A stretch of DNA of 64,000 nt from Gammaproteobacteria bacterium (GTDB taxonomy: Bacteria; Pseudomonadota; Gammaproteobacteria; Steroidobacterales; Foliamicaceae), in the NCBI GenBank assembly GCA_009838035.1, contig VXSK01000004.1:62001-126000 (forward strand). The letters run 5' to 3'. The notes below the pieces were generated by a model that had not been told where the DNA came from, did not search any database, and saw only the letters and a list, made by a program, of their open reading frames with translations. This document shows, piece by piece, positions 1 through 64,000 of the stretch. How positions within the stretch are numbered: the first letter of the stretch is position 1; the number at the start of each line of letters is the position of its first letter. The position numbers were made by a program, and so were the translations under genes.

Positions 1-189
1 CGGGCGGAGCAGCAGGCCCTGGAAGACAGCAAGGCCGACATCGGCTGGGGGAACCAGATCCGCTCGTACGTTCTCGATCAGTCGCGGGTCAAGGACCTGC
101 GCACCGGCGTGGAGTCCGGCAACCCCACGGCCGTGCTGAACGGCGCCCTGGGCCCATTTATCGAGGCGGGCCTCAAGCAGGGGGTCTAG
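1..189 (+). CDS. prfB: Peptide chain release factor 2, C-terminal part (truncated by window edge)
   Basis: The reading frame open at the left edge encodes the last 62 residues of a class I release factor. It contains [17 protein letters not shown] followed by KDLRTGVE, the signature of the C-terminal RF2 segment that recognises UGA/UAA stop codons on the ribosome. The catalytic GGQ and the programmed frameshift site lie outside the window. Its stop codon (187-189) overlaps the 3' end of the convergent permease gene by 17 bases. In most gammaproteobacteria prfB is followed directly by lysS; here lysS is about 21.7 kb away (21876). Confidence 0.95.
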
Positions 190-1549
190 TCCGGCGGGTG
201 AACCAGACCAGGAGGCCGGCAGCGCCCCAGCCCAGCACGATGCCCCATTCCTGCGGCCATACCAGGCTGGACGGGCTGAAGGGCATGAACAGGCACAAAA
301 GGCCCAGGGCCAGCACGATGGCCGACATGCCGACGATCCGCGGATAGCGCAACTTGTAGGGCCGGGGCAGGTCGGGTTGGCTTCGGCGAAGGGCCAGGAA
401 CGCGATCGGCACGAACAGGTAGGCGGCCACCACGGCAAAACTGCCGCAGTTGATCAGCCACACCAGGATCGTCCGCCCGAACAGCGGGGAAATGCAGCTC
501 AACAGTCCGATCGCGAGCACGGCGACATAGGGCGTCTTGTAGCGTGGATGAAGCCGCCCGAACACCGCGGGCAGGCTGCCCGATTCGGCCAGGGCGAAGA
601 CCACGCGGCTGCCGCCGATAATGAAGGCGTTCCAGCTCGTGAGCACGCCGCCGATACCGCCGATCGTGAGCGCCACGCCGGCCCAGGATCCGCCCGCGGC
701 CACGGACCAGAGCTTCTTCGCCGCATCCGCCGTAATCAGTCCGTCGCCGGCCAGTTCCTCCGGGGTGAGCGCCACCGCCACCGACCAGGCGATCGCGCCG
801 TACCAGGCCACGGCCATGACCAGGGAGACGATCAGCAATCGCCCGATGCGCTTCGGCGGAAGGTCGATCTCCTCGGCCGATTGCGGCAATACGTCGAATC
901 CGACCAGCAGGGCGGGGACCATGATCAGGACGGTGAGAATGCCGGTGGCCGGAACGGCGATTTTCGGTTCCGCCAATTCGGGCAGGCCGAAACCGGCCGC
1001 CCCGGCGAACAGCACCACGCCGGACACGAAGATGGCGACGGTCACAATGCCCTGGACGATCGCCGCAGTTCGGATGCCGACGACGTTGATCCAGGTCATC
1101 ACGACGGCGCCCGCCAGGCCCACGAGGATGAACCCCGCATCGACGGGGGCGCCGGCGACGTGCCAGAGGGCGCCCATGCGGATCGCGGGTATGAGGTATT
1201 CCACCGCGGTGGGCAGCGCCACGGACTCAAACACGCATACCGTCACGTAGGCCATCAGCAGCGCCCAGGTGCAGACGAACGACCAGCCGGCCCCCAGCCC
1301 GGCGTGGGTGTAGACGTGCTCGCCGCCGGCCCGCGGCATGGCGGAGGCCAGCTCGGCATAGGTCAGCGCGATGAACCCGATCACCAGCCCGCCGGCGGCG
1401 AACGCGATCAATGTTCCGAGACTTCCGGCGTTGCCGACCCAGTAGCCGGTCATCAATATCCAGCTCCAGCCGATCATCGCTCCGAATGAGAGCATCAGCA
1501 CGTCGCGCGTTTTCAGCACGCGCGCAAAGCGAGTCGGGGCAGCCTGCAT
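173..1549 (-). CDS. APC-superfamily amino acid/polyamine permease
   Basis: A 458-residue protein with about 12 hydrophobic segments. Its first helix carries the APC-type sequence [12 protein letters not shown], and the second half has the conserved cytoplasmic-face patterns of the family. It is expected to sit in the inner membrane and import an amino acid, amine or related compound. It is the last gene of a leftward operon that begins with a TonB receptor at 6953, so it is a plausible inner-membrane step for the substrate taken up by that receptor. The ATG at 1549 lies 11 bases after the stop of the preceding gene. The 3' end overlaps prfB by 17 bases. The substrate cannot be told from sequence. 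Confidence 0.85.
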
Positions 1550-1560
1550 GTGGGCGGGTT

Positions 1561-1839
1561 TCAGGCGTCGGCGCCGGGGGCCCCGGGAGGCTTGTCGAGC
1601 GCGCGGGAAAGAATGGCCTGTATGAAGGCGTCACGGTCGCGCAGGATTTCCTCCTGCTGGTCTTCGTCGGGTTTCCAGCGATCCAGTTCGTCGCGATCCA
1701 GCGCGCCGCGGCTTTCGAGCACGCGCTCCATCACCTGCAGGCGGTCGCGCGTGACGTAGAGCTCTTCGGCCAGACCCATGATGACGTTCATCATGCGGTC
1801 CAGCGTCTCGTGGCCCAGCCAGTCGTTTCGTTTCGCCAT
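1561..1839 (-). CDS. Small protein of unknown function (92 aa)
   Basis: A 92-residue, mostly helical and highly charged protein between the M24 gene (14 bases upstream) and the permease gene (11 bases downstream) on the same strand. Co-transcription with both is very likely. The first two thirds (LGHETLDRMMNVIMGLAEEL and following) looks like a helical or coiled-coil hairpin; the last 15 residues are Pro/Ala-rich. No signal peptide, membrane segment or catalytic motif is visible, and I do not recognise the family. The tight operon setting supports a real gene. Confidence 0.65.
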   Translation of the reverse strand: MAKRNDWLGHETLDRMMNVIMGLAEELYVTRDRLQVMERVLESRGALDRDELDRWKPDEDQQEEILRDRDAFIQAILSRALDKPPGAPGADA

Positions 1840-1853
1840 TAAGTTCTATTGGT

Positions 1854-3053
1854 TCAGCAGGGCAGATGTATCAGTTCACGCGGCATGTCGCAGAGGTATT
1901 CGGGACCGTGACGGCCGATCAGCAGGGTGTTCTCATAGTAAATGCCACCGAATCCGATCTCGCACACCTCCATGTCCATGTTCACGACCATGCCTTCCTC
2001 CAGGTCGAAGCCGCTCAGGCCCGGCGAAGCGCTGGGCAGTTCCAGGTGCTCCAGTCCCAGCCCGTGCATGAAGGCATGGCGGAAACCCTTGATCCCGCCC
2101 CGCGTGCCCACTTCCAGCGCCAGCTTGCGCAGGTCCACCGTGTTCACGCCCGGCCGCATGGCCTCGAAGACGGCTTCGGCCGCGGCGTAGGCGGCATTCC
2201 AGTAGCGCTGCAACTTGGCGCTGGGGGCGCCCATCACGCAGGTGCGCTGCATGTCGCCGAAATAGCGCTGCCAGGTGAGCATGGAGTCGAAGCACAACTG
2301 ATCGCCCTTGCGAATCGGGTAATCGTGGTCGTGCCACAGACCCATGCTCTTGTGGCCCGCGCCGACGTAGATGCACCAGGGCATGCAGTCCTGTTCGGCC
2401 ACCGAAAGATGCCAGGCCCGGCGAATGTCCGTCCACTTGACGCCCACGCCCGCCGCGTCGATCGCGACACTGAGCGCCTGCTGGTTGCGCCGGCCCGCCT
2501 CGCGCATGAGTTCCAGCTCGGCGGGCGTCTTGACCGCCCGGATCATCGTCATCAGCTCGGGGCGGTCGAAGCATTCAACACCGGACAGCCGTTCGGCGCA
2601 CAATGAAGCCAGGCGTGCGTCGTCGAAGCCCAGCCTGCGGTAGCCGCCGTCGCTCAGCGCCTTGAGGATCGCCTCCACCACGCCTATGGAGGCTGTCGCT
2701 CGCGTCGCTTCCATCAGCGCCAGCGTCTTGCGGTCGGATTCCTCCAGTTCGGCTTCCTCGTCCACCGTGTAGTGGCTGAAGATGTCGTCGCCCACCTGCG
2801 TCTCATAGACACGCAATTCCGGCATCCAGCTCGGGTGCTCGGCCAGGTTGGTCAGCTCGACGTCGTGCACGATGAGCGTGGCAGGCCGGTCCTCGGACAG
2901 CGGCAGGATCGCGCAGCCTGCCCACTGGTAGTCGAACAGCCAGTCGGATTCATAGCCGCTGGCATAGTAGACGTTGATCGGCTGCACGCACACCATGGCC
3001 TCGAGGCCGGCCTCCGCCATCTTGGCGCGCGCACGATCGAGATTGACTATCAG
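1854..3053 (-). CDS. M24-family (creatinase/prolidase fold) hydrolase or lyase, paralogue A
   Basis: A 399-residue two-domain protein: a creatinase-type N-terminal domain (about residues 1-165) and a pita-bread M24 domain (about 170-399). Metal-site candidates are Asp256, Asp267 (GDMQRT), His330 (MHGLGLEH) and Glu374. The position that is normally Glu in the EPG motif is Asp360, with Glu362 two residues later. The same change occurs in the paralogue at 12132. I place the start at a CTG (3051-3053) because it forms a 4-base CTGA overlap with the bicupin stop and aligns exactly with Met1 of the paralogue (401 aa). The first ATG, at 3020, would remove 11 conserved residues. M24 members include aminopeptidases, creatinase and the DMSP lyase DddP, so the reaction is open. 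Confidence 0.85.
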   Translation of the reverse strand: MIVNLDRARAKMAEAGLEAMVCVQPINVYYASGYESDWLFDYQWAGCAILPLSEDRPATLIVHDVELTNLAEHPSWMPELRVYETQVGDDIFSHYTVDEEAELEESDRKTLALMEATRATASIGVVEAILKALSDGGYRRLGFDDARLASLCAERLSGVECFDRPELMTMIRAVKTPAELELMREAGRRNQQALSVAIDAAGVGVKWTDIRRAWHLSVAEQDCMPWCIYVGAGHKSMGLWHDHDYPIRKGDQLCFDSMLTWQRYFGDMQRTCVMGAPSAKLQRYWNAAYAAAEAVFEAMRPGVNTVDLRKLALEVGTRGGIKGFRHAFMHGLGLEHLELPSASPGLSGFDLEEGMVVNMDMEVCEIGFGGIYYENTLLIGRHGPEYLCDMPRELIHLPC

Positions 3054-3859
3054 GTCCAGGGGTGGTTCCTGAAATGCTTGCGGATGATATCCATGGACCT
3101 TGGGTTTGCGCTGTAGTCGATTCCCAAAAGGCCGTGGGTGTAGCAGAGGTTGACGTTGCCGTTCTTGCTGGCCAGCGGGCCGTGAATGATCCCCTCCGGC
3201 CGGCACATGTAGCTGCCCACGACCATGGTGTAGCCCGTTTCCTCGCCAACTTCGCCTATATGCACGTCACCCTGCAGGCAATAGTTTTCCTCGTAAACCG
3301 GGTGAGTTTCCATGCCTTCGGCGTACCAGCCGGGCATCAGGCCCGCCAGGTGCATGCTGGCCCTGGTCTCCGGGTCTACGTGCAGAACCTTTACGAAGAT
3401 GCCGGCCCGAAAATCCTCGGATGGGTCGCTGGCGTCCAGCGGGTTGTGCCAATCCATGGCATAGGAGTCCAGCGCCGGGATCGCGTCGGGCGTAGGAGAG
3501 CTTCGATCCGGTCGAAACCCGGGGTCCTCAAGGAAGACCACAAATGCGCGGGCGCCTTCGGCCGAACGCCACCTCCCTTGCCCGGAGCCCCCGGGGTGGT
3601 AGCAGAATCCACCGGGGCCCAGGCGATGGTCGCCCATCCTGATCTCTCCATCGATCACGAACATTCGAAGTTCGACGGAGCAGCTCAAGCCTGATCCGCT
3701 GTCATAGCCGGCCGGCAAGTCCACCAGGCCGGTGAAACCGCCGGTGCCCCGATCGCGCGCGAGCGGCCGAAGCTCTGCGCCAGGCGCAAGTCCTGCAGGC
3801 TCCCAGGGGATCGGCCCGACCTCGAGCGCCGCGAGATTCTCTACATGCTCTTTGGTCAT
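3050..3859 (-). CDS. Bicupin protein A
   Basis: A 269-residue protein with two cupin barrels. The C-terminal barrel carries likely metal ligands: His in METHPVYEENYCLQGD, the following Glu pair, and His in IIHGPL. The N-terminal barrel (RMFVIDGEIRMG, then GGFCYHPGG) looks more degenerate. Bicupins include dioxygenases, isomerases and lyases, so no reaction is assigned. It overlaps the upstream AllA-like gene by ATGA and the downstream M24 gene by CTGA, indicating translational coupling. Two further bicupins of the same layout lie at 8717 and 11253. No signal peptide is seen, so it is probably cytoplasmic. Confidence 0.8.
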   Translation of the reverse strand: MTKEHVENLAALEVGPIPWEPAGLAPGAELRPLARDRGTGGFTGLVDLPAGYDSGSGLSCSVELRMFVIDGEIRMGDHRLGPGGFCYHPGGSGQGRWRSAEGARAFVVFLEDPGFRPDRSSPTPDAIPALDSYAMDWHNPLDASDPSEDFRAGIFVKVLHVDPETRASMHLAGLMPGWYAEGMETHPVYEENYCLQGDVHIGEVGEETGYTMVVGSYMCRPEGIIHGPLASKNGNVNLCYTHGLLGIDYSANPRSMDIIRKHFRNHPWT

Positions 3860-4407
3860 ACGTCGATCTTGAGTTCGACGCCGTGCTGCTTCAGCAAGTC
3901 CTGCTTTTGTATGTCGGGGCCGCGAACCTCGCCTGTAGCGGGATCGGTGTCCAGCAGGCTTTGCGTCGCCTCGCTTCTCAAGATCACGATGATGTCAGCC
4001 TCATCCTCCACGGCAAACGGAAACTCGTGCCAGGTGCCCACCTTCATGGTGAACCCGGCCGAGCCGTCGAAGCGATAGGCGCGCACTTCGTCCAGGTTCG
4101 GCTGGTCGCCGTCCGTGGGCGGCGCCAGAACCACGATGAACGGCGCGCCGTTGAGCGGGATAAAGGTCTGCGTGTGCTTGAAGTGGCGTTCGATCCAGCG
4201 GACCTCGAAAGGCCTGCGCCGAACACGGGTCAGGGCGAGTTCGGTCTGTTCGTCCGACCGGAAATCCACCGTTCGGAAGGTCTGCACGGCGCCATCGTAG
4301 AACTTGATCGGCAGCGGTTCGGCGGCGGCGTGCCGACCCAGCAACTGCCCGCAGGAGGCCAAGGCCTCAGGCGTGGCCTCCTGAAGGGGCAGCAAGCGGG
4401 TTTTCAT
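3856..4407 (-). CDS. Ureidoglycolate lyase (AllA)-like protein
   Basis: A 183-residue protein resembling the AllA/ureidoglycolate lyase family. It has the HTQTFIPLNGAPFIVVLAP block, the PNLDEVRAYRF segment and a GTWHEFPF block in the right order and spacing. Family members are cupin-like homodimers that cleave ureidoglycolate to glyoxylate and urea. No other allantoin-pathway gene is present here, so the substrate may be different. The frame is open much further upstream, but that stretch is antisense to the TonB receptor; the ATG at 4407, 35 bases after the receptor stop, is the sensible start. It ends in an ATGA overlap with bicupin A. Confidence 0.75.
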   Translation of the reverse strand: MKTRLLPLQEATPEALASCGQLLGRHAAAEPLPIKFYDGAVQTFRTVDFRSDEQTELALTRVRRRPFEVRWIERHFKHTQTFIPLNGAPFIVVLAPPTDGDQPNLDEVRAYRFDGSAGFTMKVGTWHEFPFAVEDEADIIVILRSEATQSLLDTDPATGEVRGPDIQKQDLLKQHGVELKIDV

Positions 4408-4442
4408 GTGCGCGCCGGCCAAGTAGCAACTGTCACGATGCG

Positions 4443-6953
4443 CTAGAACTCGTACGCCACGCGAACGCCGAAGGTGCGCCTGTCCTGCGGCACCAGCGTC
4501 AGGCCGAGCCGGTTGAAGTTGAAACCCACGCTCAGCACGCGCGAGAAATCCGTGTATTCCTGGCCGGTGCGCCAGTAATCTTCGTCCAGCGCGTTCTTCA
4601 CGTAGCCCTCCACCCTCAGGTCGTTCCGTTCGACCGCGAACCGGAGATTCAGCAGCGAGTAGCTCTCCAGCGTCGCGAGGTTGGTCAGGCCGGGGAAGGT
4701 CTCGCCCATGTAGGTGAGATCGCCGCGAAGCGACCAGTCCCAACCGTTCTGGAAGGTTCCGCCATAGGTGGAGGAGACGTTGCCGGACCACTTGGGGAAG
4801 CGGCTGGAGCGGTGCCCCTTCACATTGCGGGTGCCCAGCGCGTATTCGGCGGACGCCAGGGGGATGAGGAACTCGGTGTACTCGTTGTCGTTGAACGACC
4901 AGTTGAAGCTCAGGTCCCAGTCTTCGCTGATCAGGAAATCCACTTCCAGTTCCACGCCGGAGTACTCCGAACTGCCCGGTGTGCTGACCGGGTTGAAGTT
5001 GGGGTTGGGATTGGGGATCGTGTCGCCGTCGTCGTCGCGGTAAACGGTCACGAAAGTCGGGAAGGGCGCATTCGCCCATTCCTGCCAGTAGGCCGCCACG
5101 TTGGCGACCAGCCGTCCGTCCATCCAGGTGGACTTGACGCCGATCTCATAGGCGTCGAGTTCCTGCACCGGCGTCACTTCCACCGCGTCGGCACCCAGCG
5201 CATCGACGTATTGCTGGCACATCGAGGAGGTGCTCGGCTGGCCCGTGCGCGGATCGATGAACGGCTGAGTATAGGTTGTGGGGTTGCAGTTGATGATGTT
5301 GGAATTGATGACGCCGGGAAGAATGCCGCGGGATGTCGTGATGTAGGCGGTAATGTCCTCGGTAATGCGGTATCGCAGAGAAATCCGCGGCAGGAAATCC
5401 TTGAAGTTGATCTCGAAATCGCCCCTGCCGTCGCTGCGAGTATCGTCCTGCCAGCGCGCTTCCAGGTCCACCGTGAACTGTTCGGTGATGTCGTAGGACA
5501 GCGACCCGTAGAAGGCGCGCACGTCCACGAAGTCGCCGCCATCCACGTCCACCGGAATGCGGGCGGGGGCGGCGCACTGCGCGGGCGTCCCGAAGGCCCC
5601 CAGGTTGCCGCAGGCCACCACGAACACGCCGCCGTTCGAGCTGGTCAGGAACTCCTGCGTGTAATAGTTGAAACCGCCCAGCCAGCGCAGCCTCGCGTCC
5701 GGCGCTGAGGACAGGCGTATATCGATGCTTTCATCCTCGCCGGCCTGGGGGTTGGACACGTACCAGGCCTCGTCCGGCGTCATGTCCCAGTCGCGCAGGT
5801 TGGCCGCATTGTTTTCGTTGTAGGCGCCGGTGGCGACCAGCGTCATGCCGTTGGCGAGTTCGTAGTCCAGCACCAGACTGATGCGGGTAATTTCGCGCTC
5901 GATGCCGAAGTGGTCGATGTAGGGCACGCCTTCGACCTGCGACGGCGCGTCGATCAGCGAGTCGCGGATGAAGTTTTCGGATCCGGCCGGGAAACTGGCG
6001 GGACTGAGCGACACGCTGGGGTTGGGGAAACTGATCTGTCCGCCGGGCCCCGGAATGGTGCCGCAAAGGTATTCCCGTGGCATCAGCGTGGTGGGTTGGC
6101 CGTCTGTGGTCAGGCCCGGCATTGTCTTGCCCGTGCAGCTGTCGTCCAGCCGCGCCTTGTAGAAGGTCACGCCTGCGGGACCGTCGCTGTCTTCCTGCTG
6201 GTAGTAGCGCAGCTTGATGCTGACGTTGTCGGCGGCCTGCACGAACAGGGTCGCGAATGCGGATTCGGAGCGCTGCTCGCCCACACCGACGCCCGCGTAG
6301 TTTTGATACATGTCGCCCTTGTTGAAGTAGCGCCCTCCGACCCGCAGCGCCAGCACGCCGGGCGCGATGGGAATGTCCGCGGTAATGTCCAGTTCATGCT
6401 GGTCGTACTGCCCGGCGTCCACCTTGATCCTGCCCGAGAATTCTTCCATGTCCGGCGCGCGCGTGATGTAATTGATCGCGCCGGCGAAAGAGTTTCTTCC
6501 GAACGCGGCCGATTGCGGGCCCTTGATGACCTCGACGCGTTCGAGATCGCTCAGCGCCAGGGTCTGCGCGCCCTGCAAGGCAAAGATGCCGTCGACGAAA
6601 AGAGAAGCGGTCTGCAGCGTTGAATACTCGCTGCCCTCTACCCCGCGGAAGCGGATATTGCTGAACAGCCGTCCCGGGCGCGTGCCGGCGAGTTCGTTGT
6701 TGAACTGCATGCCGGTGGTCTGGAAGGAGATGTCCTCCAGGTCCACGAAGCCTCCGCGTTCCAGTTCCTCTCCCGTGAACGCCGTGATGGACAGCGGAAC
6801 ATCCTGGATGCTCTCCTCGCGTTTTCGGGCGGTCACGACGATCTCCTCCAGCGCGGCAACCTGCGCCGAAGCCTTCGGCGCCAGGAAGCCGGCGGCCGGT
6901 AAAAGCAGAATCGACGCGATCGCGCCGCAAGTGGCAGAGCGAATCAGGTTCAT
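4443..6953 (-). CDS. TonB-dependent outer-membrane receptor (first)
   Basis: An 836-residue receptor with a signal peptide ending near ASAQ, a TonB-box-like EEIVVTARK, a plug domain (QDVPLSITAF, VEVIKGPQSAAFGRNSFAGAI) and a 22-strand type barrel ending in the typical aromatic C-terminus VAYEF. It imports a ligand across the outer membrane using TonB energy. The ATG at 6953 follows GGGGGA and begins the signal peptide; longer open frame upstream is antisense to the methyltransferase. It is the first gene of a leftward operon encoding a permease and several enzymes, which suggests a carbon or nitrogen source rather than iron, but the ligand is unknown. Confidence 0.9.
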   Translation of the reverse strand: MNLIRSATCGAIASILLLPAAGFLAPKASAQVAALEEIVVTARKREESIQDVPLSITAFTGEELERGGFVDLEDISFQTTGMQFNNELAGTRPGRLFSNIRFRGVEGSEYSTLQTASLFVDGIFALQGAQTLALSDLERVEVIKGPQSAAFGRNSFAGAINYITRAPDMEEFSGRIKVDAGQYDQHELDITADIPIAPGVLALRVGGRYFNKGDMYQNYAGVGVGEQRSESAFATLFVQAADNVSIKLRYYQQEDSDGPAGVTFYKARLDDSCTGKTMPGLTTDGQPTTLMPREYLCGTIPGPGGQISFPNPSVSLSPASFPAGSENFIRDSLIDAPSQVEGVPYIDHFGIEREITRISLVLDYELANGMTLVATGAYNENNAANLRDWDMTPDEAWYVSNPQAGEDESIDIRLSSAPDARLRWLGGFNYYTQEFLTSSNGGVFVVACGNLGAFGTPAQCAAPARIPVDVDGGDFVDVRAFYGSLSYDITEQFTVDLEARWQDDTRSDGRGDFEINFKDFLPRISLRYRITEDITAYITTSRGILPGVINSNIINCNPTTYTQPFIDPRTGQPSTSSMCQQYVDALGADAVEVTPVQELDAYEIGVKSTWMDGRLVANVAAYWQEWANAPFPTFVTVYRDDDGDTIPNPNPNFNPVSTPGSSEYSGVELEVDFLISEDWDLSFNWSFNDNEYTEFLIPLASAEYALGTRNVKGHRSSRFPKWSGNVSSTYGGTFQNGWDWSLRGDLTYMGETFPGLTNLATLESYSLLNLRFAVERNDLRVEGYVKNALDEDYWRTGQEYTDFSRVLSVGFNFNRLGLTLVPQDRRTFGVRVAYEF

Positions 6954-7070
6954 AACGTCCCCCAATGGTGTAGTCCTTGCCCAAAAAAACGGCGCGGCCC
7001 CAACGCGCCAATCGAGCGGGCGTGCGAAACACGCCTCCCTATAATATAGTCCAAACCGATTGGGGACTCC
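6954..7070. promoter_or_regulatory. Divergent promoter region between the two operons
   Basis: The 117 bases between the divergent start codons contain a perfect rightward -10 hexamer TATAAT at 7040-7045 with no good -35 at the right distance. Just upstream is an inverted repeat, GGCGTG-cgaaa-CACGCC (7019-7035), where an activator or repressor could bind. Both genes have a similar ATTGGGG leader directly before the start codon: 7058 onward on the plus strand and 6966 downward on the minus strand. The arrangement suggests shared control of both operons. No regulator gene is present in the cluster. Confidence 0.55.
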
Positions 7071-8159
7071 ATGACAGCGACTCTGGAAATTGAGCGCAGC
7101 CGCGCGGAGCAGGCGCGGCTGGATTTTGTAGGGGGCCTGATGGCGTTCAATTCGACCGGCTTCGGACCCGCCATGGGCGCCTGGTACCGCGAAAACGAGA
7201 ACCGGCTTCAGGACCCTTCGGACATACGCGAAGTGGGCGGGCTGATGGAGCAGGGCAATGCCTACCGCTTCGGCGCCTTTTTCGAGCGCCATAACCACGC
7301 ACAGATGTTCCGGGCCATCCTGGACATCCTCAAACGCCAGGGCGAAAACGTGCGGGCCTGGCTGGACGACTTCAACGGGGCGGGCGCATTGGGATGCCTG
7401 GAGCTGAATCCGGAACTGGAAACGCCCCGTTATTACCGCAAGATCGAAATCCATACGCAGCCGGGCAACTACCACGCTGAGTTCGCCGGATTCCTCTACC
7501 ACTGGATGATCAGCCCGTTTCTGGTGGGGCGCGACGACGGCGACGAGATGGGCTGGAACCTGGCCCGAGCGGTGCCCGGGGGCGACTACCGGCGCATCCT
7601 GGACCTGGGTTGCGGCGTCGGCAAGAGCACTTTTCCCTATTGCGAGCTCCACCCGGATGCAGAAGTGGTGGGTTTGGACTACTCCGCCTCCATGCTCAAG
7701 TACGGCCACAAGCTGGCCGAGTCACGCGGGCACAAGGTTCATTTCACCCAGCGGCTGGCCGAGGATACCGGCTATCCGGACGGGAGTTTCGACGTGGTCA
7801 GCGCGGTGTGGCTGTTTCACGAACTGCCGGGTAAGGTGCGCGCGCAGGTTGTGCGTGAGGCTCACCGGCTGCTTCGCCCGGGCGGAGTCTTCGCGATCAT
7901 GGAATCGCCGCCGTTCAAGGTGCTGCAGGAAGAGTACAGTCCGCTATCGGCGTTTCTGCTGGATTCCACCGGGCGGCGCATGGAAGATCCGTTCCTGCCG
8001 GGATTCCTGGCCGAAGACCGGGTGTGCATGTTCGAGGAAGGCGGTTTCAGTGAGGTCCGCGACGTACCGCTGCCCAATGAGCTGACCGGTTGGGGGTTCG
8101 GCGGGGAGTACTTCTTCGGCGCCTATCCCTGGTGGGCCACGATCGGAGTGCGGCCGTGA
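7071..8159 (+). CDS. Class I SAM-dependent methyltransferase
   Basis: A 362-residue protein. The C-terminal half is a Rossmann methyltransferase domain with motif I ILDLGCGVGKST (about 176-187), the acidic loop end VVGLDYS, then DGSFDVVSAVWLFHELP and the post-III LRPGGVFAIME segment. The N-terminal ~150 residues form an additional domain that I do not recognise. It transfers a methyl group from SAM to an unknown small molecule. A GGGGA Shine-Dalgarno precedes the ATG. It opens the rightward operon and overlaps the next gene by GTGA. Confidence 0.85.
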   Translation: MTATLEIERSRAEQARLDFVGGLMAFNSTGFGPAMGAWYRENENRLQDPSDIREVGGLMEQGNAYRFGAFFERHNHAQMFRAILDILKRQGENVRAWLDDFNGAGALGCLELNPELETPRYYRKIEIHTQPGNYHAEFAGFLYHWMISPFLVGRDDGDEMGWNLARAVPGGDYRRILDLGCGVGKSTFPYCELHPDAEVVGLDYSASMLKYGHKLAESRGHKVHFTQRLAEDTGYPDGSFDVVSAVWLFHELPGKVRAQVVREAHRLLRPGGVFAIMESPPFKVLQEEYSPLSAFLLDSTGRRMEDPFLPGFLAEDRVCMFEEGGFSEVRDVPLPNELTGWGFGGEYFFGAYPWWATIGVRP

Positions 8160-8542
8160 GCGACGACCTTGAACGCCGGTTCCAGGCTATCACCCACAAG
8201 TTGTGGGGCGACGAAATGGGCGAGGAAATCTATCAATGGATCGTTACCAGCCGCCCTCCGGCGTTTCATGCCAAGTTGCGCGAGGTCATGGTGCCGATCT
8301 GGGAGATGGACCGTGTTGACCTGCGCACGAAGATCCTGTGCAGCATCGCGATGTTCACGGCCACGCACAAACAGGAAGTGGAATTCTTCATGAAGATGGC
8401 GGCCCATCACGAAATTCCCCGGGAAGAAGTAGAGGAAATCCTGTTGCTGGCGGGTCTGGAGTTCGGTTTTCCTGCCGCAGAGATGGCCATCGACATCCTG
8501 ACCCGCGTGTATTCCGAGCACGAAGCCCGTTTCGGCGAGTGA
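8156..8542 (+). CDS. Carboxymuconolactone decarboxylase (CMD)-family protein A
   Basis: A 128-residue helical protein matching the CMD fold, with LRTKILCSIAMFTATH, then IPREEVEEILLLAGLEFGFPAA, the conserved second half of the family. It has no CxxC peroxidase motif of the AhpD type, so it is closer to the decarboxylase or unassigned subgroup. The GTG start at 8156 overlaps the methyltransferase stop (GTGA). Upstream in-frame codons lie inside the methyltransferase gene. A second CMD protein (13347) closes the operon. CMD enzymes act on ring-opened aromatic lactones, but the substrate here is unknown. Confidence 0.75.
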   Translation: MSDDLERRFQAITHKLWGDEMGEEIYQWIVTSRPPAFHAKLREVMVPIWEMDRVDLRTKILCSIAMFTATHKQEVEFFMKMAAHHEIPREEVEEILLLAGLEFGFPAAEMAIDILTRVYSEHEARFGE

Positions 8543-8579
8543 AAACCGCCCGCCAATCCGTTTACGGCGCTTCGATCTC

Positions 8580-8689
8580 GCTCTTCGTCATGCCCCTTCC
8601 TCCGGGATACGCCGGCAAGCACATCCCTGTGGGCTCGGCGTCGGCATCCTGCCTCCGACGCTCCCGGACGAAGGGGCATGACGAAGAGC
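8580..8689. repeat. Long hairpin repeat, copy 1
   Basis: An imperfect palindrome: arm 8580-8607 pairs with arm 8662-8689 at 27 of 28 positions, separated by a 54-base loop. The outer arm begins GCTCTTCGTCATGCCCCTTC. A second copy with different but similarly self-complementary arms lies at 47511-47609, and the inner parts of the two copies share GGGAGCG followed by a GGA-GCAGGA block when one is reversed. This points to a dispersed REP/MITE-like family. It occupies the gap between CMD protein A and bicupin B. Confidence 0.75.
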
Positions 8690-8716
8690 CGAAGTTTCGA
8701 TGAGCCGGATTCTCCA

Positions 8717-9559
8717 ATGACGCGTCCGCGAGTTGAGTTTCTGCGTCTGGACGGCGTGGCGCTGACGCCGTCGGCGGCGCCTGCTATCGGGCATGGATTG
8801 CGGGCGGCCGTTCTCAGTGCCCAGCCGGGCGACTCGGGAGCCAGGAGCCTGCTGGTGCGGGCCGAGCCGTACTGGTGTTCTCACGACGGTGGGGTGCTGG
8901 AAGGCGATCTCGAGATTCTCCTCCTTGAAGGCGACCTCAGGCTGGGCGAATGCGAATTTGCGCGCGGCAGTTACGCATTCCTCCCCCGGGGGCTAGCCGT
9001 CGCCGGCGCCGAAACCCGCAGCGGGTTCGCGGCGCTGTGGATGAGCGAGGGCCGTGACGGGCTCTCGCAGGACTCCGAACCTGCGGCGGCGTATCGGGAG
9101 GAGCGAAAGACCGGGCCGCTGGATGTTAACGCCATTGCGTGGCAGCCTGTGCCCGATTTTCCCGGCCGAACGAGCGAGGAGGCGGGGTCCGGCCTGAAGG
9201 TGCGCAGGCTGCGCACCGATCCGGACACCGGCGCCTACACGCTGATGACGCGTCAGGCGCCGGGATGGTGCGATCCGAGGCTGGAGGCGCACGAAACCTG
9301 GGAGGAACTGGTGCTGTTGCAGGGCGATTACCTGATGGGCGAGACCGGCATGATCACTTCGGGGGCCTATATCTTCCGTCCGGGCGAGAAACCGCACGGT
9401 CCGCAGGCCACGCGCGGCGGTTGCGTGTGGTTCTGCCGCGGCGAGAAGGAAATCGACTTCCGGTTCACCGAGCCGGAGTGGAGCGCGCCGCGCTGCCGTC
9501 AGTACCTGGCGCAGGCCGCGCCGGATCCGCGACCGCAGCTATGGGGAAACTGGAGCTGA
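8717..9559 (+). CDS. Bicupin protein B
   Basis: A 280-residue protein with two cupin domains. The C-terminal one has the probable metal site: His in LEAHETWEELVLLQGDYLMG, the two following Glu, and His in GEKPHGPQ. The N-terminal one (EGDLEILLLEGDLRLGE, SYAFLPRG) lacks clear His ligands. It resembles the bicupins at 3050 and 11253. I start it at ATG 8717; the in-frame ATG at 8678 lies within the hairpin repeat and has no spaced ribosome binding site. It is the third gene of the rightward operon and probably cytoplasmic. The reaction is unknown. Confidence 0.78.
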   Translation: MTRPRVEFLRLDGVALTPSAAPAIGHGLRAAVLSAQPGDSGARSLLVRAEPYWCSHDGGVLEGDLEILLLEGDLRLGECEFARGSYAFLPRGLAVAGAETRSGFAALWMSEGRDGLSQDSEPAAAYREERKTGPLDVNAIAWQPVPDFPGRTSEEAGSGLKVRRLRTDPDTGAYTLMTRQAPGWCDPRLEAHETWEELVLLQGDYLMGETGMITSGAYIFRPGEKPHGPQATRGGCVWFCRGEKEIDFRFTEPEWSAPRCRQYLAQAAPDPRPQLWGNWS

Positions 9560-9561
9560 CC

Positions 9562-10386
9562 GTGGCCGGATACACGCGCCCCTTCACCCCCAACGGCGAG
9601 GCCTCCATGCTGGAGCCGCTGCCGTGGCGCTTTGCCGGCAACCTGCTGCTGTTCCATTTCCGGACCGATCCCGATGCGATCGCCGCGTACCTCCCGGAGC
9701 CGCTTACACCTTCCGATCCGCCCGATGAAGCCTATGTGTGGAGTCCCCATCTTCGCTGTTATCCCGAGGGCGTGGAGCCCGAGGACTGGCCGGCTGCGCG
9801 CAGCCATTACGACGTTGCGGTGATCGGCCTGCCCTGCAGGCTGCACGGCGAGCGCACGATGTTCTCCACCTTCCAGTGGTGCAACCGCGACTGGCTGGTG
9901 CTGCTGAGCTGGTTCCTGGGCGCCTGTTCCAAGCAGGCGGAGATCGAAACCAGCGGCCTGCATCCCCTGCTGCCCGGCATGACTCAGGACGGCGGTGTGG
10001 GCACGCGGCTCAAGCGCGTCGTCAGCCGTCACGGCGAGGCCGTGATGCGAATGGAGTTCTCGCCGCAGCGCGTGATCGACGTGACGGAACTCGAGTTCTA
10101 CACGCGCAACCTGCCGCTCACCTGCATGCGCCATGTTCCCGATTGCCACGTGCCGCCCATGGGCAGGCCTCTTGTGCATGACCTCACGCAGATGGTGATG
10201 AGCGGGCTTCAGCAGGGTGAGACGCTGGCCGGCGAAGGGTCGCTGGAGTTCTGTCGGGCCGACAACGAGGAACTGATGCCGCTGGCGCCCAAGGAAGTGC
10301 TGGGCGCATACTGGATGCCGATGGGGTTCATGCTGGACGGGGTGCGGATCGTGCATCAGTACGATGCGGCGACCTCTCCGCAATAG
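9562..10386 (+). CDS. Acetoacetate decarboxylase-like protein
   Basis: A 274-residue protein with the ADC-superfamily outline: LLFHFRTDPDAIAAYLPEPL near the start, AYVW, then the central FLGACSKQAEIETSG block, and a C-terminal LGAYWMPMGFMLDG. In true acetoacetate decarboxylase the central block is G-[YF]-P-K-K, where the first Lys forms the Schiff base; the hand alignment puts Ser at that place and keeps only the second Lys. It may therefore be a non-decarboxylating relative. The GTG at 9562 has GGAG six bases upstream; an in-frame ATG at 9541 would overlap bicupin B by 19 bases. Confidence 0.7.
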   Translation: MAGYTRPFTPNGEASMLEPLPWRFAGNLLLFHFRTDPDAIAAYLPEPLTPSDPPDEAYVWSPHLRCYPEGVEPEDWPAARSHYDVAVIGLPCRLHGERTMFSTFQWCNRDWLVLLSWFLGACSKQAEIETSGLHPLLPGMTQDGGVGTRLKRVVSRHGEAVMRMEFSPQRVIDVTELEFYTRNLPLTCMRHVPDCHVPPMGRPLVHDLTQMVMSGLQQGETLAGEGSLEFCRADNEELMPLAPKEVLGAYWMPMGFMLDGVRIVHQYDAATSPQ

Positions 10387-10396
10387 GGAGGAAGGC

Positions 10397-11230
10397 ATGC
10401 CGAAAGTACGCGTGGACGGCGCCAATCTGTGGTACGGGGTTCGCGGCGAGGGCGAGCCACCACTCACGCTGATCGGTGGTTTTGCGCTGGTGGACAAGCA
10501 GTTCGAATTCTGCGAGCCGTACCTCACCCCGCATCACCGCATCCTGCAATGGCACTACCGCGGTGTGGGGAAGTCGGACTGGACGCAATCCGAGCCGTAC
10601 TCGGTGGAACGATGGGTGGACGACCTGGCCGCGATCCTGGATGCCGCCGGGATCGAACGCACGGCGCTCTGGTGCACTTCCACGGGTTCGTCGATCGGGC
10701 TGCGCTTCGCAGCCAAGTACCCCGAGCGCATGCACGCGTTGATCGCCTATCCGTTCATCCGCGTGGACGACACCTGGCGCAACATCTACGAGGCTTCCTG
10801 GTGGGTGGGCAGGGTGTTCGGTATCGAGCAGCTATCGCGCCTCTATGCGGGTGTGGTGCTGCCGGCCGACGTGCTGTATTCCGAAGAGGGCATCAAGTAC
10901 GAGCGCTGGGCCAAGAAGCAATACGCCGCCAACGTCAACATGGCCACCCTGAAGGCCGTACTGGACGCATACGCGAACGTCGACCTGACCGCCGACATCC
11001 GCAATATCGAATGCCCGACGCTCCTGCTGATGGGCGACGACAGCGCCCTGAACGAGAACGAGCGCATGGAATCGGCCAGCCACGACACGCTGATGCGCGA
11101 GTTCCTCGTCATCAAGTCGGATGTGGACAAAGCCGAGATCGCCGGAGCGGGATCGACGTATTGCATGATTACCAAGCCCCGCGAGTGTTGCGAGGCCGTC
11201 GTGGCCTGGCTCGCCGGGCTGCAGGACTGA
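10397..11230 (+). CDS. Alpha/beta-hydrolase fold protein lacking the usual catalytic His
   Basis: A 277-residue alpha/beta-hydrolase: the LIGGFALVDKQFEF oxyanion region, LQWHYRGVGKSD, a nucleophile elbow CTSTG followed by AAKYPER, and the acid-containing LLLMGDDSA strand. Where the family has GxGH near the C-terminus it reads GAGSTYCMITKP, so the catalytic His is Ser. No other His lies nearby. It may act as a non-hydrolytic member or use another base. A strong GGGAGGAAGG precedes the ATG at 10397; the in-frame upstream ATG overlaps the ADC-like gene. It is the middle gene of the rightward operon. Confidence 0.8.
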   Translation: MPKVRVDGANLWYGVRGEGEPPLTLIGGFALVDKQFEFCEPYLTPHHRILQWHYRGVGKSDWTQSEPYSVERWVDDLAAILDAAGIERTALWCTSTGSSIGLRFAAKYPERMHALIAYPFIRVDDTWRNIYEASWWVGRVFGIEQLSRLYAGVVLPADVLYSEEGIKYERWAKKQYAANVNMATLKAVLDAYANVDLTADIRNIECPTLLLMGDDSALNENERMESASHDTLMREFLVIKSDVDKAEIAGAGSTYCMITKPRECCEAVVAWLAGLQD

Positions 11231-11252
11231 TTGAGAACGGAGGAGCAACGCA

Positions 11253-12116
11253 ATGCCGATGCGCAGAGAAGACTGCCTGGACGTAAGCGCCGTCGAACCG
11301 CGGCCGGTCAATGCCGGGTACACGCCCGGCGCCGTGGCCCGCAACCTGAGCACCGAGAGCAAGACCGGAGGCGAACACCTGGTCATGGAGTTGCCCGCGG
11401 GCTGGTCCCTCCCGCGCGGCCGAAACGAGGCCGACGTGGATCTCTACGTGCTGGAAGGGGCACTGGAGGTTGGCGGCGAATCCTGGATGCAGGGCTGTTA
11501 CGGCTATTTCCCGGCCGGCATGGCCTGGGGGCCGGTCCGCACGTCCGGCGGCTGCCGGCTCCTGCTTTTCACCAGCCGGCCGCTGGCCTTCAAGGAGGCG
11601 GGCGACTCGCTGGCGGATGCGCACGTCGACCGGCATATCGGACGCACCAACACCTGGCACCTGCCATGGGTCGATCCGATGGCGGACATCGTCAAGCGCT
11701 CCACCTGGAAAGACCCGAAAACCGGCCAGGAGGCCCGCCCGCCCGGCGTCCTGACCAAGGGCCTGCGCAAGGACGACGGCACAAAGGAGGTGATCGCCCT
11801 GACCGCGCTGGCGCCGGGTTTCGTCGACCCGGGCACCGAGCACCATCCGCACAATGAATGCCTGTACCTGATCGCCGGCGATTGCTACATCGGCTACACC
11901 TTCGATCACAGGCGCGAGGACGTGAAGGAAGACCTCGTGCTGACCAGGGACCATTACATCGGCCGCCCGCCGGGCGTGCGTCACGGCCCGGTGTGCAGCA
12001 TCAGCGGCGCGTTCTGGCTGATCTACCTGGCGGACTACTACACGGGCATCTTCGGCAAGGTGGACGACTGGGAAGAACGAGTCAACAGCTACTTCGCCAG
12101 CGCTTCCTTTCGCTGA
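11253..12116 (+). CDS. Bicupin protein C
   Basis: A 287-residue bicupin. The N-terminal barrel (VDLYVLEGALEVGGESW, YGYFPAGMAWGPV) lacks a full His set; the C-terminal barrel has EHHPHNECLYLIAGD and PPGVRHGPV, giving the HxH...E...H metal pattern most clearly of the three bicupins in the cluster. GGAGGAG lies 7 bases before the ATG at 11253. The gene is 22 bases after the alpha/beta-hydrolase and 15 before the second M24 gene. The bicupin-M24 pairing repeats the order at 3859-1854, which suggests that the two act on the same substrate. Confidence 0.8.
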   Translation: MPMRREDCLDVSAVEPRPVNAGYTPGAVARNLSTESKTGGEHLVMELPAGWSLPRGRNEADVDLYVLEGALEVGGESWMQGCYGYFPAGMAWGPVRTSGGCRLLLFTSRPLAFKEAGDSLADAHVDRHIGRTNTWHLPWVDPMADIVKRSTWKDPKTGQEARPPGVLTKGLRKDDGTKEVIALTALAPGFVDPGTEHHPHNECLYLIAGDCYIGYTFDHRREDVKEDLVLTRDHYIGRPPGVRHGPVCSISGAFWLIYLADYYTGIFGKVDDWEERVNSYFASASFR

Positions 12117-12131
12117 TCCGGGGAACCCGGC

Positions 12132-13337
12132 ATGTTGCTGAATCGCGAGAGGGCGATGGAGCTGATGGAGCGCGACGGGCTGGACGCGCTGATCGCCGTC
12201 ACGCCCAACAACGTCCTGTACCTGAGCGATTTCGACACCGATTTCCTCTACGACGTGCCCTGGGTGGCCTGCGCCATCCTGCCGCGCGATCCGGACATCC
12301 CGCCCTGCCTGGTGGTGACCGAGATCGAGGCGGCCGTGCTGGTCCAACGGCCCACCTGGATGCCGGACAAGCGCCTGTATTACTTCGGCGTGTACGGCGG
12401 CGTGCTGAAAGTGCATACCTTCGCCGAGGACACCGAGCTCAAGGGCGAGGACCTGGCCATCCGGCGGATGGTCGCGGAACTGGAGGAAGAGCCGTACGCC
12501 GGCATCAACGGCGCCGTCTGCGCCATGCTCAGCGAAACCGGCCTGGACAAGGGCAGGCTCGGGTTTGACGACACGCGGTTCGCCGGTCTTCTGGGCGATA
12601 CCGTGGAGCATGCCGAAGTCGTCGACGCCGGAAATCTGCTGATCGAGATCCGGATGGTCAAGTCGCCCGATGAAATCGCCATACTCAAGGAAGCGGCGGT
12701 CAAGAACGAGGCGGCGCTTCGGTCCGCGCTGGCCGCGATCAGCGACGGGGCCACCTGGAACGACGTGTATACCGCCTACGAGGTGCGGGTGGTGGAGCAG
12801 GGCGCCCGCCCGTTCGCCACCTTCAACGGCGCGGGTCCCATGAGCGCCGGCGCGGGCCGCCCCGAGCGCGAATATGTGATCCGCCCCGGCGACCAGGTCT
12901 GCTTCGACAGCATGATGAAGTGGCGCCGCTACATGGGCGATGCGCAGCGCACGGCGGTCCTGGGCGAGGCGTCACCCAAGCTGGAACGCTACTGGAAGGC
13001 CTATATGGCGGGGATCGACGAGGCCTATTCCAACCTGCGTCCCGGCATACAGACCGGCGAATTGCGCAATCGGGTCATCCAGGCGGTGCGCGCGGCCGGA
13101 TTGCCGAGTTTCGAGCTGGCCTTTACCCACGGTATCGGCCTGGATCACATCGAAGTTCCGTTCATCGCCGGCGGCAACCTCGGCGATTTCCGCATCGAGG
13201 AGAACATGGTGCTGAACATCGACATGGAACTGCACGAGATCGGCTGGGGCGGAATGTTCTTCGAAGAATCCGTGCGAATCACCGCCAACGGTTCCGAGCG
13301 CCTCTACGACCTCGAACGCGACCTGATCCGCGTTTAG
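12132..13337 (+). CDS. M24-family (creatinase/prolidase fold) hydrolase or lyase, paralogue B
   Basis: A 401-residue protein with a creatinase-like N-domain and an M24 catalytic domain, clearly paralogous to the protein at 1854 (shared CAILP, RLGFDD, CFDSM, GDxQRT, HGxGLxHxE). Likely metal ligands are Asp259, Asp270, His333 and Glu378. The usual EPG glutamate is replaced by Asp364, with Glu366 two residues on, as in paralogue A. No signal peptide is visible, so it is cytoplasmic. It sits between bicupin C and CMD protein B. Aminopeptidase is the default family call, but creatinase- or DddP-like chemistry is equally possible given its neighbours. Confidence 0.87.
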   Translation: MLLNRERAMELMERDGLDALIAVTPNNVLYLSDFDTDFLYDVPWVACAILPRDPDIPPCLVVTEIEAAVLVQRPTWMPDKRLYYFGVYGGVLKVHTFAEDTELKGEDLAIRRMVAELEEEPYAGINGAVCAMLSETGLDKGRLGFDDTRFAGLLGDTVEHAEVVDAGNLLIEIRMVKSPDEIAILKEAAVKNEAALRSALAAISDGATWNDVYTAYEVRVVEQGARPFATFNGAGPMSAGAGRPEREYVIRPGDQVCFDSMMKWRRYMGDAQRTAVLGEASPKLERYWKAYMAGIDEAYSNLRPGIQTGELRNRVIQAVRAAGLPSFELAFTHGIGLDHIEVPFIAGGNLGDFRIEENMVLNIDMELHEIGWGGMFFEESVRITANGSERLYDLERDLIRV

Positions 13338-13346
13338 TCCTGATCG

Positions 13347-13760
13347 ATGGGCAGCGCCTACAAACCCTTCTCCGAGGCCGAGCTTGAGCGCGGCCGCGCG
13401 ATGTTCCTGCGCATCTTCGGGCCCGACTACGGGGCGGAATTGTGCGAACAACTGGAGCAGAACGATTTCAACCGGCAACTGATGACGCGGATCGCACCCG
13501 AGGTCTGGGACCAGGAGGTAGTCGATCTCAAGACCATGATCCTCTGCGCCATCGGGATCGTCACCGCCGCCCGCCACGACGTGGGCTATTTCGTGCGCGC
13601 CGGCATCCACCACGGCATCAGCCGCGAGGAGATGGAAGCGGTCATCATGCTGGCCGGCCTCGAGGCCGGCTTCCCCTCAGCCGGCGAAGCCCGCCGCCGC
13701 CTCGACGAGGCCTACGCCTCCCACCAAACCATGCTCGACCGCCTCGACGCTGATTCCTGA
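13347..13760 (+). CDS. Carboxymuconolactone decarboxylase (CMD)-family protein B
   Basis: A 137-residue CMD-fold protein, paralogous to the one at 8156: LKTMILCAIGIVTAARHDVGY followed by GISREEMEAVIMLAGLEAGFPSAGEA. There is no AhpD-type CxxC. It lies 9 bases after the second M24 gene and appears to close the rightward operon; the next gene is of a different character. Expected to be a small cytoplasmic oligomer. Substrate unknown. Confidence 0.75.
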   Translation: MGSAYKPFSEAELERGRAMFLRIFGPDYGAELCEQLEQNDFNRQLMTRIAPEVWDQEVVDLKTMILCAIGIVTAARHDVGYFVRAGIHHGISREEMEAVIMLAGLEAGFPSAGEARRRLDEAYASHQTMLDRLDADS

Positions 13761-13782
13761 GATTTCCAGGAAGTCTCTCAAT

Positions 13783-15318
13783 TTGTCTCCCGTGGACGAA
13801 GCTCCGTCGGCCCGCGGCGAGGATTTTGTTCGCCTTATGGACAACGTCGAGGACATCCGACGACAAAGTCAGCGCGAGAACGTGCACCTTCTGCAGGAGC
13901 TGACGCCGCATCTGCACGCCGCCCGCAGTGTCGAGCGCGAGCTGGATCGCCAGCTTGCGCGCCGCTTCAAAGTATTCCGCTATCTGCGCGACGACGAACT
14001 CGGCCTGTCGCAGATCATTGCCGACCTTCTCGATCCGGCAGCGGAGCACGGCCAGGGCACAACCTTTCTTGAAGCGATGCTTGAGCTGCTACCAAAGGTG
14101 CCTGTCGACAGGCTCGGCTCCACCGCTGCAATAAAAATCCGGGTCGAGCGAGAGATAACGGAACGCAGGCGTATCGACATCACGGTGGACATTCCGACCG
14201 AGGACGGACCCTTTTGCCTTGCGTTCGAGAACAAGCCCTACGCCGACGACCAGCCCGGGCAATGCCGGGACTACTTGGAGTTTCTAAGCAAGGAGTATGG
14301 CGGGCGCTTCCTGTTGGTTTATCTTCCGCCCCGTTTCCGAATGCCCGACGAGTCCAGTCTTCCGACGAAGGATCGCAATAAGTGGAAGAATCACTTTTGT
14401 GTGCTTCCCTATTGTCACGACGATGCCCCGCCTGATGCTCACGATCCTCACGGCCTGAGCGGCGAAGCGCTGGCGCATGATGCCTCGGGCGGGGATGATG
14501 CCGCGACCGTCGATGCCGATGCGTCAGCTGCTGACGGACCCTCACTGGCGGATTGGTTCGGAAACTGTCTGGCGCTCTGCGATGCGGAACGGCTGCGCTG
14601 GTTTCTGCGAGAGGGGCAGCTCTACTGCCGACAACAATTCGGAGATTCAAACATGACCGACACCGAAGCTGCTTACATTCGCGAATACCTTGAGAAGAAC
14701 CCGGAACATCTGCCTGCTGCGTACGCTGTAGCGCGAGCATGGTCGGCCGTGAAGCACGACGTATGCAGGAGGTTTCTGGAGCACATTAAGGGCAGTGTCG
14801 AGAAGGAGCTTCAGCAGGCGTACCCTGCGTTTGACGATCTGGATATCGGGTGCCACTACGGTGAGGACAAGCAATATGCAAGCTACCTTCGTGTTTATCG
14901 GAAGGGGTGGGTGAGGTGCGAGGACGTATCGGGCTCTAAATCGGACGGGCGAACCACGGTAATGCTGGAATGCGGGGGCCGAGGTCCGAACTGGTGGTGC
15001 TGGGGAGTGCGTGTCGCAAAGAACAAGGACGAATCGGCCGAAACGGCCAAGAAGCGCTATGAAGAAGTTGACAGCGCACTGAAGAGTCGTGGCCTCTCGC
15101 TCCCAAGGTCCTCGAATAGGTGGCCACAGTGGGCGGAAACACGCCACACGAACTGGACAGCCATCGTACCCGAACTCGTCAAGGAACTCGCCGAAGGCGG
15201 CGGCAAAATCACCGACTACTACGTCAACGGCTTGCTTGATATCGCTCAGAAGGCGATCCCCGCTATCGACGAAGTTGAGCTGACGAACAGCACCTCCTCA
15301 ACTTCCCAAAACTCCTGA
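13783..15318 (+). CDS. PD-(D/E)XK nuclease-superfamily protein
   Basis: A 511-residue protein whose N-terminal third contains the nuclease core: an early Glu-rich helix (LGLSQIIADLLDP), RRIDITVDI, then FCLAFENKPYADDQPGQCRDY, which supplies the Asp, the E-x-K pair and the following Gln. This is the pattern of the PDDEXK_4-type family, often found near restriction or defence genes. The remaining ~300 residues have no recognised domain. The start is a TTG with an upstream AGGAAG; a GTG three codons later is possible. It begins a patch (to 16501) whose base composition is less GC-rich than its surroundings. Confidence 0.7.
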   Translation: MSPVDEAPSARGEDFVRLMDNVEDIRRQSQRENVHLLQELTPHLHAARSVERELDRQLARRFKVFRYLRDDELGLSQIIADLLDPAAEHGQGTTFLEAMLELLPKVPVDRLGSTAAIKIRVEREITERRRIDITVDIPTEDGPFCLAFENKPYADDQPGQCRDYLEFLSKEYGGRFLLVYLPPRFRMPDESSLPTKDRNKWKNHFCVLPYCHDDAPPDAHDPHGLSGEALAHDASGGDDAATVDADASAADGPSLADWFGNCLALCDAERLRWFLREGQLYCRQQFGDSNMTDTEAAYIREYLEKNPEHLPAAYAVARAWSAVKHDVCRRFLEHIKGSVEKELQQAYPAFDDLDIGCHYGEDKQYASYLRVYRKGWVRCEDVSGSKSDGRTTVMLECGGRGPNWWCWGVRVAKNKDESAETAKKRYEEVDSALKSRGLSLPRSSNRWPQWAETRHTNWTAIVPELVKELAEGGGKITDYYVNGLLDIAQKAIPAIDEVELTNSTSSTSQNS

Positions 15319-15360
15319 GCCGAATCGCTGTTCTTGATCTGCTTCTTGGCAGGTTGGGAA

Positions 15361-15393
15361 TTGACAGAATGTAGCCTGCAGGCTACATTCTGT
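15361..15393 (+). promoter_or_regulatory. higBA promoter overlapped by a perfect 30-bp palindrome
   Basis: TTGACA (15361-15366) and TACATT (15384-15389) are spaced by 17 bases. A perfect palindrome, centred on CTGCAG and reading outward to ACAGAATG at each end, covers 15364-15393, that is, the whole spacer and -10. It is the expected kind of autoregulatory operator for a toxin-antitoxin pair. Transcription would start at about 15396, the first base of the toxin ATG, so the mRNA may be leaderless. Confidence 0.75.
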
Positions 15394-15395
15394 GC

Positions 15396-15686
15396 ATGCT
15401 TGAGATCCGCAAGACGGATGTCTACGCCAAGTGGCTGGATGGATTGCGGGACACACGCGCTCGGGTTCGCGTTCTGGTTCGAGTCGAGCGGCTGGCCACC
15501 GGAAATCCGGGAGATGTCCGGCCGGTAGGCGAAGGTGTGTCGGAACTGCGGATTGACTATGGACCGGGGTACCGTGTGTATTTCAAGAAGCAGGCCCGCG
15601 AGATCGTTATTCTGTTGGCCGGCGGTGACAAGCGCACGCAAAGCGACGACGTCAGGACGGCGTTGCGCCTCGCACGAAACCTGTAG
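15396..15686 (+). CDS. higB: RelE/HigB-type toxin of a type II toxin-antitoxin pair
   Basis: A 96-residue protein of the RelE/ParE fold, addiction-module killer subgroup: KWLDGLRDTRARVRVLVRVERL, GNPGDVRPVGEGVSELRIDYGPGYRVYF, then ILLAGGDKRTQ. Such toxins cleave mRNA on the ribosome. The toxin gene precedes its antitoxin by 9 bases, the HigBA order. The promoter and operator immediately upstream leave no room for a ribosome binding site, so translation may begin on a leaderless mRNA. Confidence 0.85.
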   Translation: MLEIRKTDVYAKWLDGLRDTRARVRVLVRVERLATGNPGDVRPVGEGVSELRIDYGPGYRVYFKKQAREIVILLAGGDKRTQSDDVRTALRLARNL

Positions 15687-15695
15687 GTACTGACC

Positions 15696-16001
15696 ATGAC
15701 TAAGACCAAGACCACTACATCACCCTACGACGTTGCCGAGCACCTTCGTACGCCGGAGGAGATGGCGTCCTATCTGGAGGCTTGCATTGAGGAGGCCGAT
15801 GGCGACGCCGCGTTTATCGCCAAGGCGTTGGGGGACATAGCCCGCGCCAAGGGCATGTCTCAGGTCGCCAGCGATGCCGGGTTGTCCCGTGAAAGTCTCT
15901 ACAAGGCGCTATCGGGAGAACGCAAACCGACATTGGACACCGTTCTCAGGGTTGTCCGCGCTTTAGGCTTGAAATTGCGCGCTGAGGCGGTATCCGGATA
16001 G
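15696..16001 (+). CDS. higA: HigA-type antitoxin, XRE/HTH family
   Basis: A 101-residue protein with an N-terminal partner-binding part (DVAEHLRTPEEMASYLEACIEE) and a helix-turn-helix (MSQVASDAGLSRESLYKAL, then PTLDTVLRVVRALGLKL). It is expected to neutralise the adjacent toxin and repress the promoter by binding the palindrome at 15364-15393. It is typical of the addiction-module antidote family encoded downstream of this toxin type. Confidence 0.85.
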   Translation: MTKTKTTTSPYDVAEHLRTPEEMASYLEACIEEADGDAAFIAKALGDIARAKGMSQVASDAGLSRESLYKALSGERKPTLDTVLRVVRALGLKLRAEAVSG

Positions 16002-16123
16002 GTGGCCGGGAGGGAATAGACTTCAGTTGATAGGGTTTACACTGTGTAGGCGTAAGAGATTCTTGTTCGATAAATTCAAAGTGTTCTTAGCAATCATTGG
16101 TGAGTTAGATAGGTTGGAGTGTT
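16002..16123. other. AT-richer gene-free gap
   Basis: This 122-base gap is visibly poorer in G+C than the rest of the window, for example in GATAAATTCAAAGTG. I see no tRNA, repeat or convincing promoter. It may be a scar of DNA acquisition. Confidence 0.4.
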
Positions 16124-16501
16124 GTGGAAAATCTCAAGATTTCTAAGTTGATCGGGCGCGCGCCCTGGCGGGAGGCGATTACCTACCGGGAGACATGGCC
16201 GCATGAGTACGTTCTGAAGCGCAAGGACGACCAGCGTGAGTTGTTTGATCTGATATGTGCGCGCTTTCGCGCCGGCGAGGGCGTAGAGTGCCAGTTCTTC
16301 ACGATGAGCAATACCTACATGTTTATCGGCGGGTATAAGTACTGGCTCATGACGCACTGGGATGAGATCCGTCTTGATAACGGCGAGGAATACGTCCTGA
16401 ACCGCGCGCCGCTCTATCGAGATCGCCGCGACTTCGTGATTCAGGCGGGCGACACCGGCAAACGGGAGGATTACCCCACCAAACCCGCCGCGACATCCTG
16501 A
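16124..16501 (+). CDS. Conserved hypothetical protein (125 aa)
   Basis: A 125-residue soluble protein rich in aromatic residues (WREAITYRETWPHEYVLKRK, YKYWLMTHWDEIRLDNGEEY, APLYRDRRDFVIQAGDTGKRED). The pattern recalls small orphan proteins that I associate with mobile or defence regions, but I cannot name a function. The start is a GTG at 16124. It is isolated between the antitoxin gene and a convergent gene at 16526, and lacks signal peptide or membrane segments. Confidence 0.6.
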   Translation: MENLKISKLIGRAPWREAITYRETWPHEYVLKRKDDQRELFDLICARFRAGEGVECQFFTMSNTYMFIGGYKYWLMTHWDEIRLDNGEEYVLNRAPLYRDRRDFVIQAGDTGKREDYPTKPAATS

Positions 16502-16525
16502 GCCGCCGACACGGGGTCGCGGAGT

Positions 16526-17092
16526 TTATTTCACGCGGCGTACGCGGATGCGTCCGTTGAGGCCCTCCAGACGCATCCGGTAGCTGTTCATGAAGCCTTC
16601 CTTGATCTCCACCTTGGGATTGGTGGCCCGGTAGTTGCGCCGGGTTCGGTCTGTCTGCTGCCACACCTGGCCGTTTTCCAGCGTAAAGCGCGTGCCCTCG
16701 CGCGGGTTCCGGATTTCTCCGACGACACGCGATTCGAGAAAGTTGTCGCCCTCGTCCCTGCCGGGAAGCATGCCGAACAAGCGGTCCGTCAGCGACTGCC
16801 CGGATTCCGCTTCGGGAATTGCCCGGCCGGAGGCTGCGGGACCGCTGCTCCCGTCAGGCGCATCGGCAACGACGGCCGCGGGGCCATCGTCGCTCACGCC
16901 GGCGCTCGCCCCGGACGGAGCGGTTGCGGCGGATGCGCTGACCGAGGCCAGCGCGTCATAACAAGCCAGACGCACCTGCGCGTCCTGGAGTTGCGCGCAA
17001 CGCAGCAATTCGTCGCGCACATCATCCGCGGAAGCCGTTCCCACCAGCAAGGCTCCCAACGCAATAAACGCGCCGCCGATCGTCTTCATCAC
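16526..17092 (-). CDS. Exported protein of unknown function with an N-terminal RLACYD motif
   Basis: A 188-residue protein with a signal peptide (cleavage near ASA-DD). After it comes a short helical motif CAQLQDAQVRLACYDALA with two Cys, seen at the mature N-terminus of various periplasmic proteins. A low-complexity Ala/Ser/Gly/Pro linker (about 50-90) follows, then a C-terminal beta-rich domain (RFTLENGQVWQQTD to IRVRRVK). Probably periplasmic. Start ATG 17092, with another Met one codon later. Confidence 0.7.
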   Translation of the reverse strand: MMKTIGGAFIALGALLVGTASADDVRDELLRCAQLQDAQVRLACYDALASVSASAATAPSGASAGVSDDGPAAVVADAPDGSSGPAASGRAIPEAESGQSLTDRLFGMLPGRDEGDNFLESRVVGEIRNPREGTRFTLENGQVWQQTDRTRRNYRATNPKVEIKEGFMNSYRMRLEGLNGRIRVRRVK

Positions 17093-17171
17093 CCGGGGCT
17101 CCTAGAATCTTCTCCCGCTGCGATTATGGCGCAAGCGCAGCATCGATACCCACCGAAAGGCCGATCCTTAC

Positions 17172-18899
17172 CTATTGCGCCGGCGCCTTCACCTGGACGG
17201 TCACGATATCCAGGTCGTGGTATTGCTGGTGGCGAACCGATGACGCCAGGTGACGCAGCAGTTGGAGGGAGGCCTCCTGCTCGAGCGAAGGCTCGTCGGC
17301 CGCGTTCCTCAGGAGAGCGAGGCGGTCCTGAATGTTCTGCCCGATCGGAGCGACCGCAAACTCAAGCACTGCGTCGCCGCTCTTGCGGTACGCCACGAGC
17401 CGCAGTCGCCGGCCTGGTCCCTCGTCCCCGGCGTCGGGTACGACAAGGCTTAGCAGTGCTTCCTCGCCGACCGCCTCAAGTCGGTCGGCCATCGCGCCGT
17501 CCCAACCGCTTTGGGTCGCGAAGGCACGGAGGAACTCCCGAATCTGCGGCAGGGACGAAAGATCCAGTTCCGCTTCCATCCGGTTGCGGCGAGAGTCGAG
17601 CATCTCCACGAACACGGTCATGAAGATGGCCGCAAGTCCGCCGGTCGTCATCGCATTGGCGAACAATCCACCGGCGAATTCGGACACAAGTTCGGGGAAT
17701 ATCATGCCGTTCTGGAATCCGATACCGATCCAGAACGCGATACAGACGATCAGCCCCTTGCGATAGTCCAGGCCGTCCTGCAGCATGACCTTGATTCCGA
17801 CCAGAAAGAGCATCGCCATCAGCACGCCGAGGTAGCCGCCTACGACCGGTCCGGGTATCGCCAGGACCACAGCAAGCGCCTTGGGCAGGAGCGCTACGAA
17901 CAGGAATACCACGCCAGTTGCGATGCCGATACCGCGGGCCGCGACGCCTGTGAGTTCGGTCAGCGACGCGCTTATGGAATAGGTTGTGTTCGGCACGGTT
18001 CCGGCGAGACCGGACAGCACGTTGCTGACGCCCTCGCCATTGATCGTGCCTTGCACGGCCCGGAAATCCACCGCGCGTTCCCGCCGCCACGAAACGCTCT
18101 GAATGGCGACGTAACTGCTGATGGTGCGCAGCGTCACGATCAACGACACCAGCAGGAACGCCGGAAGCATCGACCAGAAGTCCGGACCGAAGCCCAGGTC
18201 GAACCCCGGCCACTCGAGTTCCGGCAGACCGATCCAGGGAGCGCGAACAATGCGATCGATGTCGTAGAGGCCGAAAAACGCGCCGACCAGCGAACCCGCG
18301 GCGACCCCGATGACGGGCGCCCACAGTCGCATCGCGCCCGTGGCCTTGAGCGCGATGGCCACGATGATGACGACCGTGACGGCTGCGCTCGACGTGGCGC
18401 CCGCCGCCGTACTGCCGTCGGGCGCCGTCAACATTCCGAAAACGACCGGCATGGCCGTAACGGGCACGAGCATGAGCACGGCGCCCGAAACGGCCGGAGT
18501 GAGAATCCGCCTGAACATCGCGATTCGCGCGGACAGCAGGAACTGGAAAAGCGCCGTGACCGCTACCAGGGTCGCCAGCAGCGCCGGTCCGCCTCGCTGG
18601 ATCGCCTCCACGCATAGCCAGATGAAGGCTGAGGCGCTGCTCATGACAAGCACGTGGCCCGAACCTATGCGCCTGTAGCGGATCGCCTGCAGCGCCGTGG
18701 TCGCGCCGCAGACCGCGACCGAGGCATAGACCGCCCAGTTGAGGTAGGCGTCCGTCACGCCGGCCGCGCGCATCACCGCGGTCGGGATCAGTATCGGGAT
18801 GGCTACGATGAGCAGCGCAAGCTGCAGACCGAGACCCAGAGTGAGCGCCGGCGGTGGTCTCTCGTCGGGCTCGTAGCGTATCGCGACTCGCGGACTCAT
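17172..18899 (-). CDS. NCS2-type (xanthine/uracil) permease with a C-terminal ATPase-like domain
   Basis: A 575-residue protein. Residues about 20-435 form 12 or more membrane segments of the nucleobase/ascorbate transporter family, including GLAGTVPNTTYSISASLTELTGV in place of the usual QN-type motif. After the last helix a ~140-residue soluble tail begins at LDLSSLPQIREFLRAF. It contains DRLEAVGEEALLSLVV and a final EASLQLLRHLASSVRHQQYHDLDIVTVQV, a layout like the RsbW/anti-sigma-type HATPase fold. Such a fusion could couple transport to signalling. The substrate is unknown; a nucleobase or related urate-like compound is most likely by family. Confidence 0.75.
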   Translation of the reverse strand: MSPRVAIRYEPDERPPPALTLGLGLQLALLIVAIPILIPTAVMRAAGVTDAYLNWAVYASVAVCGATTALQAIRYRRIGSGHVLVMSSASAFIWLCVEAIQRGGPALLATLVAVTALFQFLLSARIAMFRRILTPAVSGAVLMLVPVTAMPVVFGMLTAPDGSTAAGATSSAAVTVVIIVAIALKATGAMRLWAPVIGVAAGSLVGAFFGLYDIDRIVRAPWIGLPELEWPGFDLGFGPDFWSMLPAFLLVSLIVTLRTISSYVAIQSVSWRRERAVDFRAVQGTINGEGVSNVLSGLAGTVPNTTYSISASLTELTGVAARGIGIATGVVFLFVALLPKALAVVLAIPGPVVGGYLGVLMAMLFLVGIKVMLQDGLDYRKGLIVCIAFWIGIGFQNGMIFPELVSEFAGGLFANAMTTGGLAAIFMTVFVEMLDSRRNRMEAELDLSSLPQIREFLRAFATQSGWDGAMADRLEAVGEEALLSLVVPDAGDEGPGRRLRLVAYRKSGDAVLEFAVAPIGQNIQDRLALLRNAADEPSLEQEASLQLLRHLASSVRHQQYHDLDIVTVQVKAPAQ

Positions 18900-18939
18900 C
18901 GTCTTGGACCGGCTCCCTGCCTTGTCGGGGAGGAAGCGG

Positions 18940-19650
18940 TCACTCCACCCGGTCCGACTTGTGGAAGTTGAAGTTCGCCATGGTCATGACGACCGTGTCG
19001 TCTTCAAGGCGCACGATCTTGTCTCGGAACCAGAAGGCGTCCCCGGTGATCACGGCCTCATAACTGAACGCCTGGCCCCCGAAGGCACAGGCATTGGTGC
19101 GCATTCGCATGTGATAGCGGTTGCCGCGCTGTTCGACGATGAGGTCGCAGATCCCGGGGAACGGCGCGAGATCGTCCCCTGTTATGCCGTCAAGCATGGA
19201 AAGGTCCCGGTACGCTCCGATGTATTTCTCGCGGTCCTTGAAGTTGGCGAGGTTTACCCGGATGACCTGCTCCTCCTCGTCGATGGACAGGGTGTAAACG
19301 CGCTGGCGATAAGTCTCGGCCGGTTGACCGTCGCGGTACTCCTCGACGTAGAGCACGTTTTCGCCGACTGCCGGCGCGTCCAGGCGCATGTAGTGGGAGG
19401 TCACGTTGAGATAACCGCCCATGCCGCTGCCATCGAGACGCCAGACCTCGCCGGTGAAATTCTCCTCGCCCATTCGCGCTTCGACTTGGGCGACCTGCCG
19501 GTCGTTGTTATAGGTTCCGGGCCACCACGCCATGATTTGTTCAAGGTCCTGTTCCAGCGGGCTCTGCGCCCTGGCCGGCATCGATCCCAGGCAGACCGAA
19601 ACCAGCGCGATGCTTGCGATTTCAATTGACCGTCGCACGTTCATTCGCAT
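18940..19650 (-). CDS. Exported CpcT/CpeT-like protein
   Basis: A 236-residue protein with a signal peptide ending near ARAQ and a CpeT-type domain: MAWWPGTYNNDRQV, VLYVEEYRDGQ, YRQRVYTLS and CDLIVEQRGNRYHMR. In cyanobacteria CpcT/CpeT attach or chaperone bilins on phycobiliproteins; exported versions in proteobacteria have no known role and may bind a hydrophobic ligand. It follows the nitrilase-like gene by 23 bases on the same strand, so the two are probably co-transcribed. Confidence 0.75.
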   Translation of the reverse strand: MRMNVRRSIEIASIALVSVCLGSMPARAQSPLEQDLEQIMAWWPGTYNNDRQVAQVEARMGEENFTGEVWRLDGSGMGGYLNVTSHYMRLDAPAVGENVLYVEEYRDGQPAETYRQRVYTLSIDEEEQVIRVNLANFKDREKYIGAYRDLSMLDGITGDDLAPFPGICDLIVEQRGNRYHMRMRTNACAFGGQAFSYEAVITGDAFWFRDKIVRLEDDTVVMTMANFNFHKSDRVE

Positions 19651-19673
19651 TCTCCCAAAGACAGACTGAAAAG

Positions 19674-20912
19674 TTACCCGATTCCGGGCGGCACCAGGAT
19701 TCCTTCCCCGACCAGACGGCTTACCGTTTCACGTTGTGCCGTTTGGTGCTCATCCATGGAGGCCAACGGTGTATCGAGGTGGGTGTTGACGGGGGCGAAT
19801 TCCGTCGCACCGTACATGTCGCGGTGCAAAGGCATCTGCAGATGGGTCAGCAGGTTCGAGCCGCCCAGGGACGTTCGCTCGCGACGCAGCGCATCGATGT
19901 CGATGGTGGCCACCGCATACTCCACGCCGCCGGATTGCGTGCCGGCCAGCTTGTTGCCCTTGAAATCGATGATTTGCGACGGCTGGCGCCGGCGGAAGGG
20001 CGGCCGGGCGTCGGCGCCCACCGGGCCGAGGTCGGACAACAGCACGTACGCCATGTTCTCGTAGGCGCGCACCCGCCGCGTCATCGTGGTGTTCACGGGC
20101 ACCTCGAAATTGTGATCCGTGGGATAGGTGGCCGACGCCGTGGGGCTCAGGATCACTTCCGCCCCCTTCAGGACCATGCCCCGCGTTATTTCCGGGTAGT
20201 TCATGTCACCGGCCACCACGCAGGCGAGCCGGCCGATGGGCGTATCGGCAACCGGAAACAGACTGTCTGCGCCGAAATGGTCCAGCCAGGCGGACAGGAG
20301 GTCCCCGGGACGGGTCTTGCCGGTGAGGCCCGTGAGTTTTCTGTAGTTGAGGATGACGTCGCCGCTGGGTCCCACAATCATGCCCGCCAGAAAGTAGCGG
20401 CCCGGAAACCGGTCGATGCCTTCCATGGGATTGAAGGCGACGTACGCGTCGGCATCCTGGGCGGCCTTGCCGATTTGCTCGATCTCCGGCCCGTCGGCGC
20501 GGATGGTTCCCGGCCACCACTGGGCCGGCGTCATCGGTGCGCTGGGGACCTGCAGTCCGAACTCCGGAAACGACATCAGGCGCGCCCCATGTTCGTCCGC
20601 TCCCCGCCTGATCAGATCGCACATGGCGTCGACGTTCTGCTTCAGGGCATCGGGCAGGAAATTTCCCGACGAATCGAAAGTGCGAACAACGCCGGACTGC
20701 ACACAGGCCGCCGGGTATGGCTGAACCCTGGCGCCCCGCGGTTCAATGCCCGGCGTGACCGGCGGGTAGAACGGGGACGTGTCTTGCGCCCCGGCCGTGG
20801 TTCCGAACGAGTCCAGAAAAGTACCCGCGGCGGCCAATCCGACTCCGGCCACAAGCGCGGACCGTCGCGTTACGTTTGTCGAACCGGATTTTGGCTTTGG
20901 GTCATCAGTCAT
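19674..20912 (-). CDS. Tat-exported carbon-nitrogen hydrolase (nitrilase) homologue with altered nucleophile
   Basis: A 412-residue protein with a twin-arginine signal (NVTRRSALVAGVGLAAAG). The nitrilase fold follows, with catalytic Glu in MSFPEFGLQ and Lys in LNYRKLTG. In aliphatic amidases the third residue is the Cys of CDDGNYPE; here the block reads AGDMNYPEITR, placing Ala at that position. The nearest Cys lies three residues upstream (LACVVAGD). It therefore either uses a displaced Cys or has lost hydrolase activity. Expected in the periplasm; possible partners are the CpeT-like protein and the NCS2 permease downstream. Confidence 0.82.
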   Translation of the reverse strand: MTDDPKPKSGSTNVTRRSALVAGVGLAAAGTFLDSFGTTAGAQDTSPFYPPVTPGIEPRGARVQPYPAACVQSGVVRTFDSSGNFLPDALKQNVDAMCDLIRRGADEHGARLMSFPEFGLQVPSAPMTPAQWWPGTIRADGPEIEQIGKAAQDADAYVAFNPMEGIDRFPGRYFLAGMIVGPSGDVILNYRKLTGLTGKTRPGDLLSAWLDHFGADSLFPVADTPIGRLACVVAGDMNYPEITRGMVLKGAEVILSPTASATYPTDHNFEVPVNTTMTRRVRAYENMAYVLLSDLGPVGADARPPFRRRQPSQIIDFKGNKLAGTQSGGVEYAVATIDIDALRRERTSLGGSNLLTHLQMPLHRDMYGATEFAPVNTHLDTPLASMDEHQTAQRETVSRLVGEGILVPPGIG

Positions 20913-20952
20913 ATACGTCCCCGTATGCGCCTTGACGGCGTCGAAATGAAAC

Positions 20953-21795
20953 TCAGCGGAACACGACCGTGCGGCGACCGTTGATCAGCACGCGCATCTG
21001 CGCGTGGTACTGCACCGCGCGGGCCAGCACCACGCGTTCGATGTCCTTGCCGACGGCGGCCAGATCGTCGGGTGTCATGCGATGACCGACCGGTTGCACG
21101 TCCTGCGCAATGATCGGGCCATCGTCGAGCTGCGCGGTGACGTAGTGCGCCGTGGCGCCGATCAGCTTGACGCCGCGCCGGTAGGCCTGGTGATAGGGCT
21201 TGGCGCCCTTGAAACCCGGCAGGAAGGAATGATGAATATTGATCATCCGTCCAGGCAGCCGCTCGCACAGGGTCGGCGAAATAATCTGCATGTAGCGCGC
21301 CAGCACGACGAAGTCGACGTCGTGCTTCTCGATTTCCCGCACAACCCGCTGTTCCTGGTCGGCCTTGTTGGCCGGCGTCACCGGCAGATGGAGGTATTCG
21401 ATGTTGGCGGCCTTCGCGAGCCATTCCGCGTCGGGGTGGTTGGAGACGATGAGCGGAATGTCGATCGCCAGTTGGCCGAGTCGGACCCGATTGAGCAGGT
21501 CAAGCAGGCAATGCAGATGTTTGGAGACCATGATCAGCACGCGCGGACGGGACTCGGCCAGCACCAGCTCCCAGCGCATCTGAAGCTCCCGCGCCCTGGG
21601 CTCGAACGACTCGCGCAGCTCATCGAGCGCAACATCGCCGGAGAAGTGAACGCGCATGAAGAAGCGCTCGCGGAAGGGGTCCTTGTAGGTGTCGCTGTCC
21701 AGCACGTTGCAGCCGTTTTCGAGCAGCCAGCGCGTGACGGCGTAGATCAGCCCGGTCCGGTCCGGGCAGGACAGCACAAGCAGGTATTCGGTCAA
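20953..21795 (-). CDS. purU: Formyltetrahydrofolate deformylase
   Basis: A 280-residue protein with an N-terminal ACT domain (LLVLSCPDRTGLIYAVTRWL, residues about 1-80) and a C-terminal formyltransferase-fold domain with NIHHSFLPGFKGAKPYHQAY and GATAHYVTAQLDDGPIIAQ. It hydrolyses 10-formyl-THF to THF and formate and supplies formate for PurT or balances C1 pools. Length matches the family. The start is a TTG at 21795. It diverges from lysS, whose ATG is 80 bases away. Confidence 0.93.
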   Translation of the reverse strand: MTEYLLVLSCPDRTGLIYAVTRWLLENGCNVLDSDTYKDPFRERFFMRVHFSGDVALDELRESFEPRARELQMRWELVLAESRPRVLIMVSKHLHCLLDLLNRVRLGQLAIDIPLIVSNHPDAEWLAKAANIEYLHLPVTPANKADQEQRVVREIEKHDVDFVVLARYMQIISPTLCERLPGRMINIHHSFLPGFKGAKPYHQAYRRGVKLIGATAHYVTAQLDDGPIIAQDVQPVGHRMTPDDLAAVGKDIERVVLARAVQYHAQMRVLINGRRTVVFR

Positions 21796-21875
21796 GCGTG
21801 TTCCCGCGCCAGTTCAGCCGTGCGTATTATGCGCTCATCCTCGCGCATTCCGCATCACGCCGTACAATCCGAATC

Positions 21876-23390
21876 ATGCCCGCGCCGCCCAACGACCGGT
21901 CGTCCGAAACGGTCCCGGAACACCGCCTGATCGCCGAGCGCCGGCGCAAGCTCAAGGCGCTTCGGGAGCAGGGCTGGTCCTTCCCCAACCACTACCGGCC
22001 CGACGCGGGGGCCGCGGAATTGCAGCGGGAATTTGCCGAAACGGACGCGGCGGCGCTGACGGAACTCGGGCGCGAGGTCAGCGTGGCGGGGCGCCTGGTG
22101 TCGCAACGCCGGATGGGGCGCCTGAGTTTCGCCTCGATCCAGGACGGCAGCGGGCGGATCCAGCTGATGCTTTCGCGCGACACGATGGGCGAGGAGGCAT
22201 ACGCGCAAACCGGGGGCATGGACCTGGGCGATATTGTCTGGGCCCGGGGCGTCGTGACGCGCACGCGAACCGGCGAGTTGAGCGTTGAAGTCAGCAAGAC
22301 CGCGCTGCTCACCAAGGCCCTGCGCCCTTTGCCGGAGAAATTCCACGGGCTGACCGACCGCGAACAGCGCTATCGGCGACGTTACCTGGACCTGATCGTG
22401 AACCGCGATTCGCGCGAGGTATTCGAGCGCCGCGCTCGCGTGATCGCCGCGCTGAGGCAGTTTCTGGCCGGCCGAGGGTTCATGGAGGTGGAAACGCCCG
22501 TCATGCAGTCCATTGCCGGCGGCGCGGCCGCGCGACCCTTCGCCACGCGACACCACGCGCTGGACCGGGACTTGTACCTGCGCGTGGCCCTGGAGTTGCA
22601 TCTCAAGCGCCTAGTGGTGGGCGGAATGGAGCGCGTTTTCGAAATGAACCGCTGTTTCCGCAACGAAGGCCTTTCGACCCAGCACAACCCCGAATTCACG
22701 ATGCTGGAGGTTTACCAGGCGTACGCCGACTACAACGACTTCATGCGGATGACGCAGGAGATGATCCGTGCGGCGACCGAAGAGGTGCTTGGCGGGACCC
22801 GCGTGACCTACCAGGGGGAGGACTATGAACTGGGCGGCGACTGGCCGCGATTGAGCATGGAGCAGGCGGTCCTGGAACACAATCCGGGATTGGATGCGGC
22901 GCGGCTGCGCGACGCGGATTACCTGCTCGAATGCCGCGGGCGCCTGGGCCTGGAGAACGATCCGCCGGCAAACGCCGGCTGGGGCAAGCTTCTGGCCGAA
23001 CTGTTCGACCGCACGGTGGAGGACCGGCTTGCCGGGCCGGTGTTCATTACCGGCCATCCGGCCGAGATTTCGCCGCTGTCGCGCGCCAACGACGACGATC
23101 CGGAGATCACCGACCGCTACGAGCTGTACATCGCCGGGCGGGAACTGGTGAACGGATTCTCGGAGTTGAACGACGCCGAAGACCAGGCCCGCCGCTTTCG
23201 TGAGCAGGTGCGTCTGCGCGAGAGCGGCGACGACGAGGCCATGCTGTATGACGGGGATTTCGTCACCGCCCTCGAATACGGCCTGCCGCCCACCGCGGGC
23301 CTGGGCCTGGGCGTCGACCGCCTGGTCATGTTCCTGACCGACCAGCCGGCGATTCGCGACGTGCTGCTGTTCCCGCAACTGCGCAGCTGA
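21876..23390 (+). CDS. lysS: Lysyl-tRNA synthetase, class II
   Basis: A 504-residue class II synthetase, the usual length. The N-terminal OB-fold anticodon-binding domain has VAGRLVSQRRMGRLSFASIQD. The catalytic domain carries motif 2 (VFEMNRCFRNEG) and motif 3 (GLGLGVDRLVM), plus the lysine-site segment ELVNGFSELND. It charges tRNA-Lys. I chose ATG 21876 because it gives the normal N-terminus; an earlier in-frame start overlaps the purU side. It usually follows prfB, but here prfB ends at 189. Confidence 0.96.
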   Translation: MPAPPNDRSSETVPEHRLIAERRRKLKALREQGWSFPNHYRPDAGAAELQREFAETDAAALTELGREVSVAGRLVSQRRMGRLSFASIQDGSGRIQLMLSRDTMGEEAYAQTGGMDLGDIVWARGVVTRTRTGELSVEVSKTALLTKALRPLPEKFHGLTDREQRYRRRYLDLIVNRDSREVFERRARVIAALRQFLAGRGFMEVETPVMQSIAGGAAARPFATRHHALDRDLYLRVALELHLKRLVVGGMERVFEMNRCFRNEGLSTQHNPEFTMLEVYQAYADYNDFMRMTQEMIRAATEEVLGGTRVTYQGEDYELGGDWPRLSMEQAVLEHNPGLDAARLRDADYLLECRGRLGLENDPPANAGWGKLLAELFDRTVEDRLAGPVFITGHPAEISPLSRANDDDPEITDRYELYIAGRELVNGFSELNDAEDQARRFREQVRLRESGDDEAMLYDGDFVTALEYGLPPTAGLGLGVDRLVMFLTDQPAIRDVLLFPQLRS

Positions 23391-23405
23391 CCCGAACAAG
23401 AGCCG

Positions 23406-24977
23406 ATGAGCGATCCTGAATCCAGGGCGGGTACGTCCGCGGTACAGGTCGACCGCGTGCTGTTCTGGGCGATGGTCGCGGTCATTCTGGCGTGGGGGAT
23501 CTTCCTGCTGGGATTCCCGGATTCCGCCGGCGACGCAACCGATAGAACCTACAACTGGATTGCCCGCGAAGTGGGCGTCTTTTACCAATGGATCGTGATG
23601 ACGGCGATCGTAGTGCTGGCCGTGATCGCTCTTGGCCGCTACGGAAGCTATCGCCTGGGCGGAAAGGATGCTTCACGGGATTATTCGACGTTTTCCTGGG
23701 TCTCCATGCTGTTCTGCACCGGGATCGGCGGCGGCCTGTTGTATTGGGCTCCCATCGAGTGGGCGTTCTACGTGGATACGCCGCCATTCGGCCTGGAGCC
23801 CGGCTCGGCGGAGGCCCTGGAATGGGCGCCGGCGTACGGATTCTTTCATTGGGGCGTCTCGGCCTGGGCGCTGTACGCCTTTGCAACCGTGGCCATTGCC
23901 TACCCCTACTACCAGAGAAAGGTCGCCTATCTCAGGCTTTCGACATCGCTGGTTGGATTGTTCGGCCGGAATGTCGCCGGCCGGCCGCTCGGCAGGGTGG
24001 TGGACTTTGTCTTCATTGTCGCGATGGTGGGCGGAACGGCCACCTCGCTCAGTCTCGCGACTCCGATGGTGGGAGCCTGCATCAGTGCGCTGTTCGGGGT
24101 CGGCGAGACTTTTGCCATCGACATCGGCGTAATCGCAATTTCGGTGGCTCTTTTCGCCACCAGCGTGTATCTGGGCATCGACAAGGGCATCAAGCGTTTC
24201 AGCGAGATCAACGCCATAGCCGCGATCATCTTTGCGCTCTATGTTCTCTTGACCGGCCCTACCGCGTTTGCGCTCAAACTGGGGACCAGCAGCTTTGGGC
24301 TGATGATCCAGGAATTCGTTCGCATGAACACCTGGACGGACCCCATCCTCTCCTCGAACTTCATCGAGGACTGGACGATTTTCTACTGGGCCTGGTGGCT
24401 GGCGTATGCGCCCTTTGTGGGTTTGTTCGTTACCCGGATCTCACGCGGGCGCACATTACGGGAAGTGATCGGCGGGATGCTGCTCTACGGGACGCTGGGC
24501 TGTGCGCTGTTCTACGTGTGCATCGGCAACACCGCGCAATGGATGGATACCACCGGAGCGCTGGCCATCCGGGAAACGCTGGCCATCGATGGGCCGGAGA
24601 CGGCCATCGCCGGGTTCCTCGCTGCGCTGAAGCCGTTTCCGCTGCCGATGCTGGCGTATGTGGCGCTTACGTTCATATTCATCGCCACGACCTACGATTC
24701 CGCTTCGTACGCGATCGCAGCATCAGCCACCCGAGGATTGACGGCGGGGCGGAATCCGCACCGCTGGCATCGCGTTTTCTGGGCGCTTGCGATCGTTGTC
24801 TTGCCGGTCGGTTTGATCTTCGTGGGCGGATTGCCGGCGGCGAAGTCCGCATCGCTGGTAGTATCTCTGCCTTTGCTGGTCATCGGCGTTGCAATGGCGG
24901 TCTCGCTTTTTCGGCTCTTGCGCGAAGACCGGGCGGATCTGGACGTAAACGACGCGGCAGCGCCGAAAGGCTCCTGA
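23406..24977 (+). CDS. BCCT-family betaine/carnitine/choline-type transporter
   Basis: A 523-residue, 12-helix transporter. It shows the BCCT signature DWTIFYWAWWLAYAPFVGLF followed by TRISRGRT, the glycine-rich FCTGIGGGLLYWAP stretch of helix 3, and the aromatic cage helix. It would import quaternary ammonium or sulfonium compounds (glycine betaine, choline, carnitine, DMSP) with Na+ or H+. There are no long cytosolic N- or C-extensions for osmosensing. It starts 15 bases after lysS. Confidence 0.92.
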   Translation: MSDPESRAGTSAVQVDRVLFWAMVAVILAWGIFLLGFPDSAGDATDRTYNWIAREVGVFYQWIVMTAIVVLAVIALGRYGSYRLGGKDASRDYSTFSWVSMLFCTGIGGGLLYWAPIEWAFYVDTPPFGLEPGSAEALEWAPAYGFFHWGVSAWALYAFATVAIAYPYYQRKVAYLRLSTSLVGLFGRNVAGRPLGRVVDFVFIVAMVGGTATSLSLATPMVGACISALFGVGETFAIDIGVIAISVALFATSVYLGIDKGIKRFSEINAIAAIIFALYVLLTGPTAFALKLGTSSFGLMIQEFVRMNTWTDPILSSNFIEDWTIFYWAWWLAYAPFVGLFVTRISRGRTLREVIGGMLLYGTLGCALFYVCIGNTAQWMDTTGALAIRETLAIDGPETAIAGFLAALKPFPLPMLAYVALTFIFIATTYDSASYAIAASATRGLTAGRNPHRWHRVFWALAIVVLPVGLIFVGGLPAAKSASLVVSLPLLVIGVAMAVSLFRLLREDRADLDVNDAAAPKGS

Positions 24978-25000
24978 GGGAAGGGGCGAGGGAGAAAAGC

Positions 25001-26392
25001 ATGACGGATTGGGCTGCGCGAGTATTGAATTTCAAGCGGGGCGAGTTGCGCCTGGCCTTGCTCGCGTCGCTATTTCACTTTTGCGTGTTGTGTGGCTACT
25101 TCTTCCTGCGCCCGGTACGCGACGCGATGGGCGTGGCGCGGGGTATGGACGAACTCCGCTGGCTGTTTGCGGTCACGTCCGTTTCTTCCCTGATCCTTGT
25201 CCTGCTTTTTGCAGGTGTGGTCGCCCGCATGAACCGGCGCCGGTTCATCCCGGCCGGCTACGGATTCGTCGTCGTGTGTCTTCTGGGATTCGCAGCGCTG
25301 CTGTTCGCAAACGCCCAGGCTGGCGGCGGCTTGATCGGCAGCGATACGGAAACGCCGCTGGCGCGCGGCGTCGGTTACACGTTCTACGTCTGGCTCAGCA
25401 CAATCAACCTGTTCAGCACCAGCTTGTTCTGGGCATTCATGGCCGACATTTTTGTTGTCGATCAGGGCAAGCGCATTTTTCCCTTCATCACTGTCGGAGG
25501 GACGCTGGGGGCCGCGGTGGGCGGCTGGACTACCAACGCGATCAGCAATATGACCGAGTCGGCTTACTTGCCGGTGGGACTCATGCTCACCGGGGCGGCG
25601 TTGTTCGTGGTGGCTATCGTCGTGATGCTGAGGTTGGACGAGACGGCCGTTCAGTCCAGCGATTCGAGTCTTGCCGATCCAGGGCGGGCGCCCGTCACGA
25701 TGCCCGGGCAACGAATTGGCGGCGGATTCTTCGATGGATTGAGGGCGGTGGGAACGTCGCCGTACCTGGTGGGGATCGCGCTGTTCATCGTGTTCATGGC
25801 CGTCTCCAACACACTGATCTATTTCACCCAAGCCAATTTCATCTTTGTTGCAACCGATACGTTCAGCAGTCGCGTGGGCGCTTTTGCACTTTTCGACGCG
25901 CTCGCCCAGTCGCTGACACTTCTGACTCAGGTATTCATCGCGACCCGGGTGATCCGGCGTCTGGGCGTCGGCTGGACGCTGGCGATTCTGCCTCTGGTAA
26001 CGCTGGCGGGCTTCGCAATTCTGGCCATCTGGCCACTATTCGGCGTTATGGCGATCTTTCAGGCCGTGCATCGCACTACCCGTTACGCCTTGTCGCGCCC
26101 AGCCCGCGAGACACTGTTCATCGTCGTGCCGCCCTCGGAACGGTACAAGGCCAAGCCGTTGATCGACGTCTTCCTCTACCGGGGCGGCGACCTTGCGGGC
26201 GTCGGTATCCACGCGCTGCTCAGTGCGCTGGGCAGCCTGGGGGTCATGGTTGCGGCGGTCACGCCCTTCGCCGCCGTGTGGAGCGCGCTTTCCGTGGCGC
26301 TGGGCCGCGCGCAAACGCGGCGCGATCCAGCCCAGCAGCCCGCCGACACCGGCCCCTTGCCCTCGGATACGCGAGCTGAAACCGCAAGTTAA
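25001..26392 (+). CDS. MFS-type ATP/ADP-carrier-like transporter
   Basis: A 463-residue protein with about 12 membrane segments. The N-terminus (RLALLASLFHFCVLCGYFFLRP, then VRDAMGV) and the NLFSTSLFWAFMADIFVVDQGKR segment resemble the NTP/NDP exchange-transporter (AAA) relatives found as MFS proteins in free-living bacteria. The C-terminal half has RPARETLFIVVPPSERYKAKPLIDVFLYRGGD, a conserved block of that group. ATG 25001 has GGGAG upstream and lies 23 bases after the BCCT gene. The true substrate is unknown; energy parasitism is not implied. Confidence 0.75.
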   Translation: MTDWAARVLNFKRGELRLALLASLFHFCVLCGYFFLRPVRDAMGVARGMDELRWLFAVTSVSSLILVLLFAGVVARMNRRRFIPAGYGFVVVCLLGFAALLFANAQAGGGLIGSDTETPLARGVGYTFYVWLSTINLFSTSLFWAFMADIFVVDQGKRIFPFITVGGTLGAAVGGWTTNAISNMTESAYLPVGLMLTGAALFVVAIVVMLRLDETAVQSSDSSLADPGRAPVTMPGQRIGGGFFDGLRAVGTSPYLVGIALFIVFMAVSNTLIYFTQANFIFVATDTFSSRVGAFALFDALAQSLTLLTQVFIATRVIRRLGVGWTLAILPLVTLAGFAILAIWPLFGVMAIFQAVHRTTRYALSRPARETLFIVVPPSERYKAKPLIDVFLYRGGDLAGVGIHALLSALGSLGVMVAAVTPFAAVWSALSVALGRAQTRRDPAQQPADTGPLPSDTRAETAS

Positions 26393-26433
26393 CTACTGCA
26401 GGGTTGTACACCAGCGTCTCCTTCGCCAATCGC

Positions 26434-26480
26434 GCATTATTGCGTTCATAATGCAGGCAGCGATGGCATAATGCGTTCAT
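26434..26480 (+). promoter_or_regulatory. Putative vapBC operator/promoter repeats
   Basis: GCATTAT (26434-26440) and ATAATGC (26448-26454) form an inverted repeat. CATAATGC occurs twice (26447-26454 and 26467-26474) and TGCGTTCAT twice (26441-26449 and 26472-26480). The second CATAAT could serve as a -10 only 6 bases before the ATG at 26479. This is the expected location for VapB autoregulation. Confidence 0.55.
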
Positions 26481-26715
26481 GTCCGTGCAATTGACCATCA
26501 GGGGCGTGCCGGAGAAGGTGCGCGACGAACTTGCCTCGCGCGCCGCGCTGCAGCGCCAGTCCATGCAGGAATTTTTACGTGGCGAACTGGAGCGGATTGC
26601 GGCTCGGCCGTCTCCCGAGCAATGGCTTAACGCGGTTCGTGACCGAAAGGAGGCCGCAGGGACGCGCGTCACTCCCTACAGCATTGTGCGCGCGCGCGAT
26701 GCGGATCGAGAGTGA
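26479..26715 (+). CDS. vapB: VapB/FitA-type antitoxin
   Basis: A 78-residue protein with an N-terminal ribbon-helix-helix (VQLTIRGVPEKVRDELASRAALQRQSMQEFL) and a C-terminal tail that would wrap the toxin. It overlaps the toxin gene by GTGA (26712-26715), typical for vapBC. It should neutralise the PIN toxin and repress transcription from the repeats just upstream. Confidence 0.85.
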   Translation: MSVQLTIRGVPEKVRDELASRAALQRQSMQEFLRGELERIAARPSPEQWLNAVRDRKEAAGTRVTPYSIVRARDADRE

Positions 26716-27134
26716 CACTGGTCCTGGATGCGTCCGCAATCGTCGCGGCGCTGGTTGACTCGGGACGCGAAGGGCAATGGGCGGAATTCCTTATTGCCCA
26801 CGGCTCGCTTACCGCTCCGGAACTTGCCATGGCGGAGTGCAGCAACATCCTGCGACGGCTGGAGCGGGCCGAAAGGATTTCAGGGCTGGAGGCGAACAGC
26901 GCTCAACGAGATCTGCTTCGGCTCGACGTCCAGTTGTTTCCTTTCGCGCCATTTGCGGGACGCGTCTGGGAGCTGCGAAGCAACCTGAGCAGCTATGACG
27001 CCTGGTACGTAGCGATGGCCGAAGCTTTCGAGTGCCCGTTGGCGACTCTGGACCGGAGGCTGGGCCGCGCCACCGGGCCGGTTTGCGAGGTTATTACGCC
27101 TGCCTCAGGCCGACCGGTGGCCCGGCGATCGTAG
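26712..27134 (+). CDS. vapC: VapC-type PIN-domain ribonuclease toxin
   Basis: A 140-residue PIN-domain protein with all four acidic metal-binding residues in the usual places: Asp6 (LVLDASA), Glu42 (MAECSN), Asp96 (SSYDAWYVAMAE) and Asp114 (ATLDRRL). These enzymes typically cleave tRNA or rRNA. GTG start at 26712 overlapping the antitoxin stop. The last ~15 residues are a basic tail. Confidence 0.88.
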   Translation: MTLVLDASAIVAALVDSGREGQWAEFLIAHGSLTAPELAMAECSNILRRLERAERISGLEANSAQRDLLRLDVQLFPFAPFAGRVWELRSNLSSYDAWYVAMAEAFECPLATLDRRLGRATGPVCEVITPASGRPVARRS

Positions 27135-27143
27135 AATGCTCAC

Positions 27144-28067
27144 GTGGTATTGACGCGATACTCCCTGGGCACGCTGCTCTTTTCGGCCTGGTTTCTGCCG
27201 GCCGGCGCCGCGGCCGGCCCGGCTGAGTCAACCGGAGCTTCCGACTACCCACGGTCTATCGTCGAATGGCGCGCTGAGCGTGAAGAGGAATTGAAAGGGC
27301 CGGACGGCTGGTTGAATCTGGCCGGACTTTACTGGCTCGAACCGGGCGTCACGCGCATGGGGGCGGCGCCCGACAACGACATCGTGCTGGCGGACTTGCC
27401 GGCCGCTCCTTACCTTGGCGCTTTTGTATGGGAGAACGGGACTGTTGAGTTCAGGGCGGACCCGGGCGCGGAAGTCGTCAGCAACGGCGATCGGGTGACG
27501 CAGTTGCGCCTTGTTCACGATGAGGAAGGTGAACCCACGGTCCTGACGCACGGTTCGCTTTCCTGGCATGCGATCGGCCGCATGGACCGTATGGGCGTGC
27601 GATTGCGCGATCTGAACCATCCGGCGGTGAGCGGTTTCCCCGGAATCCAGGCCTATCCCACGGACCCCGCCTGGCGCGTGGAGGCGCGTTTCGAGCCCTA
27701 CGCGCAGCCCGAGGAGCGCGTCCTGAATACGGTGGTGGACGGGTTGGGCTGGAACCCCACGGCCCCGGGCGTTCTGGCGTTCGAGTTTGGTGGCGAGCCG
27801 CTTACACTGGAAGCCTATGCCGCCGGCCCCGGATTTTTGCTGATTTTCGCAGACCTCACCACCGGCAAGACCACCTATCCCGCGGGCCGATACCTGTATG
27901 CCTTCGGCCCCCGCGGGCCGGCCGGAACTGTGACACTGGATTTCAACAAGGCCATAAATCCGCCCTGCGCCTTCACCGACTTTGCGACCTGTCCGCTGCC
28001 CCAGCGGCGCAACCGCCTGAAGATAGCCATCGAGGCCGGAGAGCAGTACGCCAAGGGGAGTTTTTGA
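27144..28067 (+). CDS. DUF1684-family protein
   Basis: A 307-residue protein with an N-terminal signal-like hydrophobic stretch (about residues 5-24). The DUF1684 pattern follows: VEWRAEREEELKGPDGWLNLAGLYWLEPG, FADLTTGKTTYPAGRYLYA, LDFNKAINPPCAFTDFATCP and the final GEQYAKGSF. Members are widespread and of unknown function. The start is a GTG at 27144, 9 bases after vapC. Confidence 0.85.
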   Translation: MVLTRYSLGTLLFSAWFLPAGAAAGPAESTGASDYPRSIVEWRAEREEELKGPDGWLNLAGLYWLEPGVTRMGAAPDNDIVLADLPAAPYLGAFVWENGTVEFRADPGAEVVSNGDRVTQLRLVHDEEGEPTVLTHGSLSWHAIGRMDRMGVRLRDLNHPAVSGFPGIQAYPTDPAWRVEARFEPYAQPEERVLNTVVDGLGWNPTAPGVLAFEFGGEPLTLEAYAAGPGFLLIFADLTTGKTTYPAGRYLYAFGPRGPAGTVTLDFNKAINPPCAFTDFATCPLPQRRNRLKIAIEAGEQYAKGSF

Positions 28068-28111
28068 TACCCGCTGTAAGATTTTCCCCGACGCGCTGAC
28101 GGATACTGGAA

Positions 28112-28735
28112 ATGGCGAGACTCAACGCACTGCAATCCGAGGACGAACTGAGAGGGTACTTCCCCGTCTCAGTGGAGCGGGCCAAACTGAAGGTCCTTGA
28201 CGGGCTGGACAGGCACTGCATCGACTTCATCGCCCGTTCGCCCTTCCTGTGCATCGGAACTTCACGGCCGGACGGCTGCTCCGACGTGTCGCCCCGAGGC
28301 GATCCGCCGGGGTTCGTGCACGTGGCGGACGCGAACACGCTGCTGATCCCCGATCGTCCCGGCAACAACCGCCTGGACACGATGAGCAACATCATGCACA
28401 ACCCGAAGGTGGGCCTGCTGTTCTTCATCCCCGGCCTGGGGGAAACGCTGCGGGTGAACGGCGACGCAAGGATCATCGACGGCGAGGCGGAACTCGCCCG
28501 GTTGGAGTTCCGGCGCCACACACCCAAGGTGGCGATAGCCGTCACCGTCAGGGAGGCCTTCATCCATTGCGCCAAGGCCATCCGGCGGTCCCGGCTCTGG
28601 GAGGAAGACGCGAAGATCGATCCGAAGTCATTCACGCGGATCGGCGACATCATTTCCGATCACATAAAGGGTCGCAAGTCCGGCGACGAGATCGAAGAGA
28701 TCCTGAAGGAGAACTACCGCACCCAGATGTACTAG
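28112..28735 (+). CDS. Pyridoxamine 5'-phosphate oxidase-family flavin protein
   Basis: A 207-residue split-barrel protein resembling the PNPOx-like FMN-binding group: SPFLCIGTSRPDGCSDVSPRGDPPGFVHV, ANTLLIPDRPGNNRLDTMSNIMHNPKVGLLFFIPG and TLRVNGDARI, with a helical C-terminal extension. Members bind FMN or F420 and reduce or oxidise small substrates. ATG at 28112 is 44 bases after the DUF1684 gene. Physiological substrate unknown. Confidence 0.83.
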   Translation: MARLNALQSEDELRGYFPVSVERAKLKVLDGLDRHCIDFIARSPFLCIGTSRPDGCSDVSPRGDPPGFVHVADANTLLIPDRPGNNRLDTMSNIMHNPKVGLLFFIPGLGETLRVNGDARIIDGEAELARLEFRRHTPKVAIAVTVREAFIHCAKAIRRSRLWEEDAKIDPKSFTRIGDIISDHIKGRKSGDEIEEILKENYRTQMY

Positions 28736-28767
28736 GGTTCGATTCACCCGGGCGCCAGGCTGGAACA

Positions 28768-29586
28768 GTGATCTCTTCTCACCCGGAGCGGACCCGCGAA
28801 CGGGTCCGGTTGCTTGAAGACTACGTGAGGGCGAATCTGCTCGCGGAGGACGGTTCGTTCATCTGCGGCAGTTACGCGCTATGCAGGGCGAGTCGAGCGG
28901 GATTGCCTTTCCACAAGGGTCAGATGAACCATGTCGGCCGGCACTACGACCTGGAAGTCAACGGAAGTGCGATGCGCATCGTGGTACTGGGCCAGGAATA
29001 TGGACAGGCCCGCGAGTGCGTGAATCTCGCAGGGCGTTCGGAAATGCTTGACTTATCGGCGAAAGCAGGTTTTCGAGGACGCAATCCGCACATGAAGGGC
29101 GTGACCTCCACGATGCGATTGCTCCTTGGGCGCGAACTGGGCGAAGACGAAGAAGGCGAGCGCCTCTTCGACGGGCATGTCTTCGATGGCTGCGCGCAGG
29201 TGAACTATTTGCACTGCACGGCGCTGGAAAAACCCCGAAGCAGGGATGCGCACGGGGGAGGGCGGGGCAACTCAAGTCTTGCGATGCAACGCAACTGCGC
29301 CCCGCATTTCCTGCGGACCATGGAAATCCTGGAGCCGACGGTGATCGTGGTGCACGGACTGGGGCTGCGGAGCTGGATGGCCAACGCCTTGCCGCTTCCG
29401 CCGAAAGGAGAAATCGCCGAGGTCGCGGAGATCGCAGGAAGGCCGGTCGACTTGCTGACCTTCACCCATCCCTCGGCGGGCGGTCACTCGGGATGGTGGG
29501 GAACGACTCCACGGACACGTTACCTCAACGAGACGGTGGCTCCGGCGATTCGGGACTACCTTCGTCGCAGGCGGGCCTACGGCTGA
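28768..29586 (+). CDS. Possible uracil-DNA glycosylase-superfamily protein
   Basis: A 272-residue protein. MRIVVLGQEYGQ resembles the first UDG motif, NCAPHFLRTMEILEPTVIVVHG the central strand, and LLTFTHPSAGGHSGWWG the His-containing last motif of family 4/5-like glycosylases. Several Cys are present near the start (FICGSYALC) but not in a convincing Fe-S arrangement. The GTG at 28768 is the best start after the previous gene's stop. Its 3' end overlaps the convergent dehydratase gene by 10 bases. Assignment is from motif order only. Confidence 0.5.
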   Translation: MISSHPERTRERVRLLEDYVRANLLAEDGSFICGSYALCRASRAGLPFHKGQMNHVGRHYDLEVNGSAMRIVVLGQEYGQARECVNLAGRSEMLDLSAKAGFRGRNPHMKGVTSTMRLLLGRELGEDEEGERLFDGHVFDGCAQVNYLHCTALEKPRSRDAHGGGRGNSSLAMQRNCAPHFLRTMEILEPTVIVVHGLGLRSWMANALPLPPKGEIAEVAEIAGRPVDLLTFTHPSAGGHSGWWGTTPRTRYLNETVAPAIRDYLRRRRAYG

Positions 29587-30545
29587 GGTACGCCTCCGGC
29601 GAGCACTTCGCGAAACACCTCGGCATCAACGTTGCCGCCGGACAGGATCACGGCGACGCGCTTGCCTTTCATCCGCTCCCGTTCCCGCATCAACGCGGCG
29701 AATGCGGCGGCGCCCGCCCCCTCGGCCACGTTATGCGTATTGCGGTACAGGATCCGCATGGCTTCGGCGATGTCCTCCTCGCCGACTTCGACGACCCGCG
29801 CGGCGCCGCGGCGCACGATTTCAAGCGGCTCGGACATCGGCACCCGGCAGGCCATACCATCGGCAAAGGTGTCGGCCGAGTCGGTCGCAACGATTTCGCC
29901 GGCCGCGAAGCTGCGGGCCATTGCCGGAGCGCGCTCCGCCACCACCCCGACGACATCGGTCTTCAGCCGCGACAGGTCCCGCGTCCGGATGAGTCCGCAG
30001 ATCCCGGAACCCATTCCGATCGGCACATAAACCGCGTCCAGATCGGCCACCGCCTCGAACAGCTCCGCCGCATAGGTCGCCACACCGCGCGCCAGGGCCG
30101 GATGAAACGGCGGCAGGAACAGGGCGCCTTCGGCTTCGACGCGGCGCGCCGCTTCCTGGCGCGCCTCTTCGTAGTCGTTGCCGAATTCGATCAGTTCCGC
30201 GCCCCAGCCGACCATCGCCGCGTTCTTCTCGGCGCTGTTGCCCTTCGGCGCCAGGACCGTGACCGACACGCCGTGCGGAACGGCCGCGAACGGGATGCTC
30301 TGGCCGTGGTTGCCGCGCGTCGCGGTAATGATTTTCTTCGGCAAGTCACCGGCGCGCTTGAGTTCATCCACCAGCACCAGGCCGCCGCGCACCTTGAATG
30401 CGCCGGTGGGCGTGTGGTTCTCGTGCTTGACCCACACCTCGCAGCCGGCGTGGCGCCGCAAGCCGGGCCACCGGTACTGCGGCGTAGGAGGCATGACCCG
30501 GGCGACTGTGCGCCGGGCCTGCTCAATTCCGTTAGAGTCAAACAT
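29577..30545 (-). CDS. Threonine/serine dehydratase-like PLP enzyme (fold type II)
   Basis: A 322-residue fold-type-II PLP enzyme. The Schiff-base Lys lies in TPTGAFKVRGG, a substrate-binding block in TATRGNHGQSIPFAA, and a phosphate-binding glycine loop in PIGMGSGICG. It probably deaminates a hydroxy-amino acid or is a related racemase or ammonia-lyase. No C-terminal regulatory domain is present, so it is of the catabolic size. The ATG at 30545 is preferred; a start 7 codons upstream exists. It diverges from the TonB receptor at 30596. Confidence 0.85.
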   Translation of the reverse strand: MFDSNGIEQARRTVARVMPPTPQYRWPGLRRHAGCEVWVKHENHTPTGAFKVRGGLVLVDELKRAGDLPKKIITATRGNHGQSIPFAAVPHGVSVTVLAPKGNSAEKNAAMVGWGAELIEFGNDYEEARQEAARRVEAEGALFLPPFHPALARGVATYAAELFEAVADLDAVYVPIGMGSGICGLIRTRDLSRLKTDVVGVVAERAPAMARSFAAGEIVATDSADTFADGMACRVPMSEPLEIVRRGAARVVEVGEEDIAEAMRILYRNTHNVAEGAGAAAFAALMRERERMKGKRVAVILSGGNVDAEVFREVLAGGVPQP

Positions 30546-30595
30546 GGTTTGGCCGCGCCGGCGCAATATAACAGAGCGATGAGAGGCAGGAATCG

Positions 30596-33355
30596 ATGAA
30601 GTCCCGGCCGTGCATGCGGGAACCGGCGCCTGTTGCCGGGCTGTGCGCGGCTTTGGTCGGCGTACTTTGCGTGGTTTCCGCAGCCGCGGCCCAGCAGGCG
30701 GACCAGGATGCCGAAGAGAAGGACGTGCTGGAGCTGGGGCGCCAGGTGGTCACGGGCTCGCGCATCCGCCGGATCGACGTGGAGGAGGCCCGACCGGTGG
30801 TCGTGATTACGCGTGAGGACATCGAGTTGAGCGGGCGGGAATCGGTGGCCGACGTGCTGAGAAACAACCCGGTCAACAGCCTGGGGTCATCGCGCGAGCG
30901 TTCGGGCAACGCCTGGATCGGCCAGGCGACGGTCAGCATTCACGGCATCGGCGCCAATCGGACGCTGGTGCTTCTGGACGGCCGCCGGATGCCGCGGTCG
31001 CCTGTCACGGCCAACCAGGCGGTTGATCTCAACATCATTCCGCTGGCGGCCGTGGAACGGGTTGAAATTCTCACCGACAGCGCCTCGGCCATTTACGGAT
31101 CCGACGCGATCGGCGGCGTCGTGAACATCATCCTGCGCAAGGACTACGAGGGCATGGAGATCCGGGCTTCCACCGACCGGCCCACGCGCGAGGGCGCCGA
31201 CGCGGAATCGGGGGGGCTGACACTGGGCGGCGCCACCGATCGCGGGCGTTTTCTGTTCAGCGCCGATTTTCGCAACAAGCGGCACATTGCTTCGGCGGAC
31301 AGGTTCTACTCGCTCGGAACCACGGGCTACGAGGCCGGTGCGGCCGCGTATCCGAATGCGCCGTTTCCGGCCACCTGGTATGCCTGGGAGAACGCAGACA
31401 ACGTGAGTTCCTGGGGCAACACCCTCTGGCCCCATCAGCTGGCCGCGCCCAATTGCGAGCAGGTCGTGAATCCGGCCACGGGACAGCGGCTGTTGGCGGG
31501 CCCTTACGTTGCCGCCAACGGCGAAGAGCACTGCGGGTTCCACTACGCGACTTCGGCCTGGGAAACCACCGACCTCAATCGGGCGAGCGTCTTTCTGCAT
31601 GCCGATTACGAACTGACGCCGGATCTTGCGCTGCGCCTGCAGTCGCTGTTCAGTACTCAGGACGTGCATGGCCGCTTTGCGCCCCCGCCGGGCGATATCC
31701 CGCTTGACGAAGCCGCGGCTGGCGGGCTCAAGCGTGGATTCGGCTTCGACGTTCCTTATCCCGAGCTGCTTCCCTATACGCTCCGGCACCGCTTTGTCGG
31801 TTTGGGCAACCGCGATTTCGAGGCCTTGCTCACGCTGTCCGAGACCGCTCTGCTGGCGTACGGCAGCGCAGGCATCTTCGATTACGAACTGGAAGCCCGG
31901 CACACCCGTTACGATGGCCGCGAGGACAGTTGCTGCTTCCCCAAGGCGTTCACGACCCTGGAGTACGTGTCGCAAGGCCTCTACAACCCGTTCGATCCGC
32001 TGCATCCCGGCAACGCCGGCGCCCTGGCCGCGATTGCCGCGAATTCCACCCGAGAATCCCGCGCGGATTTCCGCTCCTACAGCGGCAACGTGAGTTTCGA
32101 CTTGTTCCGGGCGCCCGGCGGAAGCCTGGGCTGGGCCTTCGGGTTCGATTACTTCGATGAGCTGTACCACGATATCTACGATCCCTTGAGCGCGGGCGGC
32201 GACCTGCTCGGCCGCGCCGGCGTCAGCGGCGCGGGTGAGCGCCGTATCCGGGCGCTGTTCGGCGAAGTGCTGGCGCCCCTGCTGCCCGGCCTGGAGCTGA
32301 GCGCGGCGTTGCGCTGGGACCAATATGACGATTCCGCCGGAAGCGAACTGAGTTCCTACCTGTCGGTGCGCTACCAGCCCGTCGACTGGCTGTTGCTGCG
32401 CGCATCCTGGGGCGAGGGCTTTCGCGCCGGCAGCATGAACAACCTCTATGACGGCGCTTCACTCTGGCTGCAGACGGGCTTCGACCTGGTGAAATGCCGC
32501 CGCGACGGCATCGCTCCGTCGGAATGTATCGAAGGGGAATTTCCCACCTACACGGGAGGCAATCCGACGCTCAGACCCGAACTGTCCGACAGCTACAACC
32601 TCGGCGTGGTGGTTGCCTGGAACTCGCTCACGGCCCGTGCGGACTTCTGGAACGTCGATCTTGAGAACGGTATCGGACTGCCGCCGCTGCAGGGGCTGAT
32701 CGGCCTGGAGTTCGAGCGGCAATGCACTGACACCGGGCGCATCGAGAACACGCGCTACTCGGCGACACCGGCGGCGATTGTCCATTGCGGCAGCGGCAGC
32801 CTTCTCAAGCGCGACCCGGCCACCGGAACCTTGCTGGAGGCCGACGTGTTCTGGGACAACACCTACCGCGCGCAGTTCCGCGGCGTTGACCTGCAACTGA
32901 TCTACGAGCTGCCGACCGCCGGGCTGGGCGACTTCCAGTTTCGGGCCCATGCGGGGACCATCCTCCGGCTTCGGACCCGCTCCCGCATCGCCGTGGAATG
33001 GAGTTCGGGCCTGGGCGCCATCTCCGGAGCCGCCGCGGCCGCCGGCGCTCGCCCCGCGGACCGCAGTTCGCTGGCGCTCATCTGGCGCTACGGCAATCAC
33101 ACCGTTTCCGGCTACGTCCACTATGTGGGCGGATTCGGTCTGCCGGAGGCCGAGTTCTCGATATCGGAGCACACCGAGTTCGACCTGTTCTATCAATGGT
33201 CCGCACCCTGGGACGGACTCATCACGGTGGGCGTGAAGAACCTCACCGACGAAGACCCGGAGCTCGGCTCGTTCCGCACTCCGCTGCCGCAGGCGTACAA
33301 CCTTTACGGCCTCGACGGCCGCGTCCTCTATGCGAGCTACCGCCAGTCGTTCTGA
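30596..33355 (+). CDS. TonB-dependent outer-membrane receptor (second)
   Basis: A 919-residue receptor: signal peptide (about residues 1-32), TonB-box-like GRQVVTGSRIRR, plug domain (VSIHGIGANRTLVLLDGRRM, VERVEILTDSASAIYGSDAIGGVVNII) and a long barrel ending in Phe. This is the large-receptor type, whose ligands include peptides, oligosaccharides or vitamins. It is flanked by amino-acid-type PLP enzymes and an aromatic-acid-type transporter, suggesting a peptide or amino-acid-derived ligand. Its TGA at 33353-33355 directly abuts the stop codon of the convergent decarboxylase gene. Confidence 0.9.
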   Translation: MKSRPCMREPAPVAGLCAALVGVLCVVSAAAAQQADQDAEEKDVLELGRQVVTGSRIRRIDVEEARPVVVITREDIELSGRESVADVLRNNPVNSLGSSRERSGNAWIGQATVSIHGIGANRTLVLLDGRRMPRSPVTANQAVDLNIIPLAAVERVEILTDSASAIYGSDAIGGVVNIILRKDYEGMEIRASTDRPTREGADAESGGLTLGGATDRGRFLFSADFRNKRHIASADRFYSLGTTGYEAGAAAYPNAPFPATWYAWENADNVSSWGNTLWPHQLAAPNCEQVVNPATGQRLLAGPYVAANGEEHCGFHYATSAWETTDLNRASVFLHADYELTPDLALRLQSLFSTQDVHGRFAPPPGDIPLDEAAAGGLKRGFGFDVPYPELLPYTLRHRFVGLGNRDFEALLTLSETALLAYGSAGIFDYELEARHTRYDGREDSCCFPKAFTTLEYVSQGLYNPFDPLHPGNAGALAAIAANSTRESRADFRSYSGNVSFDLFRAPGGSLGWAFGFDYFDELYHDIYDPLSAGGDLLGRAGVSGAGERRIRALFGEVLAPLLPGLELSAALRWDQYDDSAGSELSSYLSVRYQPVDWLLLRASWGEGFRAGSMNNLYDGASLWLQTGFDLVKCRRDGIAPSECIEGEFPTYTGGNPTLRPELSDSYNLGVVVAWNSLTARADFWNVDLENGIGLPPLQGLIGLEFERQCTDTGRIENTRYSATPAAIVHCGSGSLLKRDPATGTLLEADVFWDNTYRAQFRGVDLQLIYELPTAGLGDFQFRAHAGTILRLRTRSRIAVEWSSGLGAISGAAAAAGARPADRSSLALIWRYGNHTVSGYVHYVGGFGLPEAEFSISEHTEFDLFYQWSAPWDGLITVGVKNLTDEDPELGSFRTPLPQAYNLYGLDGRVLYASYRQSF

Positions 33356-34798
33356 CTAGCGATTCTGCTGTTTGGCGACAGCGTTTGTTCCGAACCGCTC
33401 GACCGCCTGCAGGGTCTCGCGAACGTCCGTCCAGCTTGTGTTGTGGTTGATGATGCAAACACGAAGCGAGAATATTCCGTGAGGAGACGCCGACGAGATG
33501 AACGCTCGGTCGTCCCAGAACATACGGGCCAGCACTTGCCTGTTGATTTGTTCCCGGGATTCTTCATCCATGTCCGCATCCTGCGGGTTGACGCGGAAAC
33601 ACACCACACCCAGTGACGCGGGACTGACCAGTTCCAGAATTGAACTGGCCTCGACGTACTCCTCCGTCCGGCGCGCGAGCCGCAGCCCGTTTGCGACTGC
33701 ATCCCGGAACGCTGCCATTCCGAAGGTCTGAATCGACATCCAGACCTTGAGAGCGCGAAAGGAGCGGCTGAGCTGAAGCCCGCGATCGGAGAAGTTCGGA
33801 TGATTCGCGCCCCAGACGGTGTCCTGCAGCACGTCGTGGTGCACTTCGAATGCCTTCTCGAGCGTCGCGGGGTCCTTGACCAGCAGGCAGCCGGCCTCGT
33901 ACGGCTGAAACAGCCACTTGTGCGCGTCCAGCCCCACCGAGTCGGCACGCTCGATCCCGCGCAGCAGGCCCTTGCCCTCATCGCACACGACCGCGAATCC
34001 GCCGTACGCCGCGTCGACATGCAGCCAGATCTTCTCGGCTTCGCAATAGTCGGCCATTTCCGGCAACGGATCGATGGCCCCGGTGCTGGAGGCGCCGGCG
34101 TTGGCGCATATCGCCACCGGCGTGTAACCGGCCGCCCGATCCTCGGCCACCCGGCGTGCAAGCGCCGCCATGTCGAGGCGGAATCGATCATCGCTGGAAA
34201 CAACTCGCACGCATTCGCGCCGGATACCGGCGATGATCGCTGCACGATAGAACGCCGTGTGACTTTGATCGCTCATATAGACGGTCGCGCGTTCCGGATG
34301 GTCGGCGGCTTCGCGCGCCGCCACGAACGCGTCCAGGCTGGCGGCCGAGCCGCCGCTGGTAAACAAGCCTCCCGCGCCCTCGGGATAGCCCAGCCAGCGC
34401 CGGAACCACTCGATCACCACCAACTCAAGCTGGCTGGGGCCACTGGCTACCAGCCAGGTGCAGGCATTGATGTTGTAGCCGGCGGCGATGAAGTCGGCCA
34501 GCACGCCGGGCCAGGTAGTGGCTGAGGATACAAACCCGAAGGAGCGCGGGTGATCTAGCCTCAATGTGTACGGAAGAATCTCGCGGGCCGCGCGCTCGAT
34601 CACCTCATTGCCCGGCCGGCCCTGTTCGGGCGGCTCCTCCATGAGGGTTGCCAGCAGCCCTTCGCGGAACTCTCCGTCCCAGGCGCCCTCGCCGGGCAGC
34701 TTGTGAATTCTGTTGACGAGCAACTCCGCGGCCTGGCGGGCGAGATCCAGCATGGCCTCGGGCGCCATCTGCAAGCCATTGTCAGGACCTTTTGACAC
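33356..34798 (-). CDS. Group II PLP-dependent amino acid decarboxylase
   Basis: A 480-residue enzyme of the aromatic-L-amino-acid/glutamate/diaminobutyrate decarboxylase family. It shows FTSGGSAASLDAFVAAR, HVDAAYGGFAVVCDE (the PLP ring Asp) and SVGLDAHKWLFQPYEAGCLLV, which supplies the Schiff-base Lys. It would convert an amino acid, most likely aromatic, to its amine. GTG start at 34798; the upstream MFS gene's stop begins at the very next base, so the two are probably co-transcribed and translationally coupled. Confidence 0.88.
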   Translation of the reverse strand: MSKGPDNGLQMAPEAMLDLARQAAELLVNRIHKLPGEGAWDGEFREGLLATLMEEPPEQGRPGNEVIERAAREILPYTLRLDHPRSFGFVSSATTWPGVLADFIAAGYNINACTWLVASGPSQLELVVIEWFRRWLGYPEGAGGLFTSGGSAASLDAFVAAREAADHPERATVYMSDQSHTAFYRAAIIAGIRRECVRVVSSDDRFRLDMAALARRVAEDRAAGYTPVAICANAGASSTGAIDPLPEMADYCEAEKIWLHVDAAYGGFAVVCDEGKGLLRGIERADSVGLDAHKWLFQPYEAGCLLVKDPATLEKAFEVHHDVLQDTVWGANHPNFSDRGLQLSRSFRALKVWMSIQTFGMAAFRDAVANGLRLARRTEEYVEASSILELVSPASLGVVCFRVNPQDADMDEESREQINRQVLARMFWDDRAFISSASPHGIFSLRVCIINHNTSWTDVRETLQAVERFGTNAVAKQQNR

Positions 34799-36100
34799 TT
34801 AATGAGACTTTCTGATTCTCAGGAAGACAGCGGCGGCGGCAGCTACAAAGAGCGGAATGGCGAATATAAAGTAGAGGTCGGGGCCTGTCCAACCGGTGTC
34901 GAGCAGTACGCCTGCTACCGTGGGCGCGGCCACGCCGCCCCATCTTCCCACCCCGATTGCCATTCCGGTTCCGGTCGTGCGCACTTCGGGGGGATACATC
35001 TGCGGTACCGCGGCATACGCTCCCATGATGCAGCCGGTGCCGAAGAGACCGACCAGAAAGGCGAGTGCGAGTGCAGTGACGAGTTCTCCCGCGTAGGCTC
35101 CGAATGCAATCATCAGTACGCCGCCCATCAGGGCATAGCCGGACTGCAGCCAATTGAGCCGGATTCGCGAGGCCAGCAGTCCCAGGGCGATCCCACCTAA
35201 AATTGCCCCTGCATTCAGGATGATTCCGCCCGACAGTCCGGCCCCCTCCGACAGACCCGCGTCGATCAACAGCTTGGGCGTCCACGACATGAAGAAGTAG
35301 AACGCCAGCAGTGTGCAGAAGAAGCACACCCAGATCAGCAGCGTGTTGCGGCCACGCCCATGCCGGAACAGGTGGTTCAATTTGGCTCGGGCAGGCTTTG
35401 CTTGCGTAACGTTGCCCAGTTCGCGGACCATGGTCTTGCCCATTCGCTTCAGCGTGCGGTTCACCTTTTCCAGGGTGTCCGGCGGCCTGCTGCCGAGGAG
35501 ATAATCCAGCGATTCGGGCAAATACGCCATCGCCACGGGAATCATCAGTCCCGAAAGTACTCCCCCGAAGACAAAGGCCCAGCGCCAGCCGTAGCCAAGA
35601 ATGATCGGGGCGGCGACGATGCCCCAGACCATCGCACCGGCCGGAAAGCCGGCCTGCAGGATGATCAATGCCAGCGTGCGCCGGCGATCGGACGAGTATT
35701 CGGAGACCACGACCGTCAGGCTTGCGAGCATCGCGCCGATGCCGAGTCCCGTGAAAAAACGCAGTGCGATCAGCTGCGGGTAGTTCGCCGCTGCCGCCGA
35801 GGCCAGCATTCCTGCCGTAACCGCTGTCAGCGAAAGAAGCGTCATTCGGCGACGTCCGTAGAGGTCGGCCAACGGCGCCAGGAACAGGGAGCCGAGAGCC
35901 ATGCCGATGAGACTGGCCGACAACAGCCATCCCGTAACGATCTGGCTTAGCGCCCACTCCTCCGCCACGAAAGGCGCCGTGAAGGACATGACCAGCACGT
36001 CGTAGCCGTCGAGCATGTTGATCGCCAGGCATACGGTTACCGCGAGCACCTGGAAGCCGCTCATCGGCGTGTTGTTGATCTGGTCCTGGACCGACTTCAT
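34799..36100 (-). CDS. MFS transporter, aromatic acid:H+ symporter (AAHS)-like
   Basis: A 433-residue, 12-helix MFS protein. It has the AAHS helix-1 motif NMLDGYDVLVMSF, the loop 2-3 motif LAPLADLYGRRRM and a central loop with basic residues. Members import benzoate-type or other aromatic acids. It overlaps ygfZ by ATGA (36097-36100) and is followed by the decarboxylase with no gap, so an amino acid or aromatic substrate is plausible. Confidence 0.85.
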   Translation of the reverse strand: MKSVQDQINNTPMSGFQVLAVTVCLAINMLDGYDVLVMSFTAPFVAEEWALSQIVTGWLLSASLIGMALGSLFLAPLADLYGRRRMTLLSLTAVTAGMLASAAAANYPQLIALRFFTGLGIGAMLASLTVVVSEYSSDRRRTLALIILQAGFPAGAMVWGIVAAPIILGYGWRWAFVFGGVLSGLMIPVAMAYLPESLDYLLGSRPPDTLEKVNRTLKRMGKTMVRELGNVTQAKPARAKLNHLFRHGRGRNTLLIWVCFFCTLLAFYFFMSWTPKLLIDAGLSEGAGLSGGIILNAGAILGGIALGLLASRIRLNWLQSGYALMGGVLMIAFGAYAGELVTALALAFLVGLFGTGCIMGAYAAVPQMYPPEVRTTGTGMAIGVGRWGGVAAPTVAGVLLDTGWTGPDLYFIFAIPLFVAAAAAVFLRIRKSH

Positions 36101-36984
36101 TGCTGTATCGGTAGTTGTCCGGGGTCTTGCGTCAGCCGTACTTCGGCCAGGACTTCAGTCTGTTCTCCCGCAAGCGCGGCGCCAATCACCGTGACCGCTC
36201 CCAGTTCCGGGTGTTCCGCCCTCGCGCCGCTGCGAATTTCGACTCCGGGCGGCAACCGCAGACGGCGCATTCGCCGCTTGGGCCTGCCCCGGTGCTCCAT
36301 GCGCGCGATGATCTCCTGCCCGACATAACAGCCCTTGGTGAAACTGACCGCGCCCGAAAGATCAAGGTTCAACGAATGGGCCAGGAACTTGCCGCTGGTG
36401 TCGGAGTCTACCCACGGGATTTCCGCCTCGATGTCGGCAAGTCTCCAGCGCTCCGCTGTCCAAACGGAGTCGCCGCCGGCGGCAAGTTCGGCGGGCGGTT
36501 TGCCAAGCACCATCGCCCGCGAGTCGTCGCCGGGCAATCGCACGGCGCAAAACTCCGGCGCGCCGGAGCACTGCCATGCCTCTCCCGGGAAAGAGAGCGT
36601 CTCGCCCTCTCCAGGAGCGGGGACATGCTCACCTGCCGGTAGTGTGCAGCCGAATATCGGCTCCGGGACCACTTCAATTCGAACCTTGGCGCGCAGAATG
36701 TAGCGGCCGAGGCCGTCGGCGCATGTTTCTGCCATCCCGGCCGGCAGTATCAGGAAGATCGCGTCCTGCCAATCGACCGCCACCGTCAGGCACAGCACTC
36801 GTCCCTGGCGGTTGCACCAGGCTGCCGGAGCTGCCTGCGATGGGGTGACCCTGCCCATGTCCTGGCTCAGTTGCCCCTGCAGGAAATCCACGCGATCCTC
36901 GCCGCTGACCCGCAACGCGGCGAAGTCGCCCAGGCGCAGAAGCCCGGACGGATGCGGGCTACAATTGCTCACCCTCAAGACCAT
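36097..36984 (-). CDS. ygfZ: Folate-binding Fe-S assembly protein YgfZ
   Basis: A 295-residue tetrahydrofolate-binding protein related to the GcvT fold, with the diagnostic KGCYVGQEIIARMEHRG motif and the N-terminal RVDFLQGQLSQDM segment. YgfZ assists maturation or repair of certain [4Fe-4S] enzymes. It is divergent from sdhC with only 20 bases between start codons, a pairing seen in other gammaproteobacteria. Its 3' end overlaps the MFS gene. Confidence 0.92.
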   Translation of the reverse strand: MVLRVSNCSPHPSGLLRLGDFAALRVSGEDRVDFLQGQLSQDMGRVTPSQAAPAAWCNRQGRVLCLTVAVDWQDAIFLILPAGMAETCADGLGRYILRAKVRIEVVPEPIFGCTLPAGEHVPAPGEGETLSFPGEAWQCSGAPEFCAVRLPGDDSRAMVLGKPPAELAAGGDSVWTAERWRLADIEAEIPWVDSDTSGKFLAHSLNLDLSGAVSFTKGCYVGQEIIARMEHRGRPKRRMRRLRLPPGVEIRSGARAEHPELGAVTVIGAALAGEQTEVLAEVRLTQDPGQLPIQQ

Positions 36985-37004
36985 CCTCCCCCAAGATTCA
37001 GTCG

Positions 37005-37403
37005 ATGCCTTCCGCCGCCAACCGGCCGCTTTCGCCGCACCTGTCGGTATATCGCTGGCAGTACACCATGGCTCTTTCTATTCTGCACCGCTTCACCGGC
37101 GTTGTGCTTTCCATTGGCTCGATCGCGTTGGTGGGATGCCTGCTGGCGTTGGCGTCGGGAGAGCGGGCGTTCGCCGTTGTCGAAAGTCTGTTTCGCTTTG
37201 GCATCGTGCGGCTTGCGGCGCTGGGCTGGGCCTGGTGCCTGTTCTATCACCTCGCGAACGGAGTGCGGCACCTGGTATGGGACATCGGCCGCGGATTCGA
37301 GCCGAAACACGCCCGGTTCTCCGGCTGGTTCGTGTTCCTGGCCTCGCTGGCCGCTACGGGCGCGTACTGGTGGTGGGGGCCCTTCGAGGGACGGATTCTG
37401 TGA
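37005..37403 (+). CDS. sdhC: Succinate dehydrogenase cytochrome b556 subunit
   Basis: A 132-residue membrane anchor with three helices: RPLSPHLSVYRWQYTM and SILHRFTGVVLS at the start, and FYHLANGVRHLVWD in the second helix, which supplies the heme-ligand His. It forms the quinone site with SdhD. Only about 20 bases separate it from the divergent ygfZ start, so its promoter must lie partly in ygfZ; TACAAT at 36960-36965 is a possible -10. It overlaps sdhD by GTGA. Confidence 0.95.
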   Translation: MPSAANRPLSPHLSVYRWQYTMALSILHRFTGVVLSIGSIALVGCLLALASGERAFAVVESLFRFGIVRLAALGWAWCLFYHLANGVRHLVWDIGRGFEPKHARFSGWFVFLASLAATGAYWWWGPFEGRIL

Positions 37404-37777
37404 GTCTGCGCACCCCCCTTGGTCATGCTGAAGGCCTCGGTTCGGCCGGTCACGGCACTGGGCACTGGTGGGCCCAGCGGATCAGCGCCGTCGCGCTCAT
37501 TCCGCTGGCTCCGTGGTTCATGTGGAGGCTGGCGTCCATGCCCACTCTGTGGAGCCACGACCTCCTGCAGTGTTTTCAGGGACTGGGCGACGCCACCCTG
37601 CTGACCGCCTTCCTGCTGGCGCTTCTCTATCACTCCGAACTCGGCATCCGCGTGGTGCTCGAGGATTATGTGGGTGGCGGCTTGCGGGTGGCCGGACTGA
37701 TCGTTTCGAGGCTGGCGCATATCGTCCTCGCGCTGGCCGGCCTGCTGGCGATCGCCCGCATCGTTACCCAGGTCTGA
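37400..37777 (+). CDS. sdhD: Succinate dehydrogenase membrane anchor subunit
   Basis: A 125-residue protein with three helices. It contains [18 protein letters not shown] (the conserved Q-site Arg/Ser region) and [20 protein letters not shown], with the heme-proximal His and Asp-Tyr typical of SdhD. GTG start at 37400 in a 4-base overlap with the sdhC stop. Inner membrane. Confidence 0.93.
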
Positions 37778-37796
37778 ACGGCGGGGGCGCGCAGCA

Positions 37797-39572
37797 ATGC
37801 CGGGCGATTACACCGTAGTCGATCACACTTTCGACGTGGTCGTCGTCGGCGCCGGCGGCGCCGGCCTGCGCGCCACCTTCGGGCTGGCCGAGGCCGGGCT
37901 GGACACGGCCTGCATCACCAAGGTCTTTCCCACCCGCAGCCACACGGTGGCGGCCCAGGGGGGCATCAGCGCGGCGCTGGGCAACATGGGCGAGGACGAC
38001 TGGCGTTGGCACATGTACGACACGGTGAAGGGCTCGGACTGGCTGGGCGACCAGGACGCGATTGAATACATGTGCAAGGAAGCGGCGCGCGCCGTGATCG
38101 AACTGGAGCACTACGGACTGCCGTTCTCCCGCACCGAGGACGGGCGCATCTACCAGCGCGCCTTCGGCGGCATGACCACGCATTACGGCGAGGGCCAGGC
38201 GGTGCGCACCTGCGCGGCCGCCGACCGCACCGGTCACGCGATGCTGCACACGCTCTATCAGCAGTCCCTGCGTCACGAGGCCCAGTTCTTCATCGAGTAT
38301 TTCGCCGTCGACCTGATCATGATCGACGGGGTGTGCCGGGGCGTCGTGGCGATCGACCTGGAGACCGGCCATCTGCACCGCTTCAACGCCCACCGCGTGA
38401 TCCTCGCCACCGGCGGTTACGGCCGGGCCTACTACTCCTGCACTTCGGCACACACTTGCACCGGCGACGGCAACGGCATGGTGCTGCGCGCCGGGTTGCC
38501 GTTGATGGACATGGAGTTCGTACAGTTCCATCCCACCGGGATCCTGGGCGCCGGTTGCCTGATCTCCGAGGGCGTGCGCGGCGAGGGCGGCTACCTGACC
38601 AACTCCGAGGACGAGCGCTTCATGGAACGATACGCGCCGTCCGCGAAGGACCTCGCTTCTCGCGACGTGGTCAGCCGCGCCATCACCCTAGAACTTCGCG
38701 AGGGAAGAGGGATTGGTCCGCGCAAGGAATACGTGCACCTCAACATCATGCATCTCGATCCGGAGGTGATTGCCGAACGGCTCCCGGGCATCGCCGAAAC
38801 CGCCAGGGTGTTCGCCGACGTGGACGTCACCAAAGAACCCATGCCGGTGGTGCCGACGGTGCACTACAACATGGGCGGCATACCCACCAACTATCACGGC
38901 GAGGCCCTGAAGGACACGGACAACGTCGCGCCCGGACTGCTGGCGGTGGGCGAGGCCGCCTGCGTATCGGTGCACGGCGCAAACCGTCTGGGCTCCAACT
39001 CCCTGCTCGACCTGGTGGTGTTCGGGCGAGCCGCCGCGCGCCGCTGCGCCGACACGCTGCGCGGCGAGGGCCCGCCGCCCCCGTTGCCGGCCGGCGCCGG
39101 CGACGAGTCGATCGCCCACGTGGACCGGATCCGCCAGGCTGACGGGTCGCGGCCGACCGCGGAGATCCGCGTGGAGATGCAGCGCCTGATGCAGGACCAC
39201 GCGGCCGTTTTCCGCACCGGCGACGTGCTGGCCGAAGGCGTGGCCAAGCTGCGCGATACCTTGCAGAGCTTTTCCGACGTGAAGATTGCCGACCGCTCGC
39301 TGATCTGGAACACCGACCTGGTGGAAACGCTGGAACTCGAAAACCTGCTGGGCCAGGCGATGGCGACTCTCGCGTCCGCCGCCGCCCGAGAGGAGAGCCG
39401 CGGCGCCCATGCCCGCGAGGACTTCCCCGACCGCAACGACGACAACTGGCTCAAGCACACGCTGTCGTGGGTTGACGGGAAAGGCCGGGCGAGCCTGGAC
39501 TACCGCCCGGTGCAGCTCGAGACCATGACCGAAGAGGTGGAAACCATCCCCCTCAAACAGCGCGTCTACTGA
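37797..39572 (+). CDS. sdhA: Succinate dehydrogenase flavoprotein subunit
   Basis: A 591-residue flavoprotein. It has the N-terminal FAD-binding [20 protein letters not shown], the covalent-FAD His in [12 protein letters not shown], active-site [18 protein letters not shown] and RGEGGYL, and C-terminal [10 protein letters not shown]. It oxidises succinate to fumarate in the TCA cycle and respiratory complex II. Unusually, sdhB does not follow; trpE starts 58 bases downstream and sdhB lies at 46025. Confidence 0.97.
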
Positions 39573-39630
39573 ACCCCGGGGGCAAGGGTGTCCCGCCCTC
39601 AAGGAACCGGGTCCGCCAAGCCTATTCGCG

Positions 39631-41142
39631 ATGAAGCTCTCCCCGAACATTGACGAATTCGCGCACCGCTACGAGGCCGGCCACAGCCAGGTCGTGTGGA
39701 CGACGCTGGTAGCCGATCTCGATACGCCGGTTTCGGTGTTGCTGAAACTGGCCGGGGATTCGCCGAACAGCTTCCTGCTGGAGTCGGTGGAGGGTGGCGA
39801 GGTTCGCGGGCGCTATTCGATCATCGGAATGAAGCCCGACCTCATCTGGCGCTGCCGCGGGAACCGCGCCGAGATCAACCGCAACGCGCTGACGCGCGCC
39901 GACGCCTTCGAGCCCTGCAGCGGCGATGCGCTGAGCGAATTGCGCGGGCTGATCGACGACTCGCGCATCGAACTGCCCGAATCGCTGCCGCCGATGGCCG
40001 CCGGCCTGGTGGGTTACATGTCGTACGACACCGTTCGGCTGATGGAGCGACTGCCTCGACCCAATCCGGACGTGCTGGGACTTCCCGACGGCGTGTTCGT
40101 CCGCCCGACGGTGATGGCGATCTTCGACTCCGTCAAGGACCTGGTCACGCTCGTGACGCCGGTGCGTCCCGCCGAGGGGATCGCGGCGCGTGCCGCCTAT
40201 GAAAGCGCCGTGAACACGCTGTCGGTTGCGGTAGCGGGCGTTGAGCAGGGGCAGTACCACGCGCAGGGCCGGCAAGGGGCCAGGCCGGGGCCGTCGGAAC
40301 CCTCGTCCAACCTGAGCCGCGAGGCCTTTTGCGGGATGGTAAACAAGGCCAAGGAATACATAGCCGCCGGCGACATCTTCCAGGTCGTGCTTTCGCAGCG
40401 GTTCAGCCTGCCGTTCGAACTGCCGCCGTTCGCCCTTTACCGCGCGCTGCGCCGGACCAATCCTTCGCCGTTCATGTATTTCCTCAACTTCGACGACGGG
40501 TTTGCGATCGTGGGATCGAGCCCGGAGATCCTGGTGCGTTTACGGGACGACACGGTTACGGTGAGGCCTATCGCGGGTACCCGCAGGCGCGGCGCGAATC
40601 GCACCGAAGACGCGGCGCTGGCGCGCGAACTCCTGGCCGACCCCAAGGAGCGCGCCGAGCACCTCATGCTGCTCGATCTCGGGCGCAACGACGTGGGACG
40701 GGTGGCCAGGATCGGCTCCGTCAAGGTGACCGAGCAAATGGTCATCGAGCACTACTCCCATGTGATGCACATCGTCTCCAACGTGCAAGGCGAAATCGAC
40801 GATCGCTACGGCGCGATGGACGCGTTGTGCGGGGCTTTCCCGGCCGGCACCGTAAGCGGTGCGCCCAAGGTCCGCGCCATGCAGATTATCGACGAGCTCG
40901 AACCGGAGAAGCGGGGCGTTTACGCGGGTGCGATCGGCTATTTTTCCGCCAACGGCAGCATGGACACCTGCATCGCATTGCGCACCGCGATCGTCAAGGA
41001 CGGAACCATGTACGTGCAGGCGGGAAGCGGCATCGTGGCCGACAGCGACCCCGCCGCCGAATACGAGGAAAGCCGCAACAAGGCCCACGCCCTGATCCGT
41101 GCCGCAGAGGAGGCGGTGCGCTTCGCTTCACTGGACTCCTGA
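39631..41142 (+). CDS. trpE: Anthranilate synthase component I
   Basis: A 503-residue chorismate-utilising enzyme with IAGTRRRGANRTEDAALARELL and DLGRNDVGRVARIGSVKV. It also has the C-terminal GAIGYFSANGSMDTCIALRT and GSGIVADSDPAAEYEE segments. The tryptophan feedback motif LLES (residues 49-52) is intact, so biosynthetic regulation is expected. It makes anthranilate from chorismate with the TrpG glutaminase encoded immediately after it. No leader peptide or attenuator is visible in the 58-base gap after sdhA. Confidence 0.95.
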   Translation: MKLSPNIDEFAHRYEAGHSQVVWTTLVADLDTPVSVLLKLAGDSPNSFLLESVEGGEVRGRYSIIGMKPDLIWRCRGNRAEINRNALTRADAFEPCSGDALSELRGLIDDSRIELPESLPPMAAGLVGYMSYDTVRLMERLPRPNPDVLGLPDGVFVRPTVMAIFDSVKDLVTLVTPVRPAEGIAARAAYESAVNTLSVAVAGVEQGQYHAQGRQGARPGPSEPSSNLSREAFCGMVNKAKEYIAAGDIFQVVLSQRFSLPFELPPFALYRALRRTNPSPFMYFLNFDDGFAIVGSSPEILVRLRDDTVTVRPIAGTRRRGANRTEDAALARELLADPKERAEHLMLLDLGRNDVGRVARIGSVKVTEQMVIEHYSHVMHIVSNVQGEIDDRYGAMDALCGAFPAGTVSGAPKVRAMQIIDELEPEKRGVYAGAIGYFSANGSMDTCIALRTAIVKDGTMYVQAGSGIVADSDPAAEYEESRNKAHALIRAAEEAVRFASLDS

Positions 41143-41143
41143 A

Positions 41144-41740
41144 ATGCTGGTCATCATCGACAACTACGACAGCTTCACCTACAACCTCGTCCACTACCTG
41201 GGCGAGCTGGGCGCCGACTGCCGCGTGTTTCGTAACGACGCGATTTCCGTGGAAGAGGTGCTTGCTCTGCAACCGCAGGGCATTGTCCTGTCACCGGGAC
41301 CCGGCTACCCGCAAAGCGCCGGCATTTGCCTCGAACTGGTGGAGAAGGCCGCCGATACTGTCCCGCTGCTCGGCGTATGCCTGGGCCATCAGGCCATTGG
41401 GCAGGCCTTCGGCGGCCGAGTCGTACGAGCGCCGAGGCTCATGCACGGTAAGCTCAGCGCGATCCACCATGACGGCGACGGCCTCTTCGATGGCCTGCCG
41501 CAGGGATTCGAGGCCACGCGCTACCACTCGCTGGTGGTTGAGCGCGAGTCGCTACCGGAAGCTCTTCAAGTGAACGCCGATACCGATCAGGGCGTCATCA
41601 TGGGCATGAAGCACCGTGAACAGCCCATCTTCGGCGTTCAGTTCCACCCCGAGAGCATCGCATCCGAGCACGGCCACGCCCTGCTGGCCAACTTCCTCCA
41701 CATCGCGGGAGTTGGCAACTCCAAAAAGCGGAGTCGCTAG
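41144..41740 (+). CDS. trpG: Anthranilate synthase component II (glutamine amidotransferase)
   Basis: A 198-residue class I glutaminase: IDNYDSFTYNLVHYLGELGA, SPGPGYPQSAG, nucleophile Cys in LGVCLGHQAIGQAFGG, and the His-Glu pair in GVQFHPESIASEHG. It supplies ammonia to TrpE and may also serve p-aminobenzoate synthesis. ATG 41144 directly follows the trpE stop. trpD and trpC, often next in line, are absent from the window. Confidence 0.95.
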   Translation: MLVIIDNYDSFTYNLVHYLGELGADCRVFRNDAISVEEVLALQPQGIVLSPGPGYPQSAGICLELVEKAADTVPLLGVCLGHQAIGQAFGGRVVRAPRLMHGKLSAIHHDGDGLFDGLPQGFEATRYHSLVVERESLPEALQVNADTDQGVIMGMKHREQPIFGVQFHPESIASEHGHALLANFLHIAGVGNSKKRSR

Positions 41741-41769
41741 TCCATACCGCCCCTTTATCGGGCCTTGTC

Positions 41770-41994
41770 CTATTGTGGGTCCGGGAACTCTGGCGGCCTT
41801 CTGCCGCGGCGGGCGTCATCCCATATTTTTCTGAGATTGACTATGATCATGCCGACCTGACCCGCCAAGAACCATCCCCAATCGCCTCGTTCCAGATTTC
41901 CTTCTTGCCATAGCACGTAGCCGGCATTGGCAATCGTTGCTCCAGCGAACACGAGGACGATGGTCGTCACCCAATTCCAGGCATTCTTCTTCAT
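41770..41994 (-). CDS. Small predicted membrane protein (74 aa)
   Basis: A 74-residue protein with two hydrophobic segments (about residues 8-28 and 38-53) and a basic, Pro-rich C-terminus. No family recognised. It lies convergent to trpG and about 65 bases downstream of the NTF2-like gene on the same strand. It is short, so this is tentative. Confidence 0.5.
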   Translation of the reverse strand: MKKNAWNWVTTIVLVFAGATIANAGYVLWQEGNLERGDWGWFLAGQVGMIIVNLRKIWDDARRGRRPPEFPDPQ

Positions 41995-42059
41995 GCTGTC
42001 ACGTCAATTCGTTCATGCTGGATCCATGGTGCCGGAGTAATCATGGTCTGATCGAATGA

Positions 42060-42548
42060 TTACTTGTCCACGGGTTTGAAGCGCCATTCGCGCCAGCGCC
42101 TGCCGTCGCGGTACTCGACCACCACCAGGGACTTGACGGAACGCGTGCCGCCGTCTTCCGTGCGGTAGAAGTCCTCCTCGATCTGCACCAGTGTGTTGTC
42201 GGTGAGCCCCCACTTGTAGACATTGGCCCCGAGCCAGGTTCCGGAGCCGAACACGCCGCTCAAGGCCGCGCGCACCTGTTCGATGCCGCGCACCATCTCC
42301 TCGGCGCCCTCGTCGTTGATCTCGTACATCGTGAAATCGTCGTCCAGGCTGAGGATGGCGCCCTCGACGTTCATGTTTTCGAAGTGTTCCTCCGAGCGGG
42401 CGATCACTTCGGCGTAGGGGTTGTCGTGCTCATAGAACTGGCCGTAGAGCTTTTCGTATTCTTCTTCGTTGCCCACACTCTCGCTTACAAACGCGGCCAA
42501 CAGGGTCACTCCCGCAAGGCTTGCCGCCAATTTAGTCGTCGATTTCAT
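42060..42548 (-). CDS. Exported NTF2/SnoaL-like protein
   Basis: A 162-residue protein with a signal peptide (about 1-26). The small alpha+beta cone-fold domain follows: YAEVIARSEEHFENMNVEGAILSLDDDFTMYEI, then VRGIEQVRAALSGVFG and a closing RSVKSLVVVEYRDGRRWREW. Such domains bind or act on small molecules. ATG 42548 overlaps the end of the SDR-like gene by 17 bases, so the two are probably co-expressed. Confidence 0.65.
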   Translation of the reverse strand: MKSTTKLAASLAGVTLLAAFVSESVGNEEEYEKLYGQFYEHDNPYAEVIARSEEHFENMNVEGAILSLDDDFTMYEINDEGAEEMVRGIEQVRAALSGVFGSGTWLGANVYKWGLTDNTLVQIEEDFYRTEDGGTRSVKSLVVVEYRDGRRWREWRFKPVDK

Positions 42549-43389
42549 TGTTGCCTCCCTTTGCCTGAGCGGCCTCTTGTTCAGCCTTTTGCCTGGCGAG
42601 GTGCTTCTCGATTTCCGCCGCCGGGTCCATGATGGTGTCCGAGTACATGCCCAGAGCCATGTTCCAGTATTCGCCGCCATCCAGGTTATCGAGGATGAAG
42701 GTGGCGAAGTCCTCATAGGTAATTACGCGCGCACCGGGCGTATCGCCGGTGGTGTTGAACTTCATGTCGTGGCGCGCCGGTTCCTCCACCATGAAGCCGG
42801 GCCGCAACAGCATGTAATCCAGGCCGCTGTTAGCGATCATTTCCTCCATCTTCCACATGTCGTCGTAGAGATGGCGGGCAAGCCACTTCCACCTTTCGGA
42901 CAAGTCACCCGGCGGCGGCCGGGTTGCGTTTACGTCCATGCGGTGCTCGACGCCGGTCGAGCTCGCCATGATGAGCCGGGTGTTGCCCTTCTCCTGCATG
43001 GCGGAGATGAGGTGCTCGCCCATCACCGTGTAGATGTCGACGGGTCCGATCTCGGCGGCGGGATCTTCGGGTGCGGGCACGCCGATCATGGACACCACCA
43101 CTTCGTGTCCCTCCAGCACGGGGTCGATGGTGTCGCGCTCATAGATGTCGCCCTTGAACAGCGTCAGGTTCTCATGCTCGACGCCGAGCTTGGAGGGCGT
43201 GCGCGCGAATCCCTTGATGGTGTGGCCCCGTTGAAGGGCCTGGCGAATGATTTCGCGCCCGGACCGGGCCGTGGCGCCGAACAGGGCGATGACCGGTTTT
43301 TGCCCGTTTTCGGCGGCGCGCAGGCGCCAGGGCGCGGTGCTCAGCGCGGTCAGAGCTAGCGTTCCCTTGACAAATGTTCTCCGTTTCAT
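42532..43389 (-). CDS. Tat-exported NAD(P)-binding SDR/NmrA-like protein
   Basis: A 285-residue protein with a twin-arginine leader (MKRRTFVKGTLALTAL). An atypical extended SDR/NmrA-type Rossmann domain follows: VIALFGATARSGREIIRQAL (glycine motif GATARSG), GDIYERDTI, VVVSMIGV and LDYMLLRPGFM. The canonical catalytic Tyr-x-x-x-Lys is not obvious. The charged C-terminal tail (EIEKHLARQKAEQEAAQAK) looks coiled. Periplasmic location with a bound cofactor would explain Tat export. It diverges from the gene at 43433 with a 43-base gap. Confidence 0.72.
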   Translation of the reverse strand: MKRRTFVKGTLALTALSTAPWRLRAAENGQKPVIALFGATARSGREIIRQALQRGHTIKGFARTPSKLGVEHENLTLFKGDIYERDTIDPVLEGHEVVVSMIGVPAPEDPAAEIGPVDIYTVMGEHLISAMQEKGNTRLIMASSTGVEHRMDVNATRPPPGDLSERWKWLARHLYDDMWKMEEMIANSGLDYMLLRPGFMVEEPARHDMKFNTTGDTPGARVITYEDFATFILDNLDGGEYWNMALGMYSDTIMDPAAEIEKHLARQKAEQEAAQAKGGNNEIDD

Positions 43390-43420
43390 GCCTTCCCCCT
43401 GCAGTGCGGCAATACCACCC

Positions 43421-43426
43421 TATACT
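43421..43426 (+). promoter_or_regulatory. Candidate -10 for a leaderless transcript
   Basis: TATACT ends 6 bases before the ATG at 43433, so transcription from it would begin at or next to the start codon. No clear -35 is visible 16-18 bases upstream and no Shine-Dalgarno fits in the gap. Confidence 0.4.
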
Positions 43427-43432
43427 AGCCGG

Positions 43433-44266
43433 ATGCGGCTGCTGGAGATACGTTTTCGGGGTCAGGCGATCGAGCGTGGCAGGCTTCCGGTGGCCCACCT
43501 TGCCAGTTTCCTGGACAGTTGGCGCAAGGTGGTGCAGCGGACCGGGCGGGTATTGCGCGGGGAGGCGAGGAGCGTCCGCCCGGGTCAGCCGCCGCAGGAC
43601 CTCAGGTCGGAACTGGAGTTCGAACTGGTCACGTTTGACGGGGAAGGCGATTCAGTAAGCCTCGGGCTTGAACGCCGCCTCGAAAATACGTCCTTCCCGG
43701 AAATGGATTTTGGCCTCAAGGTAATCCATAGCGCGATCGGCGGCCTGCGCGAGATCAGAAGCAGCGATCCGGCCGAGGCCTTGCCGAACGGGATCGATCC
43801 CGGCGTGCTCAGGGCCTGGCGGGATGCCGGGGTGTTGCTGGGTCAGGGCGTCGAGACCATCAAATTCACGTTGAACGACAGTTCGGGAACGGTCCGGTCG
43901 GCGCTGGACCCGGACGTGCTGGAGCGCATCCGTGAGCGCCTGACGCGGCCCAGCGTCAATATCCGCAAGATCGAGGGTCGCCTGCTCATGGTCGATTTCA
44001 CCGGAAAGGAGGCCCGGTGCCGAATCCATCCGATTGACGGCGAGCCGATCGAGTGCCTGGTGGACGAGGAGCGCAAGGAAATGGTACTGGCCAACATGCT
44101 TGAGGATGTCCTCATCACCGGCGAGGTTCGACTGGATCCCGCCACCGGCAGGATCAGGAGCATCACCGTTCAGGACATCGAGCGGCGGGAAACGCCGGAT
44201 ACGAAAGCGTCGGATGACGCTCCGCAACCGCGGGGCTTGCCGTACGACTCCGAATCGGGCGGCTAG
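43433..44266 (+). CDS. Protein of unknown function (277 aa)
   Basis: A 277-residue soluble protein without signal peptide or membrane segment. The N-terminal half begins LLEIRFRGQAIERGRLPVAHLASFLDSW. The C-terminal half is beta-rich (VNIRKIEGRLLMVDFTGKEARCRIHPIDGEPIECLVDEE), with a small barrel-like feel. The last 30 residues are polar and likely disordered. I do not recognise the family. It is divergent from the SDR-like gene and convergent with the thioredoxin lipoprotein gene (4-base gap). Confidence 0.65.
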   Translation: MRLLEIRFRGQAIERGRLPVAHLASFLDSWRKVVQRTGRVLRGEARSVRPGQPPQDLRSELEFELVTFDGEGDSVSLGLERRLENTSFPEMDFGLKVIHSAIGGLREIRSSDPAEALPNGIDPGVLRAWRDAGVLLGQGVETIKFTLNDSSGTVRSALDPDVLERIRERLTRPSVNIRKIEGRLLMVDFTGKEARCRIHPIDGEPIECLVDEERKEMVLANMLEDVLITGEVRLDPATGRIRSITVQDIERRETPDTKASDDAPQPRGLPYDSESGG

Positions 44267-44270
44267 GCAG

Positions 44271-45869
44271 CTACATCCCTGGCGTCGAGTCGTTCAGGCG
44301 TTGCTGCATGGCAACGCAGGCGCTCACCGAGTCCTCTGCCGCATGCTCGGCGCAGATCGTGGCGACTCCGTCATCCAGAGCGGCCAGCGAAAGGCCCGCG
44401 TGGTGTTCTGCGCGCCAGGTCTCCAGTGCGTCGACCAGCCAGCCGAACGATCGCAGGTTGCGGTTCGCGAGCGCGTCCGGTTGGCCGTGCATTTCGGCTA
44501 GTACCTCCTGCGACACGCTCAGTATGGTTTCCGAGTCCTCGGGCATCCATTCCATCATGCGCCGAACGTAATTTACGCCGTGCTGCAGGCGCGTGGCGGG
44601 GCCGTATGACTCGCGGTAGTAACGCTCCATCCAGCGCACCGCACCTTGGATATCGCCCGCCTTGTGACTGAGCGTCGCCAGCGGATACATGAAGTAGTAC
44701 GGCTCCTCGGAAATCTCCAGTTCCTTTTCCAGCAGGATGCGCGCGCGTTCATATTCGCCGGCATTGCTCAGCAGGCCATAGGTGTAGTAGATCAGGCTCT
44801 GACGCTCTTGCTGGCTCTCGGCGGCCGTATCCGCCTCCCGGGCCGCAGCCACAATCCTCTCAAGCAATTGTGGCGATGGCGGGGCTTCGGCGTTATCGAG
44901 CCGCTCCAACTCCAGCAGGATTCCCAGGGAGAATATCGGCGCGGACTTGTTGCCCGTGGGACTGGCCAGCGTCGTCTCTATCGCGCTGCCGAACGCCTGG
45001 CGCAGTTCCTCCTGCTGCGCGGAATCCACCTCCAGCGCGTCGAAAACGCCGGCAAGCCTGCCGGAAAACATCATCAGGTTGTCCAGATCGGGTTCTTCCG
45101 CACCCAGCACGAACATGAGTTCGGAATATCGTTCAGCGCTCATTGCGGCATCGCCGGAACTGGCTGCTTCGGACAGTCGCAGCGAATGCACGCGCCGCGC
45201 CAGCACGGGGTCGTCCTGCGGGGCTTGGCCGGCGAGCCGTTCGAACAGCGCCAGGTATTGCTCCGGCGCCAGCGTTCTCTTGTCCTGGTACCAGGAGTGG
45301 TAAGCGAGCCTCCGGTATTCGGCGTCCGTCAGGGCCCGGTCGCTATTCAGCGCGACCTGCACAAGCTCGGTCACCGGCGCCAGGTCGGAACGGGCGTCGT
45401 CCAGCGCCGCCATGAAGGATTCGGCGGTCAGTGTGCCGGGCAGCCGGGTCAACTGTTTTCCCTGAGAATCGAACACGATCACGGTGGGGTAGCCCACCGC
45501 ATCGTGCTTCTCGCCCCAGACTTGCGCGCGCTGCGTGTCGCCGTCCAGGTAAACGGCCACGAAATCGCGCGTCGTGGCAATGAATTCCGGCTGCTGGAAC
45601 AATGTGCTCTTCATCAGGTTGCAGGGTGGGCACCAGACCGCGCCCCAATAGAGAAAAAGCGGTTTGGCCGAGCGCTCGGCCTCGGCGAAAGCCTCCTCTA
45701 CGGTGCCTTCGTACCAGTCGATTGCCTGGTACGCGTCCACGTCGGCCTCGACGGCCTCGACGGCAGGCGCTTCGGAATCCGGCTGGCACGCGGCCAAGGC
45801 AAGTCCGAACGCAAGTGAGAGTGCGGCCAGGCGTCCCGGGGGTGAGGGCAATCTTTCGAAGGTAAGCAT
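44271..45869 (-). CDS. Thioredoxin-domain lipoprotein with a helical repeat C-terminus
   Basis: A 532-residue protein with a lipobox (LALAAC, Cys28). A thioredoxin-like domain carries CPPC at residues 80-83 (YWGAVWCPPCNLMK) and the cis-Pro segment VGYPTVIVFDSQGK. About 330 residues of helical, TPR-like hairpins follow. It is probably membrane-anchored facing the periplasm, with a thiol-disulfide or chaperone role. ATG 45869 begins the lipoprotein signal; upstream in-frame starts lack one. It diverges from sdhB. Confidence 0.8.
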   Translation of the reverse strand: MLTFERLPSPPGRLAALSLAFGLALAACQPDSEAPAVEAVEADVDAYQAIDWYEGTVEEAFAEAERSAKPLFLYWGAVWCPPCNLMKSTLFQQPEFIATTRDFVAVYLDGDTQRAQVWGEKHDAVGYPTVIVFDSQGKQLTRLPGTLTAESFMAALDDARSDLAPVTELVQVALNSDRALTDAEYRRLAYHSWYQDKRTLAPEQYLALFERLAGQAPQDDPVLARRVHSLRLSEAASSGDAAMSAERYSELMFVLGAEEPDLDNLMMFSGRLAGVFDALEVDSAQQEELRQAFGSAIETTLASPTGNKSAPIFSLGILLELERLDNAEAPPSPQLLERIVAAAREADTAAESQQERQSLIYYTYGLLSNAGEYERARILLEKELEISEEPYYFMYPLATLSHKAGDIQGAVRWMERYYRESYGPATRLQHGVNYVRRMMEWMPEDSETILSVSQEVLAEMHGQPDALANRNLRSFGWLVDALETWRAEHHAGLSLAALDDGVATICAEHAAEDSVSACVAMQQRLNDSTPGM

Positions 45870-46024
45870 GGGAAACCTCCCGGTATCGAATGCGCGGAAC
45901 TGTTCCGCGCTTGCGGCTATTCGAACGAGTGTAGCAGTACCATTCAAGGCATCCGCCCGCTGTTTTTGCTAACATTTCCGGAACCCGGCCCTGCCGGCTG
46001 ACTGAAACACACAGGACCCCCCGC

Positions 46025-46822
46025 ATGGCGCAATTCCTGCTGCCCAAGAACTCCCGGGTAAGGCGCGGACGGCACTACGCGCTGTCCGATGGCTCCGCGG
46101 CCAACAGCGAGCGCCGTATCCGCCGGTTCAAGGTCTATCGCTACGATCCGGATTCAGGGGGGAACCCGCGGGTGGACAGCTACGACGTGGACATGAACAA
46201 CTGCGCCCCGATGGTGCTGGACGCGCTGATCCACATCAAGGACGAGGTCGATTCCACGCTGACCTTCCGCCGCTCCTGCCGCGAGGGCATCTGCGGTTCC
46301 TGCGCCATGAACATCAATGGAATCAACACCCTGGCGTGCACCCAGGCGGTCAGCGAACTCAAGGGGGACGTGGCGGTCTATCCGCTGCCGCACCTGCCGG
46401 TGGTCAAGGACCTGGTGCCCGATCTGACTCATTTCTACGCTCAGTACGCGTCGGTCGAACCGTGGCTCAAGACCAAGACGCCTCCTCCGCCGGACCGCGA
46501 GCGGCTGCAGTCGCGCGGCGATCAGGAGAAGATCAACACGCCCGCCGCCTGCATCCTGTGCGCCTGCTGTTCGACCAGTTGCCCCAGCTATTGGTGGAAC
46601 GGCGACCGCTATCTGGGTCCCGCCGCGCTTCTAGCCGCTTATCGCTGGCTGGAGGACAGCCGCGACGAGGCCGCCGGCGAGCGGCTGGACCAGCTCGAAG
46701 ATCCGTTCAAGCTGTACCGCTGCCACACGATCATGAACTGCACCGAGGCCTGCCCCAAGGACCTCAACCCGGCGCGGGCCATCGCGGAGACCAAGAAAAG
46801 GCTGCTGGAGCGTCGCGCCTGA
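46025..46822 (+). CDS. sdhB: Succinate dehydrogenase iron-sulfur subunit
   Basis: A 265-residue subunit with all three cluster motifs: [22 protein letters not shown] for [2Fe-2S], [16 protein letters not shown] for [4Fe-4S], and [17 protein letters not shown] for [3Fe-4S]. The N-terminal ~30 residues are longer than in E. coli SdhB. It passes electrons from SdhA to the quinone site. It is about 6.5 kb from sdhA and has its own upstream region (45870-46024). Confidence 0.96.
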
Positions 46823-46832
46823 CGGACCGCTC

Positions 46833-47069
46833 ATGAGCCGGGCGGCCAGACTGCGATGGCGTTGCCGCCGCGGGCGGCGGGAGTTGGACCTGCTGCTTGA
46901 GCGCTACCTGAACGATCGCTACGAGCAATCCGGCGCCGCGGAGCGGGCGGGCTTCGAAGCGCTGCTTGAGCGCAGCGATCCGGAACTGGAGGACCTGCTG
47001 ACCGGGCGGCTGGCGCCCGAGTCGCCACAGCAGGCGCGCGTGATTGAGCGGATTCGCCGTCACGGTTGA
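46833..47069 (+). CDS. sdhE: FAD assembly factor SdhE
   Basis: A 78-residue protein with the SdhE/YgfY hallmark RLRWRCRRGRRELDLLLERYL, containing the RGxxE site needed for SdhA flavinylation. It lies 10 bases after sdhB. The downstream YgfX-like gene overlaps it by 26 bases. Confidence 0.92.
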   Translation: MSRAARLRWRCRRGRRELDLLLERYLNDRYEQSGAAERAGFEALLERSDPELEDLLTGRLAPESPQQARVIERIRRHG

Positions 47070-47490
47070 GATCCGCTCGGCCCGGCCGGCCTGGGCCGCC
47101 CCGGCGCTCGCAACCGGACTTCTGCTTGCCGTTGTCGCGGTGCTGATCGCCGACCTGCCGTTCTGGCTCCGTATTGTCGTGGCCCTGAGTGTCTGCGTGG
47201 GAGCCGCACTGGAATGGCGTCGCGCCCGGCGAGGAGCGATTGCGCCCGGAATCGAAGCCGTCTGGCTTACGCCGCCGGGCGACTGGCGACTGGTGCTGGA
47301 TACCGGCGAAATGGACAAGGCCGAATTGCTGCATCGGCGTGGTTTCGTTTCGCGCCGCCTGGTCGGACTTACGTTGCGCCGCGTCGCTGCCGGGCGGCGC
47401 CGGAATTCAGCGGTGCGGGTATGGCTGACTCCCGCAATGCTCGGCGAACGGGACTGGCGGCTGTTACAGGTTCGGCTGCGAAATCCATAG
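47044..47490 (+). CDS. YgfX/CptA-like inner-membrane protein
   Basis: A 148-residue protein with two adjacent membrane segments (about residues 15-55) and a C-terminal soluble part with GDWRLVLDTGE and VWLTPAMLGERDWRLLQVRLR, as in YgfX. In E. coli ygfX follows ygfY (sdhE) and the pair has been described as CptAB, with effects on MreB/FtsZ. The start is a TTG at 47044, giving a 26-base overlap with sdhE. Confidence 0.7.
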   Translation: MSGFAVTVEIRSARPAWAAPALATGLLLAVVAVLIADLPFWLRIVVALSVCVGAALEWRRARRGAIAPGIEAVWLTPPGDWRLVLDTGEMDKAELLHRRGFVSRRLVGLTLRRVAAGRRRNSAVRVWLTPAMLGERDWRLLQVRLRNP

Positions 47491-47510
47491 CGCTGACTAC
47501 TCCGGGCCAA

Positions 47511-47609
47511 GCCCTTTGTTCGTCCCCCTCCTCGTGGGAGCGTTGGAGCAGGACAGCGAGAATCGAGCCAGGATGGCGTCTCCGACGAGGAGGGGGACGA
47601 ACAAAGGGC
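47511..47609. repeat. Long hairpin repeat, copy 2
   Basis: Arms 47511-47539 and 47581-47609 pair at 28 of 29 positions; the outer 25 are perfect. The loop is 41 bases. The arm starts GCCCTTTGTTCGTCCCCCTC, related to but different from copy 1 at 8580, and the inner GGGAGCG then GGA-GCAGGA block is shared. It lies in the 170-base gap before lepB and could also act as a transcript-end stem. Confidence 0.75.
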
Positions 47610-47660
47610 GAGGAAGCAGGAACAACGAGATTCCCCCAAGGCGGGTAAAATCGCGGGCCT

Positions 47661-48431
47661 ATGGAAATCTGGCTGGTTGGAATTACGGGCCTGGCGCTGG
47701 TGCTGTGGGCGCTCGACCGCTTCATCCTGACACCGCGCGCCAGGCGCGCTGCCGGGGAGGGCGGAGAACTGCCGCCCAAGTCGAAGATTTTCGAATACGC
47801 CGCGGCCTTTCTCCCGGTACTCCTGGTGGTGCTCTGCATTCGCTCCTTCCTGTACGAGCCCTACCGCATTCCGTCGGGCTCGATGCAGCCGACCCTTGAA
47901 ATCGGCGATTTCATTTTCGTCAACAAGTTCGCGTACGGACTTCGTTTGCCGGTCACCAACACCACCGTTGTCGAGTTGGGAACGCCGGAACGTGGAGACG
48001 TCGTGGTGTTCAAGCTGCCCACCGACCCGCGGGCCAACTTCATCAAGCGCATGGTCGGGCTGCCCGGGGACGTCGTCGAGTATCGCGGCAAGCGGCTTCG
48101 CATCAACGGCGAGCCCGTCGAGCTGAGCGAGCCCGTTCCACTGAACCCTTCGGCGCCGTACTCCGTGCGCAAGGCGGTGGAGGTTCTGGGTCAGGCCAGT
48201 CATGACGTCCATTTCATGCCCGGGCGGATCAGCAGGGAAGGCACGTTCACGGTTCCCGAGGGGCATTACTTCGTTATGGGGGACAACCGGGACAACAGCA
48301 GGGACAGCCGTTACCAGGGAGTCGGCTTTATTCCGGACGATCGCCTTGTAGGCCGCGCCGAGCGCATTTGGTTCAATTGGGAGTTTGGCAGCATGCCCGA
48401 ATGGGGCCGGATCGGCGACGCGATCAATTGA
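47661..48431 (+). CDS. lepB: Signal peptidase I
   Basis: A 256-residue leader peptidase: two N-terminal membrane segments, catalytic Ser in YRIPSGSMQPTLEIGDFIFV, catalytic Lys in FIKRMVGLPGD, and the conserved GHYFVMGDNRDNSRDSR box. It removes signal peptides of exported proteins at the periplasmic face. It is shorter than the E. coli enzyme because of a smaller domain II insertion. It overlaps rnc by TTGA. Confidence 0.96.
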   Translation: MEIWLVGITGLALVLWALDRFILTPRARRAAGEGGELPPKSKIFEYAAAFLPVLLVVLCIRSFLYEPYRIPSGSMQPTLEIGDFIFVNKFAYGLRLPVTNTTVVELGTPERGDVVVFKLPTDPRANFIKRMVGLPGDVVEYRGKRLRINGEPVELSEPVPLNPSAPYSVRKAVEVLGQASHDVHFMPGRISREGTFTVPEGHYFVMGDNRDNSRDSRYQGVGFIPDDRLVGRAERIWFNWEFGSMPEWGRIGDAIN

Positions 48432-49111
48432 CCGGCGGCCGGCAGCTCTCCCGGTGGGCCGGCCGTGCGCTAGGGCATGACTTTGCCCGTCTCGATTTAC
48501 TGAAGCAGGCGCTGACCCATCCCAGCGCCGACGAACATAACAACCGCCGCCTCGAGTATCTTGGCGACGCCGTGCTGGAACTGGTCGCTTCGGATTACCT
48601 CTACAAGCGCCACCAGAAAGCCCTGGAGGGTGGACTGACCCAGTTGCGCCAGCGCCTGGTGCAGCGGGCCACGCTGGCTTCCGTCGCCGGGGAAGTGAAT
48701 CTCGCAAAACACCTGCGTTACAAGGGCGCGGACCTGGCGCCGGACGGACCGGCGCACGAAGCGATGCTTGCCGATGCTCTGGAGGCGGTGTTTGCCGCGG
48801 TCTGGCTGGACGGAGGCATAAAGCCGGCGGCGGCCGTGTTCGAGAGGCTGTTTGCCCAGCGGCTGAAGTCCGTCGCGGACTTGCCGCGCGACGCCAAGAG
48901 CCTGCTCCAGGAGTATCTGCAGGGGCGGGGATTCAATCCGCCGGAATACCGCCTGGCCGGTTCCCGCGACGATCCCCAGGCGCCGTCCTTCCGCTCCGTG
49001 TGCAAGGTGCCGGAACTGTCCCTGAGCGCCGAAGGCGAGGGGCGCACGATACAGGCGTCGGAAGTCGAGGCGGCGGCGTCCGTGCTGGCCGCCGTCGGCG
49101 AGTCGCCATGA
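48428..49111 (+). CDS. rnc: Ribonuclease III
   Basis: A 227-residue protein with the RNase III signature RRLEYLGDAVLELV (catalytic Glu and Asp), the second acidic site MLADALEAVFAAVWLDGG, and a C-terminal dsRNA-binding domain ending in ASVLAAV. It processes rRNA precursors and dsRNA. TTG start at 48428 coupled to the lepB stop; ATGA overlap with era. Confidence 0.95.
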   Translation: MTGGRQLSRWAGRALGHDFARLDLLKQALTHPSADEHNNRRLEYLGDAVLELVASDYLYKRHQKALEGGLTQLRQRLVQRATLASVAGEVNLAKHLRYKGADLAPDGPAHEAMLADALEAVFAAVWLDGGIKPAAAVFERLFAQRLKSVADLPRDAKSLLQEYLQGRGFNPPEYRLAGSRDDPQAPSFRSVCKVPELSLSAEGEGRTIQASEVEAAASVLAAVGESP

Positions 49112-49977
49112 GTTTCCGCGCCGGGCTGGCGCCCATTCTCGGCCGGCCCAACGTGGGCAAGTCCACGCTGCTGAACCGCCTGCTGAAGGAAAAGGTCAGC
49201 ATCGAGACGCGGAAGCCGCAAACTACCCGGCACGCGATTACCGGCGTGCGCCATACGGACGATTCCCAGCTCGTGCTGGTGGACACGCCCGGGCTGCACG
49301 CGCCCGGCGCCCGGTTGCTGTCGCGCAGCATGAACCGCGCCGCGCTGGGTTCGGTAGCCGGCGCCGACGTCGTCCTCATGATGGTCGAGGCCGGCCGGTG
49401 GCTGGCGGGCGACAAGCGGGTCCTGGAGGAAATAAGGAAGTCGGGCCTGACGTGCATACTGGTCGTCAACAAGATCGATCGCCTGAAGAGCCGCGAAGAG
49501 CTCTTTCCCTTTCTCAGGGAGTGCGCCGAAAGAGGCGAGTTTGCCCAGATCGTGCCGATCTCGGCATTGCACGGGGACAACCTGGACCGCCTGGGTGAGG
49601 TCGTGGCGCAATACCTGCCCGAGGGCGATCCGCTGTATCCGCCCGAAGCGGTAACGGACCGTGACCTGAGCTTTCGTATCGCCGAGATGCTGCGCGAGAA
49701 ACTGACCCTGAATACGCATCGCGAGGTCCCGTACGATCTGGATGTGGCCGTAACGTCGCTGGATACGCGCGGAAGGGCGGTGGTCGCGGAGCTCGAGGTG
49801 CGCGTCAACCGCGCCTCGCAGCGCGGCATCGTGATCGGCCGCGGAGGCTTGCGGCTGAAAGCGGCGGGCCGCCAGGCGCGCATGGAACTCCAGCGCATCT
49901 TCAAGCGCCCGTTCCATTTGCGCGCGCAGGTGCGTGTACGCAAGAACTGGTTCAACAATCCCCGGTACTGTCGATGA
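49108..49977 (+). CDS. era: GTPase Era
   Basis: A 289-residue protein with GTPase motifs G1 GRPNVGKST, G3 DTPGLH, G4 NKID and G5 SALHGDN, and a C-terminal KH domain (VIGRGGLRLKAAGRQARMEL). It assists 16S rRNA 3'-end maturation. It sits in the conserved lepB-rnc-era-recO string and overlaps both neighbours by 4 bases. Confidence 0.96.
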   Translation: MSFRAGLAPILGRPNVGKSTLLNRLLKEKVSIETRKPQTTRHAITGVRHTDDSQLVLVDTPGLHAPGARLLSRSMNRAALGSVAGADVVLMMVEAGRWLAGDKRVLEEIRKSGLTCILVVNKIDRLKSREELFPFLRECAERGEFAQIVPISALHGDNLDRLGEVVAQYLPEGDPLYPPEAVTDRDLSFRIAEMLREKLTLNTHREVPYDLDVAVTSLDTRGRAVVAELEVRVNRASQRGIVIGRGGLRLKAAGRQARMELQRIFKRPFHLRAQVRVRKNWFNNPRYCR

Positions 49978-50702
49978 ACACGGTCCGGCGCGTGGAACTG
50001 GCGGAATCGTGGGTTCTTCACAGCCGTCCGTTTCGTGAGACGAGCCTGATCGTGGAGGCCTTCTCAAGGGAATTCGGCCGTATGGGCCTGGTCGCGCGGG
50101 GCGGTCGCAGGCCGCGTTCCTCGCTGGCGCTGGCCGCGCGGCCTTTTCGGCTGCTGCTGCTGTCGTGGACCGGCAGGGGGGAGCTCGCAACGCTGACCGC
50201 CGCGGAGAGTGCCCCGCAGCATGCCGCATCGGCCCCGCCGGGCGGGGAAACGCTTCTTGCCGCGATGTATCTGAACGAACTCGTGTTGCGCCTTACCCGG
50301 CGCGAAGACCCGCACCCGGAATTGTTCGACCACTACTCGCAGGCGCTGGGCGACTTGAGCGCGGCCGGGCCGATGGAGCCGGTTCTTCGGCGCTTCGAGC
50401 TGGACCTTTTGGCTTCGCTGGGCTTCGGGCTGAACCTTCGACACGACATCGAGGGCCGGGACCTGGCCCCCGGGGCAGCCTATTGCTATCGTATGGAACA
50501 GGGCGCCGAGGCCCTGCCGAACGGCGCGCGGACCGGCGAGGCGATGAATTTTTCCGGCGCCGAGCTTCTGGGCATAGCGCGCGGGGACTGGGGCAGCCGC
50601 GACACACGCCGCGCCGCGAGCCGGCTTTTGAAAACGGCGATTGATTTCTACCTGGAGGGGAAGCCGCTGAACACGCGCAAGGTGTTCGCGGCCATGCGAT
50701 GA
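49974..50702 (+). CDS. recO: DNA repair protein RecO
   Basis: A 242-residue protein with an N-terminal OB fold (ESWVLHSRPFRETSLIVEAFSREFG) and a helical C-domain with LLASLGFGLNLRHD. It loads RecA with RecR. No zinc-binding Cys cluster is present, as in E. coli. pdxJ, the usual next gene, is replaced by mutL, which overlaps by ATGA. Confidence 0.92.
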   Translation: MNTVRRVELAESWVLHSRPFRETSLIVEAFSREFGRMGLVARGGRRPRSSLALAARPFRLLLLSWTGRGELATLTAAESAPQHAASAPPGGETLLAAMYLNELVLRLTRREDPHPELFDHYSQALGDLSAAGPMEPVLRRFELDLLASLGFGLNLRHDIEGRDLAPGAAYCYRMEQGAEALPNGARTGEAMNFSGAELLGIARGDWGSRDTRRAASRLLKTAIDFYLEGKPLNTRKVFAAMR

Positions 50703-52498
50703 CGATTCAACTGCTGCCGGACCATCTGGTCAACCAGATCGCCGCGGGGGAGGTCGTGGAACGCCCGGCCTCGGTGGTCAAGGAACTGGTGGAAAACAGC
50801 CTGGACGCGGGCGCGCGACGGATCGTCGTGCAGATCGAGAAGGGCGGTTCGCGGCTGTGCCGTGTTCGCGATGACGGCGTGGGTATCGCCGCGGATGAGC
50901 TGGCGGTAGCGCTTACGCGCCACGCCACCAGCAAGATTGCCAGCCTGGAAGACCTGCGCACCGTCGCCACGCTGGGATTTCGCGGCGAGGCGCTGCCGAG
51001 CATCGCCGCCGTGGCGAGGCTCACCCTGACTTCGCAGCTCGCCGGCGAGCGTAGCGGCTGGACCGTGAGCAGTTCCGGCGGAAGCACCGCTGGGCCGCGC
51101 CCGGCGGCGCACCCGCAGGGCACGACCGTCGAAGTGCGCGACCTGTTCTACAACACGCCGGCGCGGCGCAGTTTCCTGCGCAAACCTGTCACCGAAACGA
51201 GGCATATCGACAGGGCCCTGCTGCGAATGGCGCTGAGCCGTTACTCCACCGGCGTGCGCTACGAAAAGGACGGCCGCCTGAGCTACGACCTTCCGTCCGC
51301 GCAAACCCGCGAGCAGGAGGAGGAGCGGATTGCGAAACTGCTGGGCCCGCAATTCATCGAACACGCCCTTTACTTCGAGGAACAGCGCCAGGGAATACAC
51401 CTGCGCGGGTGGCTGGCGCGCCCGAAATACTCCCGCAGCCAGGGCGACATGCAGCATCTGTTCCTGAACGGGCGGGGGATTTTCGATCGTACGGTGGCCC
51501 ACGCCGTGCGCCAGGCTTATGCGGACGTGATGTTTCACGGCCGTCACCCGGCGTGGCTGTTGTATCTGGAAATGGATCCCGCGCTGGTGGACGTCAATGC
51601 GCATCCCGCCAAGCTCGAAGTGCGCTTCCGCGAAGGGCGGAAGGTCCATGACGTGGTCCGGCGCACGCTGGAGGCCGTTCTGGCGGGCACCCGGCCCGGC
51701 CAGGCGACCGGGGAAGACGCGACGGAGGACGGGCCAGGCGTGGCTGGTTTTGGCGGTCCGGCGGAGCGCCCGGGTGGCGGACCGGGCGGCGCCGGTGCGC
51801 TGGCTACGCTGCTGGGTGCCTCGCCGCTCCCCCTGGGTCCCGGCCCGGCCCACGCGCCCGTGCGTGAACCCAGGCCCGGGGAGTCCGAAGGGGAAATGCC
51901 GCCCCTGGGATACGCGCTGGCCCAACTGGCGGGTATCTACATCCTCGCCGAGAACAGCGAGGGCCTGATCATCGTGGACGCGCATGCGGCGCACGAGCGG
52001 GTGGTCTACGAGCGGATGAAGGCACAGCTCGACGACCAGGGCCTGGGCTCGCAGCTCTTGCTGGAGCCCGTTCGCCTGAGGGTCGGCCGCGAGGACATGG
52101 ACACGGCCACGCGGCAGCGCGAAACCTGGAAAAGGCTGGGTTTCGTGGTGGACCAGGTGGGACCGGAAACGCTGGCGGTTCGGGAAGTCCCGGCGCTGCT
52201 GGCCGGAGGAGATACGGAAGCCATGCTGCGCGACCTGCTGTCGGGAGCGCAGGCGCGCCAGGAAGCCGAGACCGAGGACTCGGCCGAAGAACTCACGGGA
52301 CGAATTCACCATATCCTCGCGACGATGGCCTGCCATACTTCGGTGCGGGCCAACCGGCGGCTCACGCTTGAGGAAATGAACGCGCTGCTGCGCGACATGG
52401 AAAAGACGCCGCGCGCGGACCAGTGCAACCACGGGCGGCCGACCTGGCGGGCCTTCCGCATTCAGGAACTGGACCGCATTTTCCTGCGCGGCCAGTAA
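50699..52498 (+). CDS. mutL: DNA mismatch repair protein MutL, endonuclease-type
   Basis: A 599-residue MutL: GHKL ATPase with NSLDAGA, RDDGVGIA and GFRGEALPSI; a Pro/Gly-rich linker (about 330-395); and a C-terminal dimerisation domain. The latter contains DAHAAHERVVYE, fitting the D-x-HA-xx-E-xxxx-E endonuclease motif, plus ACHTSVRAN and CNHGRPT metal-site motifs. These are absent from the MutH-dependent E. coli protein, so nicking by MutL itself is expected. Confidence 0.95.
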   Translation: MTIQLLPDHLVNQIAAGEVVERPASVVKELVENSLDAGARRIVVQIEKGGSRLCRVRDDGVGIAADELAVALTRHATSKIASLEDLRTVATLGFRGEALPSIAAVARLTLTSQLAGERSGWTVSSSGGSTAGPRPAAHPQGTTVEVRDLFYNTPARRSFLRKPVTETRHIDRALLRMALSRYSTGVRYEKDGRLSYDLPSAQTREQEEERIAKLLGPQFIEHALYFEEQRQGIHLRGWLARPKYSRSQGDMQHLFLNGRGIFDRTVAHAVRQAYADVMFHGRHPAWLLYLEMDPALVDVNAHPAKLEVRFREGRKVHDVVRRTLEAVLAGTRPGQATGEDATEDGPGVAGFGGPAERPGGGPGGAGALATLLGASPLPLGPGPAHAPVREPRPGESEGEMPPLGYALAQLAGIYILAENSEGLIIVDAHAAHERVVYERMKAQLDDQGLGSQLLLEPVRLRVGREDMDTATRQRETWKRLGFVVDQVGPETLAVREVPALLAGGDTEAMLRDLLSGAQARQEAETEDSAEELTGRIHHILATMACHTSVRANRRLTLEEMNALLRDMEKTPRADQCNHGRPTWRAFRIQELDRIFLRGQ

Positions 52499-52509
52499 CG
52501 GGAAAGCCG

Positions 52510-53466
52510 GTGGAGGCGGTGCTCTTGAAGGGGCCCACCTGTGTGGGCAAGACGCGGCTCGTGGTGGAATTGGCGGCGCGGCTGCCGCTCAGGGTGATCA
52601 GCGTGGACTCGGCCTGCGTTTACCGGGGGCTGGATATCGGCACGGCCAAGCCGGGTGTGGAAGAGCGGCGCATTGCTCCGCATCACCTGGTGGATCTGTG
52701 CTCACCGGATGAGCGCTATTCGGCCGCTCGTTTTGCGGAAGACGCCCACCGGGAGATCGCGCGGGCGCGAGAACTTGGACAGGTGCCGGTGCTGGCGGGC
52801 GGCACGATGCTGTATTTCCGGGCCCTGGAACAGGGTCTTGCGGATTTACCCGGCGCCGACGCCGCGCTGCGAAGGGCGACTCAGGAACGTGCCGCGCGGG
52901 AGGGCTGGCCGGCCCTGCATGAGCAGCTGAAGCAGCTTGACCCCGCGGCCGCCGCCCGCATCGCGCCCAACGACGCCGCCCGTATCGAGCGGGCGCTGGA
53001 AGTGCTGCGGCTGACGGGGCGGCCGATCAGCGAACTCTGGCTTGACGCTTCCGGAGCAGCGTCGCCGGGCTATCTGAAATTCGCGCTGATTCCCGAAGAC
53101 CGCGGCGCGTGGCGCCGGCGTATCGAGGAGCGTTTCGACGACATGATGAAGAGGGGCTGGCTGGATGAAGCGCGGGCCTTGCAGGCGCTCAATCTCGATC
53201 CCGGACTGCCGGCCACGCGGATTGCAGGCTATCGGCAGTTGCTGGAGCATCTCAACGGGCAGTTTTCGCTGGACGAGGCGAGAGTGCGCGGAATCCGGGC
53301 TACCAAGGCGCTGGGCAGGCGCCAGTTGACCTGGTTGCGGGCCGAGCGGGACATCATCCGCCTCGTCGCGGAAAACCCCCGATGCGCCGCGCAGGTGGAA
53401 AACGAAATCCACTCGCACTGGCAAATTGGTGAAGGGCTGGCCACACCCAGGGAAGATTGCAAATGA
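52510..53466 (+). CDS. miaA: tRNA dimethylallyltransferase
   Basis: A 318-residue enzyme with the P-loop GPTCVGKT, DSACVYRGLDIGTAKP, the GGTMLYFRAL block and RQLTWLRAE near the end. It prenylates A37 of tRNAs reading U-starting codons. GTG start at 52510, 11 bases after the mutL stop; longer frames upstream overlap mutL. The order mutL-miaA-hfq is standard for gammaproteobacteria. Confidence 0.94.
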   Translation: MEAVLLKGPTCVGKTRLVVELAARLPLRVISVDSACVYRGLDIGTAKPGVEERRIAPHHLVDLCSPDERYSAARFAEDAHREIARARELGQVPVLAGGTMLYFRALEQGLADLPGADAALRRATQERAAREGWPALHEQLKQLDPAAAARIAPNDAARIERALEVLRLTGRPISELWLDASGAASPGYLKFALIPEDRGAWRRRIEERFDDMMKRGWLDEARALQALNLDPGLPATRIAGYRQLLEHLNGQFSLDEARVRGIRATKALGRRQLTWLRAERDIIRLVAENPRCAAQVENEIHSHWQIGEGLATPREDCK

Positions 53467-53591
53467 GAGGCAACCGGGAACCGATGGCGCGATGCGGAAA
53501 AACTCGTCAAAAACGCCGAATTTCGATATTGGCGCAGCGCGGGCCTTGCATCATTCTTGCCTTGACCAGCAAAACAATGCCCCGAAGGCCG

Positions 53592-53605
53592 CGGCTCGCG
53601 AGCCG
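53592..53605. repeat. 14-bp perfect palindrome in the hfq leader
   Basis: CGGCTCGCGAGCCG lies 29 bases before the hfq ATG, within the 168-base miaA-hfq gap. It could form a stem in the hfq 5' untranslated region; no -10/-35 pair is convincing in this gap. Confidence 0.45.
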
Positions 53606-53634
53606 GGCGTCGGGAGTCCGCCAAGGAGCCTCCT

Positions 53635-53874
53635 ATGGAAACCCGCCAAGACCTGCAGAACCGGTTCCTGAACGCACTTCGCCGAAGCCGGGCGCGCGTT
53701 TACGTGTTCCTGGTCAACGGAATCAAGCTCAAGGGCGTGATTGGAGGCTTTGATATGTTCGTGATCCTGCTGCACAATGGCGTGAGCCAGATCGTGTACA
53801 AGCACGCCATATCCGCCATCGTCCCCGTTCGCCAGCAGGACCTGGACAGCATTCTGCGCGAGGAGCAGGCGTAG
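53635..53874 (+). CDS. hfq: RNA chaperone Hfq
   Basis: A 79-residue Sm-like protein: [30 protein letters not shown] (Sm1) and [15 protein letters not shown] (Sm2, with the proximal-face YKH). The proximal N-terminal segment reads LQNRF instead of the common LQDPF. There is almost no C-terminal tail, so acidic-tail autoinhibition as in E. coli is reduced. GGAGCC precedes the ATG. Hexamer that pairs sRNAs with mRNAs. Confidence 0.95.
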
Positions 53875-53886
53875 GGCCTTGGTCGT

Positions 53887-55131
53887 TTGATCGAAAACCT
53901 GCCTGACCAGAGGGCCGTCCTGCTGGTGCCCGCGGGCGATGACGCCCGAAGGCTGGAATTCGAGTCGCTGGCCGCTTCGGCCGGCGCCGAGGTCGCGGAC
54001 ACCGTTACCGCACAACTGCGCCGGCCCGATCCGCGCACCCTGATCCGCAGCGGCAAGCTCGAAGAACTCCGGCTCAGGTGCGCGGAACTAGCGCCTTCGC
54101 TGCTGCTCGTGGACTTCGCGCTAAGTCCCTCGCAGGAGCGAAACCTCCAGCGCACGTTCAACTGCCCGGTGGTGGACCGCACCAGCCTGATCCTCGATAT
54201 TTTCGCGCTGCGGGCGCGCAGCCGGGAAGGCAAGCTGCAGGTGGAACTCGCCCAGCTCCGGCACCTGTCAACGCGCCTCGTGGGCGGCTGGACCCACCTT
54301 GAGCGACAAAAGGGCGGTATCGGACTGCGCGGCCCCGGCGAAACCCAGCTGGAGACCGACCGCCGCCTGGTGTCCCAGCGAATCCGGCGCCTGGAAATCC
54401 AGCTCGACGGCGTCATGGCGCGCCGGCGCCTGGGAAGGGCCCGCCGCAAGCGTTCCGATTCCGCCCTCGTTTCCCTGGCCGGATACACCAACGTCGGCAA
54501 GTCCACGCTCTTCAATCGACTGGCCGGCGCCACGGTTACCGCCCATGACCGGCCCTTCGATACCCTCGATCCCACGATACGCCGGATTTCGCTCCCGCAC
54601 GGCCCGGAAGTCCTGCTTTCCGACACCGTCGGCTTTATCCGCGATCTGCCGCACGAGCTGATCGCGGCGTTCAACTCCACCCTGGAGGAGATCGCCTCCG
54701 CCGACCTGATCCTGCACGTGATAGACGCTTCCGCGTCCGACCAGGTGGAGCGGATCGACGAGGTCGAACGGGTGCTGGAAGAAATCGGAGCGGGCGACAC
54801 GCCGCTGCTCCGCGTATTCAATAAGGCGGATATAATTCCCGGTGGGTTGCAAGCGGTCGATGGCGACTGCGGCGCGGCCTGGATCTCGGCGCTCTGCGGC
54901 GCCGGCGTTGAAGAGTTGCTTGCAAAGGTTGCACAGCGTTTGTCGGCGGGGCGGCTGCGCCGCACGGTTCGGCTAAACGCCGGTCAGGGAAGGCTCCGGG
55001 CATTGCTCTATCGCCGCGGCCGCGTACTCCGCGAACGACTGTTGCCCGGCGGAGGTTGGACACTGGATTTGGAAATGACTCGCCGAGCTTACGAAAAACT
55101 GGCCAGCCGCGAGGACATCGGTGCGACCTAG
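53887..55131 (+). CDS. hflX: Ribosome-associated GTPase HflX
   Basis: A 414-residue GTPase: N-terminal HflX domain, linker GGIGLRGPGETQLETDRR, G1 GYTNVGKST, G3 DTVGFIRDLP and G4 NKAD. It splits stalled ribosomes under stress. TTG start at 53887, 12 bases after the hfq stop. Confidence 0.94.
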   Translation: MIENLPDQRAVLLVPAGDDARRLEFESLAASAGAEVADTVTAQLRRPDPRTLIRSGKLEELRLRCAELAPSLLLVDFALSPSQERNLQRTFNCPVVDRTSLILDIFALRARSREGKLQVELAQLRHLSTRLVGGWTHLERQKGGIGLRGPGETQLETDRRLVSQRIRRLEIQLDGVMARRRLGRARRKRSDSALVSLAGYTNVGKSTLFNRLAGATVTAHDRPFDTLDPTIRRISLPHGPEVLLSDTVGFIRDLPHELIAAFNSTLEEIASADLILHVIDASASDQVERIDEVERVLEEIGAGDTPLLRVFNKADIIPGGLQAVDGDCGAAWISALCGAGVEELLAKVAQRLSAGRLRRTVRLNAGQGRLRALLYRRGRVLRERLLPGGGWTLDLEMTRRAYEKLASREDIGAT

Positions 55132-55166
55132 GCGCTTATTGACGAGCACAACACGGAAAATCTGAT

Positions 55167-56264
55167 ATGGCTTGGAACGAACCGGGCGGTGGTAACGGTT
55201 CATGGAATCGGGGCGGCCGCCAGCAACCCGACCTGGAAGATGTCGTCCGCGATACGCTGAAAAAGCTCTTCGGCGGACTCGGCGGCGGAGGCAAACGGTC
55301 TTATCGCGGCACGCTGATATGGGCGCTGGCAATCATTATTGGCCTGTGGTCCCTCTTCGGCCTCTATCGGGTCGATGAGGCCGAGCGCGCGGTTGTGCTG
55401 CGGTTCGGCGAACACGCCAGGACCACAGGGGCCGGCCTGCGCTGGCACGTCCCGTGGCCCATCGAGAGCGTGGAAAAAATCAACGTGGCCGAAGTCAACA
55501 ACTTCAGCCAGAAGACCCGCATGCTGACGGCCGACGAGAACATCGTCGAAGTCGATCTTGTGGTGCAGTACCAGCGTACCCAGCCCGAGGACTTCCTGTT
55601 TAACGTTCGCGTGGCCGAGGAAACACTGGGCGATGTCAGCGAAAGCGCCATCCGCGAGATCATCGGCAAAAACCAGATGGACTATATTCTGGGAGAAGGC
55701 CGCAGCGACATCGCCCAGCGCACCGAGGATTTGATTCAGCAGACCCTGGACGATTACGGAGCCGGCATCGGCGTTACCCAGGTGAACCTGCGCGACGCCA
55801 ACTACCCCCAGCAGGTCGAAGCGGCCGTGCAGGACGCGATCAAGGCGCGCGAGGATAAGGAGCGGCTGGCCTTCGAGGCGGAGGCCTACGCCAATGATGT
55901 CGTGCCCAGGGCCCGCGGAGAAGCCGCCCGCCGGATTCAGGATGCCGAGGCGTACAAGGCCGAGGTGATTGCGAACGCCGAAGGCGAGGCGCAGCGCTTC
56001 GAGAAGCTTCTCACGGAGTACCAGAAGGCGCCGGAAGTGACGCGGGATCGCCTGTATATCGAAGCGCTGGAGGAACTTTACGGGGACTCCAGCAAAGTAC
56101 TGATGGATGCCGAGGGCAGCGGCAACCTGCTTTACCTGCCGCTGGATCAACTCATCAGGCGCGGGGCGGGCTCGGAACAGTCGCCGACTGCGTCGACCGA
56201 CGGGAGTTCTCGGGTAACGGAAAGGGATGAAGCGCGGCGTCGCCGCGGAGGACCGGGATCATGA
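55167..56264 (+). CDS. hflK: FtsH modulator HflK
   Basis: A 365-residue SPFH/prohibitin protein: Gly-rich N-terminus, one membrane helix (about residues 45-65), the YRVDEAERAVVLRFGE strand, the band-7 domain and a helical coiled region. With HflC it forms a periplasmic cage around FtsH. It overlaps hflC by ATGA. Confidence 0.95.
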   Translation: MAWNEPGGGNGSWNRGGRQQPDLEDVVRDTLKKLFGGLGGGGKRSYRGTLIWALAIIIGLWSLFGLYRVDEAERAVVLRFGEHARTTGAGLRWHVPWPIESVEKINVAEVNNFSQKTRMLTADENIVEVDLVVQYQRTQPEDFLFNVRVAEETLGDVSESAIREIIGKNQMDYILGEGRSDIAQRTEDLIQQTLDDYGAGIGVTQVNLRDANYPQQVEAAVQDAIKAREDKERLAFEAEAYANDVVPRARGEAARRIQDAEAYKAEVIANAEGEAQRFEKLLTEYQKAPEVTRDRLYIEALEELYGDSSKVLMDAEGSGNLLYLPLDQLIRRGAGSEQSPTASTDGSSRVTERDEARRRRGGPGS

Positions 56265-57121
56265 AACCAAGTGGTTGGATTGCCTTGACGATATTGGCCG
56301 TTGTTACTGTGTGGGGCACTGTGTTTTCGGTGGACCAGCGCGAGCACGCGATACGTTTCCGGTTCGGAGAGATCGTGGAGACGGATTACGCGCCGGGCCT
56401 GCATTTCAAGTTCCCCTTTGTCAACAACGTGCAGAAATTCTCGAATCAGATCCTTACGATCAACAGTCCGCAGGAAGCTTTTCTGACGGAGGAGAAGAAA
56501 AACCTGATCGTTGATTTCTTCGTCAAGTGGCGGATTTCCGATGTGCGCCAGTTCTATACCGATTTGCTGACCGAATCCCGCGCCCAGCAGAGACTGCTTG
56601 AAATCATCAAGGACGACATCCGCGCCGAGTTCGCCAAGCGCACCGTTCCCGAAGTGGTGTCGGCGGAACGCCGTGAACTGATGTTCGAGATGCTGACCAA
56701 CGCCCGGCGTGCGGCGAGCGAGTTCGGTATCGAAGTTGTTGACGTGCGGGTGAAACGCATCGAGTTCCGTGACGAGGTCAGCGAATCGGTTTTCCAGCGG
56801 ATGCGCCAGGAACGGGCCCGCGTGGCCTCGGAATTGCGTGCCGAGGGTGCGGAGATGGCCGAACAGATTCGCGCCGACGCGGACAGGCAGAAGACCGTGA
56901 TCATCTCCAGTGCCTACAGGGAAGCCGAGATCCTGCGCGGCGAAGGCGACGCGAACGCGGCGGAAACCTACGCCAACGCCTACAACAAGGACCGTGAGTT
57001 CTACTCGTTCTACCGGAGAATCAACGCCTACCGCAACGCCTTTGGCGCCGAGGGCGACCTGCTGGTGCTGGACAGCGAGAGTGATTTCTTCCGCTACCTG
57101 AACCGGTCGGAAAGCAGGTAA
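56261..57121 (+). CDS. hflC: FtsH modulator HflC
   Basis: A 286-residue SPFH protein with a single N-terminal helix, the VDQREHAIRFRFGEIV strand and GEGDANAAETYANAYNKDREFYSFYRRINAY, characteristic of HflC. It partners HflK in the FtsH complex. ATG 56261 is coupled to the hflK stop. Confidence 0.95.
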   Translation: MKPSGWIALTILAVVTVWGTVFSVDQREHAIRFRFGEIVETDYAPGLHFKFPFVNNVQKFSNQILTINSPQEAFLTEEKKNLIVDFFVKWRISDVRQFYTDLLTESRAQQRLLEIIKDDIRAEFAKRTVPEVVSAERRELMFEMLTNARRAASEFGIEVVDVRVKRIEFRDEVSESVFQRMRQERARVASELRAEGAEMAEQIRADADRQKTVIISSAYREAEILRGEGDANAAETYANAYNKDREFYSFYRRINAYRNAFGAEGDLLVLDSESDFFRYLNRSESR

Positions 57122-57125
57122 TAGC

Positions 57126-57165
57126 TCCGCCCGCCAGGTTCCGTGGCGGGGGCGTCCCGCCCTCG
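57126..57165. repeat. GC-rich hairpin with a GTCCCGCCCTC box
   Basis: CCGCCA...TGGCGG forms a stem (57131-57149 region) followed by GCGTCCCGCCCTC. A related GTGTCCCGCCCTC box lies between sdhA and trpE (about 39589-39601). It is possibly a short intergenic repeat; it could end the hflC transcript. Confidence 0.4.
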
Positions 57166-57178
57166 GACTCGCACGTTA

Positions 57179-58492
<1,314 letters not shown>

Positions 58493-58510
58493 GGCGGATC
58501 CGGCACCGGT

Positions 58511-58945
58511 TCAGCTCTCGCTGACCCACTCGCCTCCGATCGTTCGGCTGTAGCCCCGAAACTCCGCCACCTTCGCGCCTTGATCATCCGTCACGGTCAC
58601 GTCGAAGATGCCGTTGCGGCCGTATCGGGCCCGGCCGGACGCATGCGCGGTAAGGCGGGCTCCGGCACTCACTTTCTCGATGAACGAAATGGAGCAATGC
58701 ATGGCTGTTGCCTGCCGGTTCAGGCTGTTGCAGGCGAAAGCGAAGGCCGTGTCGGCCATGGCGAATATCAGTCCACCATGACACACCCCGTGGCCGTTGA
58801 GCATGTCGGGCCTGACGGTGAGGTGCACGCAGGCCTCGCCCGGGGTGACTTCGCCGAGTTCCAGGCCCATTTCCTTCGACGCGCGATCGTTGGCCCACAT
58901 GAGCCGGGCGCAGGCTTGCGCCAATTCAAGTTCGGTCTTGCTCAT
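58511..58945 (-). CDS. paaI: Hotdog-fold thioesterase, PaaI type
   Basis: A 144-residue hotdog protein with NGHGVCHGGLIFAMADTAFAFACNS, the PaaI active-site helix, and the central strand TAMHCSISFIEKVSAG. It would hydrolyse aromatic acyl-CoA side products, probably hydroxyphenylacetyl-CoA. No other paa gene is nearby. It starts 24 bases after the tRNA-Leu 3' end on the same strand. Confidence 0.85.
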   Translation of the reverse strand: MSKTELELAQACARLMWANDRASKEMGLELGEVTPGEACVHLTVRPDMLNGHGVCHGGLIFAMADTAFAFACNSLNRQATAMHCSISFIEKVSAGARLTAHASGRARYGRNGIFDVTVTDDQGAKVAEFRGYSRTIGGEWVSES

Positions 58946-58968
58946 CTGCGTTGCGGGTCCCTGCGGAT

Positions 58969-59055
58969 TGGTGCCGAGAAGAGGACTCGAACCTCCACGG
59001 GGTTACCCCCACTGGCACCTGAAGCCAGCGCGTCTGCCAATTCCGCCACCTCGGC
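58969..59055 (-). tRNA. tRNA-Leu (anticodon CAG)
   Basis: On the minus strand the sequence folds as a class II tRNA: acceptor GCCGAGG pairing with the 3' strand, D-loop containing AATTGGCAGACGC, anticodon arm CTGGC-TTCAGGT-GCCAG (anticodon CAG), a long variable arm, T-arm GAGG-TTCGAGT-CCTC, and an encoded 3' CCA. It reads CUG codons. Confidence 0.95.
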
Positions 59056-59125
59056 ACGATGTTGCCTTGCGAACCCGGCGCGGTTACCTGCCGCCGGGGC
59101 GCCAAGGCGATTGGAACAGGCCGGA

Positions 59126-59154
59126 ATTTTGCGTTTTACCGCTCCATATGTCAA
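59126..59154 (-). promoter_or_regulatory. Promoter of tRNA-Leu
   Basis: On the minus strand TTGACA (59154-59149) and CAAAAT (59131-59126) are separated by 17 bases, pointing toward the tRNA about 70 bases downstream. It overlaps the region just before the divergent rnr start. Confidence 0.6.
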
Positions 59155-59175
59155 TGATCTCCCCGGTTTACGAAT

Positions 59176-60669
59176 ATGCCGACCGCGATTGAACAAAGCG
59201 TAATCTCCGAAGCGGGACTTCGGGCGTTCTGGTCCGAGCGCGTGCGAAGGCATGCCGGAAGAATCGCCGCGCGTCCTCCATCCTCCGGAGAGCGGGAAGA
59301 CCTGCGGGAGCTGCCGCTGGTGACCATCGACGGCGCCAACGCGCGCGATTTCGACGACGCCGTTCTCGCCGAGCCCGCCGGCGACGGCTGGCGCGTCATT
59401 GTGGCGATAGCGGACGTTTCGCATTACGTGCGCCCGGCGGACCCCCTGGACCGGGAGGCCGCCCGGCGCGGCGTGTCGGTGTATTTCCCGGGCTCGGTGT
59501 TGCCGATGCTGCCCGAAGTGCTTTCCAACGATCTGTGTTCCCTCAAGCCCGGCGTGGATCGGCTCTGCCTGGCCTGCGAAATGCGTCTCGATGCCCGCGG
59601 ACGCCTCAAGGCCTGGCGGTTCTTCCGCGCAGTAATGCGGTCGGCCTCCAGGCTCACGTATTCGGGCGTGCACAGCGCGATCGAGGCAGGCGACGCGAAG
59701 GCCCGGCGCGAGCTGGGCGCTCTGCTGGAACCGGTGGAACGGCTATACGCGGTCTGGCGCCTGCTCGCCGTTGGCCGCCGCCGCCGCGGTGCGCTGGAGG
59801 TGGACCTGCCGGAAACCCGGGTCCGGCTGGGACCGGACGGCGAAGTGCGTTCGATGGAGCAGGTCGAGCGCTACAACGCCCACAGAGTGATCGAGGAACT
59901 GATGATCACCGCCAACGTCGCCACCGCCCGATTCCTGGGCCGGGCACGGATGCCCGCGCTGTACCGCGTGCATTCGCCTCCCGACGCTGATGGTTTCGAG
60001 GAACTGCGGCACCTGTTCGCCGGGGCCGGGCATTCGCTCTCCGAGGCGGCCGCGCGCAATCCCGATGAGATCAACCAGGCGCTGCGGGCGCTTCGAGGCC
60101 AGCCTGCCTACGAAGCGATCGCCGTGGCTACGCTCAAGTGCATGCAGCAGGCCTGTTACCAGCCGGCCAACATCGGTCACTACGGCCTGGCGCTGAAGTC
60201 CTACACGCATTTCACTTCGCCGATTCGCCGCTATCCGGACCTGCTGACGCACCGCGCGATCAAGCACCTGATCGACGGCGGCCGGGGCGAGGCAGCGCCG
60301 CTGCGCGGCAACGAGCTGGCGCAAACGGGTTCGGCCTGCTCGGAAAAGGAACGCCTGGCGGAGAAAGCAATGCGAGCGGCGGTAAAGGCCTACAAGCTGC
60401 GCTATCTGTCCGGCTGTCTCGGCGACACCCTCGATGCCGTCGTGTCGCATGCAAGCGGCAAGGGACTGTTCGTGCAGGTGCCGGAGGTCGGCATGAAAGG
60501 ATTGATACCGCGCTGGCGCCTACCGGCCCGGCACGGCCGCGCCCGCGCCCGCGGCAGGCGGGGCGGCCAGGGCCTGCACGGTTTTACCCTGGGTCAGCGG
60601 GTGCTGGTGCGCGTTGCCCGGGTGGACGAGGATCGGGGGCACCTCGACCTCGACCTGCTCGCCGGCTGA
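59176..60669 (+). CDS. rnr: Ribonuclease R lacking the N-terminal domains
   Basis: A 497-residue 3'-5' exoribonuclease with the RNase R catalytic motif IDGANARDFDDAV (three metal-binding Asp), the HFTSPIRRYPDLLTHR block and a C-terminal S1-like domain (GDTLDAVVSHASGKGLFV to DLDLLAG). Full-length RNase R is around 750-800 residues. The helix-turn-helix and two cold-shock domains are absent, as is the basic tail. tRNA-Leu directly upstream leaves no room for them. rlmB, often next, is missing. Confidence 0.87.
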   Translation: MPTAIEQSVISEAGLRAFWSERVRRHAGRIAARPPSSGEREDLRELPLVTIDGANARDFDDAVLAEPAGDGWRVIVAIADVSHYVRPADPLDREAARRGVSVYFPGSVLPMLPEVLSNDLCSLKPGVDRLCLACEMRLDARGRLKAWRFFRAVMRSASRLTYSGVHSAIEAGDAKARRELGALLEPVERLYAVWRLLAVGRRRRGALEVDLPETRVRLGPDGEVRSMEQVERYNAHRVIEELMITANVATARFLGRARMPALYRVHSPPDADGFEELRHLFAGAGHSLSEAAARNPDEINQALRALRGQPAYEAIAVATLKCMQQACYQPANIGHYGLALKSYTHFTSPIRRYPDLLTHRAIKHLIDGGRGEAAPLRGNELAQTGSACSEKERLAEKAMRAAVKAYKLRYLSGCLGDTLDAVVSHASGKGLFVQVPEVGMKGLIPRWRLPARHGRARARGRRGGQGLHGFTLGQRVLVRVARVDEDRGHLDLDLLAG

Positions 60670-60678
60670 TCGTTCCCG

Positions 60679-60731
60679 TATAATCCCTCCCCCACGCTGC
60701 AGGCTTCGGCCTGCGTTTTCTCCTTAGCCGC
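60679..60731 (+). promoter_or_regulatory. rpsF operon promoter and leader hairpin
   Basis: A perfect TATAAT (60679-60684) is followed by GCAGGC-TTCG-GCCTGC (60699-60714), a 6-bp stem with a UUCG tetraloop, then GTTTTCTCCTT. The stem plus U-rich run between promoter and gene looks like an attenuator. The following CCG/GCC-rich leader to 60755 could hold an S6:S18 binding site. Confidence 0.55.
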
Positions 60732-60771
60732 ACCGCGCCGGCGGGCGGCCGAAGACCATTGAGGAGTTGCA

Positions 60772-61575
60772 TTGCGACACTACGAAATCATGCTTCTGAT
60801 CCATCCGGATCAGAGTGAGCGGGCCCGCGTAATGATGGATCGTTACGTGGGCATCATTGAAGGCGGCCAGGGCCAGGTTCATCGCAACGAGGACCTGGGA
60901 AGGCGCATGCTGGCCTATCCCATCGCCAAGGTGCAAAAGGCGCACTACATGCTGCTGAACGTAGAGTGCGGGCAGGACACTCTGGACGAGCTGGTGGGCG
61001 CGTTGCACTTCAGCGACGCGGTCCTGCGCCACCTGGTTGTGCGCCGCGAAGAGGCGGTCACCGACAAGTCGGTTCTGGCCAGGGCGGCCGAGAAGGAGGC
61101 GGCGCGTGAAAACCGCGAGTTTCCGTACGACAAGGAACTCGCACATGGACGCCGCGCGAAGCGCGAGGAAGCCGGCGAGTCGGAAGACAAGGCGAAGGCA
61201 GCCGCCGAAGACGAGTCGGCTTCCGAGGACGCATCGGCTTCCGAGGACGCGCCGGCTGCCGAGGATGCGACCGCGCCCGAGGACGCGCCGGAAGCCGAAG
61301 CCACCGGGACGGACGATGCGGCTCCGGAAGGCGATCCGGCGCCGGAATCTCAAGACGAGTCCGCTGATGCGTCGGACGAGCCGGACCCGGCGGTGGAAGA
61401 CGAGCAAGCCGCGGATGAAGCCGATACTGCAGAGGAGGACGCGCCGGACGCTTCCGCCGATGAGCCCGCCGTGGAAGCGGACAGCCAGACCGATGACGAA
61501 ACCGGGGAAGGCGATGCGCCAGCCGACGATGCCGCCGCCGGGGGCGACGAGGCCCCGAAGGAGGAGAAGGAATGA
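60772..61575 (+). CDS. rpsF: 30S ribosomal protein S6 with a long acidic tail
   Basis: A 267-residue protein, about twice the usual S6 length. Residues 1 to ~105 are a normal S6 ([51 protein letters not shown]). After a short basic linker (HGRRAKREE), about 140 residues of Asp/Glu/Ala/Pro/Ser low complexity follow. In E. coli S6 receives glutamates post-translationally from RimK; here an acidic tail is gene-encoded. TTG start at 60772 with GAGGAG upstream. Confidence 0.93.
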
Positions 61576-61799
61576 ACCGCTACAACCGCCGTCGCCGCTA
61601 CTGCAAGTTCACGGCCGAGGGGATCAAGGAGATCGACTACAAGGACGTGGGGCTGCTTCGGCAGTTCGTGACCGAGACGGGCAAGATCATTCCCGCCCGT
61701 ACCACCGGAACCTCCGCGAAATACCAGAGGCAGCTCGCGCTTGCCGTGAAGCGGGCCCGCTATCTCGCCCTGCTGCCTTACACTGACCAGCAGAAGTAA
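61572..61799 (+). CDS. rpsR: 30S ribosomal protein S18
   Basis: A 75-residue S18: [66 protein letters not shown]. It binds next to S6 on the platform. ATGA overlap with rpsF ensures coupled synthesis of the S6-S18 pair. Confidence 0.97.
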
Positions 61800-61806
61800 G
61801 GCCGTC

Positions 61807-62469
61807 ATGCGGATCATTCTCCTGGAAACAGTCGAGAGCCTCGGCGGAATCGGGGACATCGTGGACGTGCGCGCGGGATACGGGCGCAACTACCTGCTGC
61901 CGCAGGGCAAGGCGGCGCCCGCCACTGAAGAGCAGATCGCCGCGTTCGAAGAGCGGCGCTCCGAATTGATGGCGATGGAAAGGGAACGCATGGCCGCCAC
62001 CACGGCCCGGGCGGCGCAGGTGCAGGCGGTTCTGCCGCTCACCATCGTCGCCAACGCCGGCCCGGTGGGCAAGCTGTACGGTTCGGTCGGTCCCGCGGAG
62101 ATTTCCGCCGGTTTCGAGGAAGCCGGCGTGGAAGTGTCGCGCTCGGAAGTGCAGATGCCCGACGGTCCGATCAAGGAACTGGGCGAGCATCCCGTTACGC
62201 TCAAGCTGCATGCCGACGTGCAGCAGGAGGCCACGATCCGCGTGGTCGGACAGGCGGGCGAGACGGAAGTGTTGCCGGGGGCCGAGCCGCTGCCCGCGGA
62301 CGAGGACGAGGATGCGGAAACGGAAGATACGTTGCCGACGGCCGCGGACGCCGCCACGGACACGGCCGGGGAAGTTCGGGAGTCGGAATCGACGGCCGAT
62401 GAGGAGGTTGAAGAAACCGCCGGGGCCGAGCCGCAGGTTCTGGCCGATGATTCCGCCGGAGATGGCTGA
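61807..62469 (+). CDS. rplI: 50S ribosomal protein L9 with an acidic C-terminal extension
   Basis: A 220-residue protein. Residues 1-150 are typical L9 (MRIILLETVESLGGIGDIVDVRAGYGRNYLLPQGKA, linker helix, C-domain KELGEHPVTLKLHADV). The remaining ~70 residues are Asp/Glu/Ala/Thr-rich, similar in composition to the S6 tail of the same operon. The stop overlaps dnaB by 8 bases. Confidence 0.94.
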   Translation: MRIILLETVESLGGIGDIVDVRAGYGRNYLLPQGKAAPATEEQIAAFEERRSELMAMERERMAATTARAAQVQAVLPLTIVANAGPVGKLYGSVGPAEISAGFEEAGVEVSRSEVQMPDGPIKELGEHPVTLKLHADVQQEATIRVVGQAGETEVLPGAEPLPADEDEDAETEDTLPTAADAATDTAGEVRESESTADEEVEETAGAEPQVLADDSAGDG

Positions 62470-63868
62470 GAACGGCGATCTTCTTCCCTCTTCGGTTGAC
62501 GCCGAGCGTGCCCTGCTTGGCGGCCTGATGCTGGAGAACGATACCTGGGATGAGGTGGCGGATCTGCTGGCGGGCGGCGATTTCTCCCGCGACGACCACC
62601 GCCTGATTTTCGGCGCGATAAGCGACCTCATCAACGGCGGCAAACACTGCGACAACCTGACCGTATGCGAGCATCTCCGCTCGCGCGAACAACTGGACGA
62701 CGCCGGCGGCGCCGGATATGTCGGGAATCTGCTGATCGGCACGCCCAGTGCGGCCAACGTCGAGACCTACGCCCGGATCGTTCGCGACATGTCGATACTG
62801 CGCCAGCTGGCGCGGGCGGGGAGGCGGATTACCGGGCGGGTGCTGAAGACCGGCGGCAGGGAAGCCGAGGAACTTCTGGAGGAAGCGGAGCGGGAAATCT
62901 TCCAGATCAACGAGCAGAGTTACAAGGGCGACCTCGACGACCTGGGCATGGGCGAGGCGTTTCGCGCCGAACTGGTCAACTGGCTGCGCGAGCGGGAGAA
63001 AAGCGGCGAGGCGGTGACCGGCGTGGCCACGGGGCTGACCGATTTCGACAACCTGACGGCCGGCCTTCAGAATGGCGACCTGGTCATACTGGCCGGGCGT
63101 CCATCACTGGGCAAGACGTCCCTGGCCCTGACGATCGCGCAATCGGCCGTATTGAGCCAGAAGCCGGTATCGGCCCTGCTGTTCAGCCTTGAGATGCCCA
63201 AGAAGCAGATCGCGCTGCGGCTGCTTTCCTCGCTGGGGGAAATCGACCATGCGGATCTTCGCATCGGGAAGATCGGGCGTAACTGGAGCAAGGTCAACAG
63301 CGCGCTGAACATGCTGAAGGAAGCGCCGCTTTTGATCGACGATTCCCAGTTGCTGACTCCCGACCGGATCCGCTCGCGGGCCAGGCGGGTATCGCGGTCC
63401 GAGTCGCGCGCCGGCCGCAGGCTGGGCCTGGTCCTGGTGGACTACCTGCAACTGATCGATGCGTCGCCCACCGAACGGCGCGACGTCAACCGGGCCATAG
63501 AGCTTGGCGCCATTTCCAAGTCCCTCAAGGCCTTGGCGCGCGAACTGGACGTGCCCGTCGTGGTCCTGTCGCAGTTGAATCGCGAGGTGGAACGACGCCC
63601 GGATCGGCGCGTGCAACTTTCCGACCTGCGCGATTCTGGGGCAATCGAGCAGGATGCCGATGTCGTTGCGTTTGTGACATTGCCGGAGAGCCAGGAGAAA
63701 CAGGATCTCTACCACGTCAACAAGCGCGTTCTGCACGTGGCCAAGCAGCGCAACGGGCCCACCGGCGAATGCGAGGTGTACTTCGAAAGCGCCTGCATGC
63801 GCTTTCGCGACCTGCAGCCCGGCGACGCCGAGGAAGAGCTGCCACCGGCTCCTTCCGTGGAGTATTAG
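62462..63868 (+). CDS. dnaB: Replicative DNA helicase
   Basis: A 468-residue hexameric helicase: N-terminal domain (SSVDAERALLGGLMLENDTWDEV), linker helix, RecA core with Walker A AGRPSLGKTS, Walker B LVLVDYLQLI and the arginine-finger region LSQLNREVERRPDRRVQLSDLRDSGAIEQDAD. It unwinds the replication fork. ATG 62462 overlaps the rplI end by 8 bases. Confidence 0.97.
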   Translation: MAENGDLLPSSVDAERALLGGLMLENDTWDEVADLLAGGDFSRDDHRLIFGAISDLINGGKHCDNLTVCEHLRSREQLDDAGGAGYVGNLLIGTPSAANVETYARIVRDMSILRQLARAGRRITGRVLKTGGREAEELLEEAEREIFQINEQSYKGDLDDLGMGEAFRAELVNWLREREKSGEAVTGVATGLTDFDNLTAGLQNGDLVILAGRPSLGKTSLALTIAQSAVLSQKPVSALLFSLEMPKKQIALRLLSSLGEIDHADLRIGKIGRNWSKVNSALNMLKEAPLLIDDSQLLTPDRIRSRARRVSRSESRAGRRLGLVLVDYLQLIDASPTERRDVNRAIELGAISKSLKALARELDVPVVVLSQLNREVERRPDRRVQLSDLRDSGAIEQDADVVAFVTLPESQEKQDLYHVNKRVLHVAKQRNGPTGECEVYFESACMRFRDLQPGDAEEELPPAPSVEY

Positions 63869-63891
63869 GGCCCGTTAACATCGGGCCCTAA
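63865..63891 (+). terminator. Hairpin at the dnaB stop codon
   Basis: TTAGGGCCCG (63865-63874) and CGGGCCCTAA (63882-63891) form a perfect 10-bp stem with a 7-base loop, starting inside the last codons of dnaB. No U-run follows, so it is at most a weak or 3'-protecting terminator. Confidence 0.5.
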
Positions 63892-63918
63892 GGCGCCAGC
63901 GAACATCGCAAGTACTCC

Positions 63919-64000
63919 ATGGAGGCAGGGGAGGGCGAAATCAGTAATACCGCCGACCGGGTGCTGGAAGCATTCGCTCCGAACGGTCCGCTGTCGTCCG
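63919..64000 (+). CDS. Start of a probable DinG-family helicase (cut by window edge)
   Basis: An ATG at 63919 opens a frame of 27 codons to the window end with TADRVLEAFAPNGPLSS. This resembles the N-terminal segment of DinG/YoaA-type ATP-dependent helicases, where a short helix is followed by a GPL sequence before the Q motif. Only the first residues are visible, so the call is tentative. Confidence 0.4.
   Translation, partial: MEAGEGEISNTADRVLEAFAPNGPLSS

Follow-up and report, generated by a model that had tools for sequence, protein, structure and literature searches.

How can the two arms of a long hairpin change from copy to copy and still match each other? The question is raised by two palindromes of about 100 bases in the window, as we call the whole 64,000-nucleotide stretch of gammaproteobacterial DNA that was analyzed. 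Our answer, to which we give a probability of about one half, is that they belong to a non-autonomous repeat in which folding of the GGATG strand as single-stranded DNA is selected at mobilisation and the arms are renewed by template switching. The parts of the two hairpins are listed below by window coordinates, with P1 for the long outer stem and P2 and P3 for the hairpins of the core.

8567 to 8579, no strand assigned: asymmetric outer flank, GCGCTTCGATCTC (minus strand GAGATCGAAGCGC), repeated beside several own-genus copies.
8580 to 8607, plus strand: left arm of hairpin 1, with one C.C mismatch against the right arm.
8608 to 8661, minus strand: type A core of hairpin 1, with copies in its own genome and genus (alignment A1).
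8611 to 8634, no strand assigned: P2 hairpin, with CACA-TCCC-TGTG as plus-strand inner stem (minus strand CACAGGGATGTG), from the covariation alignment.
8640 to 8659, no strand assigned: P3 hairpin, inner stem GGCA-TCC-TGCC on the plus strand, from the covariation alignment.
8662 to 8689, plus strand: right arm of hairpin 1, pairing with the left arm.
47511 to 47540, plus strand: left arm of hairpin 2, pairing with the right arm.
47541 to 47579, plus strand: type C core of hairpin 2, a shorter variant whose GGATG strand is the plus strand, with copies in the genus.
47580 to 47609, plus strand: right arm of hairpin 2, pairing with the left arm.

Hairpin 1 pairs at 27 of 28 positions (8580-8607 with 8662-8689) around a 54-nt centre, and hairpin 2 at 29 of 30 (47511-47540 with 47580-47609) around a 39-nt centre. 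Their folding z-scores were -8.70 and -9.31, with 0 of 200 shuffles as good in either case. Across the 64-kb window, only these two reached an arm score of 17 or more (25 at 8580, 27 at 47511), and none of 30 dinucleotide shuffles of the window scored above 15. The two strong palindromes reported in an earlier note on this DNA are therefore borne out, both lying far beyond chance, and its remark that the outer arms differ and are each self-complementary is correct for both and general in the family. It had also called the inner sequences related, which is right only in part. Both cores do start with ACGCC and carry an ATCC hairpin loop on the CATCC strand, but one is of type A and the other of the shorter type C, whose putative homology to type A is argued from architecture. 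The type C core at 47511 has close copies in the genus, with similar arms.

An ORF ends at 8542, and hairpin 1 starts 38 bases further on; hairpin 2 has an ORF that ends at 47490 on one side and a signal peptidase I gene (47661-48431) on the other. Outside the palindrome, GATCGAAGCG or near variants adjoin own-genus copies, and we infer that the flank at 8567-8579 is part of the inserted unit. The sole Rfam match in the window was a tRNA, matches around 8580-8689 falling far below gathering scores, and a plasmid search with window positions 7000-12000 gave no match. The window also holds, outside the hairpin family, a perfect 30-bp palindrome at 15364-15393 made of two 15-bp arms without a spacer.

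We then looked at how far the family extends. With hairpin 1 as query, blastn gave 33 matches in the own genome at E <= 10, among them 16 distinct places at E < 1e-4, query included; these copies have the middle in common, and their arms mostly differ yet are self-complementary. A covariance model of the core and ten arm pairs, the genome-wide search that the earlier note had proposed, found 47 matches in the own genome, so further copies do exist. The model was positive in 17 of 58 genomes and 6 of 25 genera, including all nine genomes of the genus, with the best 85 candidates scored per genome and the counts for two genomes to be read as "at least". Two of the six genera had just two matches, in one genome each and some at contig ends, which may be contamination. 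A search with a 69-base core matched 9/9 genus genomes and, weakly (E 0.009), 1 of 49 others.

Among named genomes, the pattern CATCCMTGN{2,3}GCTYGNNNNCGNCATCCMTGNC matched at least 120 stretches. Among the matches listed (80), titles were gammaproteobacterial (Stenotrophomonas, Xanthomonas, Marinobacter, Shewanella, Alteromonas, Cellvibrio, Alcanivorax, Pseudomonas and others) except for two Desulfuromonadales, whose matches came without arms, and one Bacillus subtilis. The latter, on a contig labelled Bacillus subtilis SK7B5 (L190), is a typical gammaproteobacterial copy and likely a contamination. Of 124 pattern matches (L160-279), 94 had an arm score of at least 12, 18 scored 6-11 and 12 scored lower; the 92 elements with distinct arms had arms of 20-49 bp (mean 27.7). 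Several drafts carry copies at contig ends (L011, L013, L015, G003:C44:1-70, G027:C9:21-92, G040:C10:8-79), and hairpins may therefore break short-read assemblies and lower copy counts.

The layout common to the family is a two-hairpin core of about 40-55 nt with CATCC-type loops, set within self-complementary arms (mean 28 bp) whose sequence varies between subfamilies with self-complementarity kept. The loops of P2 and P3 mostly contain GGA on one strand. In 52 aligned sequences, whose P2 and P3 rows were not selected for pairing, 89.6% of P2 and P3 alignment cells were paired, and their covariation was 0.380 compared with 0.112 (sd 0.012) after shuffling and at most 0.084 after sliding. With P1 added the values were 0.482 against 0.147, the P1 contribution being ascertained because rows had been kept for their paired arms. 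Two-sided changes occurred in 14/52 and 18/52 sequences at the outer two pairs of the P2 inner stem (columns 23-34 and 24-33) and in 18/52, 21/52 and 22/52 at P3 columns 42-61, 43-60 and 47-56; in 46 of 52 rows the search pattern itself set the CATCC.TG loop and loop-closing columns, whose invariance there is by construction. Of the own-genus hairpin sites found by pairing alone, 47 of 60 carried two or more TCC.TG-type loops on the same strand. Some cores are variants in which a P3 hairpin of greater length (GTGGGCGCC..GGCGCCCAC type) replaces the ATCCCT loop (L060:19567-19693, L085:19688-19815, L037), and one copy in L291 (G077) has about 80 bp of other sequence within its P2 hairpin.

The copies are mobile and were inserted as a unit, because filled and empty sites can be compared. 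G000 and G005 carry hairpin 1 at its site, which is empty in G001, G002, G004, G006, G007 and G008 (G003 has no aligned flanks there), and further empty sites were seen at other copies when the genus genomes were compared. The own-genus pool comprised 1.67 Mb, largely picked around copies, in which 101 hairpins reduced to 60 sites. Together with the 47 model matches, the filled and empty sites uphold the earlier description of a multi-copy mobile family. At one site (L065, 17841), G001 and G007 retain remnants made up of the right half alone, the left arm having been lost along with most of the core. We also considered that the arms might be copied from the host flank at insertion, and rejected this: the empty sites that were read hold neither arm, save GATT at one, and the arms therefore arrive with the unit.

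Insertion as a unit, filled and empty sites and inverted pairs would all suit a MITE moved by a DDE transposase, its terminal inverted repeats being the arms. We consider this unlikely: arms that differ from one subfamily to the next leave no common terminal repeat to be read, and the flanks at filled and empty sites have diverged too far for a target duplication to be defined.

The inverted pairs are frequent. Neighbouring copies within 250 bp were arranged + - in 40 of 44 cases, which are not mutually independent and include regions L282 and L283, fetched for holding close pairs; many other copies are single. Multiple structured copies in inverted pairs are what a REP/REPIN system moved by an IS200-like TnpA-REP would produce, and a REP-associated transposase had been suggested in the earlier note. 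That suggestion fails on most counts, and we regard it as very improbable. The Y1 transposase (PF01797) was found in 0/9 genus genomes by a search whose control was positive in 5/14 known genomes. A GTAG foot is present in 4/50 own-genus and 4/91 named-genome copies and a CGTC foot in 0/50 and 1/91, and the stems of 20-49 bp exceed the 5-13 bp given for the GTAG/CGTC REP families in the portion of PMC3733652 available to us. No mobilising gene was found in searches for PF01797 and for reverse transcriptase (RVT_1). The latter was present in 4/9 genus genomes; no reverse-transcription enzyme is therefore universal, and reverse transcription was set aside as the mover. As candidates for an autonomous copy, we inspected the four + - pairs more than 250 bp apart and rejected them, since they enclose or flank ordinary-looking genes, among them, by reading, one like an alpha/beta hydrolase and one like TrpC.

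Single copies lay between convergent genes in 40 cases and between divergent genes in 6, orthologues being counted repeatedly, and where one faced a gene 3' end the median distance was 23-135 bp. These counts leave out 17/83 and 21/82 single copies overlapping ORFs from a crude finder, as well as 12 and 4 that lay at edges. One inverted pair in Stenotrophomonas (L281:17853-18228, orthologues L285-L302) directly follows an apparent intrinsic terminator; another genome carries at this site altogether different arms that still pair with each other. A distinct short hairpin repeat (TGGGGTCAGATCCGTTTTCC) occupies the spacer between paired copies (L281:1643-1685, L280:16572-16614).

We further investigated how the arms change once an element is in place. 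Filled sites formed 17 clusters. In 14 of them two or more species carried, by reading, one and the same element, and each of these sites contributed one pair; three clusters were dropped whole, and nine members of others were dropped by eye as different elements. Among the 412 arm pairs of the 14 sites, 372 were unchanged, 28 had changed on both sides and were still paired, and 12 had changed on one side. At the divergence of the flanks, mutations arising independently would give 1.0 two-sided and 60.5 one-sided changes, and 1000 simulations never exceeded 5 two-sided or fell below 41 one-sided changes. The two-sided arm rate, 6.8%, compares with a mean flank divergence of 8.0%, which neutral divergence may exceed as the flanks are partly coding. 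Core changes affected 18 of 674 aligned positions. The 8580 site in G005 provides one two-sided arm change, from GCTC/GAGC to GCCC/GGGC.

In 3 of the 14 pairs, all three with two-sided arm changes, the core is inverted in place with the flank order kept; most of the genomes are draft assemblies, in which misassembly at a palindrome could fake an inversion but not a two-sided change. At one of these three sites the inverted core is also found in G004, a single-contig chromosome. Elsewhere the arms or the whole element were replaced and had not drifted. At one Stenotrophomonas site, two genomes with common flanks carry unrelated but self-complementary arms, which suggests replacement from other copies. 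Sharp unit boundaries could not be read from the Stenotrophomonas copies, as deletions and arm replacement blur them.

Arm homogenisation combined with spacer inversion is described as the footprint of polymerase template switching, at spacers of a few bases, in the portion of PMC8604942 that we could consult. A compensatory change accompanied by loop inversion is, according to the accessible text of PMC8794818, the strongest possible support for such an event and extremely rare. We infer that the arm homogenisation and in-place core inversion found here are a footprint of the same kind. Ordinary compensatory evolution, in which the structure is selected and two separate mutations restore each pair without template switching, would agree with the P2 and P3 covariation and with the strand bias reported below, both of which show selection on the fold. 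It is nevertheless rather unlikely. The two-sided rate is close to the flank rate, which speaks against slow selected compensation; one-sided intermediates are few (12 as against 28); and three sites have their core inverted in place. Because the arms change near the flank rate and the core flips, covariation alone is no proof of selection. The earlier inference from conserved pairing to selection on structure therefore does not follow from covariation, and draws separate support from the strand bias of mismatches.

This bias was measured in the 92 elements oriented by their cores, 30 matches with an arm score below 12 and two with duplicate arms being left out. Read on the CATCC strand, the arm mismatches were A.C 91, C.T 36, G.T 16, C.C 12, A.A 3, T.T 3, A.G 2 and G.G 1. 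On the GGATG strand the same mismatches read G.T 91, A.G 36, A.C 16, G.G 12, T.T 3, A.A 3, C.T 2 and C.C 1. The excess of A.C over G.T on the CATCC strand (91 to 16, P 6e-14; 49 to 7 by elements) held in all five groups having both types: Stenotrophomonas 16:3, Alteromonas 7:2, Xanthomonas/Pseudoxanthomonas 4:1 and two other large groups 26:7 and 36:3. It held whichever arm bore the A and stood at 67:10 more than 10 bp from the core. For C.T, 25 of 36 lay within 10 bp of the core, and beyond that distance the count was 11 against 1. The own genus leaned more weakly in the same direction (A.C 20, G.T 8, C.T 16, A.G 2, orthologues included), a count that drops 11 mismatches of unorientable elements (G.T 5, A.C 2, A.G 2, C.T 1, T.T 1).

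To compare strands, we set these counts against energies of model hairpins in kcal/mol. With DNA energies the pairs G.T/A.C, A.G/C.T and G.G/C.C cost 2.8/4.7, 3.1/4.5 and 2.9/5.4; with RNA energies they cost 1.5/5.5, 5.6/5.6 and 4.1/6.7. The DNA values predict all three biases and the RNA values those of G.T and G.G but not of A.G/C.T; the DNA values do not predict the rarity of A.A (3.3) and T.T (3.1), with 3 cases each versus 36 of A.G. We lean towards the GGATG strand folding as single-stranded DNA, because the modelled DNA energies match the mismatch biases; for the type A core at 8608-8661 the folding strand would be the minus strand. No clear preference for the leading or lagging strand emerged from the 31 copies of S. 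maltophilia D457 (20) and X. hortorum (11), both complete genomes, with the origin assumed at base 1.

The C-ANGGAT-G loops of the paired hairpins look much like the consensus bound by CsrA/RsmE. The elements could accordingly act as RNA, with GGA loops of a transcribed GGATG strand binding CsrA/RsmA and the copies serving as dispersed sponges or 3'-UTR regulators. Such an RNA would carry two CANGGANG-type hairpin loops, to which the loops of the 47 of 60 sites above may correspond. Several observations fit: csrA is present in 9/9 genus genomes, the G.T/G.U excess on the GGATG strand is predicted by RNA energies as well, and gene 3' ends face single copies at the short median distances given above. 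The orientation of single copies with a facing 3' end within 150 bp does not follow suit, however, with 17 GGATG-sense against 29 CATCC-sense in named genomes (P 0.10) and 30 against 40 in the own genus (P 0.28). The 36 A.G to 2 C.T run against the RNA energies, and the core flips in place. On balance we consider an RNA element unlikely, if still worth weighing.

Returning to the non-autonomous repeat folded as single-stranded DNA, its steps might be as follows. The sequence of the P1 stem would be free, provided that the two arms match. The GGATG strand would fold at mobilisation, or at another step deciding copy survival, and a putative enzyme would read it through its loops. Once an element is inserted, template switching from one arm to the other during replication would homogenise the two and at times flip the core. 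The in-place events and the strand bias would be two separate processes. A bolder version, which we put forward tentatively and hold to be possible though not probable, is a new class of mobile DNA in Gammaproteobacteria: a folded single strand recognised via two GGA loops, lacking fixed termini since template switching renews its arms, and moved by an enzyme still to be found.

The hairpins form a widespread and apparently undescribed mobile repeat family. It was not found in the open-access literature by core-sequence words, where keyword searches brought up papers on REP, REPIN and template switching, and it may be in print in subscription journals, which lay mostly outside the search; the portions of PMC2267715, PMC3733652 and PMC12306157 available to us hold no description of it. 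As a natural record of bacterial template switching, the family has the advantage of an asymmetric 54-nt centre, in which inversions show that would go unseen in short loops. Covariation usually serves to prove structural selection, and the family shows that mutation by itself can feed it; a second test is provided by the strand bias of mismatches, which can tell which strand folds and perhaps whether as DNA or RNA. If the single-strand reading is true, a common and apparently unnamed repeat of Gammaproteobacteria has a mobilising enzyme yet to be found.

Among known systems, integron attC sites are sequence-poor palindromes of which one strand is folded as single-stranded DNA. The likeness to our family is one of analogy alone, in the folding of one strand; in our family it is the inner loops that are conserved and the outer arms that vary. 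REP/REPIN elements are likewise multi-copy palindromes in frequent inverted pairs for which single-strand folding has been proposed in mobilisation, but the present family differs in its stems of 20-49 bp, a GTAG/CGTC foot that is mostly absent, its two-hairpin core and the lack of any Y1 transposase match in the nine genus genomes. ERIC, RUP and other stem-loop repeats of about 100 bp are alike in size and folding potential; in the part of PMC2267715 accessible to us they are defined by a common sequence, whereas here the arms differ between subfamilies. The template-switched inverted repeats of yeast genes (PMC8604942) and RNA genes (PMC8794818), as far as the available text of both goes, also combine arm homogenisation with inversion of the spacer or loop. 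Their spacers measure a few bases; here the centre that is inverted measures 54-55 nt and is part of a mobile family.
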